From Crocinitomicaceae bacterium (GTDB lineage Bacteria > Bacteroidota > Bacteroidia > Flavobacteriales_D > Crocinitomicaceae), in contig JAQWHI010000018.1 in NCBI GenBank assembly GCA_029249445.1, forward strand, positions 372,001 through 436,000: a stretch of 64,000 bases of DNA. Direction: 5' to 3'. This document shows, one piece after another, positions 1-64,000 of the stretch. The position numbers were made by a program, and so were the translations under genes. Positions within the stretch are counted from its first letter, which is position 1. The number at the start of each line of letters is the position of its first letter. The notes beneath the pieces are model-generated. The model was given only the letters and a program-made list of their open reading frames with translations. It ran no database searches and was not told the origin of the DNA.

Positions 1-203
1 ACTTTATAAGCGGTAAGCGCGATTTAGAATCGATCCAAAGAAAAATAGGAATGGGGAAATTTAAAATTGGTTTTTTCCTCTATCCTGTCGACATTAGCGT
101 AATAAAACGTGTCGCAGATCATAACATGACAATGCCACCCAAATCAACATGGGTAGAACCAAAATTACGAAGTGGATTGACGATTTATAACATTAACGAA
201 TGA
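1..203 (+). CDS. DUF1015 family protein, C-terminal end only (partial)
   Basis: An open frame enters from the left edge (first full codon at base 3) and stops at TGA 201-203. It encodes about 66 residues ending with the stretch MPPKSTWVEPKLRSGLTIY, which I recognise as the conserved C-terminal signature of DUF1015 proteins (MPPKST followed by PKL-SGL). The function of DUF1015 is not established. The stop overlaps the ATG of yggS as ATGA, so the two are probably co-transcribed and translationally coupled. The N-terminal part lies outside the window. Confidence 0.75.
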   Translation, partial: FISGKRDLESIQRKIGMGKFKIGFFLYPVDISVIKRVADHNMTMPPKSTWVEPKLRSGLTIYNINE

Positions 204-868
204 TAAAAGAAAATCTGGAACGTATACGTCAAGACATACCTGATAATGTCACTCTTGTTGCTGTCTCCAAAACAAAACCTGTGAGTGATCTATTGGAAGC
301 ATATGACAATGGACAGCTTGTTTTTGGCGAGAACAAAGCTCAGGAATTGGTTCTCAAAGCACAGGAATTACCTAAAGATATTGAGTGGCATATGATAGGT
401 CATTTACAAACAAATAAAGTCAAAATTATAGCGCCATTTGTTCATTTAATTCATGCAGTTGACAGCATTAAACTACTCAAAGAAATCAATAAGCAAGCAG
501 CAAAAAACAAACGTATAATCCGGTGCCTTTTGCAGTTTCATATTGCAAAAGAAGAATCCAAGTTTGGTATGGACTTCGTTGCAGTCAAAAATCTATTGGG
601 TTCGAATGACTTTATAGAAATGCAAAATATTTCAATTGTCGGTTTAATGGGAATGGCGACTTTCACTGATAATAAAGAACAAATCAGAGATGAATTTAGA
701 AGTCTTGAAGGATACTTTCAAATTGTCAAGAGCCACTTTTTTAAATTTAATGATGCGTTTGAACATATTTCAATGGGAATGAGCGGGGATTATAAAATCG
801 CTATTGAAGAAGGAAGTACAATGGTGCGAATCGGAAGTTCAATATTTGGTGCAAGAAATAAAGTATAA
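200..868 (+). CDS. yggS: YggS/PROSC family pyridoxal-phosphate homeostasis protein
   Basis: 222 aa, normal length for the family. Recognised by AVSKTKP near the N-terminus, with Lys24 the expected PLP Schiff-base lysine, then FGENKAQE, WHMIGHLQTNK and the C-terminal MGMSGDY...GSTMVRIGSSIFG block that binds the PLP phosphate. YggS proteins are soluble single-domain alanine-racemase-fold proteins that carry PLP and keep PLP levels balanced; they have no known catalytic turnover. The start overlaps the stop of the DUF1015 gene, and a secreted DUF1684 gene follows after 9 nt, suggesting one transcript. Confidence 0.93.
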   Translation: MIKENLERIRQDIPDNVTLVAVSKTKPVSDLLEAYDNGQLVFGENKAQELVLKAQELPKDIEWHMIGHLQTNKVKIIAPFVHLIHAVDSIKLLKEINKQAAKNKRIIRCLLQFHIAKEESKFGMDFVAVKNLLGSNDFIEMQNISIVGLMGMATFTDNKEQIRDEFRSLEGYFQIVKSHFFKFNDAFEHISMGMSGDYKIAIEEGSTMVRIGSSIFGARNKV

Positions 869-877
869 ATTATCAAT

Positions 878-1480
878 ATGAAAAGTATACTTCTTACAAT
901 ATCACTGATCTGTTCGTGCTCTAGTCATGCACAACTGTCTGAGACCGATATTGCCAAAATGCGAAAACAACACCTAAATGAGTTGACTGATACTAGCAGT
1001 AATTACCTAACAACTGAAGAAATTGCCGATTTTCAAGGACTAGATTACTATCCATTTGATTCATCCTTTCAAATACCTGCATTATTTATAAAAGACAAAG
1101 GAGAAAAATTCGAGATGCCAACATCCACGGAACGACTTCCTATTTACAGGAGATTTGGATATATCTATTTTACCATTGATTCTATTCCTTGTCAATTAAC
1201 AGTCTATCAAAACATCGATCTTTTAAAGCGCAATAGAAAGAAATATAAAAATTATTTATTCATCCCATTCAAAGACAAAACCACGCGGATCCAAACCTAT
1301 GGTGCTGGACGCTTTTTGGATTTTGAAAGGCCGAAATCAAAAAAAGTAATAGTTGATTTCAATATGTCCTATAATCCTTATTGCGCTTATTCATATCGGT
1401 ATTCCTGTCCTATCCCACCTAAAGAAAACACCTTGAATGTTGAAATTACCGCAGGGGAAAGAATTCCTTTGGGACATTAA
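878..1480 (+). CDS. Secreted DUF1684 domain protein
   Basis: 200 aa. The N-terminus MKSILLTISLICSCSSHAQ is a signal peptide, with cysteines that could also allow lipoprotein processing. The body fits DUF1684: LDYYPFDSSF near residue 57, a YRRFGYIYFTIDS strand, then NPYCAYSYRYSCPIPP followed by N-LNVEITAGE at the C-terminus. The conserved NP-C-Y---CP-PP-EN block is diagnostic. The role of DUF1684 is unknown. It lies 9 nt after yggS on the same strand and faces the methyltransferase gene, with no clear terminator in the 27 nt between them. Confidence 0.82.
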   Translation: MKSILLTISLICSCSSHAQLSETDIAKMRKQHLNELTDTSSNYLTTEEIADFQGLDYYPFDSSFQIPALFIKDKGEKFEMPTSTERLPIYRRFGYIYFTIDSIPCQLTVYQNIDLLKRNRKKYKNYLFIPFKDKTTRIQTYGAGRFLDFERPKSKKVIVDFNMSYNPYCAYSYRYSCPIPPKENTLNVEITAGERIPLGH

Positions 1481-1507
1481 TCTAGGAGTAACAACCTAAA
1501 TTATCGC

Positions 1508-2083
1508 CTATTTTTGAATTTGAATAAACAACTCTGATCCTCTCCTCGAGGCTACAGAATTGTAACACTCTTCGAAACTGACCTTGGAAAAGAGACGAAA
1601 ATAATTTTGATATTCCTCTGCATTTCCACCATATGGTGGACCTCCATCAAATTCAACACCAAACATGAGTCCAATCAACTTTCCACCGTCGACAAGTAAT
1701 TCATGACACTTATCCGCATACAATTGTCGCAGCAACGGGTCTATCGCACAAAACATTGTTTGCTCAACGATTATATCATAAACACCATCATGATTGAAAA
1801 AATCGCCCAAATGTATATGACTGATAGGAAAACTTGGTATTCTCGATCTTAAATTGGCCAAAGCAGTTTCAGCGAAATCAACAACATGAACATTTGTAAA
1901 CCCAAGACGCGACAAATATTCTGCCTCATGCCCATTGCCACAACCTGGAATTAAAATCCGTAGATTTTTTTCTTGAACTTGATCAAAATATACTTTAATT
2001 GGTTTTGAAACTTCTCCCAAGTCCCAGCCAATCGTTTCTTTTTCGTATCTATTTTGCCAAAAACGTTTTGATAAATGTTCCAT
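1508..2083 (-). CDS. SAM-dependent methyltransferase, thiopurine methyltransferase (TPMT)-like
   Basis: 191 aa, cytoplasmic, single class I methyltransferase domain. FWQNRYEKETIGWDLGEVSKP at the N-terminus is the typical opening of the TPMT family (W---Y-----GWDlG--S-P). The SAM-binding glycine motif is ILIPGCGNGHEAEYL (motif I), followed by VHVVDFAETA (acidic end of strand 2) and YDIIVEQTMFCAI (motif IV region). The substrate is unknown; TPMT-like bacterial enzymes methylate sulfur, selenium or small toxic thiols. It is the last gene of the riboswitch-led operon, and its ATG overlaps the preceding stop (TAATG). Whether it has a cobalamin-related job or is simply carried along cannot be told from sequence. 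Confidence 0.8.
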   Translation of the reverse strand: MEHLSKRFWQNRYEKETIGWDLGEVSKPIKVYFDQVQEKNLRILIPGCGNGHEAEYLSRLGFTNVHVVDFAETALANLRSRIPSFPISHIHLGDFFNHDGVYDIIVEQTMFCAIDPLLRQLYADKCHELLVDGGKLIGLMFGVEFDGGPPYGGNAEEYQNYFRLFSKVSFEECYNSVASRRGSELFIQIQK

Positions 2084-3030
2084 TAGTATTTCATCACTTT
2101 TTGCACGAAGTTCATTTTTTCACAAATCAAATGAACAAAAAAACAACCCGAATCAAAAGCACTCAAATCAATACTATCAGGACGATTATCCTCTAGTATC
2201 AATCGACCACTCGAGCTGTATACCTTTACTTTATAATCCTCATTAGAGCAAATTCGAAAGATTCCATTTGTAGGATTGGGATATATCACAATTGAAGAAG
2301 TCGGTGCGGTCAAATCTAATAAATCAGAATGTATCACTCCTACAGCATCGAGATCAAAACCACCTGATTCGAACATCGTTGGGTATGGATCATTTATGAT
2401 TGTACCCTGACTGTCGAATGTTCCAAACTGCGGATCGAGATTACCCACAACGTCGATAATCTTTACATGGGTAATTGCTGATATATCCAAACCCGTTGTG
2501 CCCGACAGCTCTTCAAGGTCAAAGGGGGTTCCAAAGTTTGCTCTGTACTTCCCTGCAAAATTAGTCACGTAGGCACAGTTGACCGTATCAAAATTCGTTA
2601 ATTGTAATGATGTTTGTATTTCACTTATTGCATCAAATCGCGTATAATTGATACCATCAGAGCTCACTTCTACAAAAGCCAGTTCAAGATAGTGGTCCAA
2701 AAAACCATTTTCGAATACGGCAAAGTCAGCGCCTACACCATTGCTTATTGGTGCACTAAAAGTAAGTATCGCCTCTCCTCCATCCCCGAGAGATAAAACC
2801 GATGTCCCTGTTGCTTGACCAGTTGCGTCGGACTCTGAGCCATAGGACGCATATCCAAATGAAGAATTCACAATTAACTGTGGTCCGCGGTCAACGGTGA
2901 CACCTGTAGCCCATCCGATGAAGACAGATGAATCTTTATGAATTGCCGTTGATCCAGCTATACCCGGCTCTGGAGCATAGGATTGTCCAAAACACAGAAG
3001 CGGAGACAAAAAGAATAGGTACTTAATCAT
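2083..3030 (-). CDS. T9SS-sorted cell-surface protein in B12-riboswitch operon
   Basis: 315 aa from the ATG at 3030; nine bases upstream an in-frame TTG exists, but the ATG gives a clean signal peptide (MIKYLFFLSPLLCFGQ) and is preferred. The mature part begins PEPGIAGSTAIHKDSS and contains a beta-rich domain with FGYASYGSESDATG, VLSLGDGGEAILTF and GADFAVFENGF, a pattern I associate with surface proteins in Bacteroidota cobalamin loci. The last 75 residues are a type A T9SS sorting domain (YPNPTNGIF ... SSSGRLI ... FVHLICEKMNFVQKVMKY). It overlaps the BtuG-like gene by 8 nt and the methyltransferase by 1 nt. A cobalamin or cobinamide capture role is inferred from context only. Confidence 0.75.
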   Translation of the reverse strand: MIKYLFFLSPLLCFGQSYAPEPGIAGSTAIHKDSSVFIGWATGVTVDRGPQLIVNSSFGYASYGSESDATGQATGTSVLSLGDGGEAILTFSAPISNGVGADFAVFENGFLDHYLELAFVEVSSDGINYTRFDAISEIQTSLQLTNFDTVNCAYVTNFAGKYRANFGTPFDLEELSGTTGLDISAITHVKIIDVVGNLDPQFGTFDSQGTIINDPYPTMFESGGFDLDAVGVIHSDLLDLTAPTSSIVIYPNPTNGIFRICSNEDYKVKVYSSSGRLILEDNRPDSIDLSAFDSGCFFVHLICEKMNFVQKVMKY

Positions 3031-4060
3031 AAAAAACAACTTTTGAAGGATTCAATCCTACTGAAAAACTCCCCAGATACATACCAGAAGCTGTAAACGA
3101 ACGGAGATAACCTGAATTCGTGTAATTCATTGCGTCAGAAACATAAACCAATCCATCAAAAGGATTGTAGGTCACTCCATACAACGTTGTTACCTCAGAC
3201 AAGTCGAAAATATTTGCTTGCGTCATTTGCTCTGAAACAGGATCAAAGATTCCGATCGAAGAATTATTGTATACCAGAAATGAAGCATTCATTTCAGCGA
3301 TTCCAACGGCATCAAAAGTAAAAGTTTCTGCTACTTGATTGGACGATGTATTGATTCGAACTAACCTGGAAGGTATCTGTCCATAGTCACCTCTGCGCAC
3401 AACATAAATATCTCCCTGGGCATCAGATATGACAGCACCGGGATTAATGCCAACCGTCAACTTAGTCACTTCAGACTCCGACAGAAGATTTACTATTGAT
3501 ACAGTAGAATCTACATTGGGAAAATTGAGCCCACCTGAATTTGCAACATAGAGGTAATTATCTACAACAGCCAGTCCTTCTGGATTACTTCCCACTTGAA
3601 TTCGATTGGTAACTTGTAATGTAACGGTATCGATAACATCAACAAAACCATCATAGCATGAAACATATGCTTTACTTCCTGAAAACGCAATTGCTCTTGG
3701 TTGTTTTGCAATCCCATTTTCAATCATTTCAATCTGAGCAAGAGGCGTAAAGTTAATAGCAGAGAGTACTTCAACTCTACTCGAAGCATTTACAACAACA
3801 TAAATTTTATCTCCATAGCGCTGAATATCGTTCCCAGTGTCACCCAACTGACGATTCGTTGAGGTAACAAAAAATGAATTTTCGATCTCATTTTTAGAAA
3901 AATCAATCCATGAGATGGATGAATTGTTTTGTTGAAAGAGTCCCTCACATAGAACCAACGCACCATTCGACAAATTTTCGTTGACAGATGGACATGGTAT
4001 CGGTTCAGGTTTGCAGCTTGCAAATACTCCAAAAAGCCAAAGAAAACTAATGTAACGCAT
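3023..4060 (-). CDS. BtuG-like surface beta-propeller lipoprotein (YncE/DUF5074 family)
   Basis: 345 aa. Lipoprotein signal MRYISFLWLFGVFASC with Cys16 as the lipidated residue. The rest is a chain of about 40-residue beta-propeller blades, e.g. GDTGNDIQRYGDKIYVVVNASS, QPRAIAFSGSKAYVSCYDG, NPEGLAVVDNYLYVANSG and YGVTYNPFDGLVYVSDA. The NTGNDI----DK-YVV-N block is typical of the YncE-like proteins found with BtuB in Bacteroidota, including BtuG, the surface lipoprotein that captures cobalamin and caps BtuB. Here it directly follows the BtuB-like receptor with a 14-nt overlap and is under a cobalamin riboswitch, which supports the same role. The symbol btuG is plausible but not assigned because ligand residues cannot be checked. 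Confidence 0.82.
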   Translation of the reverse strand: MRYISFLWLFGVFASCKPEPIPCPSVNENLSNGALVLCEGLFQQNNSSISWIDFSKNEIENSFFVTSTNRQLGDTGNDIQRYGDKIYVVVNASSRVEVLSAINFTPLAQIEMIENGIAKQPRAIAFSGSKAYVSCYDGFVDVIDTVTLQVTNRIQVGSNPEGLAVVDNYLYVANSGGLNFPNVDSTVSIVNLLSESEVTKLTVGINPGAVISDAQGDIYVVRRGDYGQIPSRLVRINTSSNQVAETFTFDAVGIAEMNASFLVYNNSSIGIFDPVSEQMTQANIFDLSEVTTLYGVTYNPFDGLVYVSDAMNYTNSGYLRSFTASGMYLGSFSVGLNPSKVVFYD

Positions 4061-6068
4061 AACTCATTGATATTAAGAAGTTTCTACCCGGCATTACAAA
4101 TGAACGCACATACACGTAAGATGAGTCAAAAATGTTTTTTACGTTAGCTTGAAGTTTGATTTTTTGTCCCTTTTTGAGGACAAAAGAATAGGTTATAAAT
4201 AAATCAGAAAGAAGGTAGTCTTGAACTCGATTCTGATCAATGTTTTCATTCAGAGCGAAGCGCATTGAAACATAATTATTCGCAATACCAAACCCCAATT
4301 CACCTCTACTAAATAGAAGATCAAAATTTGCAAGATGCTCAGGTGTATAAGCTATTTGATGCCCATAGTTCAGTGATTCTTTTGTGACGTCTATTGCCTT
4401 TTGGTAGGAATAGTTCACATTCAAATCTACATCTATCTTTCCAACACCCCAACAGAAATCAATTGCGCCTTCCATTCCAAAAATATTAACATTTGTGACG
4501 TTTTGCATCGACCAGATGAACAAATTCTTTGTTGGGATAGCAACAATCTTATTTTGGACTCGATTGAAATAAACAGTAGTACGCAAATCTAGGTTCGCCC
4601 TTTTGTCGTTCTTGGGCGAAGAACTTACCCCATAGTTTATCTGGTGTGCTGACTCTGGTAGCAATTCTGAATTTCCAACAGTAGCGTAATACAATTCATT
4701 AAATGAAGGTATTCTAAATGTATTTTTGTACCAAACCAAATGTTTAAAATGCCAACTCCCTTCCTTAAAAAAGGTCAGATCAACTGATGGATTCACTTTT
4801 ATCGACTCACGGGGGCTATTATTTAGACTCGCCAATTCATAAATGTATTGACTCGATAATTGTACTTTAATTGTGGCCGACTTAAAAGGTTTGTAAACCG
4901 ATACAAATCCACTTGAATGCGACCTAAACGGATTTGATAAGGAAGAATCCGAGGAAACCAATGTACTTAACGTTTCTTCCAACCCTCCAATAACATTAAT
5001 ACCCTTAGCACTTCTTCGACGAAAAACAGTGCCGAGGTTTGTACTTTGGTTGATGTATTCATTGTCCAAAAAACCAATCTCATTCAAATAGGTCGGATCC
5101 AAATACTTCATCGCATTCCAGTTGTAATTGGCATAAGATCGGAATTCCCAGCGTTTGAAATTAAATTTGGCATCCGCATAGAACAAATTATCAAGCGTAT
5201 TCAGACGCTCATCTGCAGTAGAATTATAGAGTATTACTGCTCCTGGAAGCCCTTGATCTATCATTGAACCTCTATAACCAAAACGATAAGAACCATTTTT
5301 CTTTCCAAGAATTTTAACTTGACCACCGAAAAATCCATCTTCATAATCATTGTTATTTCTCACCCCCTCTTCCGTAGCTAAACCATTCAAATATGAATAA
5401 TCATAATCACCACGTGCAGAACGATACTTCGCGTATCCTGAAAAAATTATTCTTTCATCTTTCGAGTAAACGCCTGACAAATAACCTTCATAACGACCAA
5501 ATGAACCCAATTTAAAACTTGAACGGAGTTGATTTCTTGCATCGCCGTATCGACTCTGAAACGTATTCATAACCAATGAATTTCCGGAGAGGTAGGCTGA
5601 TACGGGTAGAAAAATAGATACATTATCATTCGTAGAACTAAGAATAGAAACCATACCATCGGCTTGTATCTGTCCAAGATTTGTCATTCCTGTCTGAGAA
5701 TTAGATACATTAAATCCGTCAACAACTATTGCTGTATGTTGACTTCCAAGGGCTCGTGTACTAATCGATTTTAGTGCTCCCAGTCCACCGTATGACCTTA
5801 CAGTAGATCCGCTGAGTTTGCTGGCCAATTCTCCAATATCATCTGGTGATAGTTTTTGAATTTTATCTTCAAAAATCCACGTACCTACCGGACGTATTGC
5901 TTGACGTTCACCTTTGGTTCGTTTGATACTTATTTCCTCTATATATTGAGTTCGAAGAAGGTCTAATCGCATAGAATCGTTAAAAAAAGCACTAGTGTCC
6001 TGAGCGAATGAAATAACGGGGAGTACAAAAAGTACTCCCACAAAAAATATATTTCTTATGAAGATCAC
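4047..6068 (-). CDS. btuB: TonB-dependent outer-membrane receptor, BtuB-like (cobalamin)
   Basis: 673 aa, close to the BtuB length range. Signal peptide MIFIRNIFFVGVLFVLPVISFAQ, then a plug domain (about residues 50-160: KLSPDDIGELASKLSGSTVRSYGG, STRALGSQHTAIVVDGF) and a 22-strand-type barrel ending in an aromatic-terminated strand (NFLISMSYALH). No N-terminal carboxypeptidase-like domain, as in BtuB-type receptors. The start is GTG at 6068, overlapping the upstream stop as TAGTG; no ATG would retain the signal peptide. The symbol rests on size, the cobalamin riboswitch upstream and the adjacent BtuG-like gene. It would import corrinoid across the outer membrane using TonB energy. Confidence 0.82.
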   Translation of the reverse strand: MIFIRNIFFVGVLFVLPVISFAQDTSAFFNDSMRLDLLRTQYIEEISIKRTKGERQAIRPVGTWIFEDKIQKLSPDDIGELASKLSGSTVRSYGGLGALKSISTRALGSQHTAIVVDGFNVSNSQTGMTNLGQIQADGMVSILSSTNDNVSIFLPVSAYLSGNSLVMNTFQSRYGDARNQLRSSFKLGSFGRYEGYLSGVYSKDERIIFSGYAKYRSARGDYDYSYLNGLATEEGVRNNNDYEDGFFGGQVKILGKKNGSYRFGYRGSMIDQGLPGAVILYNSTADERLNTLDNLFYADAKFNFKRWEFRSYANYNWNAMKYLDPTYLNEIGFLDNEYINQSTNLGTVFRRRSAKGINVIGGLEETLSTLVSSDSSLSNPFRSHSSGFVSVYKPFKSATIKVQLSSQYIYELASLNNSPRESIKVNPSVDLTFFKEGSWHFKHLVWYKNTFRIPSFNELYYATVGNSELLPESAHQINYGVSSSPKNDKRANLDLRTTVYFNRVQNKIVAIPTKNLFIWSMQNVTNVNIFGMEGAIDFCWGVGKIDVDLNVNYSYQKAIDVTKESLNYGHQIAYTPEHLANFDLLFSRGELGFGIANNYVSMRFALNENIDQNRVQDYLLSDLFITYSFVLKKGQKIKLQANVKNIFDSSYVYVRSFVMPGRNFLISMSYALH

Positions 6069-7036
6069 TAGTTTTTAACTACTTTGCTCTTGTAGGATCC
6101 ATTCACATTTTCAAGATGAACAATATAAACGCCAGATGGAAATTCACTTAAATTAACTGATGTAGATTGTTCATGCACAGCCTCTAACAGTATCTCACCA
6201 CTTAATGATGTAATCATCAAATGACCGGATTCTCCATTGATATTTACAATGTCTTTTACAGGATTCGGAAATATCGAAATATTGGACAGTTGCTGCTCAT
6301 TTATTCCGCCGTAAGTTGTACGATTCAAACCGTCAATGGCAAAGTAAGTTGGCGTGTTAATCCAGCCGCCGGTTGTATCTGACGACTCTATTTTAAACGA
6401 TAACTCTCCAATGTGAAATAGAAAACCTGTCAAATCTACATCGATCCATGAATCTACGATATAATCCTGGCTGTTATCAGCGAATCGGTAATCTGCGAGG
6501 TATATTTCAACAGAATCAACCATGGATCCATCGTGGGATTTTCCGTACACCCAAACACGGTAAAAATCCTCCCCATTTGTTCCATCAACAACCGTGCTGT
6601 CTCCATTGTAAATGGACCCAAATTGTTTACCAAATCCGTCACCGTCTCTCATCGACAGAGCAGAATAAGTTGTATTTGTTATTTTAAATTGATCCAAAGA
6701 AATATTTTCTTGATCTACAGAAATACTACCCGAGCTATAGAAAACGGCATATGATTCTGATGCATTGTGGCCAGAACCAGTCCATGCACTAAATTGGTTT
6801 CCCCAACCTGGCGTTACAACATCTGTTTTATTCGAAATTGAAAAGCCTGTCCACGAACCCCATGTGGCGTCATAATTGTTGTAAAAACGAACATCGTCCA
6901 AAATAAAATCACCATTGCCTGCCCAACCATTGTCGAAGGTATCAGCTGTAGGTAAGAAATTTTCAAAATCAATAATTTGTGCCTGGGCACTAGCTCCAAT
7001 CATAAATGCTGTTGCTAAAACGTAAAGTTTCTTCAT
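6068..7036 (-). CDS. DUF4465 domain protein with T9SS type A sorting domain
   Basis: 322 aa, first gene behind the cobalamin riboswitch. Signal peptide MKKLYVLATAFMIGASAQA, then a DUF4465 domain (about residues 20-230): IDFENF near the start, GNGDFILDDVRFYN, WGSWTGFSISN and a later YFAIDGL block. The tail (FPNPVKDIVNINGE ... SGEILLEA ... GVYIVHLENVNGSYKSKVVKN) is a type A T9SS sorting domain, so the protein should be secreted and anchored on the cell surface. DUF4465 proteins recur in B12-riboswitch loci of Bacteroidota, and a role in surface capture of corrinoids is inferred. The stop shares one base with the receptor GTG start, pointing to translational coupling. Confidence 0.85.
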   Translation of the reverse strand: MKKLYVLATAFMIGASAQAQIIDFENFLPTADTFDNGWAGNGDFILDDVRFYNNYDATWGSWTGFSISNKTDVVTPGWGNQFSAWTGSGHNASESYAVFYSSGSISVDQENISLDQFKITNTTYSALSMRDGDGFGKQFGSIYNGDSTVVDGTNGEDFYRVWVYGKSHDGSMVDSVEIYLADYRFADNSQDYIVDSWIDVDLTGFLFHIGELSFKIESSDTTGGWINTPTYFAIDGLNRTTYGGINEQQLSNISIFPNPVKDIVNINGESGHLMITSLSGEILLEAVHEQSTSVNLSEFPSGVYIVHLENVNGSYKSKVVKN

Positions 7037-7149
7037 CGTATAAAAAATAAAAATTATTAAAACGCGAAGAAATCAGGTAAATGAATGTAGGGCGAACTCT
7101 AGGAGACGCAACCAAATCCGACTTTAATCTGAAGTCCTCATTATCTATT

Positions 7150-7309
7150 GACTTGACAAGTATTCTGACTCATACCATATCAGACTCGTCTTCCCGCTCT
7201 ATAGTTGAACAGTGACATAATGAGGCTGACTTCGAGTATTTACAGCTGCAGATACAGTTCCGGGTTTACACCGGATTCCTTTTTTCACTCCATCTTGGAA
7301 ACCAAAGTC
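7150..7309 (-). promoter_or_regulatory. Cobalamin riboswitch (AdoCbl-type core)
   Basis: Read on the minus strand, the leader of the 7036-1508 operon holds the expected conserved parts in order: a P1 strand GACTT (7309-7305), the core AGGAATCCGGTG followed by CCGG, then CTGCAGCTGTAAA, and the B12 box GAGTCAGAATACTTGTCA (7172-7155), closed by AAGTC (7154-7150) pairing with the first GACTT. A weak -7-like box (TACCTTCG, 7321-7314) lies just upstream, placing the 5' end near the P1 strand. About 115 nt separate it from the ATG at 7036, with a GACTT/AAGTC hairpin at 7136-7120 that could exchange with P1. Cobalamin binding is expected to switch the operon off. Confidence 0.9.
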
Positions 7310-7398
7310 AGTGCGAAGGTACAACATTTATTTCGATCGAAAAAAAATGATTGAATTTACCGTACCTCCTATTGTCTTAACTGACCTTTTACCAAATT

Positions 7399-9861
7399 CT
7401 AATTGTTATCCAGTTCGAATGTGTATTGTAACATTATCGATCTTGGCGGTTCAATTTTCAATGGGCGAAGTGAAAAAATACGGTTGAAAATATTTGAACC
7501 AATAAGCGCGATCTTATGGTGATGATTGATCTTGAATGAGAATCGAGCATCGAAAACCCAATTTCCAAATCTATGGGCGTTGAAATAATCCATGTAACGA
7601 ATTTCTTGAACTGTTCCTCCAGTATTCACTGTTGTTTCCTCAAAATCTCTGATGATTCCATCCATGTTAATAATTTTACTGAAATATTTAACGCTAAATC
7701 CAAGTGCTATTTTTTTCTTGTAGTTAAACTCAAAGTCCGCCTTGATGTTGTGCAAAAAACGGTATTTCAATATCTTATGGGTCGTATCTAAAGATGTCGT
7801 ATTGTAGCTAAATTCACGATTAATTGAATCGACAGCATAAATATAATTTGGATTTAAGGTTTTGGGCACGATATAATTGTATCCAGAAATGAAATTGAGA
7901 TCGAGATTGTTGTTGATTTTAGCCTTCCCTGCGAAGGAAATGTCGATTCCAAGGACTCTCGACTTACCAGTATTTAAAAATTTAAATCCAGCAAAAGAAC
8001 TTGGACTATTTGCATCCCAAATACCAAACATATACTCTATAGTATTCTCATATTCCTGCCAAAAACCGGCCATGTCCAAATATCCGAACAGCTTTCCGAA
8101 CTTCAAGCCTTGCTTGATACCAACTTCAGTATTCCAACTACTTTCAGCTTTTAAATTTTCATTTGGAAAAACACCAAAATTACCTACACCCGTTTTTATA
8201 AAACGTTCTGTAATTGTTGGGAATCTATATCCTTGTCCATAAGACCCTCTAATGTAGGTCTCTTGATATACCTTTAAACTGGCACCAGCCCGAAAGATAG
8301 GTTTCAAGTTTTGAATTGAATCATTGAGTTGAAAATATTCCAATCTTCCACCAATGGATAGGTTTAAAGTATTTTTTATTTTTCGTTCTATTTCTGAATA
8401 TGCCGATACATTCAGGAGACGATTAAAAGATGAACCACTTGAGCCACCGTAAATATTTGAGTACGAATCAACAAATTGACTAGAAACACCCCCAACAAAA
8501 TCCATCCCACCGAGGTTCTGATACTTATTCTTGAATCTATAATCACCGTAATAAGTTGTTGTTCTGTTATTTTGATTTGGTGTCATTTTATTGTCAGAGT
8601 GTAAAACTCTAGTTCGCAGACTGTGCTTACCATTAGCCTTAGTGTAGAAATTAACAAAAGGATCAATATTAAAGATCAATTGATCCTGTAAAAAAATTGC
8701 CCCTGGATACGCCCGAAACAATCCCGATGTATCATTAAGCCAAGCAAATGTCATATTGGTGCTTGTAAGCATGGCATTTCCATTAATACCATAATTGAGT
8801 CCCTTAATTTTTTTTGACCGGTACCGCAAATTAAAATTGAATCGAGCACGTTTCGAAGACATATCATTTTCTTGATAGTCAACAGTATCTGGAAATGTAA
8901 CATCCTCACCATTGATTGGAGGGCCTATATAGCCATGATCATAATTTAAATTTCCACCGACAACCAAGTCGAAATTCCCAAAGCGTCTCGAATGTAAAAA
9001 ATTGGCACCTGCTATTAATGGTGCTTGTTCCCACCATACGGCACCCTCTAATGCCGGTTCAGAATAAGCTCCAGAGTACACATTAATTTTTGTTTTCGGC
9101 TTCAACTTCGGAAATGCGGTACGAATATGAATAGATCCTGACAATGCAGCGCTTCCAGAGAGCACAGATGCAGCTCCCTTAATAACTTCAATCTGGTGTA
9201 TGTTCTCAACAGGTATAAACCCCCATTCTGGACGACCAGCATCTCCCGAAAGCATCGGCATTTCATCTACAATTACCGCAACCTTAGAACCTACTCCAAA
9301 TGTAAAACCACTCCCTCCTCTGATTTGGGGTTCACCATCGAGTATGTTCAAACCTGGTGTTTGGTCTAACGCAGTTTCAATACTCCTCGTATTTTTATTC
9401 TCGATAATTTCAGGCTTCAACAATTCGATAGAGACTGTTTGGTCCTCAATACGCTTATCAAACTTACCTACTTTGACCGTTATATCATTAAAGTCTTGAA
9501 CATTCGGATCAATATAAGACTTCAAAACAATATCCATCGAAATCGTCTTATTCGGAAGAATGGTAACATAAAAGGTATCGCTAATCATACTCGTATATCG
9601 ACAGATGATACGAGATTCTCCTGGCGGAAGGCTCAATAAATACGCCCCAAACTCATCGGTTATACATCCAACAGTAATGTCTTTTTTCGTTAAAACAGAT
9701 GCTCCTATTAAAATTTCTCCATCTTGATCAAAAACCCGACCTACGAGCTCACCATTTTGACCAAAAGAGAAGAATGAAATACATACGGAAAATACAATGA
9801 GTCTCATAAATCCAGGTAAAAAAAGAGCCGCACTAGAATCTAATGCAGCCCAAAAGTTCAT
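7399..9861 (-). CDS. TonB-dependent receptor with N-terminal carboxypeptidase-like regulatory domain
   Basis: 820 aa. Signal sequence, then a CarboxypepD_reg-like domain (GELVGRVFDQDGEILIGASV to about residue 115), a plug domain (IETALDQTPGLNI, PQIRGGSGFTFGVG, VAVIVDEMP, IHQIEVIKGAASVLSGSAALSG) and a long beta-barrel ending SIMLQYTFELDN. This is the general Bacteroidota receptor layout for vitamins, siderophores, haem or peptides; the substrate cannot be read. ATG at 9861 has an A-rich Bacteroidota-like upstream context; an in-frame ATG 18 codons later gives a tidier signal peptide (MRLIVFSVCISFFSFGQ) and is the alternative start. It follows a T9SS protein gene by 8 nt, likely as one operon, and ends before the riboswitch of the next operon. 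Confidence 0.87.
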   Translation of the reverse strand: MNFWAALDSSAALFLPGFMRLIVFSVCISFFSFGQNGELVGRVFDQDGEILIGASVLTKKDITVGCITDEFGAYLLSLPPGESRIICRYTSMISDTFYVTILPNKTISMDIVLKSYIDPNVQDFNDITVKVGKFDKRIEDQTVSIELLKPEIIENKNTRSIETALDQTPGLNILDGEPQIRGGSGFTFGVGSKVAVIVDEMPMLSGDAGRPEWGFIPVENIHQIEVIKGAASVLSGSAALSGSIHIRTAFPKLKPKTKINVYSGAYSEPALEGAVWWEQAPLIAGANFLHSRRFGNFDLVVGGNLNYDHGYIGPPINGEDVTFPDTVDYQENDMSSKRARFNFNLRYRSKKIKGLNYGINGNAMLTSTNMTFAWLNDTSGLFRAYPGAIFLQDQLIFNIDPFVNFYTKANGKHSLRTRVLHSDNKMTPNQNNRTTTYYGDYRFKNKYQNLGGMDFVGGVSSQFVDSYSNIYGGSSGSSFNRLLNVSAYSEIERKIKNTLNLSIGGRLEYFQLNDSIQNLKPIFRAGASLKVYQETYIRGSYGQGYRFPTITERFIKTGVGNFGVFPNENLKAESSWNTEVGIKQGLKFGKLFGYLDMAGFWQEYENTIEYMFGIWDANSPSSFAGFKFLNTGKSRVLGIDISFAGKAKINNNLDLNFISGYNYIVPKTLNPNYIYAVDSINREFSYNTTSLDTTHKILKYRFLHNIKADFEFNYKKKIALGFSVKYFSKIINMDGIIRDFEETTVNTGGTVQEIRYMDYFNAHRFGNWVFDARFSFKINHHHKIALIGSNIFNRIFSLRPLKIEPPRSIMLQYTFELDNN

Positions 9862-9869
9862 CGTATATT

Positions 9870-10817
9870 TTAATTTTTAAAGACTTTGAATTGCTTCATA
9901 GCATGTTCCGTATTCACATGAATGATGTAAGCCCCAGCTGGTGCATAAAAAGGCACTTTTTGAGCAACAATACCAGACGCTATTTTCTGTCCTGACATAT
10001 CATAAATTTCATACCTCTCGTCAAGTAGCACCTCAGAACTAAAATTCAATTCGTTGGTGAGATTGTCCATGTATACTTCTGTGGTAGACACAGTCACTTC
10101 TTTAATTTCAGAAGAATTATATATCAATGTAACATCGTCGATAAATACTTGATCGCCAATCGTTCCAACACCGGGAATTTCATTGGTTGTAAAAGTTACC
10201 AAAATATGGGTATTATTTGACGCTGGACCGCTGTAATCAAATGGTACAGACTTTCTTTCCCAGCCATTTGTTGAGGGATAATTTAATACAGCCGTGGCAA
10301 CTACATGCTGAGAAGATGCGGCATCTTCAGGGTCTTGATAGTTAAAATCATCGTGCAAAGTTGCTTTCATTCTTGCATTGTGTGAAGGATCTTGACCTAT
10401 AAATTTTGCCCAGAAAACAATGGAATCTGGAGTGTCAGTGCACGCTTCGGAGAACTCTTCCGAGCCCATATTGGTCCAAGAATAGTTTGAGACATCAGCT
10501 GCCGTAGCGCTTCCTACGTTTAGCTGTCCACACGTCATCGTTCCATTTGCAGGAATGGACAACGCACCTTGTGTTTGAATAAGTGCACTAAACCCAGTAC
10601 CTGTGGGTGTATCCGTAGACTGAAATATACCCTGAGGAGCGAATGAAATAAACAATTGACTGCCTGAAGCTTCTTTAATTCCACTCCAATTTTGAGGGCT
10701 TTCCGTTGCAGCACCTAAATCTTCCCAGATTTCCATATCAGAATTCCCAATTTGAGTCTGTGCAACTAATGCTTTTGACACCAACAAAACAGAGACCAAC
10801 ACAATTCGTTTATACAT
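9870..10817 (-). CDS. Secreted PCMD-like protein with T9SS sorting domain
   Basis: 315 aa. Signal peptide MYKRIVLVSVLLVSKALVAQ. The body opens IGNSDMEIWEDLG...PQNWSG and contains DSIVFWAKFIGQDPSHNARMKATLHDD, GWERKSVPFDYSG and a closing GDQVFIDDVTLIYN strand, matching the jelly-roll type PCMD (putative carbohydrate metabolism domain, PF13201) pattern. The C-terminus (LDERYEIYDMSGQKIASG ... GAYIIHVNTEHAMKQFKVFKN) is a T9SS type A sorting domain. It sits 8 nt before the TonB-dependent receptor, so it probably supplies a surface-exposed ligand-binding or substrate-processing partner. The ligand is unknown. Domain assignment is moderate; the sorting tail is clear. Confidence 0.75.
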   Translation of the reverse strand: MYKRIVLVSVLLVSKALVAQTQIGNSDMEIWEDLGAATESPQNWSGIKEASGSQLFISFAPQGIFQSTDTPTGTGFSALIQTQGALSIPANGTMTCGQLNVGSATAADVSNYSWTNMGSEEFSEACTDTPDSIVFWAKFIGQDPSHNARMKATLHDDFNYQDPEDAASSQHVVATAVLNYPSTNGWERKSVPFDYSGPASNNTHILVTFTTNEIPGVGTIGDQVFIDDVTLIYNSSEIKEVTVSTTEVYMDNLTNELNFSSEVLLDERYEIYDMSGQKIASGIVAQKVPFYAPAGAYIIHVNTEHAMKQFKVFKN

Positions 10818-11000
10818 AAATATAATTTTAAATTATGCTAAATATAACAATTAAGACTCTACTTAATCAATTTTAAATAACACCTCTTGATTCATTTAAT
10901 TTTTGGCTCAAATCCCAATTATTCCACTTTATAATAAGCCATTCAATTGTAAAATGGAACTGAGCGAAATATATGACTCGGTTTTTCTTATTTTTGAACC

Positions 11001-11624
11001 ATGGATTCAATACAAAATAAGACAGGTTCAAGATTACCGGTTATGGAGCAATTCTATACGATCCAAGGTGAAGGGTTTCACAATGGAAGACCGGCCTATT
11101 TTATCCGGATCGCTGGATGCGATGTGGGCTGTGTATGGTGTGATGTCAAGGAGAGTTGGGATGCGAATGAGCACAAATTTGAATACGTTGAATCATTGGT
11201 CCAAAAAGCAAAGGAAACAAATTGCGGATTTTGCGTTATAACAGGAGGTGAACCCTGCATGTATGACTTAAATGACTTGACAACTGCACTTAGAAATAGT
11301 GGAATTGAAGTTGCGATTGAAACTTCCGGATGTTACACCCTTCAGGGTAAAATCGATTGGTATTGTTTTTCTCCAAAAAAATTCAAAGGTCCAGTTGAAG
11401 AGGCATATAGCCATGCAAAAGAGCTAAAAATTGTAATAAGCCATCCATCGGATTTTAAATGGGCTGAAACTCATGCAGAAAAGGTTTCAACCGACTGTAG
11501 GTTGTATTTACAACCTGAATGGTCCAAACAGGAACGGTTTTTGCCTGAAATTATTGATTATGTCAAAGAGCATCCGAAATGGAAGATCTCTTTACAGACA
11601 CACAAATTCATGGATATCCCGTAA
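11001..11624 (+). CDS. queE: 7-carboxy-7-deazaguanine synthase (radical SAM)
   Basis: 207 aa. Converts 6-carboxytetrahydropterin to 7-carboxy-7-deazaguanine in the queuosine/7-deazapurine pathway, using a [4Fe-4S] cluster and SAM. Seen: FYTIQGEG at residues 18-25, the cluster motif C40-x3-C44-x2-C47, and the SAM-contacting TGGEP near residue 81. The C-x3-C-x2-C spacing is that of canonical QueE. The start is the ATG at 11001, which leaves the usual short stretch before the QGEG motif. A TATTTTTG -7-like box at 10989-10996 lies only 4 nt before this ATG without a matching -33. The lipoprotein gene follows after 2 nt. No other queuosine genes are in the window. Confidence 0.92.
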   Translation: MDSIQNKTGSRLPVMEQFYTIQGEGFHNGRPAYFIRIAGCDVGCVWCDVKESWDANEHKFEYVESLVQKAKETNCGFCVITGGEPCMYDLNDLTTALRNSGIEVAIETSGCYTLQGKIDWYCFSPKKFKGPVEEAYSHAKELKIVISHPSDFKWAETHAEKVSTDCRLYLQPEWSKQERFLPEIIDYVKEHPKWKISLQTHKFMDIP

Positions 11625-11626
11625 AT

Positions 11627-13642
11627 ATGAAGTATGTATTTTTTCTTCTCGTCGCAATAACATTTAGCAATTGTGCGAGCTCTCAACTTTATTCCTCCAA
11701 AAGCAAGAAGGCTGAAAAGCTATTTAAGCAAGCCATAGAGGTCGCAAATGGTAAGAGAAATCCACAAACTAATACTCCAGATTATGAAACAGTTATTCAG
11801 CTTTCAGAGAAAGCAATTGAAAAAGATCCCAATTTTTGGGAACCTCAAGTACTTTGTGGTGAAACTTACGAAGCTATCGGTAAATACGATGAAGCAATTA
11901 AATATTATGAGGCAGCAATTGCAATAAACCCAAACCATTACCGTACAGGAAGCACTTATTTTTTCTTAGGGAACCTACAAAATGTGGTGGGTGACTATAA
12001 AAACTCCATCTATAATTTGGATATTTTCATCAATAATAAAAATGCGAATCCACAGTTAAAGCGTAAAGCACAAGAAATTCGTCGAAACAATATCTTCGCA
12101 CAAAACGCCATAAAAAACCCACTTCCCTTTAATCCCATCAATTGTGGCCCAGGAATCAATACCTCACAGCCGGAGTACTTTCCAACAATTACAGTTGATG
12201 GGAAGACAATGTTATTTACACGCCGTGTAAAAGACAATCGTGTAAAAATGCAGTTTAAAGAACAAGAAGATTTCTTTGTCTCCAAATTGGATGATGGGGT
12301 TTGGGGTGAAGCCATTTCAATGCCCCAAAATGTAAATACCGTTAACAATGAAGGGGCACCTACGATTTCAGCAGATGGCCGTACATTGGTATTTGTAGGT
12401 TGTCCCGATATGACTGGTGAGTATTATGGTGAAAATCGATTTGGCCGTGGAAGTTGTGATCTTTTTATTACAAAACGTCTCGGAAAACAATGGACAACAC
12501 CCAAAAATTTACAGGGTCAATTGAATTCTTCTCATTGGGAAAGTCAACCCTCTCTCTCTTCCGATGGAAAAACGATGTATTTTATTCGTGGACTTCGAGG
12601 TCGTAATGCGTCAAAAAATTCTGACATTTATGTATCTAAAATGGATGATGAAGGAAATTGGAGTCGCGCAGAACGACTTCCAGATTACATTAATACTCCT
12701 TATCCTGAAGAGTCCGTTTTAATTCATCCAGACGGTAGAACACTCTACTTTGCTTCCCATGGGCATGTTGGAATGGGAGGTTCTGATTTGTTTATGTCTC
12801 GACTTGATGATAATGGAAAATGGTCGAAACCAGAAAACTTGGGATATCCAATCAATACAAGATACGATGAAAACTCACTGATGGTCGCACCAGATGGAGA
12901 GATTGCATTTTTTGCATCAAACAGAGATGGAGGTTTTGGGAACTTAGATATCTACTACTTCAAAATGCCGTATAACATAAAACCAACAAAAACACTTTAT
13001 TTTGATGGTTTGGTTTTCGATAAATTTGATCGGTCTCCCCTTGCCGGACAATTTCAATTAATTGACCTCTCAACTGGAAAAGAAGTAATTTTCTCTGAGG
13101 CGGATCCGATAACAGGAGAATTTATGGTCGCCCTTCCTGTCGACAGAGAATATGCCTTAAATGTGCGCCATGATCAATATGCTCTGTTCACACAAAACTT
13201 CGACATGAATAATCCGGATAACCGAGAAGCAATTCACATGGATGTGCCAATGATTCCTTTAAGCAAGTCAAGTTCGAGTGGTATTCCATTGGCCAACGTA
13301 TTTTTCGATCTTAATAAAGCTACTCTGAGAGAGAAATCGTTCGTAGAACTGAATGAACTAATTAAATTCTTACATGAGAACAATAAGATTCGCATAGAAA
13401 TTGGTGGTCACACAGATTCTAGAGGTTCGGACAATATTACTCTTTCAGAAAATCGTGCAAAAACAGTATATAATTACCTAATTTTAAAAGGTATAGATAT
13501 GTTCCGACTCAGCTACAAAGGATATGGAAGTAGTAAACCGGTAAATACTGACGAAAAAATTGCAACTTTGGAGACAGAAGAAAAGAAAGAGGCAGCACAC
13601 CAAGAAAACCGCCGTACTGAATATAAAATACTAAAAGAATGA
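11627..13642 (+). CDS. PorE-like OmpA-family lipoprotein (TPR, PD40 propeller, OmpA)
   Basis: 671 aa from ATG 11627; longer in-frame starts would run into queE and spoil the lipoprotein signal (MKYVFFLLVAITFSNC, Cys16). Domains in order: TPR-like helices about 28-140 (NFWEPQVLCGETYEAIGKYDEA), PD40/WD40-like beta-propeller repeats about 180-445 (five copies of a S-DG-T--F pattern), a carboxypeptidase-regulatory-like beta domain about 455-545, and an OmpA C-terminal peptidoglycan-binding domain about 559-671 (GGHTDSRGSDN...LSENRA, NRRTEY). This is the exact order described for PorE (PG1058), the T9SS lipoprotein that binds peptidoglycan. Bacteroidota carry several paralogues, so the role in T9SS is likely but not proven. 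It overlaps ubiA-type gene by ATGA. Confidence 0.82.
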   Translation: MKYVFFLLVAITFSNCASSQLYSSKSKKAEKLFKQAIEVANGKRNPQTNTPDYETVIQLSEKAIEKDPNFWEPQVLCGETYEAIGKYDEAIKYYEAAIAINPNHYRTGSTYFFLGNLQNVVGDYKNSIYNLDIFINNKNANPQLKRKAQEIRRNNIFAQNAIKNPLPFNPINCGPGINTSQPEYFPTITVDGKTMLFTRRVKDNRVKMQFKEQEDFFVSKLDDGVWGEAISMPQNVNTVNNEGAPTISADGRTLVFVGCPDMTGEYYGENRFGRGSCDLFITKRLGKQWTTPKNLQGQLNSSHWESQPSLSSDGKTMYFIRGLRGRNASKNSDIYVSKMDDEGNWSRAERLPDYINTPYPEESVLIHPDGRTLYFASHGHVGMGGSDLFMSRLDDNGKWSKPENLGYPINTRYDENSLMVAPDGEIAFFASNRDGGFGNLDIYYFKMPYNIKPTKTLYFDGLVFDKFDRSPLAGQFQLIDLSTGKEVIFSEADPITGEFMVALPVDREYALNVRHDQYALFTQNFDMNNPDNREAIHMDVPMIPLSKSSSSGIPLANVFFDLNKATLREKSFVELNELIKFLHENNKIRIEIGGHTDSRGSDNITLSENRAKTVYNYLILKGIDMFRLSYKGYGSSKPVNTDEKIATLETEEKKEAAHQENRRTEYKILKE

Positions 13643-14595
13643 TTCATTTTATCCGTTTGACGCGTCCACTGAACCTTCTTGTAATCGCATTGACCATGTA
13701 TGGCTTGGGTTGGTATTTTGATGACTCAGTCGCAACTCAAAATACAGGCATCTCAAGCATCTATTTTTTTCTTCTCGTTTTTTCTACACTTTTGATTGCA
13801 GCAGCAGGAAACATCATTAATGATTATTTCGATGTTCGTGCAGATCGGGTGAACAAACCAAAACAATTGATTATTGATGTACATATCAAACGAAGAGTTG
13901 CAATTGTAACTCACTGGGCACTTAATATTTTAGCTTTCAGTATCGCTGTCTTTCTTAGTTGGAAACTTGAAACATTCTGGTATGTATTTATTCACCTTCT
14001 GTCCATATACCTTCTCTGGTACTACTCAAGTTATTTCAAACGTAAATTTCTAATTGGGAATATCTTTATTGCTGGCTTAACTGCAATGGTTCCAATTTTA
14101 GTCGGACTGTACTTCTTTCAATGTTACCAGATAGGAAATACTAGAGGTTTTGCCCAATATAATTATCCATTTGAACAATTCAAGAATGTGTCATTCATAC
14201 TTTCGCTATCATTTATTTTGGCAGCTTTTGCATTCTTATTTAATCTCGCAAGAGAAATCATAAAAGACATAGAGGACATCAATGGGGACAAAATTTTAAA
14301 AGCAAAAACAGTCCCAATTGTACTTGGCGTAGACAAAACAAAGGTAATCGTTGAGGCTATCTTAGGCATGGCAATTCTCGCAATCCCATTGCTTTCAGCC
14401 CAATTGAAATTCCTTGACAAAATTGTATTGTTACCCTTCGGATGTGCTGCTTTGTTAGCACTTATATCCATTGCACTTCTTTTTCGTGCTAAAGAAAAAG
14501 CAAGTTATAAATTGATAAATACTTGTCTGAAATTAGCTATGGTCTTTGGTCTACTCTCTCCAGTCTTTTGGAAATTAATCTCGATTTATGCATAA
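13639..14595 (+). CDS. UbiA-family prenyltransferase (geranylgeranylglycerol-phosphate type)
   Basis: 318 aa integral membrane protein with about eight hydrophobic segments. The two Asp-rich prenyl-diphosphate/Mg motifs are present: NDYFDVRAD at residues 61-69 and DIEDINGDK at 210-218. In Bacteroidota this subgroup is usually annotated as geranylgeranylglycerol-phosphate geranylgeranyltransferase, but the physiological acceptor (isoprenoid lipid or quinone precursor) is unclear. The gene overlaps the upstream lipoprotein stop by 4 nt and the downstream maf gene by 8 nt, so it lies in a compact plus-strand run. Confidence 0.87.
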   Translation: MIHFIRLTRPLNLLVIALTMYGLGWYFDDSVATQNTGISSIYFFLLVFSTLLIAAAGNIINDYFDVRADRVNKPKQLIIDVHIKRRVAIVTHWALNILAFSIAVFLSWKLETFWYVFIHLLSIYLLWYYSSYFKRKFLIGNIFIAGLTAMVPILVGLYFFQCYQIGNTRGFAQYNYPFEQFKNVSFILSLSFILAAFAFLFNLAREIIKDIEDINGDKILKAKTVPIVLGVDKTKVIVEAILGMAILAIPLLSAQLKFLDKIVLLPFGCAALLALISIALLFRAKEKASYKLINTCLKLAMVFGLLSPVFWKLISIYA

Positions 14596-15163
14596 ATTAA
14601 AATTGGTCCTTGGATCCAAATCGCCTAGGCGACAAGCATTGATCAAAGAACTTGGATTCGAAGTTGAAATTCGCACAAAAGAAACTGAGGAAATTTATCC
14701 AAATACCTTGGAACTTTCAGAAGTACCGGAGTATTTAGCCAAACTGAAAGCTGAGGCACTTCTGGACAGTTTGAAAGACGATGAGGTACTTCTCACAACA
14801 GATACAGTTGTATTACACAAAGGTGAACTTCTTGGAAAACCAAAGAATTCAAAAGATTCATTAAAAATGCTTAATTCTTTATCGAATTCATCCCATACGG
14901 TGATCACTGGTGTAAGCTTAATTTCAAACCAAAAAAAATGTTCTTTTTCAACGCAAACAGAAGTTTTTTTTTCAGATATAAACAGCGCTGACATCAATAG
15001 ATACATAGAGCAACACAAACCATTCGATAAAGCAGGATCGTATGGCATTCAAGAATGGCTGGGCTACATCGGCGTAGAGAAAATAAATGGCTGTTATTAC
15101 AATGTTATGGGACTCCCACTGCATGATGTTTATAAGGCTCTGAAAAACAATTTTTTGTTATAA
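14588..15163 (+). CDS. maf: Maf family nucleotide pyrophosphatase
   Basis: 191 aa, normal length. N-terminal GSKSPRRQALIKELG (residues 9-23) is the Maf signature; further TTDTVVLHKGELLGKP and a KAGSYGIQEWLGY block carry the acidic and glycine residues of the active site. Maf proteins hydrolyse non-canonical or pyrimidine nucleoside triphosphates to the monophosphate (house-cleaning). The family was once called a septum formation inhibitor. It overlaps the prenyltransferase gene by 8 nt and is followed 5 nt later by the pseudouridine synthase. Confidence 0.92.
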   Translation: MHKLKLVLGSKSPRRQALIKELGFEVEIRTKETEEIYPNTLELSEVPEYLAKLKAEALLDSLKDDEVLLTTDTVVLHKGELLGKPKNSKDSLKMLNSLSNSSHTVITGVSLISNQKKCSFSTQTEVFFSDINSADINRYIEQHKPFDKAGSYGIQEWLGYIGVEKINGCYYNVMGLPLHDVYKALKNNFLL

Positions 15164-15168
15164 ATATT

Positions 15169-16860
15169 TTGAACACTACAAAACATACTCCGATTCATTT
15201 TACATCTTTCAAAAGGTCTATTATAGAATACGAATTACCAGACAAATTTACGTTCCCCTTTTTTTATGAACCGCACATGCTCTCGGAAATTGCTTCAAAA
15301 GAATTGCAGGACCATATCGTATCGATGAAATGGAAACACGATTTTGGTTTAAATGATATTTCAAATGAAAATGCCTTGGGAAAAATGTTTGGTGTTCTAG
15401 TGGTGCAGACACAACAAGGACATTTGGGTTACCTCTCGGCGTTTTCTGGGAAAATTGCAGATTCCAACCATCATGAAGGATTTGTCCCTCCCATCTTTGA
15501 TATGCTCGAACCAAACGGATTCTTCAAAATAGGAATGGATGAACTCATGCAAATTAACACATCCATCGATCAACTTTCAAAAAATCCTGAAGTACAGCGA
15601 TCCAAAATACATTTTGACAATACAACCCTTCAAGCAAAGAATGAGATCGAAGAGCACCGACAGAAAATGCGGCATCAAAAAGCTGCACGAAAATCAAGGA
15701 GATTAATCGGCGAAATAGAGATGACCGGTGACGCTTTCCGTAGATTAGAAAAAGAACTGTCGAAAGAGAGTTTTATGTACAAACATCAATTGAAAGTACT
15801 CACGAATAGTTGGAATGAAAAACTTGAAAAAGCACAGACAGACTACAACATACTTAGAGATGAAATTAACGCACTCAAAAAGAAACGAAAACAAATGTCT
15901 AAATTGTTGCAACAAAAACTGTTTGATCAGTACAATTTCTTGAATATAAATGGAGAACTAAAAAATGTATGTACAATTTTTGAAGATACTGCGCTCAAAA
16001 CACCACCTTCTGCAGCAGGTGAATGTGCTGCACCGAAATTGCTTCAATACGCTTTTAAAAATGGATTAAAGCCAATCTCAATGGCTGAATTTTGGTGGGG
16101 GAAAGCACCGAAATCAGAAATAAGAAAGCACCTATCTTTTTACCCCTCTTGTAGAGGAAAATGTGAACCTATCCTAGGTCATATGCTTAATGGCATCCAA
16201 CTTGAAGACAATCCGCTGTTAAAGATGCCAACTGAAATAAACGAACCTGAAATACTCTTTGAAGACGACCAACTGCTTGTCATTAATAAACCAGAGGGCA
16301 TGCTCTCTGTTAAGGGAAACACACAACTTCCTTCAGTTCAAGAATTTGCTGAAAACAATTATCCGAAGGCTGAAGGACCAATGATTATTCATCGTTTGGA
16401 TATGGCAACATCTGGAATTTTAATTCTATCAAAAACAAAAGAAGCGAATAAAAGAATCCAATCACAGTTCATAAAAAGAACCATTAACAAACGGTATATT
16501 GCTATTTTAGAGGGGAATTTAACACAGGATAGTGGAACAATCGAACTTCCATTACGTCAGGATTTTAATGACCGACCAAAACAGCTTGTGTGTTATGAAA
16601 ATGGAAAAAAAGCAAAAACCCAATACAAGGTACTCAGTCGTAAAAAAAACCAAACACGTGTTTATTTTTACCCAATAACTGGACGTTCACATCAACTTCG
16701 AGTTCATGCCGCACACTTTGATGGTTTGAACAGTCCAATTCTTGGCGATGATCTGTATGGGAACAAGGGCAATAGATTACACCTCCATGCAGAATACATT
16801 GAGTTCAATCATCCAAAAACAGATGAACGAATAAAAATCAAAGCAAAGGCTGACTTTTAA
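15169..16860 (+). CDS. RluA-family pseudouridine synthase with long N-terminal domain
   Basis: 563 aa. The C-terminal half (about residues 355-555) is the pseudouridine synthase domain: DDQLLVINKPEGMLSV, the catalytic HRLD with Asp411 followed by ATSG, and TGRSHQLRVHAAH. The N-terminal 350 residues include a charged coiled coil (about 150-245) and a SAAGECAAPKLLQYAF block typical of the long Bacteroidota form. The start is TTG at 15169: the stretch YELPDKFTFPFFYEPH just after it is conserved in this family, while the next ATG (codon 37) would cut it off. It modifies uridines in rRNA or tRNA; target position unknown. Confidence 0.87.
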   Translation: MNTTKHTPIHFTSFKRSIIEYELPDKFTFPFFYEPHMLSEIASKELQDHIVSMKWKHDFGLNDISNENALGKMFGVLVVQTQQGHLGYLSAFSGKIADSNHHEGFVPPIFDMLEPNGFFKIGMDELMQINTSIDQLSKNPEVQRSKIHFDNTTLQAKNEIEEHRQKMRHQKAARKSRRLIGEIEMTGDAFRRLEKELSKESFMYKHQLKVLTNSWNEKLEKAQTDYNILRDEINALKKKRKQMSKLLQQKLFDQYNFLNINGELKNVCTIFEDTALKTPPSAAGECAAPKLLQYAFKNGLKPISMAEFWWGKAPKSEIRKHLSFYPSCRGKCEPILGHMLNGIQLEDNPLLKMPTEINEPEILFEDDQLLVINKPEGMLSVKGNTQLPSVQEFAENNYPKAEGPMIIHRLDMATSGILILSKTKEANKRIQSQFIKRTINKRYIAILEGNLTQDSGTIELPLRQDFNDRPKQLVCYENGKKAKTQYKVLSRKKNQTRVYFYPITGRSHQLRVHAAHFDGLNSPILGDDLYGNKGNRLHLHAEYIEFNHPKTDERIKIKAKADF

Positions 16861-16891
16861 AAAAATCATAACCAAAAAAAATAGTTCTAAT

Positions 16892-17347
16892 ATGAAATCA
16901 ACTTTTTACATTTTAGCTGTATGCCTTACACTATTTGCATGCGATAAAAACAATGCTGAGGAACAAGCTGCAGAGGATGATACAGTTATTCAAAACTATA
17001 TCTCCGATAATAATTTGATCGCAGAAGCTACAGGCTCAGGCCTTTATGTCGTCATAGACAATGAAGGCACGGGTGCATCATGCTCAGCCACGTCAACTGT
17101 TAAAGTTGAATACACGGGATACTTCACTCATGGAACTCAATTTGATAGCAGCCCGTCAGGCGGCATTGAATTCCCTTTGCAAAATGTAATTTTAGGTTGG
17201 ACAGAAGGAATACCTTATTTCAAAGAAGGAGGATCGGGCAAGTTACTCATTCCATCAGCACTCGCATACGGACCAAATGGAACCACTGGAATCCCTCCAA
17301 ATTCTGTTTTAATTTTTGAAATTGAACTAATTGAAGTCATTGAATAA
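16892..17347 (+). CDS. FKBP-type peptidyl-prolyl cis-trans isomerase lipoprotein
   Basis: 151 aa. Lipoprotein signal MKSTFYILAVCLTLFAC, Cys17. After a short linker comes one FKBP domain: VKVEYTGYFTHGTQFDSS, GWTEGIPYFKEGGSGKLLIPSALAYG and NSVLIFEIELIEV, carrying the hydrophobic pocket residues of active FKBPs (Tyr, Phe, Asp, the YG and IEL strands). It should assist folding of envelope proteins at proline bonds. It sits 31 nt after the pseudouridine synthase and faces the T9SS type B gene with a 19-nt gap. Confidence 0.92.
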   Translation: MKSTFYILAVCLTLFACDKNNAEEQAAEDDTVIQNYISDNNLIAEATGSGLYVVIDNEGTGASCSATSTVKVEYTGYFTHGTQFDSSPSGGIEFPLQNVILGWTEGIPYFKEGGSGKLLIPSALAYGPNGTTGIPPNSVLIFEIELIEVIE

Positions 17348-17366
17348 TTCAACGAGCTACATCCGA

Positions 17367-19994
17367 CTAACGAAGAAGGCTAAATGACCCGGTGTACATC
17401 GCACGGGCATCATTCATTGACATCTTGAACTCCACCTTCCAATTGTACGCCCCTGACTGAACCAATTTATTGTCAAAGGTACCATTCCAACCGGCTCTAT
17501 AATCATAAGACTCCCATATAATTTGTCCCCATTGATTATAAATTTCGAAATGAAAATCAAATGGATCGAAACCTGAAGTAAAAACAGGCTGAAAAATTTG
17601 ATTGAACTCATCGCCATTTGGAGTAAATGTATTTGGTACATAGAATAAAAGTAAATCATCCACTGTAATCGGCTCACAATGAGTATCAACACATCCATAG
17701 CTATTTGATACGGCAAGACAAACGTAATAACCTCCAGCATCGTAAGGAAATAAATGAATCGGATTCAATTCATCCGTTTGAGTTCCATCGTCAAAATCCC
17801 ATGCATAAAACTCAGCGTTTGTTGAATAATTGGTAAAAACAACTTCAGGATCTAACACGTTCATATTCTCTGGAGAATAAGTCCAATCTGACTCAGGTTG
17901 TGGCGCAACACAAATATAATCTTGAAGGGTAAGCGAGTTTGTACATCCATTTTCTGTAACTGTTAGAGAAATATCGTAACAGCCAAAGCCGGTAAATGTT
18001 GCTTGCGTATACACCAAGCTATCACTTGTGCTTCCATTATTAAAATCCCACAAAACATCTGTACCCATCGGATTGGATGTATTGACAAAATTCACTTCCA
18101 AAGGAGAACATCCAAGAAGTGAATCTGCTGTAAAACTTACTGCAGGAATAGGATAAACGACAATAGTGACATTTGATGTTACAACAGGACTTGTACAATA
18201 ATCCAGTAATGCAACAGTGTATGTTGTAGTAACTGATGGAGTAACCTGAATAACAGGTCCATTCCCGACTGAATTCCCAAATTGATCTGACCACAAATAA
18301 TCATAACTTCCGTTACCTCCGCTTCCTGTAGCGGTCAATTCCACCATAACACCATCGCAAATTACAGTGTCTGAAAAAGCTTGCACAGAAAGAGGGTCAA
18401 ACACATCAACATCTATGGTAGATGTATCTGGACAAGGACCATTTGTAATATACGTTACGGCATGCGATCCGGGTCCTGCAACCGTTGGATCAAAAACTCC
18501 ATTTACAATATCCGTAATTCCAGTTCCGCTCCATATGCCTCCAGCAGTCTGTGCCACAAGATTAATTGGTGGAGATCCCAAACACAAAGATGGAACTGGA
18601 GTAATCGAAGCGTCATCAGGTCCTTGAACTTCATAGACATAATTCGCTGTATCACCACACAAACTATTAATTGAATAGGTAATCGTGTGAAAACCAACAC
18701 CGACTATAGTCGCATCAAAAATACCCGCAATTGAATCAACAATTCCAATTCCGCTCCATACGCCACCAGTATCAACAGCGGTTAGAGTTATAGCAGTATC
18801 CAAGACACAGAAAGGGCCATCAGGATTGATTGTTGCATCAAGCTGAGGATTAACAACCGCAGTTACAGGAAAAGAACATGTCGTTCCAGACGTCCAACCA
18901 CAGTTCAGTGTTGGATTGACCAAATCAACTGTTGTTGGTTGGCAAATAAAGTCAGCAGCAACGTTATTGTCTGAATTTCCTGTTCTGGCTAAACTGTGTT
19001 GAACCCCACCTGTTGTTCCACAAGATGCAGCACATCCATTACCTATCCATTCTGGTCCAATAGTGATATTGAAACCATTTATAACGGTATTCATTCCAGC
19101 TACTGCGGCAGCTGACCAACCCCAAACCGCAAAATCAACAACATTTCCCATGTTATCAATGATGATAGCCCAGCCGTTGTTGTTTGGATTCCAAAATATA
19201 TTCGATCCCCAATAATTTGGAGAGGAGTTTACGTCATTACGTGTAACAACAGAACACGCTGTAAAATTGGATGGCAAATACCAATAGGTTCCGTTTACGG
19301 AATTTATATTGTTGTATGAGCTGCTCACTGCAACAACCCATCCTGTAGTATTAATTGAAGTGCTGTATAAATTCGATATTTCAATATAATCCGCTGATGC
19401 GCCTCCACCTATCATGCCTTCGAGCCCACATTCCGTTATCAAAACAGATCCAGTTCCAGAGCCACCAAAAACTGTATCCGTTTGCTCTACATAAAAAGTC
19501 GAGGTGCTATTTAACGATGGAGTGGTATAATTTCCATTGTTCGAGAGTTGAATACCGCCGCTTAAAGCACTCCACCACTCTATTGTTGAAGCATTTCCCG
19601 TGGCCGTTAAAGTCGTCGAATTTCCGGGACAAAGACTCAAATTCCCTGTAACAATTGGATCTTCAATTACATTAACTGTGAATGTATCTTGAACTACTGC
19701 TGTAGGACAAGAACTGCACCTTGCATTCAAAAAGTATTGTGTGGTGGTAGTTGGTGAAGCAGTAAAAGTTATGGCTGTACTCCAAGGTTGAACAACCGTT
19801 GCGCCACTCAAAACTTCAAATTGCCAATTTCCAGGACAGACTCCTGAAGCGGACAAATCGATAACAGTTGAACTCCCCTCGCAAATAATTACGGGTTGAG
19901 GCGAAACGCTAGCAGAATTTGGACCACATTGAGAACGCACGTTAAATGATACAACTATTCCAACGACCGCAATAAATATCTGAAATTGTTTCAT
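17367..19994 (-). CDS. Large secreted T9SS type B (gliding-associated C-terminal) surface protein
   Basis: 875 aa. Signal peptide MKQFQIFIAVVGIVVSFNVRS. In order: an Ig-like beta domain, an Ig-like region about 120-175, a lamin-tail-like domain about 183-350 (VLITECGLEG, ADYIEISNLYSTSINTTGWVV), two repeats of an 80-residue module with GGVWSGIGI / GGIWSGTGI followed by G-FD-T--G-G-H--TY (about 400-550), another Ig-like region, two PKD domains (VLWDFNNGST; FYAWDFDDGTQT), then the type B sorting domain YVPNTFTPNGDEFNQIF ... FEIYNQWGQIIWES ... WNGTF to FSLLR. Probable adhesin or surface structural protein; no enzymatic motif seen. A 113-aa secreted protein gene lies 6 nt upstream. Confidence 0.87.
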   Translation of the reverse strand: MKQFQIFIAVVGIVVSFNVRSQCGPNSASVSPQPVIICEGSSTVIDLSASGVCPGNWQFEVLSGATVVQPWSTAITFTASPTTTTQYFLNARCSSCPTAVVQDTFTVNVIEDPIVTGNLSLCPGNSTTLTATGNASTIEWWSALSGGIQLSNNGNYTTPSLNSTSTFYVEQTDTVFGGSGTGSVLITECGLEGMIGGGASADYIEISNLYSTSINTTGWVVAVSSSYNNINSVNGTYWYLPSNFTACSVVTRNDVNSSPNYWGSNIFWNPNNNGWAIIIDNMGNVVDFAVWGWSAAAVAGMNTVINGFNITIGPEWIGNGCAASCGTTGGVQHSLARTGNSDNNVAADFICQPTTVDLVNPTLNCGWTSGTTCSFPVTAVVNPQLDATINPDGPFCVLDTAITLTAVDTGGVWSGIGIVDSIAGIFDATIVGVGFHTITYSINSLCGDTANYVYEVQGPDDASITPVPSLCLGSPPINLVAQTAGGIWSGTGITDIVNGVFDPTVAGPGSHAVTYITNGPCPDTSTIDVDVFDPLSVQAFSDTVICDGVMVELTATGSGGNGSYDYLWSDQFGNSVGNGPVIQVTPSVTTTYTVALLDYCTSPVVTSNVTIVVYPIPAVSFTADSLLGCSPLEVNFVNTSNPMGTDVLWDFNNGSTSDSLVYTQATFTGFGCYDISLTVTENGCTNSLTLQDYICVAPQPESDWTYSPENMNVLDPEVVFTNYSTNAEFYAWDFDDGTQTDELNPIHLFPYDAGGYYVCLAVSNSYGCVDTHCEPITVDDLLLFYVPNTFTPNGDEFNQIFQPVFTSGFDPFDFHFEIYNQWGQIIWESYDYRAGWNGTFDNKLVQSGAYNWKVEFKMSMNDARAMYTGSFSLLR

Positions 19995-20000
19995 TAAAAT

Positions 20001-20342
20001 TTATTTAAGTGATTGAATAAATTGAAAATCTTTCTTGAACATGGAACAATTCATTCCCAACTCCTCTGATTTTCGCAGTAAAGATTCAAGAGAGGAAATG
20101 TATTGTTGTATTTCAGCAGATTGGCCTTGAATGTAAGCCGAGTAAAAACTACTCAGATCTTTAAAAATTTGTTCAACATAGGATTTGGCGTATTCTGACT
20201 TCGGATCGTCAATATCGAAACTTTGAGCAAGGAGAATTTGCTCTACGTTCATTTTACATTTTGTCTCGTGAGGGTTCTGTGCCTGGCCCTGAAAGCTTAT
20301 CAGCAGAAAAATTGCAATTGTGCATTTGATTAGTAGTTTCAT
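20001..20342 (-). CDS. Small secreted protein of unknown function
   Basis: 113 aa. Signal peptide MKLLIKCTIAIFLLISFQGQA; mature part mostly helical (KCKMNVEQILLAQSFDIDD, KSYVEQIFKDLSSFYSAY, SSLESLLRKSEELG). No family recognised. It precedes the T9SS type B gene by 6 nt on the same strand, suggesting co-expression, and follows a good terminator for argS, so it probably starts its own transcript in 20343-20423. No exact TAnnTTTG box is visible there. Confidence 0.65.
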   Translation of the reverse strand: MKLLIKCTIAIFLLISFQGQAQNPHETKCKMNVEQILLAQSFDIDDPKSEYAKSYVEQIFKDLSSFYSAYIQGQSAEIQQYISSLESLLRKSEELGMNCSMFKKDFQFIQSLK

Positions 20343-20423
20343 TACCAGTATTTTGTGTTGTTCTTCCCTAATTTAGTAGTAGGAAAAATATATTAGTATC
20401 TATAAATAAAACTCTTTTTTTTC

Positions 20424-20451
20424 AAAAAGGTTGCTTCATTTTAAAGCAACC
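20424..20451 (-). terminator. Rho-independent terminator after argS
   Basis: On the minus strand GGTTGCTT (20451-20444), a 7-nt loop and AAGCAACC (20436-20429) form an 8-bp stem followed by TTTTT (20428-20424). It lies about 40 nt after the argS stop and separates argS from the secreted-protein operon. Confidence 0.8.
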
Positions 20452-20493
20452 AAAAATAATGATTATCAATTGATGAAATTATCAAATTTCAAT

Positions 20494-22395
20494 TCACATC
20501 CTTTTCGGCACGCGAATGCCTAGTATTTCCATTCCGATCGCAATTATTTTGGCCACATTTCGGCTCAATACAAGCCGCATATCTTTTAGTTCTCTATCCT
20601 CTTCAATCAAAATTGGGATACTTTGGTAAAAATGATTGTACAACTTCACCAATTCAAACATGTAATTTGCGACAAGTGCGGGAGATTGATTTTTACCAGC
20701 TTCACTCAACGCACTTGGAAATTCTACAAGCTGCTTAAGTATCTCTTTTTCTTCATGACGGATTGACACGTTTGTCAAGGCAGCAGTTTCACCAGCTCTT
20801 GCCAGAAGAGACTGAATACGAGCATATGCATACTGAATGAATGGCCCTGTATTTCCATTCAACTCGATCGATTCCGTTGGATTAAAAACAATACGTTTGC
20901 GTGGGTCTACTTTTAACAAATAGTATTTTAAGCCACCCAATCCTATCGTACTGTATAGATTGTTTTTATCCTCCTCTGTCATGCCATCGATATGTCCGCG
21001 CTCCTGCGTCATCTCTTTGGCTTGCTCAATAATGGACTCCATAAGATCATCTGCGTCAACGACAGTACCTTCTCGAGACTTCATTCTTCCCATTCCTTTT
21101 GGAAGCTCAACCATACCATAGGAAAGGTGATGACAATTCTCAGCCCAAGAATATCCTAGCTTTTTTAGAATCAAAAACAATACCTTAAAATGATAGTCCT
21201 GCTCATTTCCTACGGTATAGATGATACCCTCTAAGTCCTGGTAATCTTTGAAGCGATCAACTGCAGTGCCTACATCTTGAGTCATGTAAACAGCTGTACC
21301 ATCAGACCGAAGCACCAGCTTCTCATCAAGTCCCTCATCTGTCAAGTCAATCCAACAAGAACCATCAGGCTTCTTATAAAACACACCGCTTTTCAGACCT
21401 TCAGTGACGAGATCTTTGCCTAAAACAAAGGTGTCTGATTCGTAGTACAACTTATCAAAATCAACGCCCATGGTTTTGTAAGTTTCATCGAATCCCTTGT
21501 ATACCCAACTATTCATTGTAGTCCATAAGAGGTAAACTTCTGGATCGCGACCCTCCCATTTGATTAGCATTTCTTTTGCCTCTCTTAAAAGTGACGTCTG
21601 ATTTTTAGCGAGATCTTTGATCTTACCATCAATTGCCTTGATGGTTTTATCGTCTTTTCCTGATTTGCTGTCCGTCAACTTCTTGTATTGTTCGATCACA
21701 TCCTCAGAAGTGTTCTTAAAGTCTCCTAAATTCCATTCCTCTTTGATCTTAGCTGCCTCTTCATTGAACCGCTTGTCAAATTCAACATAGTATTTTCCGA
21801 CCAGCTTATCGCCTTTAATTCCTGTATTTTTTGGAGTCTCACGCTCACCTTGAGCATTTAATGGTGAAAACTTTTTCCACGCCAACATACTTTTACAAAT
21901 ATGAATTCCACGATCATTGATGATTTGAGTTTTAACAACTTTATGACCATTCGCCTTCAATATTTCAGCTACAGCGTATCCCAAAAAGTTGTTTCTTAAA
22001 TGTCCAAGATGTAAAGGTTTGTTGGTGTTTGGAGAAGAATACTCAACCATCATGGTTGCTTTTGAATTTGGTACGCCGTATCCAAACCGCTCCGTTTGAT
22101 CAATTTTCTTTAACGCATCAATCCAATAGTCAGCGGTAATAACAAAATTTAAAAATCCACTTACTACATGGTACCTTTCAACTTGCGTAAAACTCTCCTT
22201 TATAAAATGTCCTATTTTCTCACCCGCCTCCACTGGAGAACATTTAAGAACTTTTACAAAAGGAAAAATCACTAGTGTTAAATCGCCCTCAACATCTTTT
22301 CGTGTTTTTTGGAATTGAATTTGTTTTTCTTCAATTTGTGCTCCAAATAGGTCTACTGAATGCTTCAATAAAGCCTCCTTAATTGCTAACTCCAT
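20494..22395 (-). CDS. argS: Arginyl-tRNA synthetase
   Basis: 633 aa, class I synthetase. An Add-1 tRNA-recognition domain (about 1-110) is followed by the catalytic domain with the HIGH-type motif HLGH at residues 129-132; the KMSKS-like loop is GRMKSREGTVVDADDL, and the DALR-type anticodon domain begins near NGNTGPFIQYAYARIQSLL. It attaches arginine to tRNA-Arg. It has an internal lysine-rich insertion (about 190-265) common in Bacteroidota enzymes. Its ATG overlaps the end of the arginase gene by 10 nt, so both are likely on one transcript. A clear terminator follows. Confidence 0.95.
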   Translation of the reverse strand: MELAIKEALLKHSVDLFGAQIEEKQIQFQKTRKDVEGDLTLVIFPFVKVLKCSPVEAGEKIGHFIKESFTQVERYHVVSGFLNFVITADYWIDALKKIDQTERFGYGVPNSKATMMVEYSSPNTNKPLHLGHLRNNFLGYAVAEILKANGHKVVKTQIINDRGIHICKSMLAWKKFSPLNAQGERETPKNTGIKGDKLVGKYYVEFDKRFNEEAAKIKEEWNLGDFKNTSEDVIEQYKKLTDSKSGKDDKTIKAIDGKIKDLAKNQTSLLREAKEMLIKWEGRDPEVYLLWTTMNSWVYKGFDETYKTMGVDFDKLYYESDTFVLGKDLVTEGLKSGVFYKKPDGSCWIDLTDEGLDEKLVLRSDGTAVYMTQDVGTAVDRFKDYQDLEGIIYTVGNEQDYHFKVLFLILKKLGYSWAENCHHLSYGMVELPKGMGRMKSREGTVVDADDLMESIIEQAKEMTQERGHIDGMTEEDKNNLYSTIGLGGLKYYLLKVDPRKRIVFNPTESIELNGNTGPFIQYAYARIQSLLARAGETAALTNVSIRHEEKEILKQLVEFPSALSEAGKNQSPALVANYMFELVKLYNHFYQSIPILIEEDRELKDMRLVLSRNVAKIIAIGMEILGIRVPKRM

Positions 22396-23348
22396 TTTCC
22401 TTTTAATTCAGCTGTTGTGGCCTCTAAAAGATCAAAAGTAACTTCGGCCATTCGATTACTTTTCTCATCGAGACAAGGGTTCACCTCAACAAATTCCATA
22501 CATATCACTTTATCCAATTTCGCAAATTCTGTCAAGAAATACTTTGCTTCTTCGGGCATCAAACCATTTGGAACAGGTGTTCCTGTGCCATGAGAAGTTA
22601 GTTCAGGATCCATTGAATCTACATCAAACGAAACATAAATCAAATCACAATCCTTTAACTGATCAACAGTTTCCTCAAAGATACATTCACGACCCTTTTC
22701 TCGTATAGCGTCAACAGTATGGTTCGTGATATTCAAGCGATTAATGAGTTGATCTTCAGGCGACTCAGTATCACGAACAGCGATAAACACCAAATCTTCC
22801 GGAGAAACTTTGGCTCCACTCACACCTATAGATTTCAGCTTATTCCAATAATCTATTTCCTCAGTGCTAATTGTGTTTATCTGACATTCTAAATTGTCTA
22901 TATTCAATGCTGTAGCCAATGGCATGCCGTGCATATTCCCCGAAGGAGTTGTATATGGCGTATGTAAGTCTCCATGTGCATCGATCCAAATAACACCTAT
23001 ACGTTTCTCAGGATTGGCAGCTTTAATTCCAGCTATTGTGCCGCCTGCTGATCCATGATCTGCAGCGATAATGAGTGGGAATCTTTGATTTCTCAAAAGA
23101 TAATTCACTTGTTCACCCACTGATTTAAAGACTTCTACAAGCCCTTCAATTCGCTTCGAATACTTATATTTCCTCACCTCATCAAGGAGATGATTCATAT
23201 GTTTCACATAATGCATTGGGTATTCACTAAAGAAAGAGCTATTGTTCGCTCTTGCCACTGACATAATTGCTTCAGGGCCAAGAGATGAACCCCTAGTTCC
23301 TGCTGTAATTTCTGATTTATTAATAAGTATTTCTATATTTCTTTTCAT
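22386..23348 (-). CDS. Arginase-family ureohydrolase
   Basis: 320 aa from ATG 23348 (a GTG two codons earlier is less likely). Ureohydrolase fold with the binuclear Mn ligands visible: ADHGSAGG (near 97-103), DAHGDLHTP (Asp123, His125, Asp127) and SFDVDSMDPE (Asp242, Asp244), plus SHGTGTPVPNGL and FVEVNPCLDE, which fit arginase better than agmatinase. It should hydrolyse L-arginine to ornithine and urea. No urease is in the window. The overlap with argS places arginine use for translation and arginine breakdown on one mRNA. Confidence 0.87.
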   Translation of the reverse strand: MKRNIEILINKSEITAGTRGSSLGPEAIMSVARANNSSFFSEYPMHYVKHMNHLLDEVRKYKYSKRIEGLVEVFKSVGEQVNYLLRNQRFPLIIAADHGSAGGTIAGIKAANPEKRIGVIWIDAHGDLHTPYTTPSGNMHGMPLATALNIDNLECQINTISTEEIDYWNKLKSIGVSGAKVSPEDLVFIAVRDTESPEDQLINRLNITNHTVDAIREKGRECIFEETVDQLKDCDLIYVSFDVDSMDPELTSHGTGTPVPNGLMPEEAKYFLTEFAKLDKVICMEFVEVNPCLDEKSNRMAEVTFDLLEATTAELKGKWS

Positions 23349-23392
23349 GGGCACTATCGAAGTGGCAAAATTTAGTATGAATCAAAGAGCAC

Positions 23393-23400
23393 CAAAGATA
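23393..23400 (-). promoter_or_regulatory. -7 box of a Bacteroidota-type promoter for arginase-argS
   Basis: TATCTTTG on the minus strand matches TAnnTTTG exactly and lies 45 nt before the arginase ATG. No TTG is found about 19 nt upstream, so the -33 part is weak. Confidence 0.4.
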
Positions 23401-23518
23401 ATCATTGAATCCAATTTTCGTGTCTTTTTTGAATCTTCAAGAGCGTAGTTTTTTTATCAATAATTTCAATTAATTTCGTTAGTGGTAACCAAATAGTGAA
23501 ACTTCGTTTTAAATTAAT

Positions 23519-24208
23519 ATGATTAACATACTCTACATACGATTAAAAAAACTACTCTTTATCCTCTTTTTTTGTGCTCTGGGACTTACCAGCTTTGGTC
23601 AAAACAAAACCTTGAACTTTACTGGAATGTTAGTTTATAAAGTTACTCCACATGTTCCAACAGATGCTCGCAAAGGCGCTCAAAATACAATGACCATTTT
23701 TACAAATGATACAATTACTCGAACAGAAAATTACACACGATCGTTTGGGAAACAAGTCACAATTAGACATATTGAATTAAATAAATCTTATTTATTAATA
23801 ACAATTAGTGACACTTCAAAATTTGCAATTCAATCCGACTTAAACGCCGAAGATTCACTTGAACAAGAATCAAAATATACATTTAGAACTAAAATATTTA
23901 AGCGAAACGTTCTTGGGATGAAAGCAAAAAGAATAAAAGTTAATCACCCAGACTTTGAAGAAGCCATAGAATTCCTTTACTTAAAGAAATATTCGAATGA
24001 GTACCTCAATAACTTCGATGAAATCCCTGGTTTATTGGTTAAATATAGTATCGCAACACCAAATGGAATCCTCGACTATGAATTAGTAAAATTAGAACGG
24101 TATTTGCCAAGTCAGGATTTGTTTGGCATTCCTTTGGATTACGAACGTGTATCAATCGATTCTTTTCTTGAGCAAATGATGGATGCAAGAAAATTAAATC
24201 AGGAGTAA
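23519..24208 (+). CDS. Secreted protein, GLPGLI-like, unknown function
   Basis: 229 aa. Signal peptide MINILYIRLKKLLFILFFCALGLTSFGQ. The mature part has alternating beta strands (FTGMLVYKVTPHV, IRHIELNKSYLLITISD), a KRNVLGMKAKRIKV segment and DEIPGLLVKYSIATPNGILDYELVKLE, which resembles the GLPGLI-type proteins of Bacteroidota that read a secreted substrate with an IPGLxxxY strand. Function unknown. It stands alone between arginase (divergent) and ftsK. Confidence 0.65.
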   Translation: MINILYIRLKKLLFILFFCALGLTSFGQNKTLNFTGMLVYKVTPHVPTDARKGAQNTMTIFTNDTITRTENYTRSFGKQVTIRHIELNKSYLLITISDTSKFAIQSDLNAEDSLEQESKYTFRTKIFKRNVLGMKAKRIKVNHPDFEEAIEFLYLKKYSNEYLNNFDEIPGLLVKYSIATPNGILDYELVKLERYLPSQDLFGIPLDYERVSIDSFLEQMMDARKLNQE

Positions 24209-24340
24209 TGCTCTTCATACGGGGATATGGTCTACAAAGCACAATAAATTTGATTGGCAAACATAACTAACATCTCAGTGTGTATAGTTCGATCTACCAG
24301 CCATCAAATATCGTATCAATCCTCGCTATCTTCGTAAGAT

Positions 24341-26875
24341 ATGAGTCTCGATAACGAATACACAGAGAAAGGCAATTTAGAACAAAAATCGGAAACGAAA
24401 AAGAAATCTACTGCCCCGAAAAAGTCAGGAAAGAAAGGCAAAAAGAAGAGCAAGTCCCCATTTACCAAGCTCTTTGGTAAAATTGACAAGAAAAAATTGA
24501 AATCTACAATTGGTGTAATAAGTATCCTTTTGGCATTTTACATTCTTTTGGCCTGTTTCTCTTACCTTCTAACATGGAAAGATGATCAAGATCGTGTCAT
24601 CGAAAAAGGATTGTTTGAATTTATCTTTAATGGTGATGAAACTCCTGTATCAAATTGGTTAGGTAAATTTGGCGCATGGATTTCTCACCTATTGATCTAT
24701 GAATGGTTTGGTGTTGCATCATTCCTTTTCTCTTTCTCATTGGTCGTTGTCGGATTCAAAATGCTATTCAACTATACAATACTACCAATTGGAAAAGCAC
24801 TCTTGATCTCTTCCCTTGCAATGGTGTGGATTAGTATGTTCCTCGGTTATTTCTCTGAGTCTGTAAATTTCTTGGGGGGTACATTTGGTTATCAAATCAA
24901 CGATTGGCTCGCATTAACACTGGGTAGCTTCGGATCGATTGTTTTAATCTGTTGTATAGGGTATCTCTTTAGCTTAATTGTTTTCAATGTAAGGTTTTCA
25001 AAGCTCATTTCATTTTTCAAAAAAACATCAAGTGACTCGATCAATGAGGATGATCTGGCTGAAATTAACTCACCAGAAGATTTAGAAGTTGTGAATCTGC
25101 TCTCTGAGGAACAAAAAATATCTGATGATATCGCTGAGAGTATCGATTTAAATGAGGAGGAACAAGAGATCGAACCAATATCTGAAATTGTAGATTTACC
25201 CGAAGACTCTCAAAAAGAGGAACTTGAAATCAATCCAACGGCCGGCGATTCGACACTTGATACAGGTGATGATGAATTTTCAATAACCGTAGCTGAGTCG
25301 CCACTTGAAGATGAAGTTCTATCTGAAACAGAGGTTAGTGACATTCAGAAGGAGTATGGCGAATACGATCCAAAACTTGACCTTTCAAGTTATACACTGC
25401 CAAGTATTGACTTACTCAATGACTATGGAGGTAAGTCTTCTATAGGATCTGTTGATAAAGCCGAACTTGAAGAGAACAAGAATAAAATTGTAACTACGCT
25501 TCAAAATTATAAGATTGAAATCTCGAAGATTATGGCGACTGTTGGTCCCACTGTCACACTTTATGAAATCGTTCCCGCACCTGGTGTACGTATCTCGAAA
25601 ATCAAAAATCTAGAAGATGATATTGCCCTTAGTCTTGCTGCCTTGGGCATTCGAATAATTGCACCAATTCCTGGCAAAGGAACAATTGGTATAGAGGTTC
25701 CAAATAGTAAACCTGAAATGGTCAGTATGCGATCATTAATTGCATCAAAAAAATTCCAAGAGTCCGATCATGAATTGCCGGTTGTAATGGGAAAAACAAT
25801 CACAAACGAAACCTATACATTCGATCTAACAAAGATGCCTCATTTACTTGTAGCAGGCGCAACTGGACAGGGTAAATCGGTAGGATTAAATGCTATTTTG
25901 GTTTCCATACTTTACAAAAAGCATCCTGCACAAGTGAAGTTCGTATTGGTTGATCCAAAGAAGGTAGAGCTTACCTTATACAATAAAATCGAACGTCATT
26001 TCCTAGCAAAACTTCCAGACGAAGAAGACGCTATCATTACAGATACCAGTAAAGTTGTGAATACAATGAATTCTCTCTGTATCGAAATGGATGAGCGATA
26101 CGAACTACTCAAATCAGCGCAGGTCCGCACAATAAAAGAATACAATACGAAATTTGTCGCCCGAAAACTAAATCCCGAAAACGGACATCGCTACTTGCCT
26201 TATATCGTTGTTTTAATTGATGAGTTTGCAGATTTAATTATGACTGCAGGAAAAGAAATTGAACAGCCTATTGCGCGTATTGCTCAACTTGCAAGAGCGA
26301 TCGGAATTCATTTGATTGTTGCTACACAGCGTCCGTCTGTGAATGTAATCACTGGTATGATTAAAGCAAACTTCCCTGCGCGTATAGCATTTAGAGTACT
26401 TTCCAAAATAGACTCTCGTACCATATTAGATGGATCAGGAGCAGATCAACTCATAGGACGTGGGGATATGCTCGTAAGTAACGGACAAGAGACTGTTCGT
26501 CTGCAATGTGGATTTGTTGACACACCCGAAGTTGAAGATATCTGCTCTTTTATTGGTGACCAAAGAGGTTATCCTGAAGCGCTTTTGCTTCCCGAGTATG
26601 TCGGTGAATCAGCTGAAGGCGGAGGTTCTATGGATGACGAAGACTTGGACCTACTCTTCCCTGATGCGGCAAGAATTGTCGTAATACACCAACAAGGATC
26701 TGCAAGTCTACTTCAACGCAAATTGAAATTGGGATACAATAGAGCTGGACGGATTATTGACCAGCTAGAAGTTGCAGGAATTATTGGTCCTTTCAAGGGC
26801 AGTAAAGCACGAGATGTACTTTACTCTGATGAGCAACAGCTTGAGGAGTTCTTGGCGAGCAAAGGGCTTATTTAG
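24341..26875 (+). CDS. ftsK: FtsK/SpoIIIE DNA translocase
   Basis: 844 aa. N-terminal Lys-rich tail, four transmembrane segments (about residues 55-225), an acidic low-complexity linker (about 240-345), an FtsK alpha/beta motor with Walker A GATGQGKSV near residue 506 and Walker B VVLIDEFADLIM, and a C-terminal gamma winged-helix domain (LLQRKLKLGYNRAGRIIDQLE) that reads polar DNA sequences. It pumps chromosome ends during septation and activates XerCD at dif. Length is typical for Bacteroidota. A terminator follows 57 nt after the stop. Confidence 0.95.
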   Translation: MSLDNEYTEKGNLEQKSETKKKSTAPKKSGKKGKKKSKSPFTKLFGKIDKKKLKSTIGVISILLAFYILLACFSYLLTWKDDQDRVIEKGLFEFIFNGDETPVSNWLGKFGAWISHLLIYEWFGVASFLFSFSLVVVGFKMLFNYTILPIGKALLISSLAMVWISMFLGYFSESVNFLGGTFGYQINDWLALTLGSFGSIVLICCIGYLFSLIVFNVRFSKLISFFKKTSSDSINEDDLAEINSPEDLEVVNLLSEEQKISDDIAESIDLNEEEQEIEPISEIVDLPEDSQKEELEINPTAGDSTLDTGDDEFSITVAESPLEDEVLSETEVSDIQKEYGEYDPKLDLSSYTLPSIDLLNDYGGKSSIGSVDKAELEENKNKIVTTLQNYKIEISKIMATVGPTVTLYEIVPAPGVRISKIKNLEDDIALSLAALGIRIIAPIPGKGTIGIEVPNSKPEMVSMRSLIASKKFQESDHELPVVMGKTITNETYTFDLTKMPHLLVAGATGQGKSVGLNAILVSILYKKHPAQVKFVLVDPKKVELTLYNKIERHFLAKLPDEEDAIITDTSKVVNTMNSLCIEMDERYELLKSAQVRTIKEYNTKFVARKLNPENGHRYLPYIVVLIDEFADLIMTAGKEIEQPIARIAQLARAIGIHLIVATQRPSVNVITGMIKANFPARIAFRVLSKIDSRTILDGSGADQLIGRGDMLVSNGQETVRLQCGFVDTPEVEDICSFIGDQRGYPEALLLPEYVGESAEGGGSMDDEDLDLLFPDAARIVVIHQQGSASLLQRKLKLGYNRAGRIIDQLEVAGIIGPFKGSKARDVLYSDEQQLEEFLASKGLI

Positions 26876-26932
26876 ACATGCTTTAAATCTAAAACTAAGG
26901 TGCTCCAATCGAACAGAAAATAAAAGACAAAA

Positions 26933-26958
26933 AAAATGCGACTTTTGGGTCGCATTTT
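26933..26958. terminator. Bidirectional terminator between ftsK and fabI
   Basis: AAAATGCGAC (26933-26942), a 6-nt loop, and GTCGCATTTT (26949-26958): a 10-bp perfect stem with A-run before and T-run after, so it can work for both converging genes. Confidence 0.88.
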
Positions 26959-26961
26959 CAA

Positions 26962-27774
26962 TTAATCACTAAATCGCGAGATTACCTCTTGGGTCACCCC
27001 CGTACTTGAGAATCCTCCATCATGGAAGAGATTCTGCATGGTTACATATTTTGTCAGGTCTGAGAACATCGCAATACAATAATCAGCACATGCTAAAGCT
27101 GAAGCATTTCCTAGTGGAGACATTCTTTCTGAATAATTAATAAATTCATTAAATCCTTTCACTCCACTTCCCGCTGTTGTCATCGTTGGAGATTGTGAGA
27201 TTGTATTTACACGAACTTTATCTGAAATACCATAATGATATCCAAAACTTCTTGCAATCGACTCCAAATAAGACTTATTATCAGCCATATCGTTATAATC
27301 TGGAAATACTCGCTGAGCAGCAATATAACTTAGAGCCACTATTGAACCCCACTCGTTCATTGCATTCAGCTTTTTTGAAGTTTGCATTACCTTGTGAAAA
27401 GAGAGTGCCGAAACATCCAATCCTTTCATTGTCCAATCGTAGTTTTCATCTGTATAATGCTTGCCTTTACGGACATTCACCGACATACCAATTGAATGCA
27501 AAACAAAATCAATTTTTCCGCCTAAAATCTCCATTGATTTTGAGATCAGATTCTCCAAATCTTCGATACTTGTCGCATCAGCTGGAATTATTTCACTACC
27601 TGTCTTCTCAGCGAGGCTATTGATCTCACCCATTCGCATCGCAATTGGTGCATTTGTCAAAACAAATGTTGCTCCTTCTTCATGAGCACGTTCTGCTACC
27701 TTCCAAGCGATTGACTGTTCATTCAATGCTCCAAAAATAATTCCTCTTTTTCCTTTTAATAAGTTGTTCGCCAT
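26962..27774 (-). CDS. fabI: Enoyl-[acyl-carrier-protein] reductase (NADH)
   Basis: 270 aa, classic FabI length. Short-chain dehydrogenase fold with the divergent FabI dinucleotide motif GALNEQSIAW (15-24), HSIGMS and the catalytic Tyr150, Tyr160 and Lys167 (Y-x6-K spacing, not the Y-x3-K of other SDRs). It carries out the last reduction of each fatty-acid elongation cycle in the cytoplasm. A -7 box at 27797-27804 suggests its own promoter. It converges on ftsK. Confidence 0.95.
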   Translation of the reverse strand: MANNLLKGKRGIIFGALNEQSIAWKVAERAHEEGATFVLTNAPIAMRMGEINSLAEKTGSEIIPADATSIEDLENLISKSMEILGGKIDFVLHSIGMSVNVRKGKHYTDENYDWTMKGLDVSALSFHKVMQTSKKLNAMNEWGSIVALSYIAAQRVFPDYNDMADNKSYLESIARSFGYHYGISDKVRVNTISQSPTMTTAGSGVKGFNEFINYSERMSPLGNASALACADYCIAMFSDLTKYVTMQNLFHDGGFSSTGVTQEVISRFSD

Positions 27775-27796
27775 CTTCGTAAATTACTTTAAGTAT

Positions 27797-27804
27797 ACAA
27801 ATTT
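27797..27804 (-). promoter_or_regulatory. -7 box of probable fabI promoter
   Basis: TAAATTTG on the minus strand matches TAnnTTTG, 22 nt before the fabI ATG. The nearest TTG (27831-27829) is 24 nt upstream, slightly longer than usual. Confidence 0.45.
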
Positions 27805-27811
27805 ATAATAA

Positions 27812-28600
27812 TTAAGTGGTTTCTCTATCCAATTGAATTTTCAATCCATCGTATGCCACAAAAACATTCTTTGGTAAAAGAACTTCAATTTCCTCGTGCC
27901 TACCAAATAAATGAGAAACATGAGTGAGGTATGCCTTCTCAGGACCGATATCATCAATGAATGCTAAGGCCTGTTCCAAGTTAAAATGAGAAATATGTTC
28001 CTCTTTTCTGAGGGCGTTCACAACCAAAACTTTACAGCCACGAATCTTTACGCGCTCTTCCTCACTTACGGTTTTTGCATCAGTAATATAGGTGAAATCA
28101 TCTATCCTAAAACCAAAAACCGGCATCTTGTAATGCATTACCTCAACAGGAACAATCTTATTACTGCCGAGATAAAAAGGTCTATTTTCAATTAAGTTTA
28201 TTTTTACAGAGGGTACACCAGGATATTTGTTTTCAGTAAAGACATAAAAAAACTCCCGGTGCAATGCCTTTTCCACCGCAGCCGAACAATACACCTCCAT
28301 ATCGCGTTTTTCAATGAAATTGAATGCACGCACATCATCCATTCCAGCGACATGATCTTTGTGCTCATGCGTATATAAAATCGCTTTCACTGAATCTACT
28401 TTGTTTACAAGCATTTGCTGCCGAAAATCAGGTCCCGTATCAATAATATAATTCTCATGGTTCAAGCGGAACATAATTGAACTCCTCAAACGGACATCTT
28501 TGAAATCGTCCGACATACAAACATGACATTTGCATGCAATAACTGGTACACCTTGCGATGTTCCCGTACCCAAAAACGTTATTTCTAATTTTCCATTCAT
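27812..28600 (-). CDS. MBL-fold metallo-hydrolase (PhnP-like)
   Basis: 262 aa cytoplasmic protein. LEITFLGTGTSQGVP at the start, two CxxC-like zinc-site cysteines (CKCHVC, residues 23-28), the metal motif THEHKDHVAGMDDVR (H-x-H-x-D-H), and a later ISHFNLEQA and THVSHLFGRH. The Cys pair plus GTGTSQGVP resembles PhnP-type phosphodiesterases and related MBL proteins common in Bacteroidota. A cyclic phosphodiester substrate is likely by family; the exact one is unknown. No phn genes are nearby. Confidence 0.82.
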   Translation of the reverse strand: MNGKLEITFLGTGTSQGVPVIACKCHVCMSDDFKDVRLRSSIMFRLNHENYIIDTGPDFRQQMLVNKVDSVKAILYTHEHKDHVAGMDDVRAFNFIEKRDMEVYCSAAVEKALHREFFYVFTENKYPGVPSVKINLIENRPFYLGSNKIVPVEVMHYKMPVFGFRIDDFTYITDAKTVSEEERVKIRGCKVLVVNALRKEEHISHFNLEQALAFIDDIGPEKAYLTHVSHLFGRHEEIEVLLPKNVFVAYDGLKIQLDRETT

Positions 28601-28639
28601 ATACAGACTAAAATAAACAATTCTTGTGAATGAATAGAG

Positions 28640-29023
28640 TTATTTCATTGAAGCAATGCGTTTGATGAAAAGGAACCAACCAACAAGCATTAAACTCCCT
28701 CCAATTGGTGTTATTGGTCCTAAAAATGACACTGAAACTCCGAGGACTCCTTGTAAAGCAAGTAGGTAGATAGAACAACTAAAAAGTAGAATGCCAAAAA
28801 ATATGAAGCGTGCAGACCAAAATGAATCACCCAATAACCGATCTGAATTCACTCCAATAACAAGAAGAGCTATACCCTGAAACAATTGATACCTCACGCC
28901 AACTTCAAAAGAACGCATGCGTTCAGGACTCAATACCTCTTGTAAGCTGTGTGCACAAAACGCACCAAAAATGATGGCAGTAGCAATTAAAATTGCGCTT
29001 GTTAAAACTATTTTTTTATTCAT
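28640..29023 (-). CDS. DUF423 small membrane protein (YgdD-like)
   Basis: 127 aa from ATG 29023 (an in-frame TTG two codons earlier is less likely). Four hydrophobic segments; family motif IFGAFCAHSLQEVLSPERMRS followed by VRYQLFQGIALL, and a closing PIGGSLMLVGWFLF. DUF423 proteins are inner-membrane proteins of unknown role. The start overlaps the end of the deacetylase gene by 8 nt. Confidence 0.85.
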   Translation of the reverse strand: MNKKIVLTSAILIATAIIFGAFCAHSLQEVLSPERMRSFEVGVRYQLFQGIALLVIGVNSDRLLGDSFWSARFIFFGILLFSCSIYLLALQGVLGVSVSFLGPITPIGGSLMLVGWFLFIKRIASMK

Positions 29024-30281
29024 AACCAAGATTTAATGTAAAATTAAGAACCTCGTGCCAGCCCTTCCAAATTCCATTGTCATTGATGGTTTCATTGTGC
29101 CACAAGAAAATAAAATCCCCCCCATACTCCATTACTTCACCAAATAAGTGCTCGATTTTCTGTTTTGCTTCTGCAATAGTATATCGTTGGTATTCGAGTA
29201 AAGTACCATCCATGTATACAAACGGATGAATCATTAATTCTGTCTCTTTATTGGTACTGAGATCAAACCAAAGGTGTGATCGCGCAGTTCCTGACCGAAA
29301 CCCAGGAACCTCTGCAAATCCCATTGAAAACTCATCACGGATATCCAACGAAATTAATTGCTGGTAACTCATTGGAAGTTGGAACCTCAGAAAGTGCTGT
29401 CTCGACGAATGGATTTTCTTTTTAGTGATGGTTTCTAAATCACGAATTTCATCTCGTATGTTCTCTAAAGAACCCAAAGAACCATATGAAGGATGGATAT
29501 TTATCTCAATTTCTTTAGAGAGACTACCAATTAATGCACGGTGTTCAGAATTATAAATTGAAACATTCCTATCGTTTTTACCCTTGCTTCTTGTTAGCCA
29601 AAATAATTTCGTCTTCGGAAAGCGCCTCGCAATCGAGCGTATTTCATCAAAACTGTCGTAAGGATCCCTGGCTCCCTTTGCCACCAAGCGTCTTTCTTTA
29701 ATTCGGTCAATATTTCGGCGTAATAAATCCTTACAAAGTGAAAGGAAATTTCGCCTCTTTGATTTTAAACGGTATGCATAAGTGTTATCAATATCGAATG
29801 TAGGAATTAGTTCTCCTTTTTCGATTTCATATTTCAGATGCAGTATATCAACAATCAAGTGTGTGGCCCATCGATCACAGACTGCAAAATCAATCCATCC
29901 ATACTGATTTTGCACACTACTCTGAAAGGGAAATCGACCATGTGTATCTACATTATGGCACCTATATTCCTCCATACGCGTCAAAACGTAAAATACCGAC
30001 GCAATCAAATCAGGGACTCCATCAAAAGACAGATATTCAACACCATTCTTTTCAGATTTCGTAATCTTTGAATCAGTTAGAGCTAACTCAAAAAGAAGAG
30101 TTGATGGGAAAATTGAAGAAACATCAAGTTTGCGGCCGGAATAATTTAGCTTTGAACCTTCCAAGGATGAGAAGTGTTTAGGATCATCCACCAAACAATA
30201 CGCAATATTTCGCTGACGAAAAATAAAATCAAAAGTGTACTCCACCCGACTCGTAATGTGCTCAACAAAAATATATAACAT
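29016..30281 (-). CDS. Polysaccharide deacetylase family protein (DUF7033 N-terminus)
   Basis: 421 aa, no signal peptide. An N-terminal region (about 1-150) with VEYTFDFIFRQRNIAYCLVDD and VFYVLTRMEEYRCHNVD matches the DUF7033 module that precedes NodB-like deacetylase domains in Bacteroidota. The second half has TFDIDNTYAYRLKSKRRN (expected metal-site Asp residues), INIHPSYGSLG, SRQHFLRFQLPMSYQQL and IFLWHNETI. It probably acts on a cell-surface glycan or its precursor. The 256-nt gap beyond its start (30282-30537) separates it from the divergent GH3 gene; I see no exact promoter box there. Confidence 0.75.
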   Translation of the reverse strand: MLYIFVEHITSRVEYTFDFIFRQRNIAYCLVDDPKHFSSLEGSKLNYSGRKLDVSSIFPSTLLFELALTDSKITKSEKNGVEYLSFDGVPDLIASVFYVLTRMEEYRCHNVDTHGRFPFQSSVQNQYGWIDFAVCDRWATHLIVDILHLKYEIEKGELIPTFDIDNTYAYRLKSKRRNFLSLCKDLLRRNIDRIKERRLVAKGARDPYDSFDEIRSIARRFPKTKLFWLTRSKGKNDRNVSIYNSEHRALIGSLSKEIEINIHPSYGSLGSLENIRDEIRDLETITKKKIHSSRQHFLRFQLPMSYQQLISLDIRDEFSMGFAEVPGFRSGTARSHLWFDLSTNKETELMIHPFVYMDGTLLEYQRYTIAEAKQKIEHLFGEVMEYGGDFIFLWHNETINDNGIWKGWHEVLNFTLNLGYE

Positions 30282-30537
30282 CGGGCGTTAAATTAAAAAT
30301 TAAGAACCGATCGGTCAAATTAAAATGAATTCAAATAAATTATCAACTTCAATTGAAATGCTTTTTTTTGATCAGTCTATCAGCAATAATTTATTACTAC
30401 TGCACCAATCGAAAAAATAAACTTTCCCTAATACGTTTAAATTCCAAATTTATTGACACCTGGTTTGTTAACAAATCACGTCGGTAGTAAAAAAAATCTC
30501 CATTGACTTGTCTATATTTATTCCATATTTTCAAACT

Positions 30538-31632
30538 ATGAAATATTTATTAGCTGCTTGTACTCTCTACATTAGTTCAATTTCATATGGCCAGAGTGAT
30601 TCAAGCTTCAATTTAAGTGATTTCCTCGCTGACAATAGCGCTTTGGATAGGCGGGTGGAACAAATTTATAATTCATTGAATGATACGTCTAAAGTTGCCC
30701 AATTAATCATGCCCGCTGCCGGGCGCTATGGATCAAGTACAGATTCCATCAATCAATATGTAAATGATGGTATTATTGGAGGTATTTTACTTTTAAACGG
30801 AACCAAAGATCAATTCAAAAATTGGATAAAAACGTATAAAAGTATCAATGAAAACCTTGGGCACCTACCCTTTCTCTACTCGGCTGATGCCGAACCAAGT
30901 CTTGTGAATCGGAAAATGACCGGATCTACTCGAGTACTTCGTGCCAGTGAAATAAAAACCATCGAGCAACTGGAAAAAACCGCACAAGTTATTTCAGACG
31001 ACTTAAATGAGGTTGGTATCAACTATAACTTTGCCCCCGTTGTTGATGTATCATCAAATAAAACGGTTGGTTACCGCGGTTTTGGTGCTGAGCCTAAAAA
31101 CATCATTCCTTTCTCAAATAAATTTATTTCAGTAACTCAGAGGAACAATATAATTGCCACTGCAAAACACTTCCCAGGTCACGGATTGGTAAGTGGAGAC
31201 ACACACAAATCCCTTCAAATTATCGATGGTCAATTAAAAGAACTTCAAACGTACCCTCCTCTAATTGAACAAGGCGTGCTTTCGATAATGGTCGCACATA
31301 TTGCAGTTAAAAACAACGCAAAATTGAATACAAATGGAGCGCCAGCCACTGTATCAAAAACAATTGTCAAAGATTTATTACGTGATAGTTTAAACTTTAA
31401 CGGCCTGATTGTAACAGACGCTATGAATATGGGAGGAATTGCGAAAGTACCTCAAGCGGCAGTTAAAGCAATAGAGGCTGGATGTGACATTGTACTTATG
31501 CCTCTTAATGCAAGAACAGCGCATAGAAACATCCTCACTCGTTATTTATCTGATAAAGATTACAAGAAAAGTGTTGATAGCGCAACCAAAAGAATAATTC
31601 GTATGAAAATATGCTTGGGACTTTTGAATTAA
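30538..31632 (+). CDS. Glycoside hydrolase family 3 protein, NagZ-like, secreted
   Basis: 364 aa from ATG 30538; the longer frame begins at TTG 30508 and would bury the signal peptide MKYLLAACTLYISSISYGQ. Single GH3 N-terminal TIM-barrel: KHFPGHG (210-216) followed by GDTH with His223, the His/Asp dyad acid-base of NagZ-type beta-N-acetylglucosaminidases, and TDAMNMGG with the nucleophile Asp294. No C-terminal GH3 or beta-lactamase-like domain. It likely trims N-acetylglucosamine-containing peptidoglycan or chitin fragments in the periplasm. Confidence 0.85.
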   Translation: MKYLLAACTLYISSISYGQSDSSFNLSDFLADNSALDRRVEQIYNSLNDTSKVAQLIMPAAGRYGSSTDSINQYVNDGIIGGILLLNGTKDQFKNWIKTYKSINENLGHLPFLYSADAEPSLVNRKMTGSTRVLRASEIKTIEQLEKTAQVISDDLNEVGINYNFAPVVDVSSNKTVGYRGFGAEPKNIIPFSNKFISVTQRNNIIATAKHFPGHGLVSGDTHKSLQIIDGQLKELQTYPPLIEQGVLSIMVAHIAVKNNAKLNTNGAPATVSKTIVKDLLRDSLNFNGLIVTDAMNMGGIAKVPQAAVKAIEAGCDIVLMPLNARTAHRNILTRYLSDKDYKKSVDSATKRIIRMKICLGLLN

Positions 31633-31667
31633 AAATTACGAGTAATCCACTATAATTCTCGCGGAAC

Positions 31668-31697
31668 TTGCTATTGTAATTGTTACGATTAACTTTG
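31668..31697 (+). promoter_or_regulatory. Promoter of the VTC/DUF4956 operon
   Basis: TTG (31668-31670), 19 nt spacer, TAACTTTG (31690-31697): an exact match to the Bacteroidota sigma-A-type pattern. The start codon ATG at 31703 lies only 5 nt downstream, so the mRNA may begin at or next to the AUG. Confidence 0.65.
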
Positions 31698-31702
31698 ACG
31701 TA

Positions 31703-32473
31703 ATGTCTCCAGAACATTTCCATACTATTATTCAAGAATTTAGCCCAATTGGTCTTGATGAAATGAACACTAAAAGTCAATTAATGGATCGTGTTGACAC
31801 AAAGTTTGTATTGACTATTAATCAATTTACCGAGATTTTATCTGAACTTAAGAATGAATATAAAGTTCTTGAAATAGATGGAGTAAGACTGTCGAACTAC
31901 GAAAGTGAATATTTTGATGACGACTTACTCTCTTTTTACATAGATCATCATCGACAAAAAGTAGATCGATTTAAAGTTCGTTTCAGAAAATACGTGGAAT
32001 CGAACATCGCGTTTCTTGAGGTAAAGCACAAAAAGAAGGGGCGCACCAACAAACAGCGTATTTTGGTTGACGATCTGCCAGGAGGTCCAATGACAAAAAA
32101 GCAAAGTTCATTTGTAAAAAGCACTGGAGTCGATCAGAACAAATTAAATCATGTACTCACGAATAAGTTTAGCAGGTTGACATTGGTTGGTATCAATCAT
32201 AATGAACGTCTAACCTTTGATTTAAACTTAACGTTTACAAACAAAAAGAAAGAAGTTGTATTGTCACACATAGTAATTGCAGAACTCAAACAGACCCGAG
32301 TAATACGCACCTCTCCTTTCTTTTCATTAATGAAGAAAAAACTAATTCGACCTTATCGAATTAGTAAATATTGTATCGGTATTATTGAACTTCTCGGTAA
32401 AGAAAATGTCAAATACAATCGATTTAAAAAGAAAATTTTAAAAATTCAAAAACTCAAAAAACATGTTGCTTAA
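31703..32473 (+). CDS. VTC domain (polyphosphate polymerase-type) protein
   Basis: 256 aa, soluble. Matches the VTC catalytic fold (triphosphate tunnel type): LMDRVDTKFVLT, YFDDDLLSFYIDHH, FKVRFRKYV, FLEVKHKKKGRTNKQR and FSRLTLVGINHNERLTFDLNLTF, with the alternating Lys/Arg and Glu residues expected to line the tunnel. The last part (HIVIAELKQTR ... RPYRISKYCIG) is also typical. In yeast VTC makes polyphosphate; bacterial members are poorly studied. It overlaps the DUF4956 gene by 11 nt, a frequent pairing. Confidence 0.85.
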   Translation: MSPEHFHTIIQEFSPIGLDEMNTKSQLMDRVDTKFVLTINQFTEILSELKNEYKVLEIDGVRLSNYESEYFDDDLLSFYIDHHRQKVDRFKVRFRKYVESNIAFLEVKHKKKGRTNKQRILVDDLPGGPMTKKQSSFVKSTGVDQNKLNHVLTNKFSRLTLVGINHNERLTFDLNLTFTNKKKEVVLSHIVIAELKQTRVIRTSPFFSLMKKKLIRPYRISKYCIGIIELLGKENVKYNRFKKKILKIQKLKKHVA

Positions 32474-33122
32474 AATACCGACTGACAATACTGGAAGTGA
32501 TCTTTTCGATTTAATACTTTTCAACGAGGACGTTTACATGTTGATTTTTAGATTATTAATCAATCTATTTTTCATGACGCTGATTATTCGATTCCTATAC
32601 TATCCAATTTCAAAGCGTAAAGATTATCTCTTTTCATATTACCTAATCGGTATCATTATCTTTTTCCTATGTTTTGGGTTGAAAAAAATGGAAATAGACA
32701 ATGGAATGGGGTTTGCCTTATTCGCAATATTTGGAATTATTCGTTATCGAACCGATGCCATTGAAATTAAAGAAATGACCTATCTCTTTCTTATCATTGG
32801 GATGAGTGTTATTAATTCATTAGCGTCAAACAAAGTCAGTATTGCTGAAATGGCTATTGTAAATATGTCACTTGTTGCAATAACTTATGGATTAGAGCGT
32901 GTTTGGCTGCTCAAGCACGAAACAAGAAAAACAGTAGTTTATGAACGAATTGATCTCATTCAGCCTGACAGGATGGAGGAAATGAAATCCGACTTAGAAA
33001 TGCGTACGGGACTCAATATCAATAGAGTTGAAGTTGGAAAAATTGATTTCTTGAATGATACGGCGCAAGTCAGAATTTATTATTTCGATGACGATCAAGC
33101 CTTTTCGGACTACAGTAAATAA
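32463..33122 (+). CDS. DUF4956 membrane protein
   Basis: 219 aa. Four hydrophobic segments in the first 150 residues, including the conserved FGIIRYRTDAIEIKEMTYLF loop, then a soluble C-terminal domain (YERIDLIQPDRMEEMKSDLEMRTGLNI ... KIDFLNDTAQVRIYY). DUF4956 proteins are usually encoded next to VTC-domain proteins, as here (11-nt overlap), so the pair probably forms a membrane-linked polyphosphate or polyanion system. The usual third partner, CotH, is absent from this window. Confidence 0.85.
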   Translation: MLLKIPTDNTGSDLFDLILFNEDVYMLIFRLLINLFFMTLIIRFLYYPISKRKDYLFSYYLIGIIIFFLCFGLKKMEIDNGMGFALFAIFGIIRYRTDAIEIKEMTYLFLIIGMSVINSLASNKVSIAEMAIVNMSLVAITYGLERVWLLKHETRKTVVYERIDLIQPDRMEEMKSDLEMRTGLNINRVEVGKIDFLNDTAQVRIYYFDDDQAFSDYSK

Positions 33123-33150
33123 TTCGACGGATATTCATTATACTTGAGTC

Positions 33151-34182
33151 ATGAAAAGACTCCGTTTTCTATTATTCCCTATCGGATGGTGCTATGGCAC
33201 TATCACTACTGTTCGCAATTGGCTCTATGAATTAGGTGTTTTAAGTAGCTACAACATAGAACTCAAATCGATTGTAATAGGCAACCTTTCAACCGGCGGA
33301 ACAGGAAAAACGCCCTTGGTAGACTATATTCTTAACCTTTTATCAAAACAAGGACATCAGGTTACGGCATTGAGTCGAGGTTACGGTAGAGCAACACGTG
33401 GAGTAATTGTTGCAGATCAGAATTCCACAAGCTCAGAAATTGGAGATGAACCACTACTCTATAAATTTAGGCACGGTGAGTCAGTAAATGTAGTGGTTGC
33501 AGAAAAACGCAAACAAGGCGTGGAGCTTATTTTAAGCGATTTTCCTGACAATGACATTGTAATTTTGGATGATGCATTTCAGCACCGCTCAATAACTGCA
33601 GGACTGAGTATTCTCACAACTTCATACAACGACTTATACACAAATGATTTCATACTTCCAGTGGGTAACCTGAGAGAATACAATTCTGGCGCCAAAAGAG
33701 CAGACATGGTAATGGTTACAAAATGTCCGACTGAAATAGATGAGGAAGATATGAATCGAATTAGAAAGCAGTTGAACTTTCACAATGATTTGGTTTTCTT
33801 TTCATCCATCGAATATGGCTCATTAACCCCATTCCAATCGTATCAAAAAAGCGAAATACGACATGTTTTATTGGTTACGGGAATTGCAAATCCCAAACCA
33901 CTAATCAACCACCTCTCCCATCTTGGTCGTGTTACACACATAAAATTTAAAGATCACCATGATTTTAGCGCTGCTGATATAGATAAAATTCATGATAAAT
34001 TTGGTACTTTTGCTACCCATGATAAGATCATTGTGACAACAGAAAAGGACTTTATGCGACTAAAGAAATTTGATACGTTTATCAATGGCAACTTTCCATG
34101 GTTTTATCAACCAATAGAAATTAATATTTATCACGAAACTAAATTCAATAAACGACTAGAAGAGTATGTTGCAAAATTTTAA
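33151..34182 (+). CDS. lpxK: Tetraacyldisaccharide 4'-kinase
   Basis: 343 aa. Adds the 4'-phosphate to the lipid A disaccharide at the inner membrane. Seen: N-terminal hydrophobic helix (LLFPIGWCYGTITTVRNWLY), Walker A GNLSTGGTGKTP (44-55), ALSRGYGR, GDEPLL, and the DDAFQHRS block containing the catalytic Asp and His residues. First gene of a six-gene plus-strand run that also ends in another lipid A gene, lpxH. It overlaps the phosphorylase gene by 17 nt. Confidence 0.94.
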   Translation: MKRLRFLLFPIGWCYGTITTVRNWLYELGVLSSYNIELKSIVIGNLSTGGTGKTPLVDYILNLLSKQGHQVTALSRGYGRATRGVIVADQNSTSSEIGDEPLLYKFRHGESVNVVVAEKRKQGVELILSDFPDNDIVILDDAFQHRSITAGLSILTTSYNDLYTNDFILPVGNLREYNSGAKRADMVMVTKCPTEIDEEDMNRIRKQLNFHNDLVFFSSIEYGSLTPFQSYQKSEIRHVLLVTGIANPKPLINHLSHLGRVTHIKFKDHHDFSAADIDKIHDKFGTFATHDKIIVTTEKDFMRLKKFDTFINGNFPWFYQPIEINIYHETKFNKRLEEYVAKF

Positions 34183-34978
34183 AGAAGCACACGATTACAT
34201 CAAGTCTCAAACTGGAGTTGAGCCAACGATTGGTATCATTTTAGGCACCGGACTGGGTGGACTCGTGAAAGAAATAGATATTATTGATGAAATTTCATAC
34301 GAAGAAATACCACACTTCCCTGTCTCAACAGTTCAAAGTCATACAGGGAAATTGATTTTCGGAAAACTTGGAGGAAAAGAAGTTGTTGCCATGCAGGGTC
34401 GTTTTCATTTTTATGAGGGTTACACGATGAAAGAAGTTACCTTCCCAGTTCGTGTAATGAAACTGCTTGGAATTGAACGTCTGTTTGTAAGCAACGCATC
34501 TGGTGGTGTAAATCCAGCATTTGAAATTGGTGAGATCATGATTCAAGACGATCACATCGACTTATTCCCTGCACATCCACTAATTGGGAAAAACCTTGAT
34601 GAATTGGGACCAAGATTCCCAGATATGAGTGAACCATATGATCACAAAATGATTGCTCTAGCCAAGGATATCGCAAAAGAATTTGATATCAAAGTGAGTA
34701 CTGGTGTATATGCAGGTCTTACGGGACCAACCTTAGAGACACCGGCAGAATACAAATATGTACGAGCCATTGGAGCAGATACAGTGGGTATGTCTACTGT
34801 CCCTGAAGTCATTGTTGCAAAGCATATGGGGATTCCCTGTTTTGCGATTTCAATCATCACCGATCTCGGAGTGCCTGGAAAAATTAAAGAGGTCAGTGTG
34901 GAAGACGTCATTGCCGTTGCGAATGCATCAGAACCAAAAATGACAATTATAATGCGCGAATTAATCTCAAGAGTATAG
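34166..34978 (+). CDS. Purine-nucleoside phosphorylase (trimeric type)
   Basis: 270 aa. Phosphorolyses purine nucleosides to base and ribose-1-phosphate. Family signs: GIILGTGLGGL (phosphate loop), HTGKLIFG, MQGRFHFYEGY, SNASGGVNP, the purine-site YAGLTGPTLETPAEY and the GADTVGMSTVPE segment, followed by ITD near the substrate Asn/Asp position. An Asp at the ITD position is less usual than the Asn of guanine/hypoxanthine-specific mammalian-type enzymes. Overlaps lpxK and is followed after 2 nt by gatB. Confidence 0.92.
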   Translation: MLQNFKEAHDYIKSQTGVEPTIGIILGTGLGGLVKEIDIIDEISYEEIPHFPVSTVQSHTGKLIFGKLGGKEVVAMQGRFHFYEGYTMKEVTFPVRVMKLLGIERLFVSNASGGVNPAFEIGEIMIQDDHIDLFPAHPLIGKNLDELGPRFPDMSEPYDHKMIALAKDIAKEFDIKVSTGVYAGLTGPTLETPAEYKYVRAIGADTVGMSTVPEVIVAKHMGIPCFAISIITDLGVPGKIKEVSVEDVIAVANASEPKMTIIMRELISRV

Positions 34979-34980
34979 TT

Positions 34981-36441
34981 ATGACCCCAGAAATTCGAGC
35001 GAAATATGAAGCAGTAATTGGATTGGAAGTTCATGCTCAAATGCTTACACAATCAAAGGCATACTCTAACGATGTCAATGAATTCGGAGCCGTTCCAAAC
35101 TCAAATGTTAGTGCAATAACTCTTGGTCACCCCGGTACTTTGCCTAAAATGAATAAAAAAACAATTGAGTTTGCAATTCGACTTGGAATCGCTGTTGAAG
35201 CAGACATCTCTGAAAAACAATTCTTTGCCCGCAAAAACTACTTTTATCCAGACCTTCCGAAAGGATATCAAATTACTCAAGATACTACCCCAATTTGCAC
35301 AAATGGACGCGTGTACATAAAAGATGAAAATAGCAATGAAAAAGCCATCAATCTCACACGAATCCATATGGAAGAGGATGCGGGTAAAAGTATGCACGAA
35401 ATCGATCTATACGATACACTTGTTGATTTAAACAGAGCAGGTGTGCCATTACTAGAAATTGTATCTGAGCCTGATATAAAATCATCTCAAGAAGCATACA
35501 ACTACGTTACCGAAGTAAGGAAACTTGTTCGTTATCTCGATATATGCGATGGAAATATGGAAGAAGGTTCCTTGCGGTGCGATGCAAATATTTCGGTGAT
35601 GCCAGTTGGATCCAAGGTATATGGAAATAAAGTTGAGGTCAAAAACATGAATTCGATACGTAACGTTCAAAAAGCGATTGAATTCGAGATTGAGCGTCAA
35701 ATCGAGATGAAAGAGAACAATGAAAACATATTCTCCGAGACACGCTCATTTGATGCGCTTAAAGGAATTACCATTGCAATGCGATCCAAGGAAGCTGCAA
35801 ACGACTACAGGTTTTTTCCAGAGCCTGACTTGCAGCCCATTTCAGTGCGTAAAGAAGATATCGAAGCGGTGCGTAAAGAAATGCCTGCGTTGCCAAGAGA
35901 TCTATTTATTCGATTTACTAAAGAGTTTGGCCTCTCAGAATACGATGCATACAACCTAACTGACTCCAAAGAAATAGCACTTTTCTTCCAAAAGATAACG
36001 AAACTTTGTTCGAACTATAAAAGCGCTGCCAATTGGGTAATGGGTGATATTAAATCGTACTTAAATCAACAAGGAATGGAAATGTCTGATTTTCCAATTT
36101 CAGTTGAAAACATTGCACTATTAATACAAATTATTGATGATGGTAAAGTTTCCTCTTCTGTTGCATCACAAAAGATTTTTCCTGAATTACTAAAATCAGA
36201 TGAAAAAACTCCACTTCAGATCGCAGAAAAACTCAATTTGATTCAAGACTCTGATGAAAGCTCCATTTTGTCTTATATTCAAACTGTGATCGAATCGAAC
36301 CCTGAAGAAATTGAACGCTATAAAAATGGCGAAAAACAACTTGTTGGATTCTTGATGGGACAACTAATGAAAGCTTCAAAAGGAAAAGCAGATCCCAAAG
36401 CGGCAAATCAATTAATGCGTGAAACACTGGATAAATTATGA
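34981..36441 (+). CDS. gatB: Aspartyl/glutamyl-tRNA amidotransferase subunit B
   Basis: 486 aa, normal length. GatB catalytic part: EAVIGLEVHAQML, FARKNYFYPDLPKGYQITQ, the HMEEDAGKSMHE block and DLNRAGVPLLEIVSEPD; C-terminal YqeY-like helical tail (SNPEEIERYKNGEKQLVGFLMGQLMKASKGKADPKAANQLM). With GatA and GatC it converts mischarged Glu-tRNA-Gln and/or Asp-tRNA-Asn. gatA and gatC are not in this window. It overlaps the next gene by ATGA. Confidence 0.96.
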   Translation: MTPEIRAKYEAVIGLEVHAQMLTQSKAYSNDVNEFGAVPNSNVSAITLGHPGTLPKMNKKTIEFAIRLGIAVEADISEKQFFARKNYFYPDLPKGYQITQDTTPICTNGRVYIKDENSNEKAINLTRIHMEEDAGKSMHEIDLYDTLVDLNRAGVPLLEIVSEPDIKSSQEAYNYVTEVRKLVRYLDICDGNMEEGSLRCDANISVMPVGSKVYGNKVEVKNMNSIRNVQKAIEFEIERQIEMKENNENIFSETRSFDALKGITIAMRSKEAANDYRFFPEPDLQPISVRKEDIEAVRKEMPALPRDLFIRFTKEFGLSEYDAYNLTDSKEIALFFQKITKLCSNYKSAANWVMGDIKSYLNQQGMEMSDFPISVENIALLIQIIDDGKVSSSVASQKIFPELLKSDEKTPLQIAEKLNLIQDSDESSILSYIQTVIESNPEEIERYKNGEKQLVGFLMGQLMKASKGKADPKAANQLMRETLDKL

Positions 36442-37619
36442 TTACAAAATTAGCAGGTCTATTCTTTTCTCTTGGTGTTCTGATATCTTGTAGTGAGGAG
36501 GTAAAACCATTGGAAGATGAAAATCGAAGCGAAGAATTAATTACAAATATTGAAATTTCAGGAGCGATAAAAAACAATGGAAACAATGGTGTTTTTCTCG
36601 AGGCAAGAAGCCCAAATGGAATAATAAGTATTGCAGAAACAACGTCAGATGCTTCAGGGAATTTCTTATTAAATGGCAATATTCCAGCATTCGGACTTTA
36701 CCAATTGCGCTTGGGCGATAATACTCAAAATACAATCCCATTAACATTGGTACCAAATGACAAACTCAATATAGAAGCCAACATCGAAAATTACACGAGT
36801 TCACCAATACTCTCAGGGACTTCTTGGTCGCGAGTCATGACTGATTACATGAAATTATACTCTGATTTTCAAATTGCACAAGCAGCACTTATGGCTGATA
36901 AAGGAAATAAGACCAATGAGGAATTAACGCAAAATTACCAACAACTAAAAGCTCTGGTTGACTCTTTCGCAATTGCACAAATGCTTGCAGACCCTGGAAA
37001 TCCATTCAATGTCGTCTTGATATCTGCTGCATCTCCAGAGATGGGATTCAATGATTGGAATCCAGACAACCTCGATGTACTCAACACAGTATGCAATGCA
37101 TATATGAAGTCATTTCCGAACTCACCAATGACGAATTCGCTAAGTGAACATGTGTTCCAAATTGAAACAAATTACAAACAACATATCGCAAATACATCAG
37201 GTACATTTGCAGCGCCAGAAATAAAACTAAACAATCCAGATGGAGTAGAATTAAGTCTTTCTGGTTTGAAAGGAAAGTATGTACTCATTGATTTTTGGGC
37301 CTCATGGTGTGGGCCATGTAGAAGGGAAAACCCGAATGTAGTTCGTCTATACAATACCTATAAAAATAAGGGATTCACCATTTTCTCAGTCTCACTTGAT
37401 GACAACGCCGAAGCATGGAAAGAGGCAATTAAAAAGGATGGACTGACATGGCCAAATCATGTAAGCGATCTTCTAAAATGGAACTCACCCCTTCCTCAAC
37501 TTTATGGATTTTCAGGAATTCCGCACACTGTATTGCTCAATAAAGAAGGAAATATCATTGGAGTCGGACTGCGAGGAGAAAAATTGGAACAAAAATTGAA
37601 AGAGATATTCTCAAAATAA
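36438..37619 (+). CDS. TlpA-family thiol-disulfide oxidoreductase, lipoprotein (DUF4369-type N-terminus)
   Basis: 393 aa. Lipoprotein signal MITKLAGLFFSLGVLISC (Cys18). N-terminal beta domain of the DUF4369 type (ISGAIKNNGNNGVFLEARS), a helical middle, and a C-terminal thioredoxin domain with the redox motif C291-G-P-C294 in DFWASWCGPCRREN and cis-Pro in SGIPHTVLL. It should act as a membrane-anchored periplasmic reductase. The next gene is a clear paralogue, so the pair comes from a tandem duplication. Confidence 0.9.
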   Translation: MITKLAGLFFSLGVLISCSEEVKPLEDENRSEELITNIEISGAIKNNGNNGVFLEARSPNGIISIAETTSDASGNFLLNGNIPAFGLYQLRLGDNTQNTIPLTLVPNDKLNIEANIENYTSSPILSGTSWSRVMTDYMKLYSDFQIAQAALMADKGNKTNEELTQNYQQLKALVDSFAIAQMLADPGNPFNVVLISAASPEMGFNDWNPDNLDVLNTVCNAYMKSFPNSPMTNSLSEHVFQIETNYKQHIANTSGTFAAPEIKLNNPDGVELSLSGLKGKYVLIDFWASWCGPCRRENPNVVRLYNTYKNKGFTIFSVSLDDNAEAWKEAIKKDGLTWPNHVSDLLKWNSPLPQLYGFSGIPHTVLLNKEGNIIGVGLRGEKLEQKLKEIFSK

Positions 37620-37626
37620 AATAACT

Positions 37627-38739
37627 ATGCGATCAATCATCACACTTTTATCTATAATCTTGACTTTTGGCTCGGCCGCCCAAGACATCAGCATTAATCT
37701 TTCTGGAAGTATTTTTAATTCAAACCAAGACTCAATTTTTGTATCTCAATATTATGGGACAGGGTATAAAAACTTTTTCGGTACGAAAATTAAAAAGGAT
37801 GGAACATTTAAAATGAAAGGGGCTCTTCCGCATCCCGACTTTTATGTGCTCCGTTTTGGTAACGAACATATAAATATCATTCTTCGAGACAAATCAGATA
37901 TCCAAGTATATAGCGATGGATCAAATATCAGTGCTTTTACAAATATTGTAGGTTCTGAAGAATCTGTGAACCTGAATAAATATTTGAACATTGCTCAGGC
38001 TTGGAAACTGAAATTAGACTCTGCAAATGCGCGCGTAGCTAAATTCCCAGAGGAACGCCCAGAGATCAATCGGGAAATGACAAAGGAATATAAAAAATTC
38101 CAAGGTTTACGCAGCTCATTTATACAAAACAACTCAAATTCTGCTGCACTTTTTGGCGTTCTTAACACACTTGACATCAATACAGACTTCGCCACCTACG
38201 AAGCGGTAATGCGACAGTTAATGGCATCATTTGGCTTATCTCCAACAGTAATTGCAGCGAATGAAAATTTTCAAAAATACAAAACTGAAAAATTAGAAAA
38301 TGACCCACTCGCTCCAGGAAAAATGGCACCAACCTTCACAGAGGTAATGGCAAACGGAGATTCTCTCTCACTTGAAGATCTCCGTGGAAAAGTTGTTTTA
38401 TTGGATTTTTGGGCGTCTTGGTGTGGACCATGCAGACGCGAAAATCCAAACGTCGTTAACCTCTACGAAAAATACAAAGACGATGGTTTTACGATAATGA
38501 GTGTTTCACTAGACAAAACAAAAGCACCATGGCTTGCCGCGATTGAGAAAGACAATTTAAGCTGGCCAAATCATGTGAGTGATTTAAATGGGTGGAATAG
38601 CCGAGTGCCAAAATTCTATGGTGTAAGAGGAATTCCATTTACTGTGCTTATTGATCGAGAAGGAAATATTATAACCTCTGGAAATGCTACACGCGGTGAA
38701 GCACTTGCAGAGAATTTAGCACGTATTTTTGGCCATTAA
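37627..38739 (+). CDS. TlpA-family thiol-disulfide oxidoreductase, soluble paralogue
   Basis: 370 aa. Signal peptide MRSIITLLSIILTFGSAAQ without lipobox, so soluble periplasmic unlike its neighbour. DUF4369-type N-terminal domain (INLSGSIFNSNQDSIFVSQYY), then thioredoxin domain with C266-G-P-C269 and RGIPFTVLI. Its thioredoxin part shares long identical stretches with the upstream protein, e.g. CGPCRRENPNVV and WPNHVSDL. 7 nt after the first copy; its stop overlaps lpxH as TAATG. Confidence 0.9.
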   Translation: MRSIITLLSIILTFGSAAQDISINLSGSIFNSNQDSIFVSQYYGTGYKNFFGTKIKKDGTFKMKGALPHPDFYVLRFGNEHINIILRDKSDIQVYSDGSNISAFTNIVGSEESVNLNKYLNIAQAWKLKLDSANARVAKFPEERPEINREMTKEYKKFQGLRSSFIQNNSNSAALFGVLNTLDINTDFATYEAVMRQLMASFGLSPTVIAANENFQKYKTEKLENDPLAPGKMAPTFTEVMANGDSLSLEDLRGKVVLLDFWASWCGPCRRENPNVVNLYEKYKDDGFTIMSVSLDKTKAPWLAAIEKDNLSWPNHVSDLNGWNSRVPKFYGVRGIPFTVLIDREGNIITSGNATRGEALAENLARIFGH

Positions 38740-39494
38740 TGTCAAACGAAACGAAAAATATATATTTTGCATCGGATTTTCATCTAGGAGCTCCGAATCA
38801 CGAATCAAGTCTAATCCGTGAAAAATCAATCGTATCATGGCTCGATCATATAAAAGATGATGCCGCTGAAATCTATCTTGTTGGCGATTTGTTTGACTTT
38901 TGGTTTGAATACAAACGTGCCATCCCAAAAGGATTTGTTCGTTTGCAAGGTAAAATTGCTGAATTGACCGACAAAGGAATCCCTGTGCATATTTTTACAG
39001 GGAATCATGACATGTGGATTTTCGATTATTTGCCAAAAGAATTGGGTGTATCCCTCTTTCGCAAACCGATTGAACGAGAGTTCTTTGGAAAACGGTATTT
39101 GATCGGTCACGGCGATGGGTTGGGGCCTGGAGACCGAGGTTATAAATTCTTAAAGAAAATTTTTGCCAACAAATTTTGTCAATGGTGTTTCGCTCGATTG
39201 CATCCCAATTTTGGTATTTGGCTTGCTGATAAATCATCCAAAACAAGTAGAGCGAAAACTGGAACTTCAGATGAAAGCTATAATGGAAACGACAAGGAGT
39301 GGCTTTATTTGTACTGTGAAGAAACACTGAAAGCAAAGCACTATGACTATTTTGTGTTTGGACATAGACACCTACCGATAGAGCAGAAAGTCGGCACCGC
39401 AAGCACCTACTTTAACCTTGGAGAGTGGATTAATTACCGCACCTACCTTGAGGTAAGCAACGATGGCGTTACTCTCAAAGAATGGAAAAATTAG
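38739..39494 (+). CDS. lpxH: UDP-2,3-diacylglucosamine diphosphatase
   Basis: 251 aa. Calcineurin-like metallophosphoesterase: SDFHLGAP (12-19), GDLFDFWFEY, GNHDMW, GHGDGLGPGDRGY and FGHRHLP give the full set of metal ligands. The order and the inserted helical cap match LpxH, which makes lipid X from UDP-diacylglucosamine in lipid A synthesis. lpxK in the same operon performs a later step, which supports the assignment. Faces ffh across 49 nt. Confidence 0.93.
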   Translation: MSNETKNIYFASDFHLGAPNHESSLIREKSIVSWLDHIKDDAAEIYLVGDLFDFWFEYKRAIPKGFVRLQGKIAELTDKGIPVHIFTGNHDMWIFDYLPKELGVSLFRKPIEREFFGKRYLIGHGDGLGPGDRGYKFLKKIFANKFCQWCFARLHPNFGIWLADKSSKTSRAKTGTSDESYNGNDKEWLYLYCEETLKAKHYDYFVFGHRHLPIEQKVGTASTYFNLGEWINYRTYLEVSNDGVTLKEWKN

Positions 39495-39543
39495 ATTTGC
39501 TTTTACACACAGTATAAGAGACTAGATTAATAAAAGTACAAGA

Positions 39544-40887
39544 CTACATACCAGGCAAACCTCCACCCTTCATTTGACGCATCATATTGCGCATATTTTT
39601 AGGATTACTCATCATTTTCATCATCTTCTTGGTGTCATTAAATTGTTTCATCAATTTATTTACCTCTTGGATATTCGTACCACTTCCTTTTGCAATCCGA
39701 TTCTTTCGTGCTCCATTGATTAGTTCAGGTTTGGAGCGCTCTGCTGGAGTCATGGATTGAATCATGGCCTCAATATGCTTAAAAGCATCATCCTCTATTT
39801 CAACACCTTTCATCGCTTTGCCCATTCCTGGGATCATCCCCATCAAATCTTTGACATTCCCCATCTTCTTCACTTGCTGTAATTGGCCCAAAAAGTCGTT
39901 GAAATCAAATTGATTCTTCTTAATTTTCTTTTGTAGTTTTCTTGCCTCCTCCTCATCAAATTGCTCTTGAGCGCGCTCTACAAGGGAAACAACATCCCCC
40001 TTACCAAGAATACGATCCGCCATACGAGCAGGATAGAATACATCAAGTGCATCCAACTTCTCACCTGTTCCAACAAACTTAATCGGCTTATTCACGATTG
40101 ATTTAATTGAAAGTGCGGCACCACCTCGTGTATCTCCATCAAGCTTTGTCAATACAACGCCATCGAAGTTAATTCGTTCATCAAACGACTTGGCCGTATT
40201 GACTGCATCCTGTCCAGTCATTGAATCCACGACAAATAATGTCTCTGTTGGTTCAATCGCGCTCTTAACATCTGCAATTTCGGACATCATTTGCTCATCA
40301 ACTGCCAGTCGACCCGCAGTATCGATGATAACCACATTGAAGCTTTTACTTTTTGCATGGGCTATGGCGTCTTGAGCAATTTTTACAGGATTCTTCTCCT
40401 CCTTGTTTGAATAAACCTCCACCCCAAGCTGCTCTCCAAGCACATGCAGTTGATCAATTGCAGCTGGACGGTATACGTCGCAGGCGACTAAAAGAGGGTT
40501 TTTTCCTTTTTTATTTTTTAAATAGTTCGCTAGTTTACCTGAGAAAGTTGTTTTACCAGAACCCTGTAGACCAGACATCAAAACAATACCAGGATTGCCT
40601 TTAATGTTGATGTCAACTTCATTTCCTCCCATGAGATTCACAAGTTCCTCATGGCAAATTTTTATCATCAATTGACCAGGAGAAATTGATGTAAGTACAT
40701 TCTGACCTATTGCTTTTTCTTTAACGGTAGATGTGAATTCTTTTGCAGTTTTAAAACTAACATCTGCATCCAAGAGTGCGCGTCTTACCTCTTTCAAAGT
40801 TTCTGCAACATTAATTTCAGATATCTGACCTTGACCTTTTAAGACTTTAAATGCTCTTTCGAACTTATCCGTTAAATTTTCAAACAT
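39544..40887 (-). CDS. ffh: Signal recognition particle protein Ffh
   Basis: 447 aa, full length. N domain (1-90), GTPase G domain with P-loop GLQGSGKTT (106-114), DTAGRL and TKLDGDTRGG, and the methionine-rich M domain (MIPGMGKAMKGVEIED ... MIQSMTPAERSKPELI ... RIAKGSG) that binds SRP RNA and signal peptides. It targets inner-membrane proteins co-translationally. SRP RNA itself is not recognised in the window. Confidence 0.97.
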   Translation of the reverse strand: MFENLTDKFERAFKVLKGQGQISEINVAETLKEVRRALLDADVSFKTAKEFTSTVKEKAIGQNVLTSISPGQLMIKICHEELVNLMGGNEVDINIKGNPGIVLMSGLQGSGKTTFSGKLANYLKNKKGKNPLLVACDVYRPAAIDQLHVLGEQLGVEVYSNKEEKNPVKIAQDAIAHAKSKSFNVVIIDTAGRLAVDEQMMSEIADVKSAIEPTETLFVVDSMTGQDAVNTAKSFDERINFDGVVLTKLDGDTRGGAALSIKSIVNKPIKFVGTGEKLDALDVFYPARMADRILGKGDVVSLVERAQEQFDEEEARKLQKKIKKNQFDFNDFLGQLQQVKKMGNVKDLMGMIPGMGKAMKGVEIEDDAFKHIEAMIQSMTPAERSKPELINGARKNRIAKGSGTNIQEVNKLMKQFNDTKKMMKMMSNPKNMRNMMRQMKGGGLPGM

Positions 40888-40907
40888 ATGTATACGATTT
40901 CGGGCTA

Positions 40908-40937
40908 CGAAATTACAAATTTCGTCTGTGTATCAAA
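40908..40937 (-). promoter_or_regulatory. Possible ffh promoter
   Basis: Minus strand TTTG (40937-40934), 18 nt spacer, TAATTTCG (40915-40908); the -7 has one mismatch to TAnnTTTG. It lies 20 nt before the ffh ATG. Confidence 0.35.
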
Positions 40938-41064
40938 TGGATTAAAATGATTTTCTTGAAGGTTTCTTCGAATTCCATTAGGGAATTAAAGAAATGAACA
41001 TCTTGAGGCGCTATTCAACATTTACAGTCCCTTAAAAACTCAAGGGAAAAATCTCAGAAAATAA

Positions 41065-42525
41065 TCACTTCTCATCAGAGGCTGATTCTAATTCTTTAAT
41101 GCCAATCCCAACATAGCCATAAACCACCGTCATCAAAGGACTCAGTAGATTGAAAAAACAATACATCCAATATTCTCCTGTCATAACACCCAGAACACCT
41201 TGCTGATAAGCTCCACAGGTATTCCATGGAAATAGAACTGAAGTTACGGTTCCTGAATCCTCGAGCGTTCTACTCAAGTTTTGAGGAGCCAATCCACGAT
41301 CTCTATAGGTATCTGAAAACATCCTGCCTGGAACTACGATAGCCAAATATTGATCCGAGGCAGTAGCATTAAAAAAGATACACGTACCTGCTGTAGTAGC
41401 AATTAAAGACCCGGTTGATTTAACGAAAGTCATTATGGTCATCGTAATTTTCTGAAGCATACCACATGCTTCCATAACACCGCCAAAGCACATTGCACAC
41501 ATAATCAACCAGACTGTATTCATCATGCCAGCCATACCACCGGTTGCGATTAACTCATTAACTTCGGCACTCCCCGTATCAACGGCAGTATCTGTTGACA
41601 TTGCATTAAAAATTCCTTTGTAGGATGATTTTAAGTAATCTCTTGATAAACCGGATATCTCTTCAAGTATTTGAGGCTGAAAAACAACAGCTGCAATAGC
41701 TCCCAAAACAGTACCTATAAACAATGCAGGAATCGCATTTACCTTTCTAACAATCAATAGAATCACAATAGCAGGAACCACAAATAAAATAGGTGAAACA
41801 TAGTATTTCGAACCAATAGAATCCATCAATGCATTAACTTCACTGCTGTCGGCTGAAACATCAATATTCAAACCAAGAACAAAGAAAATGATTAATGTTA
41901 TTAGAATAGATGGAACAGTTGTTAATGCCATGTACCGGATGTGTGTAAATAAATCTGTTCCAGCCATAGCAGGTGCCAAGTTCGTGGTATCTGACATGGG
42001 TGACATTTTATCCCCAAAATAGGCTCCCGAAATAATAGAACCCGCAATCATTCCCTCATCAATCCCCATTCCGCTACCAATTGCCAACAAGGCAACCCCT
42101 ACAGTTGCAACAGTGCTCCAAGAACTCCCAGTTGAAAGAGCCACAATTGCACTAACTGCGCAAGATGCAACAAGAAAATAAGTTGGGTTTAAAATCTTTA
42201 ATCCATAATAAATCATGGTTGGTACAACACCTGAAGCCATCCATGTACCCGCTAGAGAACCTATCAACAACAAAATCAGCAAAGCTGGCAATGCAGAATT
42301 AATACTCTTTACAATCCCTGTTTGTAAGTCTTTCCATTTGTAATTTAATCCAGAACCAATGACTCCAGCAACAACAGCAGCTATAATGAGGGCGATTTGG
42401 TTCGCTCCAGAAGTAGCATCATCACCGTAAACCTTAACATTCGCATACAGGAGAACAATAAGAACAACTATAGGCACTAATGCGATTAAAAAATGTGGGG
42501 AGCGATGTGTTTGGTTATCAGACAT
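41065..42525 (-). CDS. nhaC: NhaC-family Na+/H+ antiporter
   Basis: 486 aa integral membrane protein with about 12 hydrophobic segments. Family signs: STGSSWSTVATVGVALLAIG, ISGAYFGDKMSPMSDTTNLAPAM (ion-path Asp residues), FFNATASDQYLAIVVPGRMF, and LEDSGTVTSVLFPWNTCGAYQ. It should exchange Na+ for H+ across the inner membrane; some relatives carry malate/lactate instead. It lies 35 nt after the MMPL transporter gene and is probably in its transcript. Confidence 0.9.
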   Translation of the reverse strand: MSDNQTHRSPHFLIALVPIVVLIVLLYANVKVYGDDATSGANQIALIIAAVVAGVIGSGLNYKWKDLQTGIVKSINSALPALLILLLIGSLAGTWMASGVVPTMIYYGLKILNPTYFLVASCAVSAIVALSTGSSWSTVATVGVALLAIGSGMGIDEGMIAGSIISGAYFGDKMSPMSDTTNLAPAMAGTDLFTHIRYMALTTVPSILITLIIFFVLGLNIDVSADSSEVNALMDSIGSKYYVSPILFVVPAIVILLIVRKVNAIPALFIGTVLGAIAAVVFQPQILEEISGLSRDYLKSSYKGIFNAMSTDTAVDTGSAEVNELIATGGMAGMMNTVWLIMCAMCFGGVMEACGMLQKITMTIMTFVKSTGSLIATTAGTCIFFNATASDQYLAIVVPGRMFSDTYRDRGLAPQNLSRTLEDSGTVTSVLFPWNTCGAYQQGVLGVMTGEYWMYCFFNLLSPLMTVVYGYVGIGIKELESASDEK

Positions 42526-42560
42526 AAATATATAAATAGTGTTCAGGCTAAAATAGCCAT

Positions 42561-44843
42561 TTATTCAAGCTTTTTACTTTTTTTGGGAGTATAGAAAAGT
42601 AAAATTAACACCGGAAGTAACGTCAAATCAGCAATAAGAGCAACAAATAGCGCCAAGCAAAGCATGACTCCCAAGTAAAAAGTTCCAAGGAAACTCGAAA
42701 ATACCAAAAGAGCGAATCCAGAGCAAAGAATAAGCGTGGTTAAGATCATGGCCTTCCCGGTCGTCATATAACTTCTTTTTAATGCATACATTCGAGTTCG
42801 TCCTTTCATCAATTCATAGCGAAACTTCCCCAATAAATGTATGGTGTCGTCTACTGCAATCCCGAATGCAATCGTAAAAATAATGGCAGTAGAAATTTTT
42901 AATTCAACGCCAATATACCCCATAACACCTCCAATAAATAATAACGGAACTACGTTTGGAACTATACTGATCAACAAAATTGAACCTGAACTAAAAATAA
43001 GCCCCATAATCAAAGCTACAATGAGAATTGAGACGGCCAAACCTTTGACCAAACTAACAGAAAGGTAACTTAAATTTTTATCAATCAAATGCGCTGTTCC
43101 CGTTATCTGGTAATCAATTTTACCATCACAGGTCTTTGTTCTAAGGTAATTGCGCAATTTATCGTCCATGGCAGTGACTGTTTTATTTCCTAAATCAGGG
43201 ATTGTTCCACCAATGCGCATCATTGTATTTGTCGAGTCAACCATCAAACGATAAATTGATTCTGCTCTATCACTGGTTAATCCTCGTTTCAAGGTTCGCC
43301 AATTTCTTTTTCTCGTTGGTAATTTGTAATATTCGGGCATGCCCGAATACATACTTCGATGTCCAATTTTTATAGCCGATACAAGGGATGTCTTAATTGT
43401 CAAACCATACACTTCAGTTAAATAGTTCTCAACAGTATCAATAGTTCTAAGAATCTCCTTATCCCATACGCCAAGCGATGTATCTTTGATAGTAACAGCC
43501 AATTCAAATGGTCGAACACCTCCATAGTTTTTGTCCAAATAATCAAAATCTTGCTTCAAAGGTTCATCCTTACTCAAATCATCCATCAACAAATTGTTTG
43601 TTTCGATTTTTAACAAACCGAATATACTCAGCAGAATCACCACAGCAGATACAATTAAAATCCGCCCCCTTTTTCTTAAAATAACCACGAACCAACGTTC
43701 AAGTCGTTTTCTCCAAAAATGGTCTTTCTTTTTCTCTCGAACATACTTAGGCCCGGGGAAAAAGTAGAACAAAACAGGCAACGTAAGAAAAGTTAAAAAG
43801 AAGGCGATCAAAACGCCAATGCCCATTACAACTCCAAAAACCTGTATTGGCTCCACACGTACAAAAACAAGTGAGAAGAAACCAATTGAAGTTGTAACTG
43901 AGGTTAAAAAAGTCGCCATTCCAACCTCACGAACAGCAGTTTTAATGGCCTCAAAGGGGAGTTCAGTTGTCCTAAGTGCATCGAGGTATCTAGACACGAG
44001 GTGTATGACATCCGACATAGAAACAACGAACATAACGGAAGGAAGCACAGTAAGTATGATATTGATTGGTTCTTCAAAAAGTCCCATCAGACCGATCAGC
44101 CAAATCATACCGGAAAAAATAACCAACTGTGGTATTAACACACCCCATATTGACTTAAATGCAATGGCCAAAAATAAGACAACAAGTACCGCACTAAGTG
44201 CTACAAAAAGCAACATTTCATCTTGCATCTTGTCGATATAATATTTCTGCCCAATCGTTCTACCAGCAATGCGGATTTTTTCAAAATTGTATTTATTGGC
44301 TTTTGCAGTCAACTCGTCAATCAACTGGTCACTTTTTTCTTTGGATAAAAAATCTTTATGTCGAATAAATACACAGACAGATTTACCATCCTCTGCCACA
44401 AACGAATTCACCAATTCTTGCTTTGAAAAAATATTAGCAGAATCTCTACTTAAATCAAGATTATCGAAATCAATATATGGACGGGTGTCTATGATTGCAC
44501 GAATAAAAATTTCTTCTTGATTTGTTATTGATGCAACCGAATCAACGCTCTTTATCTCAGTCAAATCATTCGTGAAATCATGCACTTTTTTTAGAAACTT
44601 TCGATTAAAAACACCATCTTTTCGCTCTATTCCTATGAGCAAGAAATCATTGTCAGAAGTAAACTTTTTGCGGTACTCAAGAAAAAAATCTGTCTCTGGA
44701 TCGCTGGTTGGATAAAACTTTTCAAAATCATAATCAAGACCAATCCGAGTTGCTTGATAAACAAAAAAAAGTGTTGCAATGAACAACCCGAATAAGACGA
44801 TTCTCGAATACTTTCTGAATGAAACTTCTCCAATTTTTTTCAA
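42561..44843 (-). CDS. MMPL/RND-superfamily transporter (Patched/HpnN-like)
   Basis: 760 aa with the two-fold RND layout: TM1, a large extracytoplasmic loop (about 35-195), five TM helices, a second TM/loop repeat (about 395-605), five TM helices. Proton-relay type motifs VVSMSDVIHLVSRYLDAL and FGIAVDDTIHLLGKF sit in equivalent TM4 positions of both halves. MMPL proteins move lipids or hydrophobic compounds; no adaptor or outer-membrane partner is nearby. The start codon is TTG at 44843: upstream frame closes at 44856-44858 and no ATG would keep TM1; a promoter 23 nt upstream supports it. Confidence 0.87.
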   Translation of the reverse strand: MKKIGEVSFRKYSRIVLFGLFIATLFFVYQATRIGLDYDFEKFYPTSDPETDFFLEYRKKFTSDNDFLLIGIERKDGVFNRKFLKKVHDFTNDLTEIKSVDSVASITNQEEIFIRAIIDTRPYIDFDNLDLSRDSANIFSKQELVNSFVAEDGKSVCVFIRHKDFLSKEKSDQLIDELTAKANKYNFEKIRIAGRTIGQKYYIDKMQDEMLLFVALSAVLVVLFLAIAFKSIWGVLIPQLVIFSGMIWLIGLMGLFEEPINIILTVLPSVMFVVSMSDVIHLVSRYLDALRTTELPFEAIKTAVREVGMATFLTSVTTSIGFFSLVFVRVEPIQVFGVVMGIGVLIAFFLTFLTLPVLFYFFPGPKYVREKKKDHFWRKRLERWFVVILRKRGRILIVSAVVILLSIFGLLKIETNNLLMDDLSKDEPLKQDFDYLDKNYGGVRPFELAVTIKDTSLGVWDKEILRTIDTVENYLTEVYGLTIKTSLVSAIKIGHRSMYSGMPEYYKLPTRKRNWRTLKRGLTSDRAESIYRLMVDSTNTMMRIGGTIPDLGNKTVTAMDDKLRNYLRTKTCDGKIDYQITGTAHLIDKNLSYLSVSLVKGLAVSILIVALIMGLIFSSGSILLISIVPNVVPLLFIGGVMGYIGVELKISTAIIFTIAFGIAVDDTIHLLGKFRYELMKGRTRMYALKRSYMTTGKAMILTTLILCSGFALLVFSSFLGTFYLGVMLCLALFVALIADLTLLPVLILLFYTPKKSKKLE

Positions 44844-44865
44844 TACAATGTGCTTTTATGGATAG

Positions 44866-44894
44866 CAAATATAATGGCTTTGTCGGATTCTCAA
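44866..44894 (-). promoter_or_regulatory. Promoter of the MMPL-NhaC operon
   Basis: Minus strand TTG (44894-44892), 18 nt spacer, TATATTTG (44873-44866): exact TAnnTTTG. Expected RNA start is near 44860, giving a leader of about 17 nt to the TTG start codon. Confidence 0.65.
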
Positions 44895-44913
44895 GTTCAA
44901 TCTCTGAAGTTCC

Positions 44914-44944
44914 TTGCGCTAGATTTTTAATTTTCCTAAATTTG
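44914..44944 (+). promoter_or_regulatory. Promoter of the T9SS protein gene at 44964
   Basis: TTG (44914-44916), 20 nt spacer, TAAATTTG (44937-44944): exact TAnnTTTG, ending 19 nt before the ATG. It is back to back with the minus-strand promoter at 44866-44894. Confidence 0.65.
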
Positions 44945-44963
44945 AGTAAACAATTTAATAATT

Positions 44964-45986
44964 ATGAAAAAACCATTACTTTTTACACTTCTGATCGCTA
45001 CAACTGCTGCTCAAGCTCAAATGACTGTATCCAATGAGCCTTCAATTGGAGAAACGTCTACCATGTATGTTTGTGATGCATCCACTGCCAATTTAGCGGG
45101 TGTTAACGGAACTGGAGTAACTTGGGATTACAGTAACCTTACTATTGATCCTGCTGACACGCGGGTTGTTGATGTCGCTGATCCAGCAACAACATCATTC
45201 GCCTCATCGTTTCCAAACTCTACAAAAGTAATTCAGGTTGAAAACACTATGAATACCTTTATCTCTTCTTCCGCAACGGAAAAAATTTCACAAGGATTTA
45301 CATTTTACGAAAGTTCAATTGGAGATGCGGTAGTAACTTATGGCAATGATACGCAACTCCTTGCAACTTATCCATTCAATGACGGGGATGCAGTTCAAGA
45401 CAACTACAGCGGAGATGTCAATTATACTTTTAATACAGTACCAATAAATGAAACATTGACAGGAAACTCTCATTCATCAATTGATGGAAGCGGAACACTC
45501 AATTTACCTGGCGGTCTGTCGATTTCGGGAGTAATCCGTTACAAACTAGTCGATACAGCAACCACAAATATACCAGTACTTAACACGGCTAAATTGATCC
45601 GAACGCAATTTGAGTACTACGATTATTCAGATCAAAACTTACCAATTTTCATACATACAACAATTAACATGGCAACAACTACGGGTACAACGCTTGCAAA
45701 TGTTGTTACTGTTCTCTCAAAGTTTGGATACAACAATTTAAACACTCTTGATGGAACAATCGAATTTAATGCTTATCCAAATCCTACAAGAGATAAAGTC
45801 ACGCTCACTGGCAATTTTTCAGACAATGCAGAAGGAGTTATTACAGACCAATCAGGAAGAATTCTAAAAAATATCGGTATCAAGAATGGTGAAGCTATTG
45901 ATATTTCAGATTTGGCTACAGGCACCTACATGATTACATTGATTGATCGTGAGCTCAGAACAACAAAAACAATTGTAAAGAAATAA
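44964..45986 (+). CDS. Secreted protein with T9SS type A sorting domain
   Basis: 340 aa. Signal peptide MKKPLLFTLLIATTAAQA. The mature part is beta-rich with NGTGVTWDYSNLTIDPADT and IDGSGTLNLPGGLSISGVIRY, seen in many Bacteroidota surface proteins of unknown role. The tail FNAYPNPTRDKVTLTGNF ... DQSGRILKNIG ... TYMITLIDRELRTTKTIVKK is a type A T9SS sorting domain. Single-gene transcript: own promoter upstream and a strong terminator just after the stop. Confidence 0.85.
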   Translation: MKKPLLFTLLIATTAAQAQMTVSNEPSIGETSTMYVCDASTANLAGVNGTGVTWDYSNLTIDPADTRVVDVADPATTSFASSFPNSTKVIQVENTMNTFISSSATEKISQGFTFYESSIGDAVVTYGNDTQLLATYPFNDGDAVQDNYSGDVNYTFNTVPINETLTGNSHSSIDGSGTLNLPGGLSISGVIRYKLVDTATTNIPVLNTAKLIRTQFEYYDYSDQNLPIFIHTTINMATTTGTTLANVVTVLSKFGYNNLNTLDGTIEFNAYPNPTRDKVTLTGNFSDNAEGVITDQSGRILKNIGIKNGEAIDISDLATGTYMITLIDRELRTTKTIVKK

Positions 45987-46009
45987 CCAAAGACAATTGT
46001 CAACTCTTA

Positions 46010-46043
46010 AAAGCCTCTGAAGCAATAAATTCAGAGGCTTTTT
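46010..46043 (+). terminator. Rho-independent terminator after the T9SS protein gene
   Basis: AAAAGCCTCTGAA (46010-46022), 8-nt loop, TTCAGAGGCTTTT (46031-46043): a 13-bp perfect stem running into T-residues, 24 nt after the stop. Confidence 0.92.
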
Positions 46044-46099
46044 AGTTACCATTAAAAAACAATACCAAATCCTCTTGTGGATTGAATTCAAATGAAATC

Positions 46100-48367
46100 A
46101 TGAAGTCCTATTATGCCGCAATAATCGCACTACTCTCCTTTCATTCGGTTGGACAACTCAACAATGGACTAAATCCGATTGAACGTGCTTACCTATTTCA
46201 TATTGTTAAAAAAAGCCCCATTCTCAATAAGAATATGGGACGCTACTTCGACTATCAGGGCCCTATTATTAATTTGCCCAACAATACATTGAATTACGAC
46301 TCCATTGAATTATTAATAATCAATCAACCCGATTTGCTGATTATACGAAAGGGAGAAATTGCCAAATCTCCCAATGGACTGATTGCAGAAGCAGCCAATA
46401 AAATGGCACTCTGGGAGCTCAATAAACTGCTTCTTAGCAAGAGAAATTCAAAGAAAAATTACGATGCGCAGAAACTAGAGCTATTCGAGACTTTTCTTAA
46501 TGAAAAGCTACCTAAAGCGGCCTATCGTCAGAACGAAAGTGCAATTGAACCACATCTAAAAATCTACAATTGCCTTAACCCAAGCTTATCATTAGATGAA
46601 AAAATTCTTTACATTAATTCTCTCCGCTTTCTTTCAGCCGATGAACAACGCTTGACGCTTGACGCAATAAGTTATGCCATAAATAAATATGTCGAACTTC
46701 GGGCGCTTGAAACGTACCTCAGTCTCGGTGGAAAAACAGAATATTTTACAAATATTTTAATCGCAGCTGGAGATGGTAGTAATACTTCTGGATTGCTACA
46801 AGAACGGGAGAAAGACGAACACGGAAGATGGAATAAGGGATTGCCAAAAGCTGTTGGTTTGTTCCCATACCAATTAATAACAACCTCAACAGACAAAAAA
46901 GTAAAAACAATTGAACCAGAAAGATGCGCTCGGCAAACTCTAAAAACAGCTGGACTGAATCGTCTTACAAATATTCACCTAGATGTCTGGGGATATAACT
47001 CAAAAAAACAAACGACAGTAGTTATCGAGAAAAATGGTTTACACTACCACCTATTCGGATCAGGAGAAAGTCGATTTCTCACTCCCGACTCCTCCTTTAA
47101 TAGCGGTGCAACATTTCAATCAATTATCAATGATTTAGAATTTGATAAAATAGCCAAATGGAACAATAAAATTGATGGGAAACATGGAATAGACAACCGC
47201 ATAATGCGGCTAGAGAAACAAAAATCCGAGACCGAAATAAAGATCAAGAATAAAGAAAAGGAATACTCAGATTTGGGCTATACACCTCTGAAATCAAACA
47301 AAAAACAGACCCGAAAAGTCGCCAGAAAAAGAAAAAAAGCACTGAAAAAAAAATCAGGGAATTATGAACTCATTCTAACATCAAAAGCACAACGTTCAGA
47401 AAGAAAAAAAATACAAAATCAATTAATTGAATTGAACTCCGCTTATACAAGATATTCGCAGCGCATAATAGACTTGATTCAAGAGAAAAAAAATGCGACT
47501 GATAAACGTGCTGTTTTACAATCACGCCTCGATTATTACAAGGACATTATGGGCTATCGGTGGGCCGCTTTTAAAGAAAAAGATGGACTTTTTGTATTTG
47601 AAGATTCAAGCACATTTGATTCATACACGCAGGAGTTTCAATTCAAACCCTCAGAAAAACCGGAAGAATTCGAAGTACGACTCGTTGCTATTCCAGAATC
47701 GAGCATTTCAACCTCAGCAGATGAAGTTATGTTACACATCAACGTAATGGATGCAAAACCAGATTACAATGCCCGAATTAAACTCAAACTCAATGATGTT
47801 TTTCCATCAGATGAGTGGAAACTAAAACAAGAGTTGTTTAATGCAACTGACAGTGTTTCGGTTCATGTATTTTTTGAAGCCTTATTGAACAAAAAATTAA
47901 AATTTAATATTGTTGCTCGTGGACGAGGAATAGGAAAATGGAATGGCAACAGAATCATAAAAGACGATACACCAAACGAACTAAACCAATACCCTGGAGA
48001 TCCAAAATATTCAAAAATGGATACGTCTTTTGTTCGACTGAGATATTCTGAAGTAATTGTTTATATAAATAGATCTATACACTTAGAAATCAATTCATAC
48101 ACCGACCCTATAAAATCAAACTTATTAATTTCAAATGTACATATACAAGAAGCAATGTCGAAATATCGTCTGTCAAAAAATGACATACTATCAGCTTACA
48201 GAACAGCAGAATTGATGAATGCATTGAGTCAAGAAATAAGCATTCGCGCCGGCACTTATCTCACAAGAGAGAATGCGAAACTCGTCATTGACCGATTCAA
48301 TAAAGCAATAGAAAAAACCAGAATTTACGTTGGTCGAACCTCGTTTAAACTAAACGATTTAAAATGA
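46100..48367 (+). CDS. Large secreted protein of unknown function with Lys-rich coiled coil
   Basis: 755 aa from ATG 46100; the frame opens at TTG 46082, but ATG gives the signal peptide MKSYYAAIIALLSFHSVGQ. No family recognised. Seen in order: a helical N-terminal domain (about 20-210), a segment with GDGSNTSGLLQEREKDEHGRWNKG and VWGYNSKKQTTVVIEKNGLHYHLFGS (about 230-330), a very basic coiled coil (about 360-470, KKQTRKVARKRKKALKKKSG), then a mixed domain with YRWAAFKEKDGLFVFEDSS and IKLKLNDVFPSDEWKLKQELF. Its stop lies 1 nt from the stop of the convergent helicase gene. Confidence 0.75.
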   Translation: MKSYYAAIIALLSFHSVGQLNNGLNPIERAYLFHIVKKSPILNKNMGRYFDYQGPIINLPNNTLNYDSIELLIINQPDLLIIRKGEIAKSPNGLIAEAANKMALWELNKLLLSKRNSKKNYDAQKLELFETFLNEKLPKAAYRQNESAIEPHLKIYNCLNPSLSLDEKILYINSLRFLSADEQRLTLDAISYAINKYVELRALETYLSLGGKTEYFTNILIAAGDGSNTSGLLQEREKDEHGRWNKGLPKAVGLFPYQLITTSTDKKVKTIEPERCARQTLKTAGLNRLTNIHLDVWGYNSKKQTTVVIEKNGLHYHLFGSGESRFLTPDSSFNSGATFQSIINDLEFDKIAKWNNKIDGKHGIDNRIMRLEKQKSETEIKIKNKEKEYSDLGYTPLKSNKKQTRKVARKRKKALKKKSGNYELILTSKAQRSERKKIQNQLIELNSAYTRYSQRIIDLIQEKKNATDKRAVLQSRLDYYKDIMGYRWAAFKEKDGLFVFEDSSTFDSYTQEFQFKPSEKPEEFEVRLVAIPESSISTSADEVMLHINVMDAKPDYNARIKLKLNDVFPSDEWKLKQELFNATDSVSVHVFFEALLNKKLKFNIVARGRGIGKWNGNRIIKDDTPNELNQYPGDPKYSKMDTSFVRLRYSEVIVYINRSIHLEINSYTDPIKSNLLISNVHIQEAMSKYRLSKNDILSAYRTAELMNALSQEISIRAGTYLTRENAKLVIDRFNKAIEKTRIYVGRTSFKLNDLK

Positions 48368-48368
48368 A

Positions 48369-49805
48369 TTAGTCATCATTATTTTGCCCAATAAAGAATT
48401 CATTTGAAAAATTCAGTAAATAGACCTTGTCAACCGCACGTGTTAACGCTGTATATAACCACCGATAATAATCTGGTCCGAGCGTTTCATCAGAAATATA
48501 CCCCTGATCAATAAATACGTTTTTCCATTGACCTCCTTGCGACTTATGACAGGTTATTGCATAGGCATACTTCACCTGAAGCGCATTGAAATACGGATCC
48601 TTTAAAATAGCTTCGTATCGTTCTTTTTTAATTTTTAAATGAACGTAGTCTTGTTCAACCTCATAAAACAATTGACGCATTCTCTCTCTTGGAAGAGCTG
48701 GTCCCTCACACAATAGCGACTCTGTATGAATGATCAACTCCACATCTCCAGCCTCCGAATAGTCAACAAAATTGACAACTACTCGAGCAAACTCGAAACC
48801 ATACAGCTCCTCAACTTTCAGTATTCTTCTGATAATAAATAGTTCACCGTTGGCAATAAACCCCATTTTTGAATCGTCACCGATCCAGTAGTAATTGTTC
48901 TTAACGACCATTAAACAATCCCCATTGCAGAGCTTCTCCTCATACCACATTATTCGTCCTCGAATTTGTTGATTATATGCGTTCGCCGTCTTGTTGGACC
49001 GTGTGATGAGAATCGTATCTTCAACTCCATGGGTATTCATACTCGATTCAAGTTCCTCTTGAAGCTCTGAACCACTTAATCGTATCAAATCGCCTCCAGG
49101 CTTTAAATCGAACTTTGGATAGTCAACCCATTTGGTGTTTCGAAGTAAGGTAGCATTCCGAAGCACCTCTGAATCTTCTGCTTGACGCAACACTTGAGTC
49201 AATCTAAAGCTAGAAATATTGATGTTTGGATAATGATTCAACAGATAATCCACGTTTAATGCTGGTGAGTAATCACTTCCTACGGGTGGCAACTGCCCCC
49301 CATCCCCCATTAATATCAACCGACACCCTGCTCCAGAATATACAAACTCAAAGAGGTCATCAAGTAAATTCCTGGAACTTACATTTCCATCTGCTTGTAT
49401 CGAGTAATCGCCAATCATGGATGCCTCGTCAACAACAAATACCGTATTTCTAAATAAATTCGGCTGAAGACTCAGTGGAGAAGTAAAATCTGTTTTCGAC
49501 TTTCGCCTGTAAATGTGTTTGTGAATGGTGAATGCATCTTCCTTCGACTTTAGACTAAAAACTTTTGCAGCTCGCCCTGTTGGTGCCAGCAATTTAACAC
49601 GTACCTTGAAGTGTCGCAGCGTCTGAACAAAAGCTCCCAAGACAGACGTCTTTCCAGTTCCTGCATAACCTGACAAAACAAAAAGTTCTTTTGAATCTCT
49701 TTTGCGCAAAAAAGACTCAAGCTCTAAAAATAATTCAGATTGATCGTGGGTTGGTATTAAACCAAGTTTGTCTATGATTTTTTGCTGAAACGGGCTGTTA
49801 CTCAT
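48369..49805 (-). CDS. RecD-like ATP-dependent DNA helicase (superfamily 1)
   Basis: 478 aa from ATG 49805; the frame is open up to a GTG at 49898, but that extension is not family-like. Walker A GYAGTGKT (46-53) in LSGYAGTGKTSVLGAF, Walker B VFVVDEASMIGD, an arginine-containing FRLTQVLRQ motif, and the UvrD-type C-terminal motif YAITCHKSQGGQWKNVFID with LYTALTRAVDKVYLL. This is the short RecD/Pif1-like helicase of Bacteroidota, not part of RecBCD. Substrate preference unknown. Confidence 0.88.
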   Translation of the reverse strand: MSNSPFQQKIIDKLGLIPTHDQSELFLELESFLRKRDSKELFVLSGYAGTGKTSVLGAFVQTLRHFKVRVKLLAPTGRAAKVFSLKSKEDAFTIHKHIYRRKSKTDFTSPLSLQPNLFRNTVFVVDEASMIGDYSIQADGNVSSRNLLDDLFEFVYSGAGCRLILMGDGGQLPPVGSDYSPALNVDYLLNHYPNINISSFRLTQVLRQAEDSEVLRNATLLRNTKWVDYPKFDLKPGGDLIRLSGSELQEELESSMNTHGVEDTILITRSNKTANAYNQQIRGRIMWYEEKLCNGDCLMVVKNNYYWIGDDSKMGFIANGELFIIRRILKVEELYGFEFARVVVNFVDYSEAGDVELIIHTESLLCEGPALPRERMRQLFYEVEQDYVHLKIKKERYEAILKDPYFNALQVKYAYAITCHKSQGGQWKNVFIDQGYISDETLGPDYYRWLYTALTRAVDKVYLLNFSNEFFIGQNNDD

Positions 49806-49890
49806 CGATTTGGACTGCAATGCTAAAGGTATTAAGAATTCCGAGATGGAAGCTCGAATTGAATGGATAAAAAAAACTAATGAATTGACC

Positions 49891-49920
49891 TTTGGCACTA
49901 TTCAAAAAATTGTAGTTTTG
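49891..49920 (+). promoter_or_regulatory. Promoter of the 49937-52612 gene run
   Basis: TTTG (49891-49894), 18 nt spacer, TAGTTTTG (49913-49920), matching TAnnTTTG; 16 nt before the ATG at 49937. Confidence 0.6.
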
Positions 49921-49936
49921 TTAACGTTAATTGCAA

Positions 49937-50851
49937 ATGAAAATAAACATGATCAACACACTTTCTCTGTATTTAAAGAAATATTTTGTACCCTTCGTAT
50001 TTACTGCGGTTGGATTAACAATATTAATTTTAGGTTTTGCAAACAATCAAAGTGGTATCTTTAAATTTTCTGCTGTGCTCATGCTTGGAGCCGGAGCAAT
50101 TAGTATATTATATAGTGCCGGCAACCTAAAACCCTTGTATGTATACCTTATTGGAGGTATTATGGGGATTGTTGCTTTGATTTCAATCTATATGTCTTAC
50201 GATAGCGTTGCAACGAGCCAACAGTTCACAAAAGATAAATCCTTCTGCATGGAACTATCCAAGCAAAATCTATCGGATATCTCTTTCATACAAAAAGCGT
50301 ACAAAGAGCAAAATGGCGTATATGCTGGAACATGGAAAGAACTAGTTGACTATACTAATAAAGGAACTTCACCTCAGGTGATTTCTGAAGGGGTTGTTCC
50401 AAATGAAAGAATTACAGTAGAAGAAAGAGACTACCTCTATGGAGATGACAGACCAATTGACAACAACATGACAGAAACTGAGGCCTATCGACTCTCTAAA
50501 TGGACAGAAGGCCCACGCTATGCTAGGTTCGCCGGATTCAAAAGAGATACAGTTCAGGTTAGTATAATGCAATCAAAGTTCCTTACCCGCTCCTATGCAG
50601 AAAACCGAATTAAATTGGGTTTTCCGGTATTCAACGCCGAAGATCTCCCATACATTCCTTCGACGAAAAAGAAACAAAAATGGAATCTAGAAGTTAAAGA
50701 CTCAATCAATGTCAACGGAATCGCTGGACCATCAATCTACATTTCTGGTAAAATCCCATTCCCAGAAATAGAAGGCGGAAACAAAATGATTGAAATGTCA
50801 TTAGGAAATATCAAAACGTTTGAACACACAGGTTCTTGGGAAGATGAATAA
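49937..50851 (+). CDS. Membrane protein of unknown function
   Basis: 304 aa from ATG 49937 (an ATG at 49949 is also possible; the preceding TTG 49931 is less likely). Three N-terminal membrane helices (about 12-95: FVPFVFTAVGLTILILGFA, AVLMLGAGAISILYSAG, VYLIGGIMGIVALISIYM), then a soluble domain starting FCMELSKQNLSDISFIQKAYKEQNGVYAGTWKELVDY, a layout recalling pilin-like or extracytoplasmic sensor proteins with a long helix after the membrane anchor, and ending KIPFPEIEGGNKMIEMSLG. No family recognised. It precedes DUF3822-rsmD-coaD by 3 nt. Confidence 0.7.
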   Translation: MKINMINTLSLYLKKYFVPFVFTAVGLTILILGFANNQSGIFKFSAVLMLGAGAISILYSAGNLKPLYVYLIGGIMGIVALISIYMSYDSVATSQQFTKDKSFCMELSKQNLSDISFIQKAYKEQNGVYAGTWKELVDYTNKGTSPQVISEGVVPNERITVEERDYLYGDDRPIDNNMTETEAYRLSKWTEGPRYARFAGFKRDTVQVSIMQSKFLTRSYAENRIKLGFPVFNAEDLPYIPSTKKKQKWNLEVKDSINVNGIAGPSIYISGKIPFPEIEGGNKMIEMSLGNIKTFEHTGSWEDE

Positions 50852-50854
50852 AAT

Positions 50855-51619
50855 ATGACTGGACTCCATCTCGCTGCTGAAATCACTATAAGTAATGTTC
50901 GTTTTGTTACGTTCCGTAACGGTACTGTTGTTCAAGCCATTCAGGAAACATACTCAGGCAAAACTGATATTGAAATAAAACATGCATTGAGTGCAATCTT
51001 TCAAGAAAATGCCCTACTCCAAGATGATTTCGAAGAAGTAACGGTTGCGTGGTGTGAAGATAAATCCTCACTCGTACCCAATTCTATTTTCAACGAATCA
51101 AAACCAAGTGACATTTTTAAACTTTGTTTCGGAAACACAAGTGAAAACGATGAGATCGATTACAATCGAATATCAGAACTAAGCGCAATTAATGTCTACC
51201 ATGTCCCCAATTGGTTAAAAGCATTTTTTGTTATGCGTTTTCCACGAGTTATAATTCAACATGCTGGAACTCATATTATTAGAAAAATATTGAGCGAAAA
51301 TGCATTCCAATTAAAGGCAACTGTTGTCTGTTTCGAGAATTACTTTCAACTTACGATTGTGAAGCACAATGCGCTTGAATTCTATTCCTCATTCAACTAT
51401 CAAAATGCAGATGACGTCATTTATCAATTGAGCTTTGCACTGCAACAGAAAGAACTTCTAAACGAAAAGGGTTCAATTGAATTGATCACCTCAATTGGTA
51501 GTGAATCATCTCTTATTGAAGAAATCGAAAGAGGCCTTCAAAAAATTGGAGACTTCAAACAAATGAATATTCGCTCAGATAAATATTACCTCTCTAAATC
51601 TCAGTTACTGTGCGTATAA
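50855..51619 (+). CDS. DUF3822 family protein
   Basis: 254 aa, soluble. GLHLAAEITISNVRFVTF at the start and VTVAWCEDKSSLVPNSIF, INVYHVPNWLKAFFVMRFP and QLTIVKHNALEFYSSFNYQNADDVIYQL fit DUF3822, a Bacteroidota family almost always next to rsmD and coaD, exactly as here. Function unknown; the two-lobed repeat pattern (an N-half with VTVAW---ssLVP and a C-half with L--v------FYN-F) resembles an actin/hexokinase-like fold, which is my inference. Overlaps rsmD by 10 nt. Confidence 0.82.
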   Translation: MTGLHLAAEITISNVRFVTFRNGTVVQAIQETYSGKTDIEIKHALSAIFQENALLQDDFEEVTVAWCEDKSSLVPNSIFNESKPSDIFKLCFGNTSENDEIDYNRISELSAINVYHVPNWLKAFFVMRFPRVIIQHAGTHIIRKILSENAFQLKATVVCFENYFQLTIVKHNALEFYSSFNYQNADDVIYQLSFALQQKELLNEKGSIELITSIGSESSLIEEIERGLQKIGDFKQMNIRSDKYYLSKSQLLCV

Positions 51620-52161
51620 TTCGGGGAAAATTCAAAACGCGCTATTTTGACATACCCAAGAATTTCCATTCCCGGCCTACCACTGATTTTGCCAAAGAGG
51701 GCTTATTCAATATACTTGAAAATAATTTCACATTAGAACAATTGAAAATATTGGATCTATGTGCTGGTTCCGGCAATATCTCCTTTGAATTCCTTTCCCG
51801 AAATGCTGGTTCAATTGTAGCTGTTGACAACAATTACAAATGCTATAAACACATTAAATCCATGGCACATAAATTCGAGTGTCAAGATGCCATCGCCGTA
51901 ATTAAAGCAGATGTGCTAAAATATCTCAAAAATACGAACGAACATTTTGATATCATTTTTGCAGATCCTCCCTATGAATATGAAAATTATAATTCCATCA
52001 TCGATATCGTGATTGAACGGAACTTACTGCGCAAAAATGGAGTGCTGATCATCGAGCACGGAAAACAAACTTCACTTGAAAACAGAACCCATTTCGATTT
52101 TGTCCGTATATATGGAGGAGTACATTTTAGTTTTTTTCAAATAAACGATAGTCATGCGTAA
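51610..52161 (+). CDS. rsmD: 16S rRNA (guanine(966)-N(2))-methyltransferase RsmD
   Basis: 183 aa. Starts with GTG at 51610 (MRIIRGKFKTR is the usual RsmD N-terminus). PTTDFAKEGLFNIL, SAM motif LDLCAGSGNISFEFLSR and the catalytic IIFADPPYEYENY (NPPY-like DPPY) identify it. Methylates G966 of 16S rRNA in 30S particles. Overlaps DUF3822 by 10 nt and coaD by 8 nt. Confidence 0.93.
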   Translation: MRIIRGKFKTRYFDIPKNFHSRPTTDFAKEGLFNILENNFTLEQLKILDLCAGSGNISFEFLSRNAGSIVAVDNNYKCYKHIKSMAHKFECQDAIAVIKADVLKYLKNTNEHFDIIFADPPYEYENYNSIIDIVIERNLLRKNGVLIIEHGKQTSLENRTHFDFVRIYGGVHFSFFQINDSHA

Positions 52162-52612
52162 AATTGGAGTATTTCCTGGTTCATTTGATCCTTTCACTAA
52201 AGGTCACGAAGTCATTGTAAATAAGGGGATTGACCTATTCGATGAAATTGTAATAGGTATTGGTGTGAATAGTGCAAAAAATTACATGTACAACATTGAT
52301 AACCGTATTAAGCACATCAGCTCGTTGTTCGAATCAAACCCCAATATTAAAGTGGAGGCCTTTCGTTCGCTGACTGTTGATTTTTGTAAAGAAATTGGAG
52401 CAAATACAATTATTCGCGGGCTGCGAGACGCAAAAGACTTTCAATACGAGAAGTCAATTGCACATATGAACAAAGAAATTGCCGGCATAGAAACGGTGTT
52501 TTTTCTTACGGATCAAAAATATGCTGCAATTAATTCATCAATCGTCCGTGAAATTCATAAAAATGGTGGTCCTATTGATGCATTCGTAACCAATCCAGAC
52601 ACTCTCGTTTAG
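52154..52612 (+). CDS. coaD: Phosphopantetheine adenylyltransferase
   Basis: 152 aa. GSFDPFTKGHEVIV (9-22) holds the T/HxGH-type nucleotidyltransferase motif; IIRGLRDAKDFQYE, MNKEIAG and SSIVREI are the other CoaD blocks. Makes dephospho-CoA from 4'-phosphopantetheine and ATP. The rsmD-coaD neighbour pair is widespread in bacteria. Confidence 0.95.
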   Translation: MRKIGVFPGSFDPFTKGHEVIVNKGIDLFDEIVIGIGVNSAKNYMYNIDNRIKHISSLFESNPNIKVEAFRSLTVDFCKEIGANTIIRGLRDAKDFQYEKSIAHMNKEIAGIETVFFLTDQKYAAINSSIVREIHKNGGPIDAFVTNPDTLV

Positions 52613-52667
52613 ATAATGTGGTACGATATATGTACCTCGATTGAATAGAAAAATATAATATTCAGAA

Positions 52668-54119
52668 ATGCCAAAAATCATTCTCATACTGTACCTTTTG
52701 GTAAACAACCCGATCTTCGCACAGAACGTATCTATTGAGGGAAGAGCTCCGGCTTATGTTGGGAAGACAATAGAAGCCTATCGAATTGAAGATTACTTGA
52801 GCATGCGAAATGTCCTTGTGGCCAGCGCTAAAGTGAAAAGTGACAGTACTTTTCGTCTTTTATTTGACTCCAATTCGATTCAGAAAATTATCTTAAAATC
52901 AAATAACAATAAAAGTTTCCTTTATATAGAGCCAGGAAACAACTACACTATATTCTTCCCAAACAGAAGCAAATATGCACCCTATATTCCGTCTGGGAAT
53001 GAGGTAGAATTGAGTTTTTATGAACTTGATAGTACGGATATAAATTATAAAATACTAAGTTTTCAGCGTTGGATTGACAACTTTATAGGTCGCACCTACC
53101 ACCTTAGAAATACGGTAGAAAGCACAGAATACATTGAAAGTTTCGAAAAATTCAAAGCCAACGTGCAAAAGGCATATCAAAATGATACATCATACAACGC
53201 TACATTTCTTAAAACACATATAAAATTTTCAATCGCTGGGTTGGAAAATATTAATAGCATCGCAGAACGCAATCGCTATGAGAAACATGACTTTTTCATC
53301 AAGTTCCATCCTGTTGAATACAATAATGATGCTTACATGGAATATATCTCCAGCTTTTATGATAAATTGCCACTGCAATTGTCTCAAGAGACAAACAATG
53401 CATTTTACAAAGGTGTGCTTAAAAGCAGTCCAAGTGAGATAATGAATGCACTCGGACAAGAATATACTCTCGTCAACAGACGAATACGAGAAATTGTAAT
53501 GATCAAAGCGCTATCAGAATGCTATTTCTCAAATGATTATCCCCAAACCAATATTATTACAATCTTAGATAGTCTGAAAGAACAAAGTCTTTTCAAAGAA
53601 AATACCGTAATTGCTGAAAATATGCGATACCGTCTTTTGAATCTTATACCAGGATCAAAAGCACCCAACTTTGCCCTTATCTCGGATGGTTTAAAGACAC
53701 AAACATTGATTGGTTTAAAAGGGAAACACATCTATCTTCATTTTTTCGATCCAACAAAAGCAAATCAACTTAGAGAGCTTGATTTAGTGGAAGATTTGAG
53801 TAAGAGGTATGACAAATACGTACGAATAATTAGTATCTGCAGAAAAAACGAGGTACTTGACCTAAAAATCCAACAGAAAATTGAGGAGTGTACTCATCAA
53901 GTATATCAAATTTCTGTTTCAAATCCCATTTGGAAAAACTATCAGACACGAATATTACCACACTATAGCTTCATTGATGCTGCTGGATATATTATAAAAA
54001 ACCCCGCTCTAAGTCCAACTCCAAACGGTGAATACAAAACAATTGATCGCACATTCTTTGAACTAAAGAAAGTGATTGAACAACGAAAAAAGGAAGAAAT
54101 ATTCAATCCAAGAGGTTAA
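52668..54119 (+). CDS. Thioredoxin-fold secreted protein lacking the CxxC motif
   Basis: 483 aa. Signal peptide MPKIILILYLLVNNPIFAQ. N-terminal DUF4369-like beta domain (VSIEGRAPAYVGKTIEAYRI), long helical middle, and a C-terminal TlpA-like domain (about 330-470: GSKAPNFALISDGLKTQTLI, GKHIYLHFFDPTKANQ, RILPHYSFIDAAGYI with cis-Pro). In the alignment to the TlpA pair at 36438-38739, the CGPC position is K364-A-N-Q367, so it cannot act as a thiol oxidoreductase. It may be a binding or scaffold derivative. Confidence 0.78.
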   Translation: MPKIILILYLLVNNPIFAQNVSIEGRAPAYVGKTIEAYRIEDYLSMRNVLVASAKVKSDSTFRLLFDSNSIQKIILKSNNNKSFLYIEPGNNYTIFFPNRSKYAPYIPSGNEVELSFYELDSTDINYKILSFQRWIDNFIGRTYHLRNTVESTEYIESFEKFKANVQKAYQNDTSYNATFLKTHIKFSIAGLENINSIAERNRYEKHDFFIKFHPVEYNNDAYMEYISSFYDKLPLQLSQETNNAFYKGVLKSSPSEIMNALGQEYTLVNRRIREIVMIKALSECYFSNDYPQTNIITILDSLKEQSLFKENTVIAENMRYRLLNLIPGSKAPNFALISDGLKTQTLIGLKGKHIYLHFFDPTKANQLRELDLVEDLSKRYDKYVRIISICRKNEVLDLKIQQKIEECTHQVYQISVSNPIWKNYQTRILPHYSFIDAAGYIIKNPALSPTPNGEYKTIDRTFFELKKVIEQRKKEEIFNPRG

Positions 54120-54156
54120 ATCGACTCATTTTCGTTCCTGCATGAAATCAAAATGT

Positions 54157-54164
54157 TAATTTTG
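54157..54164 (+). promoter_or_regulatory. -7 box of probable nitroreductase promoter
   Basis: TAATTTTG matches TAnnTTTG and ends 15 nt before the ATG at 54180. The -33 part (TTTCG, about 22 nt upstream) is imperfect. An ATG at 54153 would lie inside the promoter, supporting the 54180 start. Confidence 0.45.
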
Positions 54165-54179
54165 ATTCAAATTAATTCG

Positions 54180-54767
54180 ATGCGATTCAATCTTTCAGAA
54201 ATTAACGAGCTAATAAGGGAAAGACGTACAATTTACCCAGAGCAATTCAGTGATAGGAAAGTTCACAAAGAACAAATAGAAGTTATTTTAAATAATGCTC
54301 AGTGGGCACCAACGCATGGAAATACGCAGCCATGGAGGTTTAAGGTATTCACAGAAGAAGGACGCCAAACCCTGAGCACCTTCTTAGGTGGAGCATATTT
54401 AGAATTAACCCCTGTAAAAGAACAATCAGATCTTAAACTAAAAAAATTAGTATCTCGGCCATTGAAATCCTCTGTCGTCATAGCTGTATGTATGGAAAGA
54501 CAGAAAGAGGAGACCATTCCTGAAATTGAAGAAATTGAAGCCGTAGCTTGCGCGATACAAAATATGTATCTCACTTGTACCGCATACGGGCTAGGTGGTT
54601 TTTGGTCAACTCCAAAACTGATTTACTCAGAATTAATGAACGATTTCTTACAATTGGGACAAAAAGACAAGTGCCTAGGACTTTTCTACATTGGTTATTC
54701 TAAAGAGCAATGGCCCAAATCGCACCGCAAACCGCTTGAATATTCTACCGAATGGAGAACCCAGTAG
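54180..54767 (+). CDS. Nitroreductase family FMN oxidoreductase
   Basis: 195 aa from ATG 54180. INELIRERRTIYPEQF (FMN-contacting Arg pair), APTHGNTQPWRFKVF (FMN/active site), and the C-terminal AVACAIQNMYLTCTAYGLGGFWST block place it in the nitroreductase superfamily. It uses NAD(P)H to reduce nitro compounds, quinones or similar; the natural substrate is unknown. Followed with a 16-nt overlap by a small membrane-anchored protein. Confidence 0.87.
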   Translation: MRFNLSEINELIRERRTIYPEQFSDRKVHKEQIEVILNNAQWAPTHGNTQPWRFKVFTEEGRQTLSTFLGGAYLELTPVKEQSDLKLKKLVSRPLKSSVVIAVCMERQKEETIPEIEEIEAVACAIQNMYLTCTAYGLGGFWSTPKLIYSELMNDFLQLGQKDKCLGLFYIGYSKEQWPKSHRKPLEYSTEWRTQ

Positions 54768-55153
54768 ATCATACACTTGACTTGGGGCTGGTAAATTATG
54801 TGCAACACCCTTCAAACCCGAGCTATATTGTTTATCGCTTCCCAGATAAAGAAAGAGCCGCGTCATTCGAAATTGAATTGAAAAATAATTCCATTTGGTT
54901 CGAAAAAGATGAAGAAAATAAAAGAGGAAAGGTCTACACTTTATTCGGAGTTCATAAAAATGACTTCAAAGTAACAGAACAAATCAACTTTAAAGTCGAA
55001 GCAAAACATAAAAAGCCATTTATTCCTTTCAAAGGCTTTAGGTTTATTGTTTTATTCATCGGACTCGGTTTATTGCTATTATCAGTAATCGGATATTGTA
55101 AACAACAAGAAAAATTATCATCATACAATAGCTCAAGTCTAACAATTAAGTAA
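54752..55153 (+). CDS. Small membrane-anchored protein, unknown
   Basis: 133 aa. A soluble N-terminal part (IVYRFPDKERAASFEIELKNNSIWFEKDEE, a fold pattern like short alpha-beta domains; VYTLFGVHKNDF) followed by one C-terminal membrane helix (FRFIVLFIGLGLLLLSVIGY) with a short polar tail. No family recognised. The 16-nt overlap with the nitroreductase gene suggests co-translation. Confidence 0.65.
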   Translation: MENPVDHTLDLGLVNYVQHPSNPSYIVYRFPDKERAASFEIELKNNSIWFEKDEENKRGKVYTLFGVHKNDFKVTEQINFKVEAKHKKPFIPFKGFRFIVLFIGLGLLLLSVIGYCKQQEKLSSYNSSSLTIK

Positions 55154-55165
55154 TTCGAATAAAAT

Positions 55166-55942
55166 ATGTTTACCAACGTTAAACTATCATTGAAACCATA
55201 TTTATTCATACTACTGATCTTTGCAGTCACTCTAGCAAAAGCTCAGACTCCAAAGAGAACACTCCCCTCCTACTTTGGGTTTCAATTGCGTCCAGTCTTC
55301 CCTACTAATTTTATTGGTGCCTCAGAAACAACACTTTCAAAAAGTGGTTTTTTCACAACAATTTCTCAACGTATGGGTTATTCTTTCGGAGGAACGGTAA
55401 GGATCGGACTCACCAAACTCATCGCACTTGAAACTGGAATCAATTTCACTGAACGAAATTACGATTTAGACATTACAGTTCCAGATTCAAACGTAAGTGT
55501 AGCAGATGAAATGTCATTTATCGAATACGATGTTCCTCTCAATGGTCTTGTTTACATAAAACTCTCTGAGAAATGGTACATGAACGCATCACTTGGAGCA
55601 ATAGTAACATTTAAGCCAACAAATGTAGGTGTTTTTAATTCTCCAGTTGGATTTCATACGTTCACACATACCGGACTGACGAGAGGAAAAGTAGGAATCG
55701 ATGCAAACGCAAATGTTGGCTTTGAATTAAGAACGAAGCGAAAGGGTTTTTTCTATCTCGGTGGTTCGGCGCGTGTTCCGTTTCAACCTGTCTTCGATTT
55801 GGTTGCAGATTATCAGTGGCAAGGAGATATCGTGAGGGTGATTGAAGAGGTAGACGGTTCATTTTTATCACTTGATTTCAAATATTTTTTCCCGATTATT
55901 AAAAATAAAGGAACTCAATTTATTGATGGACCGATAAAATAA
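55166..55942 (+). CDS. Outer-membrane beta-barrel protein (porin family-like)
   Basis: 258 aa. Signal peptide near MFTNVKLSLKPYLFILLIFAVTLAKA. Mature part has alternating amphipathic strands: GFQLRPVFPTNFIG, FTTISQRMGYSFGGTVRIGLTKLIALETGINFTERNYDL, LNGLVYIKLSEKWYMNASLGAIVTF, ANVGFELRTKRKGFFYLGGSARVP, and a last strand SFLSLDFKYFFP. This is the OmpW/OprF-like small barrel pattern of Bacteroidota; transported or bound partner unknown. Lies 12 nt after the small membrane protein. Confidence 0.75.
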   Translation: MFTNVKLSLKPYLFILLIFAVTLAKAQTPKRTLPSYFGFQLRPVFPTNFIGASETTLSKSGFFTTISQRMGYSFGGTVRIGLTKLIALETGINFTERNYDLDITVPDSNVSVADEMSFIEYDVPLNGLVYIKLSEKWYMNASLGAIVTFKPTNVGVFNSPVGFHTFTHTGLTRGKVGIDANANVGFELRTKRKGFFYLGGSARVPFQPVFDLVADYQWQGDIVRVIEEVDGSFLSLDFKYFFPIIKNKGTQFIDGPIK

Positions 55943-55972
55943 GTCAATGCACATAAATATTATTTTTGCTTT

Positions 55973-56434
55973 ATGGAAGAAATAATTCGGTATTTTAAGA
56001 TGATTGCGCACCCAGAGGGAGGCTATTACTCTGAGACCTATCGGTCTTCAATGAACGTTCCAGGAATAAACCGACAATTGATGACAGCCATCTATTTTCT
56101 GTTGCCGTCTGGACAGGTATCGAAATTTCATACAATTAAAAGTGATGAATTGTGGTTTCATCATTCAGGAGGCCCAATTGTAGTGCATACTTTAGATGAA
56201 AATGGACACACCGAGCACCATTTGGGAATGGACCTTAATGCTGGTGAACAACCCCAAATTCTTATTAAAGCAGGAGTTGTTTTTGGTTCAACTGTGAAAG
56301 TTGAAAGCACGTATGCACTCGTTTCCTGTGTTGTTGCTCCGGGTTTTGACTTCCGAGACTTTGAGTTGTGTGACCCCTCCTCCCTATTGAATCTATTTCC
56401 GAACCACAAAGAAATCATTAATCGACTGACTTAA
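55973..56434 (+). CDS. Cupin domain protein, DUF985 family
   Basis: 153 aa. MIAHPEGGYYSETYRSS, AIYFLLPSGQVSKFHTIKSDELWFHHSGGP, NAGEQPQILIKAGVVFGSTV and LVSCVVAPGFDFRDFEL form the DUF985 (cupin 5) pattern. The HTIKSDELWFHH segment carries the probable metal ligands. Biochemical role unknown; some relatives act on sugar or small-molecule substrates. A TATTTTTG box at 55961-55968 stands 4 nt before the ATG. Confidence 0.87.
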   Translation: MEEIIRYFKMIAHPEGGYYSETYRSSMNVPGINRQLMTAIYFLLPSGQVSKFHTIKSDELWFHHSGGPIVVHTLDENGHTEHHLGMDLNAGEQPQILIKAGVVFGSTVKVESTYALVSCVVAPGFDFRDFELCDPSSLLNLFPNHKEIINRLT

Positions 56435-56497
56435 AACCCGATCAATCTCGTAAATTAGGAACGGTATTTGATATTCACAATATAAAAATCTAAAACA

Positions 56498-56974
56498 ATG
56501 AAACGTTTCCCTTTTATTTTGGCACTTATCATTACAGTACTTTCTGGTTGTTCAAATACTGATAATTTATCCTTTGACACAGTTCAAAGCAGAGTTATTG
56601 GCAAATGGACTATACATAAGGTTAAGTTATTAGACAATAGACGGTTATTCAGCTCAAACATCACCGACATTTACAAAGACTTCACCTTTGAATACAAAGC
56701 AGACAATACGCTGGAAGTCTTTAATGCAAGGGAAAATAAGCTTCTTCAAGGAATATGGTATCTCGATGAAATTTGGAGTTGGGATGAGGAAAATCAGCAA
56801 AATGAAAGCTCTTATAAAATCTATTCTCTAGTATCTGATCCAACTGATTCAAGTGCTTATAGAGAGATGTATTGGAGTGATCTTCGAGTGAACAACCGAA
56901 CAATGCACATCACAGAATCAAGACTTTCTGATGATGGACAAACACACAAGTATTCCTATGAATTAAGACGTTAA
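56498..56974 (+). CDS. Lipocalin-like lipoprotein, unknown
   Basis: 158 aa. Lipoprotein signal MKRFPFILALIITVLSGC (Cys18). VIGKWTIHKVKLLDNRRLFS, YKDFTFEYKADNTLEVFN and LLQGIWYLDEIWSWDEEN give the beta-strand pattern of lipocalin-like Bacteroidota lipoproteins (a GxW start and a TGxW-like turn). Function unknown. Its stop touches the stop of the convergent BNR lipoprotein gene with no gap. Confidence 0.7.
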   Translation: MKRFPFILALIITVLSGCSNTDNLSFDTVQSRVIGKWTIHKVKLLDNRRLFSSNITDIYKDFTFEYKADNTLEVFNARENKLLQGIWYLDEIWSWDEENQQNESSYKIYSLVSDPTDSSAYREMYWSDLRVNNRTMHITESRLSDDGQTHKYSYELRR

Positions 56975-58279
56975 TTATCTATTACGTAATTCCGTTTCAT
57001 TCAATCGTGCAACATGTAATTTAATTTTATTTCTATTCATACTTGGCCAAATTGGTCGAATTTCACCATCTACTGCATCGATGTTTAAGTAATCACCAAA
57101 AAACAGTTTAGGATTTGGTTTAAATGGACGTTTTGACACTTTTGTATCGACAAATGTCTTTCCGCCATCTCTTGACGTCGAGATATAAACATCAGTCTTT
57201 GTTGATGAATAATTTCGGCGGTCGTAATAAACGAAATACAAATTCCCTGAAAACTGATCAATCGTCATCCATGTGAAAAATTGATGCTTCCCTGATGTAT
57301 CCTGATTCACACGAATAGGCGAATTCCAAGTCGCCCCTTGATCCTTGGATGACATCAACCAAGAATCTGTATCTGTCTCTCCGTTGCGTTGATCACACCA
57401 ATTTAAATAGAGCGTTCCTCGATTCGGACCGTTACTCAAATCACACTTTATAATTGGGAGACCATTCGCCCTGTAAATCCCTGGGATATTTAGTGCCCAC
57501 CCACCATATTGCGGCTCTAAAATTGACTCGCATTCCTGCCAGGTCGTTCCTCCATCTAACGATTTATTAAAAACCAAGCCTTTTGGACCCGTCCATGTTA
57601 CATAAATTTCGCCATCCGGACCGATTGCAGGAACAGCGCCCTCGACAGTATTGTCATCATCCAAACAGTCGCCTCCCCATTTCGAAATACGCAGAGGCTC
57701 TGACCAAGAGCGACCTGCATCAGTAGATTTTGAAAACATGATGAAAGAGCTGTCCTCTTTTTTCTTGGAATTGTATGCGTCAAATTGTGTCCAGGTCATA
57801 CATACTTCATTCGTTTTTGGATTGACAACAGCCCATTGCTTGTCTTGTACCTTTGATCCATTTGGCGCAGGAAATGTTCCCACTGAAAACACGTCACAAT
57901 TGCTACTGTCAAGGAGAGACGGAGTACATTTTGTTTGACATACAATACGGTCGAGATGTGTTGCTTTTTGATAGCTGGCCAAATGAAAAAAATAAATTTG
58001 ACTTGCTGTATCAAAAATCAAAACAGGATCTCCATAAACACCATAAACACTGGAGATATTCTCACTGAGCCATGTTTTTCCACCATCAAAACTTTCATAA
58101 AACTCATCAAGTATCGCACCGGCAACAATGTGTTTATTGTTGTTTGGATCTATAGCAATTGAGGGCTCTGTTTGAGCACCCATGTAGCGAGATCCAATTG
58201 GCTTGGCAAGTTTGACAACTTTAAATCCGCAAGAACTAAGAATTAAAATCGCAAAAATGAAACTGATTTCTTTTCTCAT
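56975..58279 (-). CDS. BNR/Asp-box repeat lipoprotein (sialidase-like propeller)
   Basis: 434 aa from ATG 58279; a longer frame exists, but the ATG gives lipoprotein signal MRKEISFIFAILILSSC (Cys17) and sits next to the M61 stop. Five Asp-box motifs of the S-DGG--W type (SFDGGKTWLSE, STDAGRSWSEP, SLDGGTTWQEC, SKDQGATWNSP, SRDGGKTFVDT) define a beta-propeller like sialidases or sortilin-type proteins. I do not see the sialidase catalytic Arg triad with confidence, so an enzyme activity is not claimed. A surface-binding role is possible. Confidence 0.8.
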   Translation of the reverse strand: MRKEISFIFAILILSSCGFKVVKLAKPIGSRYMGAQTEPSIAIDPNNNKHIVAGAILDEFYESFDGGKTWLSENISSVYGVYGDPVLIFDTASQIYFFHLASYQKATHLDRIVCQTKCTPSLLDSSNCDVFSVGTFPAPNGSKVQDKQWAVVNPKTNEVCMTWTQFDAYNSKKKEDSSFIMFSKSTDAGRSWSEPLRISKWGGDCLDDDNTVEGAVPAIGPDGEIYVTWTGPKGLVFNKSLDGGTTWQECESILEPQYGGWALNIPGIYRANGLPIIKCDLSNGPNRGTLYLNWCDQRNGETDTDSWLMSSKDQGATWNSPIRVNQDTSGKHQFFTWMTIDQFSGNLYFVYYDRRNYSSTKTDVYISTSRDGGKTFVDTKVSKRPFKPNPKLFFGDYLNIDAVDGEIRPIWPSMNRNKIKLHVARLNETELRNR

Positions 58280-58280
58280 T

Positions 58281-60065
58281 TTATCGCAACCAATAATTAA
58301 ACAATTTACTCTTTTGCCCATTGCCCTCTATTATCTTATAATTATAACGTGGTTTTTCGTAACTCTTCATTGTCATATAAGTTGAATACAACTGATCTTC
58401 TCTTGCATACAAGATACTGACCTTGTCTCCTTCATTCAACCCAGCGAGAAATGCTTCCAACATATTTTTGTCTACCCGAACACCTTCAAATCCGATGACC
58501 TCATCATTAACACTCAGTCCAGCATCCTCGGCAGAAGAATTACTGCGAATCGAACGAATTTTAATTTTTCCGCCTGAAACAGATAACGACAAGCCAGAAC
58601 TTGGTTTTGACTCCCCAACATAATTCACCTGCAAACCGACTTTTTCAAAAATTTCTTTATAGTTTGGAACGCGTGTTCCATTAATATAATTCAAGTAAAA
58701 TGCATCCATATTTTCTCCCAAAAAAACCTCCAATTCTTTCTTGAATTCATCCTCAGTAAAACCACGATTTTTTGCTTGATAATAGGTCTTATAGATGTGC
58801 TGCATAAAATCATCGAGACTTTTTTTGCCCTTGTATTTTGCGATTATCTTTGCATCTAGAATCATTGCAATCACTGACCCTCTAGAATAATATGACATGG
58901 TCGTATTTGCACTATTTTCATTTGGACGATACGCCTTGATCCAAGCATCAAAACTCGCATGTGCAACAGGTTGAACACGTGTACCAACAGAACCCTCAAC
59001 ATAATTCAAACTGCTAAACATACTTCCAAGAAATTCCTTTTGTGAATAAATTCCCGTACGTAACAAAATCAATTTCTCGTAGTATGAGGTAAACCCTTCC
59101 ATAACCCAAAGCATTGATGTATAATTCTCCTGATCGTAATCAAAAGGTCCTAGTTCAATTGGACGGATGCGCTTGACATTCCATAAATGGAAATACTCAT
59201 GGGCAACTAATTTTAAAAACTTTTTGAAGTCTGCTCCTTCATACGTCCAGCGATTCACACTGAGTACAGTAGAGTTAACATGTTCCAAACCTCCTTGACC
59301 GTTTACAACATTGTGAATTATAAATGTATATTCTTCGTTTGGATTCTGACCAAAAATAGCTGTTGCAACTTCAACCACTTTTTTCATACCTGCCTTCAAT
59401 TGGTTGATTTCATAGTTTCCGCTACCGTAAACAGCCACTTTGTGATTTACACCAGCAGCGCGAAAGGAGAAGGCTTTTTGATTTCCAATTTCTATTGGGC
59501 AATCGACAAGTTGATCATAATCTTTGAATACAAATTTTTCATACCCATCAGCAGCGACACCCTCATCTGTGGCTTTCAATGCGGTCGTAACAACAGAAAA
59601 ATCCTTGTATGGATAGACCGTTACACTTCCATTATTGCTTTTATGACCTTCAACATACATAAAGACTCCTGAACCAGAAACAAAGCCATGGGTCAAATCC
59701 AAAAAACTTGTTCTTACAGTCAGTTCAAAAGCGTAGACCTCATAAGCAACATGAACATTTGTTGCCTCCCCCTTGTCTATACGCCATGTGTTTTTATTGG
59801 TCTTCTTAACAGGCAGTTGATCTCCATTTTCATCAAATGCCTTCACCAAGTTGACATTCTTTGCAAATTCACGCGCCAAGTATGATCCTGGTGCCCAAAT
59901 CGGCATTTTTACATTCAGTACCTTTTCTTGAAATCCACTAAGTTCCATCTCTACGTGATAATAGTGATTTGCAGGTTTAGGCATCTTTAGATTATAGTTG
60001 ATGTCCTCCGCAAAAGTCAAACAGGAATAGAGCGAAAAAAGGACAAGAGATAGATATTTAAGCAT
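58281..60065 (-). CDS. M61-family metallopeptidase with PDZ domain
   Basis: 594 aa. Signal peptide MLKYLSLVLFSLYSCLTFA. N-terminal beta domain (about 22-190), gluzincin catalytic domain with GGLEH (258-262) and the zinc motif H289-E290-Y-F-H293 in LVAHEYFHLWNVKRIRP, a helical region, and a PDZ-like C-terminal domain (about 490-570: GLSLSVSGGKIKIRSIRSNSSAEDAGLSVNDEVIG). M61 enzymes are glycyl aminopeptidase-like. It is upstream of and 1 nt from the BNR lipoprotein gene. Confidence 0.93.
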   Translation of the reverse strand: MLKYLSLVLFSLYSCLTFAEDINYNLKMPKPANHYYHVEMELSGFQEKVLNVKMPIWAPGSYLAREFAKNVNLVKAFDENGDQLPVKKTNKNTWRIDKGEATNVHVAYEVYAFELTVRTSFLDLTHGFVSGSGVFMYVEGHKSNNGSVTVYPYKDFSVVTTALKATDEGVAADGYEKFVFKDYDQLVDCPIEIGNQKAFSFRAAGVNHKVAVYGSGNYEINQLKAGMKKVVEVATAIFGQNPNEEYTFIIHNVVNGQGGLEHVNSTVLSVNRWTYEGADFKKFLKLVAHEYFHLWNVKRIRPIELGPFDYDQENYTSMLWVMEGFTSYYEKLILLRTGIYSQKEFLGSMFSSLNYVEGSVGTRVQPVAHASFDAWIKAYRPNENSANTTMSYYSRGSVIAMILDAKIIAKYKGKKSLDDFMQHIYKTYYQAKNRGFTEDEFKKELEVFLGENMDAFYLNYINGTRVPNYKEIFEKVGLQVNYVGESKPSSGLSLSVSGGKIKIRSIRSNSSAEDAGLSVNDEVIGFEGVRVDKNMLEAFLAGLNEGDKVSILYAREDQLYSTYMTMKSYEKPRYNYKIIEGNGQKSKLFNYWLR

Positions 60066-60217
60066 AATTTCGTAATTTTCCCCTAATGTAAGAAAAGCAA
60101 AACTTTGAGTCTCTCTTTAGTGATTGCTATTTTTTTAGAAATTCTAAACAGGTAAGTAAAGGAACAACCAATTAAATGCATAAAAAGGCTTATCTTGGTA
60201 AAAGTTAAATACACCCT

Positions 60218-61072
60218 ATGGCTAAAATCATCTCATACACAATTCTCAGTTTATTGTTCTTCAGTTGTCAATTGGAGAAGGAACCAACGGTTTCAGAGGA
60301 TGGAAGTAAAAAAGAGTTAGAGAATCAAATTGCACAACTTAAATTGGACAATTCTCTAAAAGATTCCGTTATCAATGAGTCGCTATCTTTTTTCAATCAG
60401 ATCAAATCAAATTTGGTAGAGATCGGTATTCATCGTGATGAGATTAGAACAATCTCAAATAACCCAGAACTACTAACAACAGACAAAAAATGGATTTTAG
60501 AGCAAATACGTCACATCAACTTTCTTCGTGAAGACAATGCGGTAAAATTGAATCAACTCAACACTGAATTATCCAAAAATGCATTAGAAATTGAAGAATT
60601 ACAAATCATGGTGGAATCACTTATCAAAGAGATTCAATGGAAAGATGAACAAATCGAGTTACTTCAAAATGAATTGGATGCTTTAGATCACCAATATGCG
60701 GCACTTTTTGATGCGTACCAGGAACAATCTTCAGAAGTAAGCGTCTTAACCGATAAGCTGAATCAGGTTTATTATGCGTATGGATCTGAACAAGAATTAT
60801 TAAATAACAACATCATTGAAAAGAAAAATGGATTTATTGGTATTGGTAAGAAGCTAAAATTGAGGAGTGATTTCAAAAGTGATTATTTTACTGGTGTAGA
60901 TGCAACGAAATCAAATTCGTTTCAGATTGTAGGAAAAAATGCACACATAATAACAGCGCATCCTACGACATCCTATGAACTTATTATAGATGAATCTTCA
61001 ACAAAAATAAAAGTTCTAGACGCTTCTGAATTTTGGAAAATTTCTAAATACCTCGTAGTTCTTATTGATTAA
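60218..61072 (+). CDS. Coiled-coil lipoprotein, unknown
   Basis: 284 aa. Lipoprotein signal MAKIISYTILSLLFFSC (Cys17). Residues about 30-190 are almost all coiled coil with heptad Leu/Ile (KKELENQIAQLKLDNSLKDS, ALEIEELQIMVESLIKEIQW). The last 80 residues form a small beta domain (GFIGIGKKLKLRSDFKSDYFTGVDA, FQIVGKNAHIITAHPTTSYELII). No family named; similar architecture is common in Bacteroidota envelope proteins. Overlaps the next gene by 1 nt. Confidence 0.72.
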   Translation: MAKIISYTILSLLFFSCQLEKEPTVSEDGSKKELENQIAQLKLDNSLKDSVINESLSFFNQIKSNLVEIGIHRDEIRTISNNPELLTTDKKWILEQIRHINFLREDNAVKLNQLNTELSKNALEIEELQIMVESLIKEIQWKDEQIELLQNELDALDHQYAALFDAYQEQSSEVSVLTDKLNQVYYAYGSEQELLNNNIIEKKNGFIGIGKKLKLRSDFKSDYFTGVDATKSNSFQIVGKNAHIITAHPTTSYELIIDESSTKIKVLDASEFWKISKYLVVLID

Positions 61073-61701
61073 TGACGAAAGAAGAAGAATTAGAGAAAGA
61101 ACGCATCAAGCGCGAAAAGATTCGAAAGTTCGAGAGTCCAATACCCTTTGTGATACTTCTTCGGAATCTGATTTTTGGAAAAGCCAAACCAGATATTTAC
61201 ACACGAATCGTTTTTTATATCAGTTCAGCCATAGGTCTAATGTTCCTCTTATGGAATTGCATTAGTTATTTTTCTCTCGTTTCGAGAGAGTGGATTTTCA
61301 ACAATAAAGGGATTGATATTGAGTCAATTATTGAGAGACGTGGAATAGAACTAGGGTTTGAAGGTGCCGATTTCATCAACCGCTTGCAAACTGTAAGTGC
61401 GATCGCAATTATTTGCTGGTGTTTTTTCTTTGCTGGTATGGTACTCCTGTACCGAAAAAAACGAACGTTTATTTACTTCACCATCATACCTGTCGTTTTT
61501 TACGTCTTTATGAATACAGTTTATCTGACTTTTGGATATTTTTTGTCCGACACAACAACATTTGATAAAATAGGAATTTTGATCTTAGCTCTATGTCTAC
61601 CCATCCACTCCTATTTAATGAAAAATGAACGAGAAGGCGGTAGCATTAGTTTTTTTGGTGAGCACCAAGAGGAGACAGATGCTCCAGATAGTATTGAATA
61701 G
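61072..61701 (+). CDS. Four-helix membrane protein, unknown
   Basis: 209 aa. Charged N-terminus (TKEEELEKERIKREKIRKF), then four hydrophobic segments (about 42-66, 102-122, 130-152, 160-180) and an acidic tail. No family recognised. TAATGA overlap with the coiled-coil lipoprotein suggests they work together. Its last 56 nt overlap the 3' end of the convergent aroK gene. Confidence 0.7.
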   Translation: MTKEEELEKERIKREKIRKFESPIPFVILLRNLIFGKAKPDIYTRIVFYISSAIGLMFLLWNCISYFSLVSREWIFNNKGIDIESIIERRGIELGFEGADFINRLQTVSAIAIICWCFFFAGMVLLYRKKRTFIYFTIIPVVFYVFMNTVYLTFGYFLSDTTTFDKIGILILALCLPIHSYLMKNEREGGSISFFGEHQEETDAPDSIE

Positions 61702-62179
61702 ATTCAGTTGTTTGCTCTTCTCTGTTTAACGTCACTATAGCTTTTTTATAATAATCTTCTCGAAGTATCAGCCGGTCTTGAATGAATCGAAGCAGCTCGA
61801 CTTCAGACATCCCATCAATTAGCGGGCGCTTATTCTTCGCACGCATCAATCGATGAGTCAGTTCCTTCGCAGATCGCTCCATGTAAAAAGTAATCCCAGC
61901 TGAATTCAAAATATTCATATTTGATCCAAAACAAGGCATTCCTCCACCTGTGGCTAGAACAAAATCATCTCGGTCGTTCAATGTATGAATAAATTCGTTT
62001 TCAATTGCTCTGAAATTTGATTCGCCTTTTTCTGTAAACAACTCTCCAATTGTTTTTTGGTAATGCGCCTCAATTTCAGCATCCGAATCAATAAAAGGAA
62101 CATCGATGTGCTTGGCCAATTTTTTTCCAAGTGTAGTTTTACCACATCCCATAAATCCAACAAGTATCACTCGTTTCAT
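61646..62179 (-). CDS. aroK: Shikimate kinase
   Basis: 177 aa. Walker A GFMGCGKTT (8-16), FIDSDAEIE (shikimate-binding Asp), ESNFRAIENEFI (Arg), LATGGGMPC (GGG loop) and the lid RAKNKRPLI show an intact shikimate kinase. It phosphorylates shikimate at O3 in chorismate synthesis. Its 3' end overlaps the opposite-strand membrane protein gene by 56 nt. Confidence 0.95.
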   Translation of the reverse strand: MKRVILVGFMGCGKTTLGKKLAKHIDVPFIDSDAEIEAHYQKTIGELFTEKGESNFRAIENEFIHTLNDRDDFVLATGGGMPCFGSNMNILNSAGITFYMERSAKELTHRLMRAKNKRPLIDGMSEVELLRFIQDRLILREDYYKKAIVTLNREEQTTESIQYYLEHLSPLGAHQKN

Positions 62180-62305
62180 GGCTCTAAGATAATTAAATAT
62201 AACTCACATTACAATCCCCCTAAACCATTGAATACCGCCTAAATTCTTCATTTGTAAATACAAAGGAAAAAAAATAGAAAAAACAGAAAAAAATGGTTTG
62301 AGAAG

Positions 62306-62335
62306 GTTGTTAAAATGAATAGTATGCATATATTT
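62306..62335 (+). promoter_or_regulatory. Promoter of tRNA-Lys
   Basis: TTG (62306-62308), 19 nt spacer, TATATTTG (62328-62335), matching the Bacteroidota -33/-7 pattern exactly; the tRNA begins 20 nt downstream. Confidence 0.75.
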
Positions 62336-62355
62336 GCACTCGCAATCGCGGAGAT

Positions 62356-62428
62356 GATCTCTTAGCTCAGTTGGTAGAGCAACGCCCTTTTAAGGCGTGG
62401 GCCCTGGGTTCGAGCCCCAGAGGGATCA
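62356..62428 (+). tRNA. tRNA-Lys (anticodon UUU)
   Basis: 73-nt cloverleaf: acceptor GATCTCT pairs with AGGGATC, D-arm with AGCTCAGTTGGTAGAGC, anticodon arm ACGCC-CTTTTAA-GGCGT with TTT at the anticodon, T-arm CTGGGTTCGAGCCCCAG, discriminator A. CCA is not encoded (ACT follows). It is a single tRNA gene with its own promoter and terminator. Confidence 0.97.
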
Positions 62429-62441
62429 CTTGAACAACACA

Positions 62442-62476
62442 AAAAAGCCGTAACTATCGAATAGTTACGGCTTTTT
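62442..62476 (+). terminator. Terminator after tRNA-Lys
   Basis: AAAAAGCCGTAACTAT (62442-62457), CGA loop, ATAGTTACGGCTTTTT (62461-62476): 16-bp perfect stem ending in a T-run. Confidence 0.93.
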
Positions 62477-62701
62477 CTTTTTAATATGTGACCACAAGTG
62501 CTACCGCCAAAATCTTAATAATAAGATTGAGAAGATGAAACGACTAGCAAAAAAAATGTAAAAAAACTACCTAAAGACCATCAAGTATATGAGGCCATTT
62601 ATTATCCATAAAGAACTAAACAAGATCACAGCTGTAGATTATAAATTCGAGCATTAAAGCCTGTCTACAATATATTTTGTATTATTAAAAAAAATACTAC
62701 T

Positions 62702-63085
62702 ATGAAAACAAAATTATCATTATCCATTATTGGATTCTACAACCTAATTGTAGGCTCCGCAATGTTGTTCTTTGCTGAGGCAATAGGAAATCAAATTGTA
62801 AACTCTGAAAACGTTGAAGCCATTAAAATGGGCGAAATGTTCCATTATGGTCTCGCACCTGCAATTTTGACAATTGCGTTCGTGCTCTTACTCGCTCGAA
62901 ATTGCTCAATCGATACAGCGAAGAACATGTTGATTGGCTACATCGTTGGTACATTGGTACTAATGTATGTTTTCTTTGGAGTCTTAGCGAATGAAGCACT
63001 AATCAACTTTAGCATAGAAAGTGCTGCGCCAGATATTGTATTCCTTGCATTTGCTGTCTTTGCTTATCTAAAAGCCAAAGAATAA
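62702..63085 (+). CDS. Small four-helix membrane protein, unknown
   Basis: 127 aa with four hydrophobic segments (about 7-30, 48-66, 78-98, 105-124): FYNLIVGSAMLFFAEAIG, YGLAPAILTIAFVLLLAR, LIGYIVGTLVLMYVFFGVLA and DIVFLAFAVFAYL. No family recognised with confidence. It is monocistronic; a good terminator follows. The 225 nt before it (62477-62701) contain no clear gene. Confidence 0.75.
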   Translation: MKTKLSLSIIGFYNLIVGSAMLFFAEAIGNQIVNSENVEAIKMGEMFHYGLAPAILTIAFVLLLARNCSIDTAKNMLIGYIVGTLVLMYVFFGVLANEALINFSIESAAPDIVFLAFAVFAYLKAKE

Positions 63086-63095
63086 ATAAGAGGTC

Positions 63096-63140
63096 CAATG
63101 TGGGTCAAATCATTTTGATCCACATTGAACCATTTTTTTC
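63096..63140 (+). terminator. Terminator after the small membrane protein
   Basis: CAATGTGGGTCAAA (63096-63109) pairs with TTTGATCCACATTG (63114-63127) as a 14-bp stem with one G-T pair and a 4-nt loop, followed by TTTTTTT from 63133. Confidence 0.88.
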
Positions 63141-63144
63141 AAAT

Positions 63145-63365
63145 AAAAAACCCGCACAGCACGTTAATCGAAGCCTCAATTAACACGATTAGGATTGCTG
63201 AAATGATCTGAAATCCGCTGTTTGGTGTCCCTCAGTCACAAGTGATTGCGGTCTGTCATACTATTTCGAAGACGCTCCTTTTAAAAATTTCCCTAAGCTT
63301 CAAATTTATCCATACGGGTCCCTCTTTCGAGGTGAACACACATTCCGTCATAGCGGGCTGCATTC
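63145..63365 (-). ncRNA. Candidate stand-alone structured RNA, about 220 nt
   Basis: No reading frame is convincing here, yet the minus strand carries a full RNA-gene layout. A consensus promoter (63371-63399) points at a start near 63365. The 5' strand AGCCCGC (63359-63353) pairs with GCGGGTT (63155-63149), which runs into a T-tract (63150-63145). Inside are a CCTC-GAAA-GAGG tetraloop hairpin (about 63336-63325), a GAAG/CTTC pairing, a CCGC/GCGG pairing, GGATT/AATCC, and a 12-bp hairpin at 63187-63160 with loop GGCT. Three G-U pairs in that hairpin and one in the closing helix would be A-C mismatches on the plus strand, which fixes the orientation. It does not show tmRNA, RNase P or SRP RNA core motifs; 6S RNA cannot be excluded. 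Confidence 0.5.
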
Positions 63366-63370
63366 TGTAA

Positions 63371-63399
63371 CAAAGATAAAACATTCTGGACGAACACAA
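63371..63399 (-). promoter_or_regulatory. Promoter of the candidate structured RNA
   Basis: Minus strand TTG (63399-63397), 18 nt spacer, TATCTTTG (63378-63371), an exact TAnnTTTG. The expected start falls 5-8 nt downstream, directly before the closing helix of the RNA. The flanking 63400-63608 holds nothing else I can name. Confidence 0.65.
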
Positions 63400-63608
63400 T
63401 TCAGAACAACAAATGAATTGAAAAATAATACCTGAGATGCTTTGTTTAATGATTTAATCTGAAAAAGCGTATTTTTTTTTCATGTGCTAATGGAACTAAA
63501 AAAAATACTATTTAATTTTCAATTTAAATACACATCCTATCTCATATGCCTTATTCAATGATGCAAGAACAAGTCTAATTTCAAAATATAAAAGAGAATT
63601 CCTTTAAC

Positions 63609-64000
63609 TTAAACCTTATCTCCACTCTTATCTTTGAAAGTAGAAGCCATCTCTTTAATATAGATGTCACGCTGAGGAAATGGAATATTCAGACCTTCAT
63701 TTGCAAGTTTCTTGTAAACAATTCTCCTGAGATCCGATTTGACATTATCGATAATAAAGCCATGTTTCGACCAAAATATTAACTCAAACTTCAAAGCTGA
63801 TTCTCCAAAGTTTTTAAATCGAACATAGTTTTTAGGTGTTTTGGAAATGTAGGAATTTTCTTCCATTGTTTGTTCAAGACAATAAAAAACTCTTTCAACA
63901 TCTGAACCATAGGCAACATTCACATTTACCGTAAACCTTACATCATCACTACCATGCGACCAATTTGTAACCTTTTCAACAATGAATTTAGAGTTGGGGA
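63609..64000 (-). CDS. MscS-family mechanosensitive channel, C-terminal part (partial)
   Basis: Open frame running in from the right edge (first full codon at 63998) to the stop at 63609, about 129 residues. PNSKFIVEKVTNWSHGSDDVRFTVNVNVAYGSDVERV is the beta-domain signature of MscS (PN--l----v-NwS, then R----V-VaYgsD), followed by the alpha-beta C-terminal domain (FKNFGESALKFELIFW, DLRRIVYKKLANEGLNIPFPQRDIYI). It would open on membrane tension to release solutes. The pore helices lie outside the window. Confidence 0.9.
   Translation of the reverse strand, partial: PNSKFIVEKVTNWSHGSDDVRFTVNVNVAYGSDVERVFYCLEQTMEENSYISKTPKNYVRFKNFGESALKFELIFWSKHGFIIDNVKSDLRRIVYKKLANEGLNIPFPQRDIYIKEMASTFKDKSGDKV

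Follow-up and report, generated by a model that had tools for sequence, protein, structure and literature searches.

Does a bacterium of the Crocinitomicaceae capture vitamin B12 at its surface with proteins that are delivered there by two different routes? The question is raised by an operon on the minus strand of the window, by which we mean the whole 64,000-nucleotide stretch of DNA that was analysed. A cobalamin riboswitch is followed by five overlapping genes, which encode in 5' to 3' order a DUF4465 protein with a tail for type IX secretion (T9SS), a BtuB, a BtuG, a protein that we call P2 and a TPMT-type methyltransferase:

7138..7321 (-), cobalamin riboswitch RF00174 (cmscan 91.5 bits, E 2.2e-21, full model 1-189)
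6068..7036 (-), DUF4465 (BtuJ-type) protein with signal peptide and T9SS type A tail (PF14717, Por_Secre_tail)
4047..6068 (-), BtuB-type TonB-dependent receptor with a GTG start (8blw_A, PF07715)
3023..4060 (-), BtuG-type seven-bladed propeller lipoprotein (8blw_B, DUF5074, lipobox)
2083..3030 (-), P2, BtuH-superfamily domain with T9SS type A tail (AF2, Foldseek, hhalign, Por_Secre_tail)
1508..2083 (-), TPMT-type SAM methyltransferase that closes the operon (PF05724, 87.5 bits)

A single cobalamin riboswitch precedes the operon

The riboswitch scores well above the RF00174 gathering score of 31.5 bits, lies about 100 nt 5' of the first start codon on the strand of the operon, and contains the B12 box GTCACTG at 7210-7216 (-). 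Since it is the only RF00174 match found in the whole 2.33 Mb genome, the operon signal is far beyond chance. The first bases of the riboswitch, TACCTTCG, appear to resemble the Bacteroidota -7 promoter element. Successive genes overlap by 1, 14, 8 and 1 nt, and the GTG start of BtuB overlaps the stop codon of the preceding gene by 1 nt.

A preliminary description, made from the letters of the window, had recognised a B12 box with a riboswitch core and gene overlaps of 1-14 nt, and both were confirmed by the covariance model and on re-measurement. Its gene list (a DUF4465 protein with T9SS tail at 6068-7036, a receptor of BtuB size, a lipoprotein propeller of the BtuG type and a second T9SS-tailed protein at 2083-3030) agrees with the homologies given below for all four genes, but omitted the fifth, the methyltransferase at 1508-2083, although this gene lies within the region described. 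The methyltransferase is a conserved member of the operon in the genus, where it is placed after P2 or after BtuG.

The import unit and the DUF4465 protein belong to known families

The receptor at 4047-6068 aligns with B. theta BtuB1 (8blw_A) over residues 24-665 (E 8e-69) and contains the plug domain PF07715; the TonB-B12 model TIGR01779 reaches 75 bits, which is under its equivalog cut-off. The propeller at 3023-4060 matches BtuG1 of B. theta (8blw_B) with an E of 5e-59, has a DUF5074 match, and carries a signal with the lipobox VFASC-KPE. Their sequences clearly relate the two proteins to BtuB1 and BtuG1, which form a complex in B. theta.

The DUF4465 protein scores 144 bits against PF14717 and 45 bits against Por_Secre_tail (PF18962), both above the curated cut-offs, and TIGR04183 is likewise above its cut-off. 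It matches BtuJ1 (9fct) with an E of 1e-19 and retains NTPTY of the B12 loop, with WINTPTY aligned to QMNTPSY of 9fct; the motif NTPxY has been described for the B12 loop of BtuJ (PMC12751083). B12 binding was reported for DUF4465 proteins of eight divergent sources, a Fluviicola member included (PMC13398666). F2I9N3 of Fluviicola taffensis, a BtuJ/DUF4465 protein (IPR027828) with a T9SS tail and of the same Pfam family as the window protein, binds B12 in vitro, and the named genomes closest to the window include Crocinitomicaceae MAGs and a Fluviicola MAG (L101). From its family, the window protein is a member of the B12-binding BtuJ proteins, and its own cobamide binding is predicted by analogy. 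T9SS tails (IPR026444) have already been published for 229 of 824 DUF4465 sequences (PMC12751083), so that the DUF4465 half of our finding is not new; the association of DUF4465 with genes for BtuB and propellers has also been reported, and we found no difference of kind between the T9SS-tailed members on record and the window protein.

P2 is a distant relative of BtuH

What is P2? The protein consists of a core of about residues 17-234 and a T9SS type A sorting tail at residues 249-315, which scores 40 bits against Por_Secre_tail (PF18962) and also exceeds the cut-off of TIGR04183. A Pfam search returned no domain besides this tail, and phmmer and profile searches against the PDB sequences gave no match. 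It was the fold, together with BtuH sequences taken from Bacteroides-type genomes, that revealed the link to BtuH. An AF2 model of the core, built from 41 sequences, reached a pLDDT of 93. In a Foldseek search of this model against 350,542 PDB chains, the top two entries were 8blw_B (BtuG1) and 7biz (BtuH2), and both match P2 through their BtuH domains. The VIA-align Z was 12.4 to residues 318-592 of BtuH2 (7biz), which form its B12-binding region, and 11.2 to the C-terminal residues 392-660 of BtuG1 (8blw_B); CBM32 domains reached at most 10.2. Identity in the structural alignment of P2 with BtuH is only 12-19%.

Sequence profiles tie P2 to the same domain. Aligned by hhalign to 30 Bacteroides BtuH domains, which were drawn from a genome of Bacteroides type that encodes a BtuG-BtuH fusion beside BtuJ (L221) and from its family, P2 matched with a probability of 87.8 and an E of 3.3e-6, with 45% identity across 49 columns around VSLGD-GG...I.N..G.DF.VFENGF and a score of 46.7 versus a maximum of 27.6 among 100 column shuffles. 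The clearest of the P2-BtuH comparisons was obtained with a bridging family of distant P2-like proteins (L079-L100), which matches P2 with a probability of 99.6 and BtuH with a probability of 97.5 (159 columns, E 7e-12; the shuffles did not exceed a score of 19.5). An alignment of 120 P2 sequences performed more weakly than the 41-sequence one (probability 17.5, E 3e-4), possibly through gappy columns that made the model larger. When a BtuH HMM was run on all fetched loci, it found, beyond the Bacteroides-type BtuH, P2 relatives only.

DUF4465, used as a negative control, gave hhalign probabilities of 0.9 and 0.1 on the same scale, and none of the top 50 structures matched by the P2 fold is a DUF4465 protein. 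The idea that P2 is itself a DUF4465 relative was rejected at the value of 0.9. By its modelled fold and its profile matches, P2 is a T9SS-sorted protein of the BtuH superfamily. We file it in the superfamily and not in BtuH proper, because the P2 of the window has no lipobox and a T9SS tail in its place.

P2 relatives lie in B12 loci across the phylum

Is the company of B12 genes a common feature of P2? Among the 80 best-scoring relatives, 69 are found in B12 loci, i.e. with a riboswitch or with a co-directional BtuB, BtuG or DUF4465 gene. A cobalamin riboswitch lies upstream on the same strand and within 6.5 kb in 57 of the 80, for which we estimate a chance expectation of well below 1%, given that a genome of 3 Mb has about one riboswitch; these counts are not independent events, since some of the relatives share genomes with other gathered loci. 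The phylum-wide sample of 296 genomes was not chosen by B12 and is the fairer one. A P2-type gene is present in 33 of its genomes besides that of the window, and in 30 of these 33, as read by hand from the coordinates, it shares a contig with a cobalamin riboswitch or a BtuG-like gene and lies no more than about 7 kb away from it; the exceptions, read from the tables, are G076, G082 and G345. The preliminary description had stated that its reading would be refuted if the two T9SS-tailed proteins occurred mostly away from B12 loci; this was not observed, neither for P2 in this survey nor for DUF4465 in the published linkage.

About 20 loci of the genus have P2 adjoining BtuG in the order of the window. 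The orders seen are riboswitch-DUF4465-BtuB-BtuG-P2, riboswitch-P2-BtuB-BtuG and riboswitch-DUF4465-P2-BtuB-BtuG, and such variation favours a functional tie over a frozen neighbourhood. Nine genomes of the genus carry P2 away from BtuB and BtuG, in seven of them next to alaS, with no riboswitch detected at the gene; in the roughly eight of these genomes where the operon was readable, it consists of DUF4465-BtuB-BtuG-methyltransferase. These nine off-operon genes are present as a single copy per genome and form one clade, distinct from the one that holds the in-operon genes of the genus. Elsewhere in the order, about half of the sampled genomes that have BtuG are without P2, and we therefore regard P2 as an accessory of the BtuB-BtuG core.

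Lipid anchors and T9SS tails are divided systematically

The genome encodes SprA, the outer-membrane channel of the T9SS (2360 bits), from which the presence of this system was judged. The signal peptides of the DUF4465 protein and P2 were read by eye; together with the type A tails they mark both proteins as putative T9SS cargo. A T9SS tail is found in 115 of 117 P2 relatives and in 61 of the 68 DUF4465 proteins of the gathered loci, while at least 94 of 101 BtuG relatives carry a lipobox, often of the form C-K-K-D/E. This split is systematic; a lipidated lid combined with T9SS-sorted capture proteins is thus the rule among these bacteria and not a peculiarity of one organism. The mixed capture layer, with one partner lipid-anchored and two exported, which the preliminary description had suggested for this organism, is well supported at the level of sequence. 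Short DUF4465 proteins that lack the T9SS tail are mostly lipoproteins. Indeed, an operon in a sister genus of the same family encodes a lipoprotein DUF4465 (L053:12420-13151, ...LVSCKKDE), and the P2 of that operon keeps its T9SS tail. From these sequences, lipid anchor and T9SS tail look interchangeable.

Type A tails can end in release or in anchoring. Both proteins could therefore be released as soluble B12 carriers that act at a distance in a siderophore-like manner, which would be a sub-case of the capture system that we propose below. The BtuJ of B. theta, which acts on released vesicles (PMC12751083) and for which such a role has been proposed, offers a parallel; the sequence favours neither release nor anchoring, and we regard release of both proteins as doubtful.

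Does P2 bind B12?

BtuH2 contacts B12 through Gln333, Asn399, Phe401, His476, Tyr510, Trp511, Trp577 and Leu578 (PMC8941943). Asn399 and Phe401, which belong to the nucleotide-loop site, align with N92 and F94 of P2; N92 is invariant among the 41 sequences and F94 is kept in at least 90% of them. The corrin contacts His476, Tyr510, Trp511 and Trp577 fall into segments without P2 alignment, Gln333 and Leu578 likewise have no alignable counterpart, and the BtuH domain exceeds P2 in length by about 60 residues. Based on the homology, we consider it likely that P2 binds B12.

The step from homology to binding is the weakest link in the case for P2, because proteins of B12 operons need not bind B12: BtuL and BtuK2 of B. 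theta, both encoded in such operons, were found not to bind cobalamin (PMC12751083). P2 could, by extension, be a non-binding structural or docking partner, and the want of alignable counterparts for most of the corrin contacts would fit such a role. We nevertheless hold this to be unlikely, given that the top fold match of P2 is a B12-binding BtuH domain and that the Asn and Phe of the nucleotide-loop site are kept. A reading of P2 as an ordinary carbohydrate-binding beta sandwich of the F5/8 type (CBM32-like), placed in B12 operons by coincidence and serving, for example, to hold the system to polysaccharide, is very improbable: the Z scores of CBM32 domains are not far below those of BtuH and BtuH itself modestly resembles AlyQ (PMC8941943), but the profiles point to BtuH specifically and the great majority of P2 relatives reside in B12 loci.

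A proposed T9SS-sorted B12 capture layer

A cobalamin riboswitch leaves the transcript on when cobalamin is scarce. Building on the homologies, the operon linkage and the sorting signals, we propose, with a probability of roughly 80%, that the locus is a cobamide-starvation operon with two T9SS-sorted capture proteins. At low cobalamin, the riboswitch would let the transcript run. BtuB and its lipoprotein lid BtuG would form the import unit of the outer membrane, and the BtuJ-type protein and the BtuH-type P2 would be exported across the inner membrane by their Sec signal peptides and then across the outer membrane by the T9SS, where the tail would be removed and the proteins either anchored on the surface or released. 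Outside the cell, both are predicted to bind B12 and would pass it to BtuG and then to BtuB. Users of B12 are encoded in the genome, namely MetH, methylmalonyl-CoA mutase and IcmF. The organism would thus achieve with a T9SS-sorted BtuJ and BtuH what gut Bacteroides achieve with a BtuJ and a BtuH that are lipoproteins and with a BtuG-BtuH fusion. We further speculate, as a tentative possibility, that P2 and its relatives constitute a phylum-wide T9SS-exported branch of the BtuH superfamily. Bacteroidota with a T9SS would then employ an exported layer of two proteins, of the BtuJ and the BtuH type, which is perhaps shed to work at a distance as a protein 'cobalophore' feeding BtuG and BtuB.

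Among the closest known counterparts is cobamide locus 1 of B. theta (BT1486-1491), which encodes BtuK1, BtuK2, BtuH1, BtuB1, BtuGH and BtuJ1. It shares with the window the riboswitch, the BtuB1-BtuG1 pair, a BtuJ (DUF4465) and a BtuH-type domain beside BtuG. In B. theta, all accessories are lipoproteins and the BtuH domain is fused to BtuG, whereas the operon of the window has separate genes and T9SS tails, contains no BtuK that we recognised, and adds the methyltransferase. In gut Bacteroides, the bacteria in which B12 capture was worked out, nearly all B12 accessory proteins are lipoproteins; the Bacteroides BtuH proteins are lipoproteins too, one of them fused to BtuG. With the BtuH family (BtuH1, BtuH2 and the C-terminus of BtuG1; 7biz, 8blw), P2 has in common the fold, the profile match, the Asn and Phe, and the operon partners. 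It differs in its shorter domain, the lack of Ig-like PKD domains and of a lipobox, and the T9SS tail.

BtuH was reported to be without known structural homologs (PMC8941943). In the literature that we covered, which included few subscription papers, we found neither a T9SS-sorted BtuH relative nor BtuH relatives in environmental Bacteroidota. The BtuB-BtuG pair, B12 binding by DUF4465 proteins and their T9SS tails are known parts of the system. The assignment gives a likely function to a family without a Pfam model that occupies hundreds of loci in environmental Bacteroidota, and extends the BtuH superfamily well past the gut. It also suggests that each lineage sends out the same capture proteins by the surface route at its disposal, and makes it a testable question whether B12 binders, once exported, stay anchored or are shared among the cells of B12-poor waters.

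A further likeness extends to the spirochaetes. LIC_13355 of Leptospira (NF033170) is a lipoprotein that has been investigated as an adhesin for laminin and plasminogen, in a paper that makes no mention of B12; the model of its family matches 70 of the 117 P2 relatives, with E values down to 4e-9.

Surface anchoring

Can lipid and T9SS tail replace each other as anchors of the B12 proteins? Two loci bear on this question:

L053:12420-13151, minus strand, sister genus: DUF4465 protein, a short lipoprotein without T9SS tail
L181:3528-5294, minus strand, genome G076 of the same class: protein of 589 aa that matches DUF5074 (BtuG-type) and has a T9SS-like C-terminus

In the sister genus, the P2 protein of the same operon retains its T9SS tail, while the DUF4465 protein is a lipoprotein. 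This is an anchor swap inside one bacterial family. The G076 protein, which is encoded immediately 3' of a cobalamin riboswitch and in which we saw no obvious lipobox, is possibly a T9SS version of BtuG.

Gene order and relatives of P2

P2 was found displaced from the B12 operon in nine loci (L056, L057, L058, L060, L061, L063, L066, L067 and L069). Seven of these displaced genes occupy a conserved site adjoining alaS, distant from the BtuB/BtuG locus, and no riboswitch was detected there. The operon of the window and its surroundings contain, in addition:

1508-2083, minus strand: TPMT-type SAM methyltransferase, the final gene of the B12 operon
7399-9861, minus strand: second TonB-dependent receptor, 5' of the riboswitch
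9870-10817, minus strand: protein of no Pfam family, bearing a weak T9SS tail, 5' of the riboswitch

Within the genus, the methyltransferase is kept as the final operon gene, 3' of P2, or 3' of BtuG in operons that P2 has left. The receptor and weak-tail protein (7399-10817), immediately 5' of the riboswitch in an arrangement kept across the genus, lie outside riboswitch control.

The model NF033170 matches 70 of the 117 P2 relatives (set A4), with E-values down to 4e-9. It describes the Leptospira lipoprotein family LIC_13355, investigated as an adhesin (PMC11891782), which may be a member of the BtuH superfamily. BtuH-type proteins were observed in a Bacteroides-family genome (G288), where the following set stands 3' of BtuB and BtuG:

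L223:3910-7917, minus strand: two BtuH-type proteins, one on each side of a DUF4465 protein

Follow-up and report, generated by a model that had tools for sequence, protein, structure and literature searches.

The window analysed here is a 64,000-nucleotide stretch of a Crocinitomicaceae genome, in which the gene of a type IX secretion system (T9SS) surface protein, hereafter the partner, is followed on the minus strand by that of a TonB-dependent receptor. As an earlier sequence-only reading had noted, a B12 operon, recognized from its domain matches, adjoins the pair. The features of the locus are as follows:

9870..10817, minus strand: T9SS surface partner, 315 aa (ORF list, NCBIfam, AlphaFold2 model, family profile)
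Residues 1-19 of the partner: signal-peptide-like segment
10113..10760, minus strand: predicted PCMD-type jelly-roll domain of the partner, residues 20-235 (VIA-align, profile matches)
9873..10082, minus strand: T9SS type-A C-terminal sorting domain of the partner, about residues 246-315 (TIGR04183, profile matches)
9851..9858, minus strand: AACTTTTG, with 5/6 matches to the Bacteroidota -7 element TAnnTTTG (motif search; enriched here in relatives)
9825..9851, minus strand: terminator-like hairpin, 12 pairs, loop of 3 (terminator scan; kept in relatives)
9818-9824, minus strand: seven T after the hairpin
7399..9861, minus strand: TonB-dependent receptor, ORF as listed, 820 aa (ORF list, Pfam)
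7399..9807, minus strand: the same receptor when begun at Met19, as proposed, 802 aa (start conservation)
9517..9741, minus strand: CarboxypepD_reg-like N-terminal extension of the receptor, residues 41-115 (PF13715 and PF13620 above cut-off)
9136..9447, minus strand: plug domain of the receptor, residues 139-242, with the near-invariant block GEPQIRGGSGFTFGVG inside (PF07715, invariant columns)
7408..9096, minus strand: beta-barrel of the receptor, about residues 256-818 (PF00593, moderate-quality model, structural matches)
7138..7321, minus strand: cobalamin riboswitch belonging to the B12 operon, located after the receptor and before the B12 genes (context)
6068..7036, minus strand: leading gene of the B12 operon, for a DUF4465 protein that ends in a T9SS tail (context; domain match)

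Both ORFs are real genes. The receptor matches PF07715 (60.8 bits) and PF00593 (90.4 bits) above their cut-offs and, as judged from these domains, is a TonB-dependent receptor with a complete plug and barrel; the carboxypeptidase-like domain that the sequence-only reading had assigned to it is likewise borne out by Pfam. The same reading placed the partner 8 nt upstream, a distance counted from the first ATG of the ORF. Met19 (9807) is Met in 35/40 alignment rows, with more than five residues preceding it in only 9/40, and the receptor probably starts there, the 8-nt gap being a start-codon artefact; from this conserved start, the gap between the genes is 62 nt and contains the hairpin. The AlphaFold2 model of the receptor has a mean pLDDT of 69.3, with residues 121-249 (plug) below 50. 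Its listed structural matches comprise siderophore, colicin-I, B12, copper, and haem receptors at Z 19.4-23.5 (PirA 23.5 and Cir 22.0 at the top, BtuB chains 19.8-21.7), which lie close together and, at the level of a predicted fold, say little about the ligand. A ligand family could not be assigned through NCBIfam either, as all receptor matches fall far below cut-off and involve mixed ligand types.

The partner of the window has no Pfam match at E<=0.001, and PF13201 does not match it even up to E<=10; in one relative, PF13201 reaches 18.8 bits against a gathering score of 28. Yet its AlphaFold2 model (mean pLDDT 89.0) aligned with four solved Bacteroides proteins, 3hbz (Z 19.0), 4jrl (18.8), 3s30 (17.9), and 4het (17.8), all of which we take to be PF13201 members, and the next-best match has Z 12.7. 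The family profile also matches the sequences of 3s30 (E 1.8e-6) and 3hbz (E 1.1e-4), and on the strength of the model the partner is a PCMD-type jelly-roll, as had been proposed from the sequence. Its T9SS tail can also be upheld. Although the Pfam search for such tails did not detect it in the window's protein, and TIGR04183 scores 22.7 bits, just below the cut-off of 23, the family profile matches the solved T9SS C-terminal domains of gingipain R2, 8glk_D, and 8glj_D, and 4/8 partner relatives examined exceed the cut-off of PF18962. The genome encodes the T9SS translocon protein SprA (TIGR04189, 2360 bits against a cut-off of 200), and with tail and translocon both present the partner is, by sequence, a T9SS type-A cargo.

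The pair is strictly conserved among related aquatic bacteria. With at least 450 nt of upstream sequence available, the partner lies directly upstream in 72/72 receptor-selected loci, which agrees with the earlier proposal that receptor and T9SS-exported partner form one unit and answers its co-occurrence check, for which separation of the two genes in relatives had been named in advance as the refuting outcome. Among all unique receptors of this type with the same upstream length, the partner is adjacent in 107/107 (106 upstream, 1 downstream), a set that is biased by its inclusion of loci fetched via the partner (L032-L091); it stands beside 0/18 related receptors of the other type, the types being divided by a 1000-bit cut on a model that was itself built from partner-linked receptors. 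A tree of 57 of the 134 receptors gathers the partner-linked ones in a single clade (100/100), which also contains one row truncated at its contig end. Partner matches at E<=0.001 occur in 74/149 genomes, including the window's own, the weakest covering the tail only, and nearly all positive genomes have a single strong receptor match. A phylum-wide search, in which two candidates per genome were scored, found the receptor in 6/392 genomes at E<=1e-90. The mirror-tree distance correlation between partner and receptor (22 loci) is 0.846, and the partial correlation is 0.583; this is the highest partial correlation of the partner, with receptor-OmpA barely lower at 0.553, and lends weak support to a coupling of the two sequences.

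A co-directional gene follows within 200 nt in 48/116 receptors. These genes are rpsP-like (16), SCO1 (3), SBF symporter (3), CotH-like T9SS protein (3), glycerol-kinase-like (2), ClpB-like (2), and others, where SCO1, SBF, CotH, and a few more were identified by Pfam and the rpsP, glpK, and ClpB types were read from N-termini. They are too scattered to reveal a ligand by guilt of association, and the neighbourhoods of the 116 receptors contain no conserved inner-membrane transporter or enzyme. Because the downstream neighbours vary, the conserved unit consists of two genes, and judged from genome sequences the pair is a module that is widespread in the order.

The gap between the two genes carries a second conserved feature. 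The terminator scan of 4.1 kb of the window returned 4 sites against 2.6 in shuffles, which is near chance and on its own proves nothing about the hairpin. Among relatives, a hairpin with a T-run occurs in 49/52 partner-receptor gaps of 50-85 nt, compared with 7/90 control co-directional gaps of the same size and with a mean of 1.26 (maximum 5) in shuffles of the 52 gaps, and the mean MFE of the gaps is -18.8 versus -8.1 in shuffles. Two-sided compensatory changes affect 9/10 hairpin pairs across 17 sequences, which were hand-chosen from the 52 as alignable, come nearly all from the window's genus, and are thus biased towards structure. For other gap lengths, a wider finder gave 1/3 at 30-49 nt and 0/1 over 85 nt; with a stricter finder, hairpins were found in 39/56 gaps of at least 30 nt. 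In 53/109 pairs the genes are less than 30 nt apart, and since 0/53 of these short gaps have a hairpin with either finder, the pair as such does not depend on it. Across other genes, a hairpin with a T-run within 35 nt of the start was found in 8/200 co-directional and 2/166 divergent cases, too rarely for it to be a general leader element in these loci. The hairpin form also occurs in a cultured relative, Taishania pollutisoli CZZ-1 (locus L158). A TAnnTTTG-like motif (5 or 6 of 6) lies at the hairpin foot in 31/49 cases versus 7/69 control hairpins; in the window, the last base of AACTTTTG is the first base of the hairpin. Other co-directional control sets (24/74; 9/44 for the full motif) were excluded because of contamination by duplicated receptor loci.

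We consider it probable, though far from assured, that the pair is a self-contained capture-and-import module in which the hairpin uncouples the dosage of partner and receptor in many lineages. This could operate in the following way: (i) the partner would be exported by the T9SS, either stay exposed at the cell surface or be released from it, and bind a ligand that the receptor takes over and imports, by analogy with partners of the SusD, BtuG, XusB, and HmuY type; (ii) transcripts from the partner promoter would mostly end at the hairpin and its U-run; (iii) the receptor would depend on read-through, on a promoter with its -7 element at the 5' foot of the hairpin, or on both, and transcripts from that promoter, beginning inside the 5' arm, could not form the full terminator; and (iv) the partner would be made in excess over the receptor, leaving the two tunable apart. 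A stricter version, in which the hairpin is a nested terminator-promoter switch in many Crocinitomicaceae and one 60-nt element sets the partner:receptor ratio, is offered tentatively, as we ourselves find it somewhat doubtful. We know of no such nested switch for receptor-partner pairs. A similarly doubtful account involves no regulation: the hairpin would be a plain terminator for the partner gene, and the receptor would be served by a conventional promoter of its own. The hairpin and T-run do have the look of an intrinsic terminator, and a promoter-like element precedes them, but such hairpins are rare in co-directional gaps of this size, and the 6-28 nt from hairpin end to receptor start leave scarcely any room for a promoter, so that receptor transcripts should start inside or before the hairpin.

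Known partners of Bacteroidota TonB receptors are mostly lipoproteins. If the capture-and-import module exists as proposed, its strictly conserved jelly-roll partner, exported by the T9SS, would connect this secretion system with nutrient capture, and the hairpin would be a simple way for such bacteria to make more capture protein than receptor. The pair would also be a clean system for ligand discovery, with a receptor that is usually single and unusually conserved. Open-licence PMC papers returned none with PCMD, TonB-dependent, and type IX secretion together, none with the full PCMD name and TonB-dependent receptor, and none with PF13201.

The closest relatives of the partner, the BT2081/PCMD-type proteins above, share the jelly-roll of about 200 residues, two of them (3s30 and 3hbz) with detectable sequence relationship. 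BT2081 differs in carrying an Ig-like domain at its N-terminus and is believed to be anchored in the membrane, whereas in the partner a T9SS tail follows the jelly-roll and the gene is linked to that of a TonB receptor. The calcium-site residues given for BT2081, Glu122 and Asp351 (PMC2954218), fall near the invariant Glu29 and Asp227/228 of the partner, as judged from the ends of the aligned ranges only. Among receptor systems, XusA-XusB (9gbc) likewise combines a receptor carrying a carboxypeptidase-like N-terminal domain with a surface partner, and 9gbc is the best receptor profile match among solved sequences, limited to the N-terminal domain and plug; XusB, however, is a lipoprotein of the DUF4374 family, and a gene for a PepSY protein lies near those of XusA-XusB (PMC13142918). 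SusC-SusD also pairs a receptor with a surface partner in adjacent genes, but SusC and SusD models are absent from the Pfam and NCBIfam matches of our pair at E<=0.001.

Regarding the ligand, receptor loops and the rest of the barrel are equally conserved (0.697 vs 0.691, loops drawn on the model), and across 17 loci the receptor has a mean identity of 70%, compared with 66% for OmpA, 60% for the partner, 55% for BtuG, 47% for DUF4465, and 43% for BtuB. Conserved loops together with this high identity point to a receptor that serves one fixed ligand. Because the modelled partner shares the fold of carbohydrate-binding modules, a carbohydrate-containing molecule may be proposed as a weak first choice.

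A chelate of iron or another metal, haem, or a siderophore, with the partner acting as a haemophore-like or xenosiderophore-binding protein, is an unlikely alternative cargo, although several observations agree with it. The partner gene precedes the receptor gene as in hmuY-hmuR of Porphyromonas gingivalis, for which more transcription of promoter-proximal genes is reported (PMC3764172). PirA and Cir head the structural matches, and among NCBIfam models the TonB haem receptor family scores highest, though far below cut-off (TIGR01785, 73.7 vs 316.85 bits; TIGR01786, 72.2 vs 323.75 bits). In three related loci the gene after the receptor is SCO1, and in locus L063 a partner paralogue without receptor adjoins an ABC transporter that we read as iron-type, Pfam giving generic families only. 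The plug residues Met201 and Met203 are conserved, as are several His, which leaves room for metal binding. Against a chelate, Fur-box matches in 88 non-redundant regions upstream of the partner are not enriched over mononucleotide shuffles and were discarded as evidence for iron control. Upstream k-mers other than the TATATTTG group (CCTTGAA, ACCATTC, and similar) were left out, as we believe them to stem from the coding region of neighbouring queE. Further against it, there is no conserved Cys, the partner fold resembles carbohydrate-binding modules, and no His lies between the FRAP-like and NPNL-like boxes (0/40 rows). We take this His motif to be a mark of haem receptors; HmuY differs from the partner in being a lipoprotein.

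Rather improbable, in our judgement, is a role in surface assembly, adhesion, or sensing, in which a T9SS adhesin docks on the receptor and no food is imported. This would suit the high conservation, the one strong receptor match in nearly all positive genomes, and the absence of a conserved enzyme or inner-membrane transporter nearby, and some enlarged partners carry domains common in adhesins (PKD in 4, TSP3 in 1, and Ig_7 in 1 of the 8 long partners examined). The partner can also exist alone, being kept in two genomes (G054 and G083) in which a receptor of this type is absent. The complete plug and barrel, the conserved loops, and the CBM-like core of the partner speak against such a role. 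A role of the receptor as part of BAM was considered and rejected, since the BamG described in PMC12578637 is a FadL homologue.

It had also been suggested that the pair and the neighbouring operon reflect a local specialisation for scarce nutrients, which is not supported: the pair is widespread in the order, its downstream genes vary, no Fur-box signal or upstream riboswitch accompanies it, and B12 genes were recognized within 4.5 kb downstream in only 24/90 receptors with enough sequence, a lower bound that misses more distant B12 genes, with the window's genus heavily represented in the sample. The claim that the pair has no riboswitch of its own does stand, as Cobalamin 7138-7321 is the only one in the window and 30 further loci of the pair contain no Rfam riboswitch. 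The adjoining operon is of the BtuB-BtuG/DUF4465 kind, in which a TonB receptor works with surface B12 binders, here with T9SS tails; our pair differs in its partner family, in lacking a riboswitch, and in lying mostly away from B12 genes. Binding of B12 by the DUF4465 family, and its description as a jelly-roll like the partner, are given in PMC13398666. The profile comparison of partner and DUF4465 is no evidence for a common ligand, having aligned the T9SS tail of both and the segment immediately preceding it. A second cobamide uptake system, with the pair as a functional part of the B12 operon, is highly improbable, despite the position of the pair directly upstream of riboswitch and B12 genes in the window and some relatives, the BtuB chains among its better structural matches, and a weak match of the B12-receptor model TIGR01779 to the plug (55.7 vs 599.7 bits; the BtuB-like neighbour is also below, at 75.3): no B12 genes were recognized after 66/90 receptors, no riboswitch precedes the pair, BtuB is no better a structural match than PirA (siderophore) or Cir, the neighbouring BtuB is far less conserved than the receptor, and cobalamin riboswitches, present in 45/46 genomes with the pair, do not discriminate. 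The B12 adjacency seems to reflect a synteny that the window's genus shares with one other. A riboswitch directly follows the receptor in only 5/46 hand-picked genomes with the pair (G012, G027, G050, G069, and G082), and in all 8 loci examined in which B12 genes follow the pair, a riboswitch lies between the two.

Two genes on the minus strand of the window, coding for a 315-aa predicted T9SS-exported surface protein with a PCMD-type jelly-roll (the partner) and for a TonB-dependent receptor, precede a cobalamin riboswitch and a B12 operon:

9870-10817, minus strand, partner gene, first in order
7399-9861 (ORF as listed), minus strand, receptor gene, directly after the partner
7138-7321, minus strand, cobalamin riboswitch, between receptor and B12 operon
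after the riboswitch, minus strand, B12 operon: DUF4465 protein with T9SS tail, BtuB-like receptor, BtuG-like (DUF5074) protein, further T9SS protein

The last operon gene (2083-3039) encodes a T9SS-tailed protein with no second Pfam domain and accompanies the operon in many relatives.

Pfam places CarboxypepD_reg, plug and barrel domains in the receptor, and returns nothing for the partner at E<=0.001 and no PF13201 even at E<=10. In a fold search, the predicted partner model (mean pLDDT 89.0) matched four Bacteroides structures whose titles call them putative glycoside hydrolases (Z 17.8-19.0; next row 12.7). A profile built from 33 partner sequences picked up two of these, 3s30 (E 1.8e-6) and 3hbz (E 1.1e-4), along with solved T9SS tails. 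The 3hbz structure is described as a jelly-roll in which a calcium site is conserved and a deep pocket is putatively for carbohydrate (PMC2954218). Since SprA is encoded in the window's genome, T9SS export of the partner is possible.

A search of 149 genomes matched the partner in 74, among them that of the window; the weakest matches reach only the tail. The receptor search at E<=1e-180, which scored no more than four candidates in any genome, was positive for 181 of 245 genomes from the order, again with that of the window among them. This figure takes in the kdsB-linked lineage; nearly every listed genome has a single match, and G099 has two. As an unbiased test set, 80 loci were fetched by receptor alone, these being the best 80 of 387 and hence nearer relatives. 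The partner lies directly upstream in all 72 with at least 450 nt of upstream sequence, so the pair proposed by the sequence-only reading is indeed kept together in relatives; the other eight run into a contig end, with a partial partner still visible in three. Among 20 more loci picked by receptor position, several from genomes already known from the partner search, all eight partner-type receptors (at least 1000 bits on a model of partner-linked receptors) with upstream sequence have the partner. Pooling unique receptors with at least 450 nt upstream, loci fetched by partner included, gave 107/107 (106 upstream, 1 downstream), against 0/18 for related receptors that score under 1000 bits. 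A tree was built from 57 of the 134 receptors, taking the 18 low-scoring ones in full and every third of the high-scoring ones; it places the partner-linked receptors in a single clade (support 100/100), together with one row truncated by its contig end.

Of the 18 low-scoring receptors, 13 have kdsB after them and 11 have dprA before them. This sister lineage adjoins dprA and/or kdsB, without partner, in many genomes of the order (loci L184, L180, L185, L216-L224, L235), and the window's genome carries such a copy on another contig (L184:7702-10107). Two genomes of about 2.2 Mb, G054 and G083 (loci L069, L070), keep the partner and lack a receptor of the pair's type. In one relative (L045:9922-12321), a frameshift or assembly error leaves the receptor as separate ORFs of 302 and 486 aa.

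Although the receptor ORF opens 8 nt past the partner stop, as the sequence-only reading noted in an otherwise largely correct description, its first 18 codons lack conservation; the Met19 column holds Met in 35 of 40 aligned rows, and only 9/40 have more than 5 residues ahead of it. This conservation argues for 9807 (Met19) as the likely true start and corrects the gap to 62 nt, in which case the opening codons of the ORF as listed would be no more than translated hairpin. The hairpin concerned (9825-9851, minus strand) is a terminator-like stem of 12 pairs with seven T; because the window scan was near chance by number (4 such sites in the scanned stretch versus 2.6 in shuffles), the case for it rests on relatives. 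There it occurs in 49 of 52 pairs with gaps of 50-85 nt, in 0/53 with gaps below 30 nt and in 50/109 overall, ending 6-28 nt before the receptor start. Dinucleotide shuffles of the 52 regions gave a mean of 1.26/52 (maximum 5), and size-matched gaps between other co-directional genes of these loci 7/90 (Fisher p ~1e-26 against 49/52, although the sequences are related to one another); with near-duplicates removed, the counts were 40/43 and 6/80. Across 17 aligned relatives of our choosing, two-sided compensatory changes were seen in 9/10 hairpin pairs.

The 5' foot of the hairpin overlaps or abuts a TAnnTTTG match (5 or 6 of 6) in 31/49 cases versus 7/69 control hairpins. With near-duplicates left out, 18 of 30 such matches have their last base exactly where the stem begins, and the count of full matches is 15/40 versus 1.6 in shuffles. 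The G of this element is placed at -5 in F. johnsoniae (PMC6847099), which would put the start of transcripts from a promoter of this kind within the 5' arm. From hairpin conservation, compensatory changes and the motif at the foot, we infer an uncoupling element with putative termination and promoter activity: partner transcripts would terminate at the hairpin, and receptor transcripts would begin within the 5' arm and escape termination.

As an interpretation, the receptor-partner pairing stands, while the idea of a local specialisation for scarce nutrients beside the B12 operon does not. B12 genes lie within 4.5 kb downstream of only 24 of 90 receptors having that much sequence (29/116 with short contigs counted); the window's genus is heavily represented among them, and distant B12 genes may escape recognition. 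The riboswitch separates pair and operon in 8/8 such loci tested; by coordinate comparison across 46 hand-picked genomes that have the pair, it comes straight after the receptor in 5, each belonging to the window's genus or to a single further genus. Elsewhere the downstream gene changes with lineage. No Rfam riboswitch was found in 30 loci of the pair, 20 of them taken with flanks of 1.5 kb and the other 10 longer; in the window the only one is Cobalamin, downstream of the receptor. Across 88 upstream regions of the pair, the flavobacterial promoter motif TATATTTG occurs on either strand in 47, and no Fur box signal was seen. Mean pairwise identity over 17 loci was 70% for the receptor, 66% for OmpA and 60% for the partner, versus 55% for BtuG, 47% for DUF4465 and 43% for BtuB; the pair's receptor is therefore more strongly constrained than the one for B12. 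The loops of the pair's receptor, drawn on a moderate-quality model, are as conserved as its barrel. Both features lead us to read the pair as a probable core function with one fixed ligand rather than a local specialisation. Among neighbours, one genus has a glycerol-kinase-like gene 8-62 nt after the receptor (L226:6616-10523, L233). Many relatives carry divergent genes for a K+-channel-like and a 120-aa protein between queE and the pair (L051:9578-10875, L062:6784-8081, L050:7198-8516), which are absent in the window.

By analogy with receptor-partner systems already known, the partner would capture the ligand at the surface and the receptor would import it. The partner fold weakly favours a carbohydrate-containing molecule. 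A metal chelate is possible, the plug residues Met201 and Met203 of the receptor being conserved. B12 is disfavoured by the loci unlinked to B12 genes and by the lack of a riboswitch for the pair, and haem likewise, the receptor reaching none of the haem-receptor model cut-offs and its rows having no His in the region of the haem-receptor boxes. In sum, the pair joins a TonB receptor to a PCMD-type partner with predicted T9SS export.

Enlarged partners reach 1478 aa (L074), with additions inserted after the PCMD-type domain and ahead of the T9SS tail; six of eight long partners tested have extra domains, namely PKD (L060, L073, L075, L078), TSP3 (L062) and Ig_7 (L082). The fold together with PKD, TSP3 or Ig-like additions agrees with a surface binder. 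At L063:4282-6660, a partner paralogue of 792 aa has no receptor with it; the genes directly downstream encode an ABC transporter (binding protein, permease, ATPase) of iron-type appearance.
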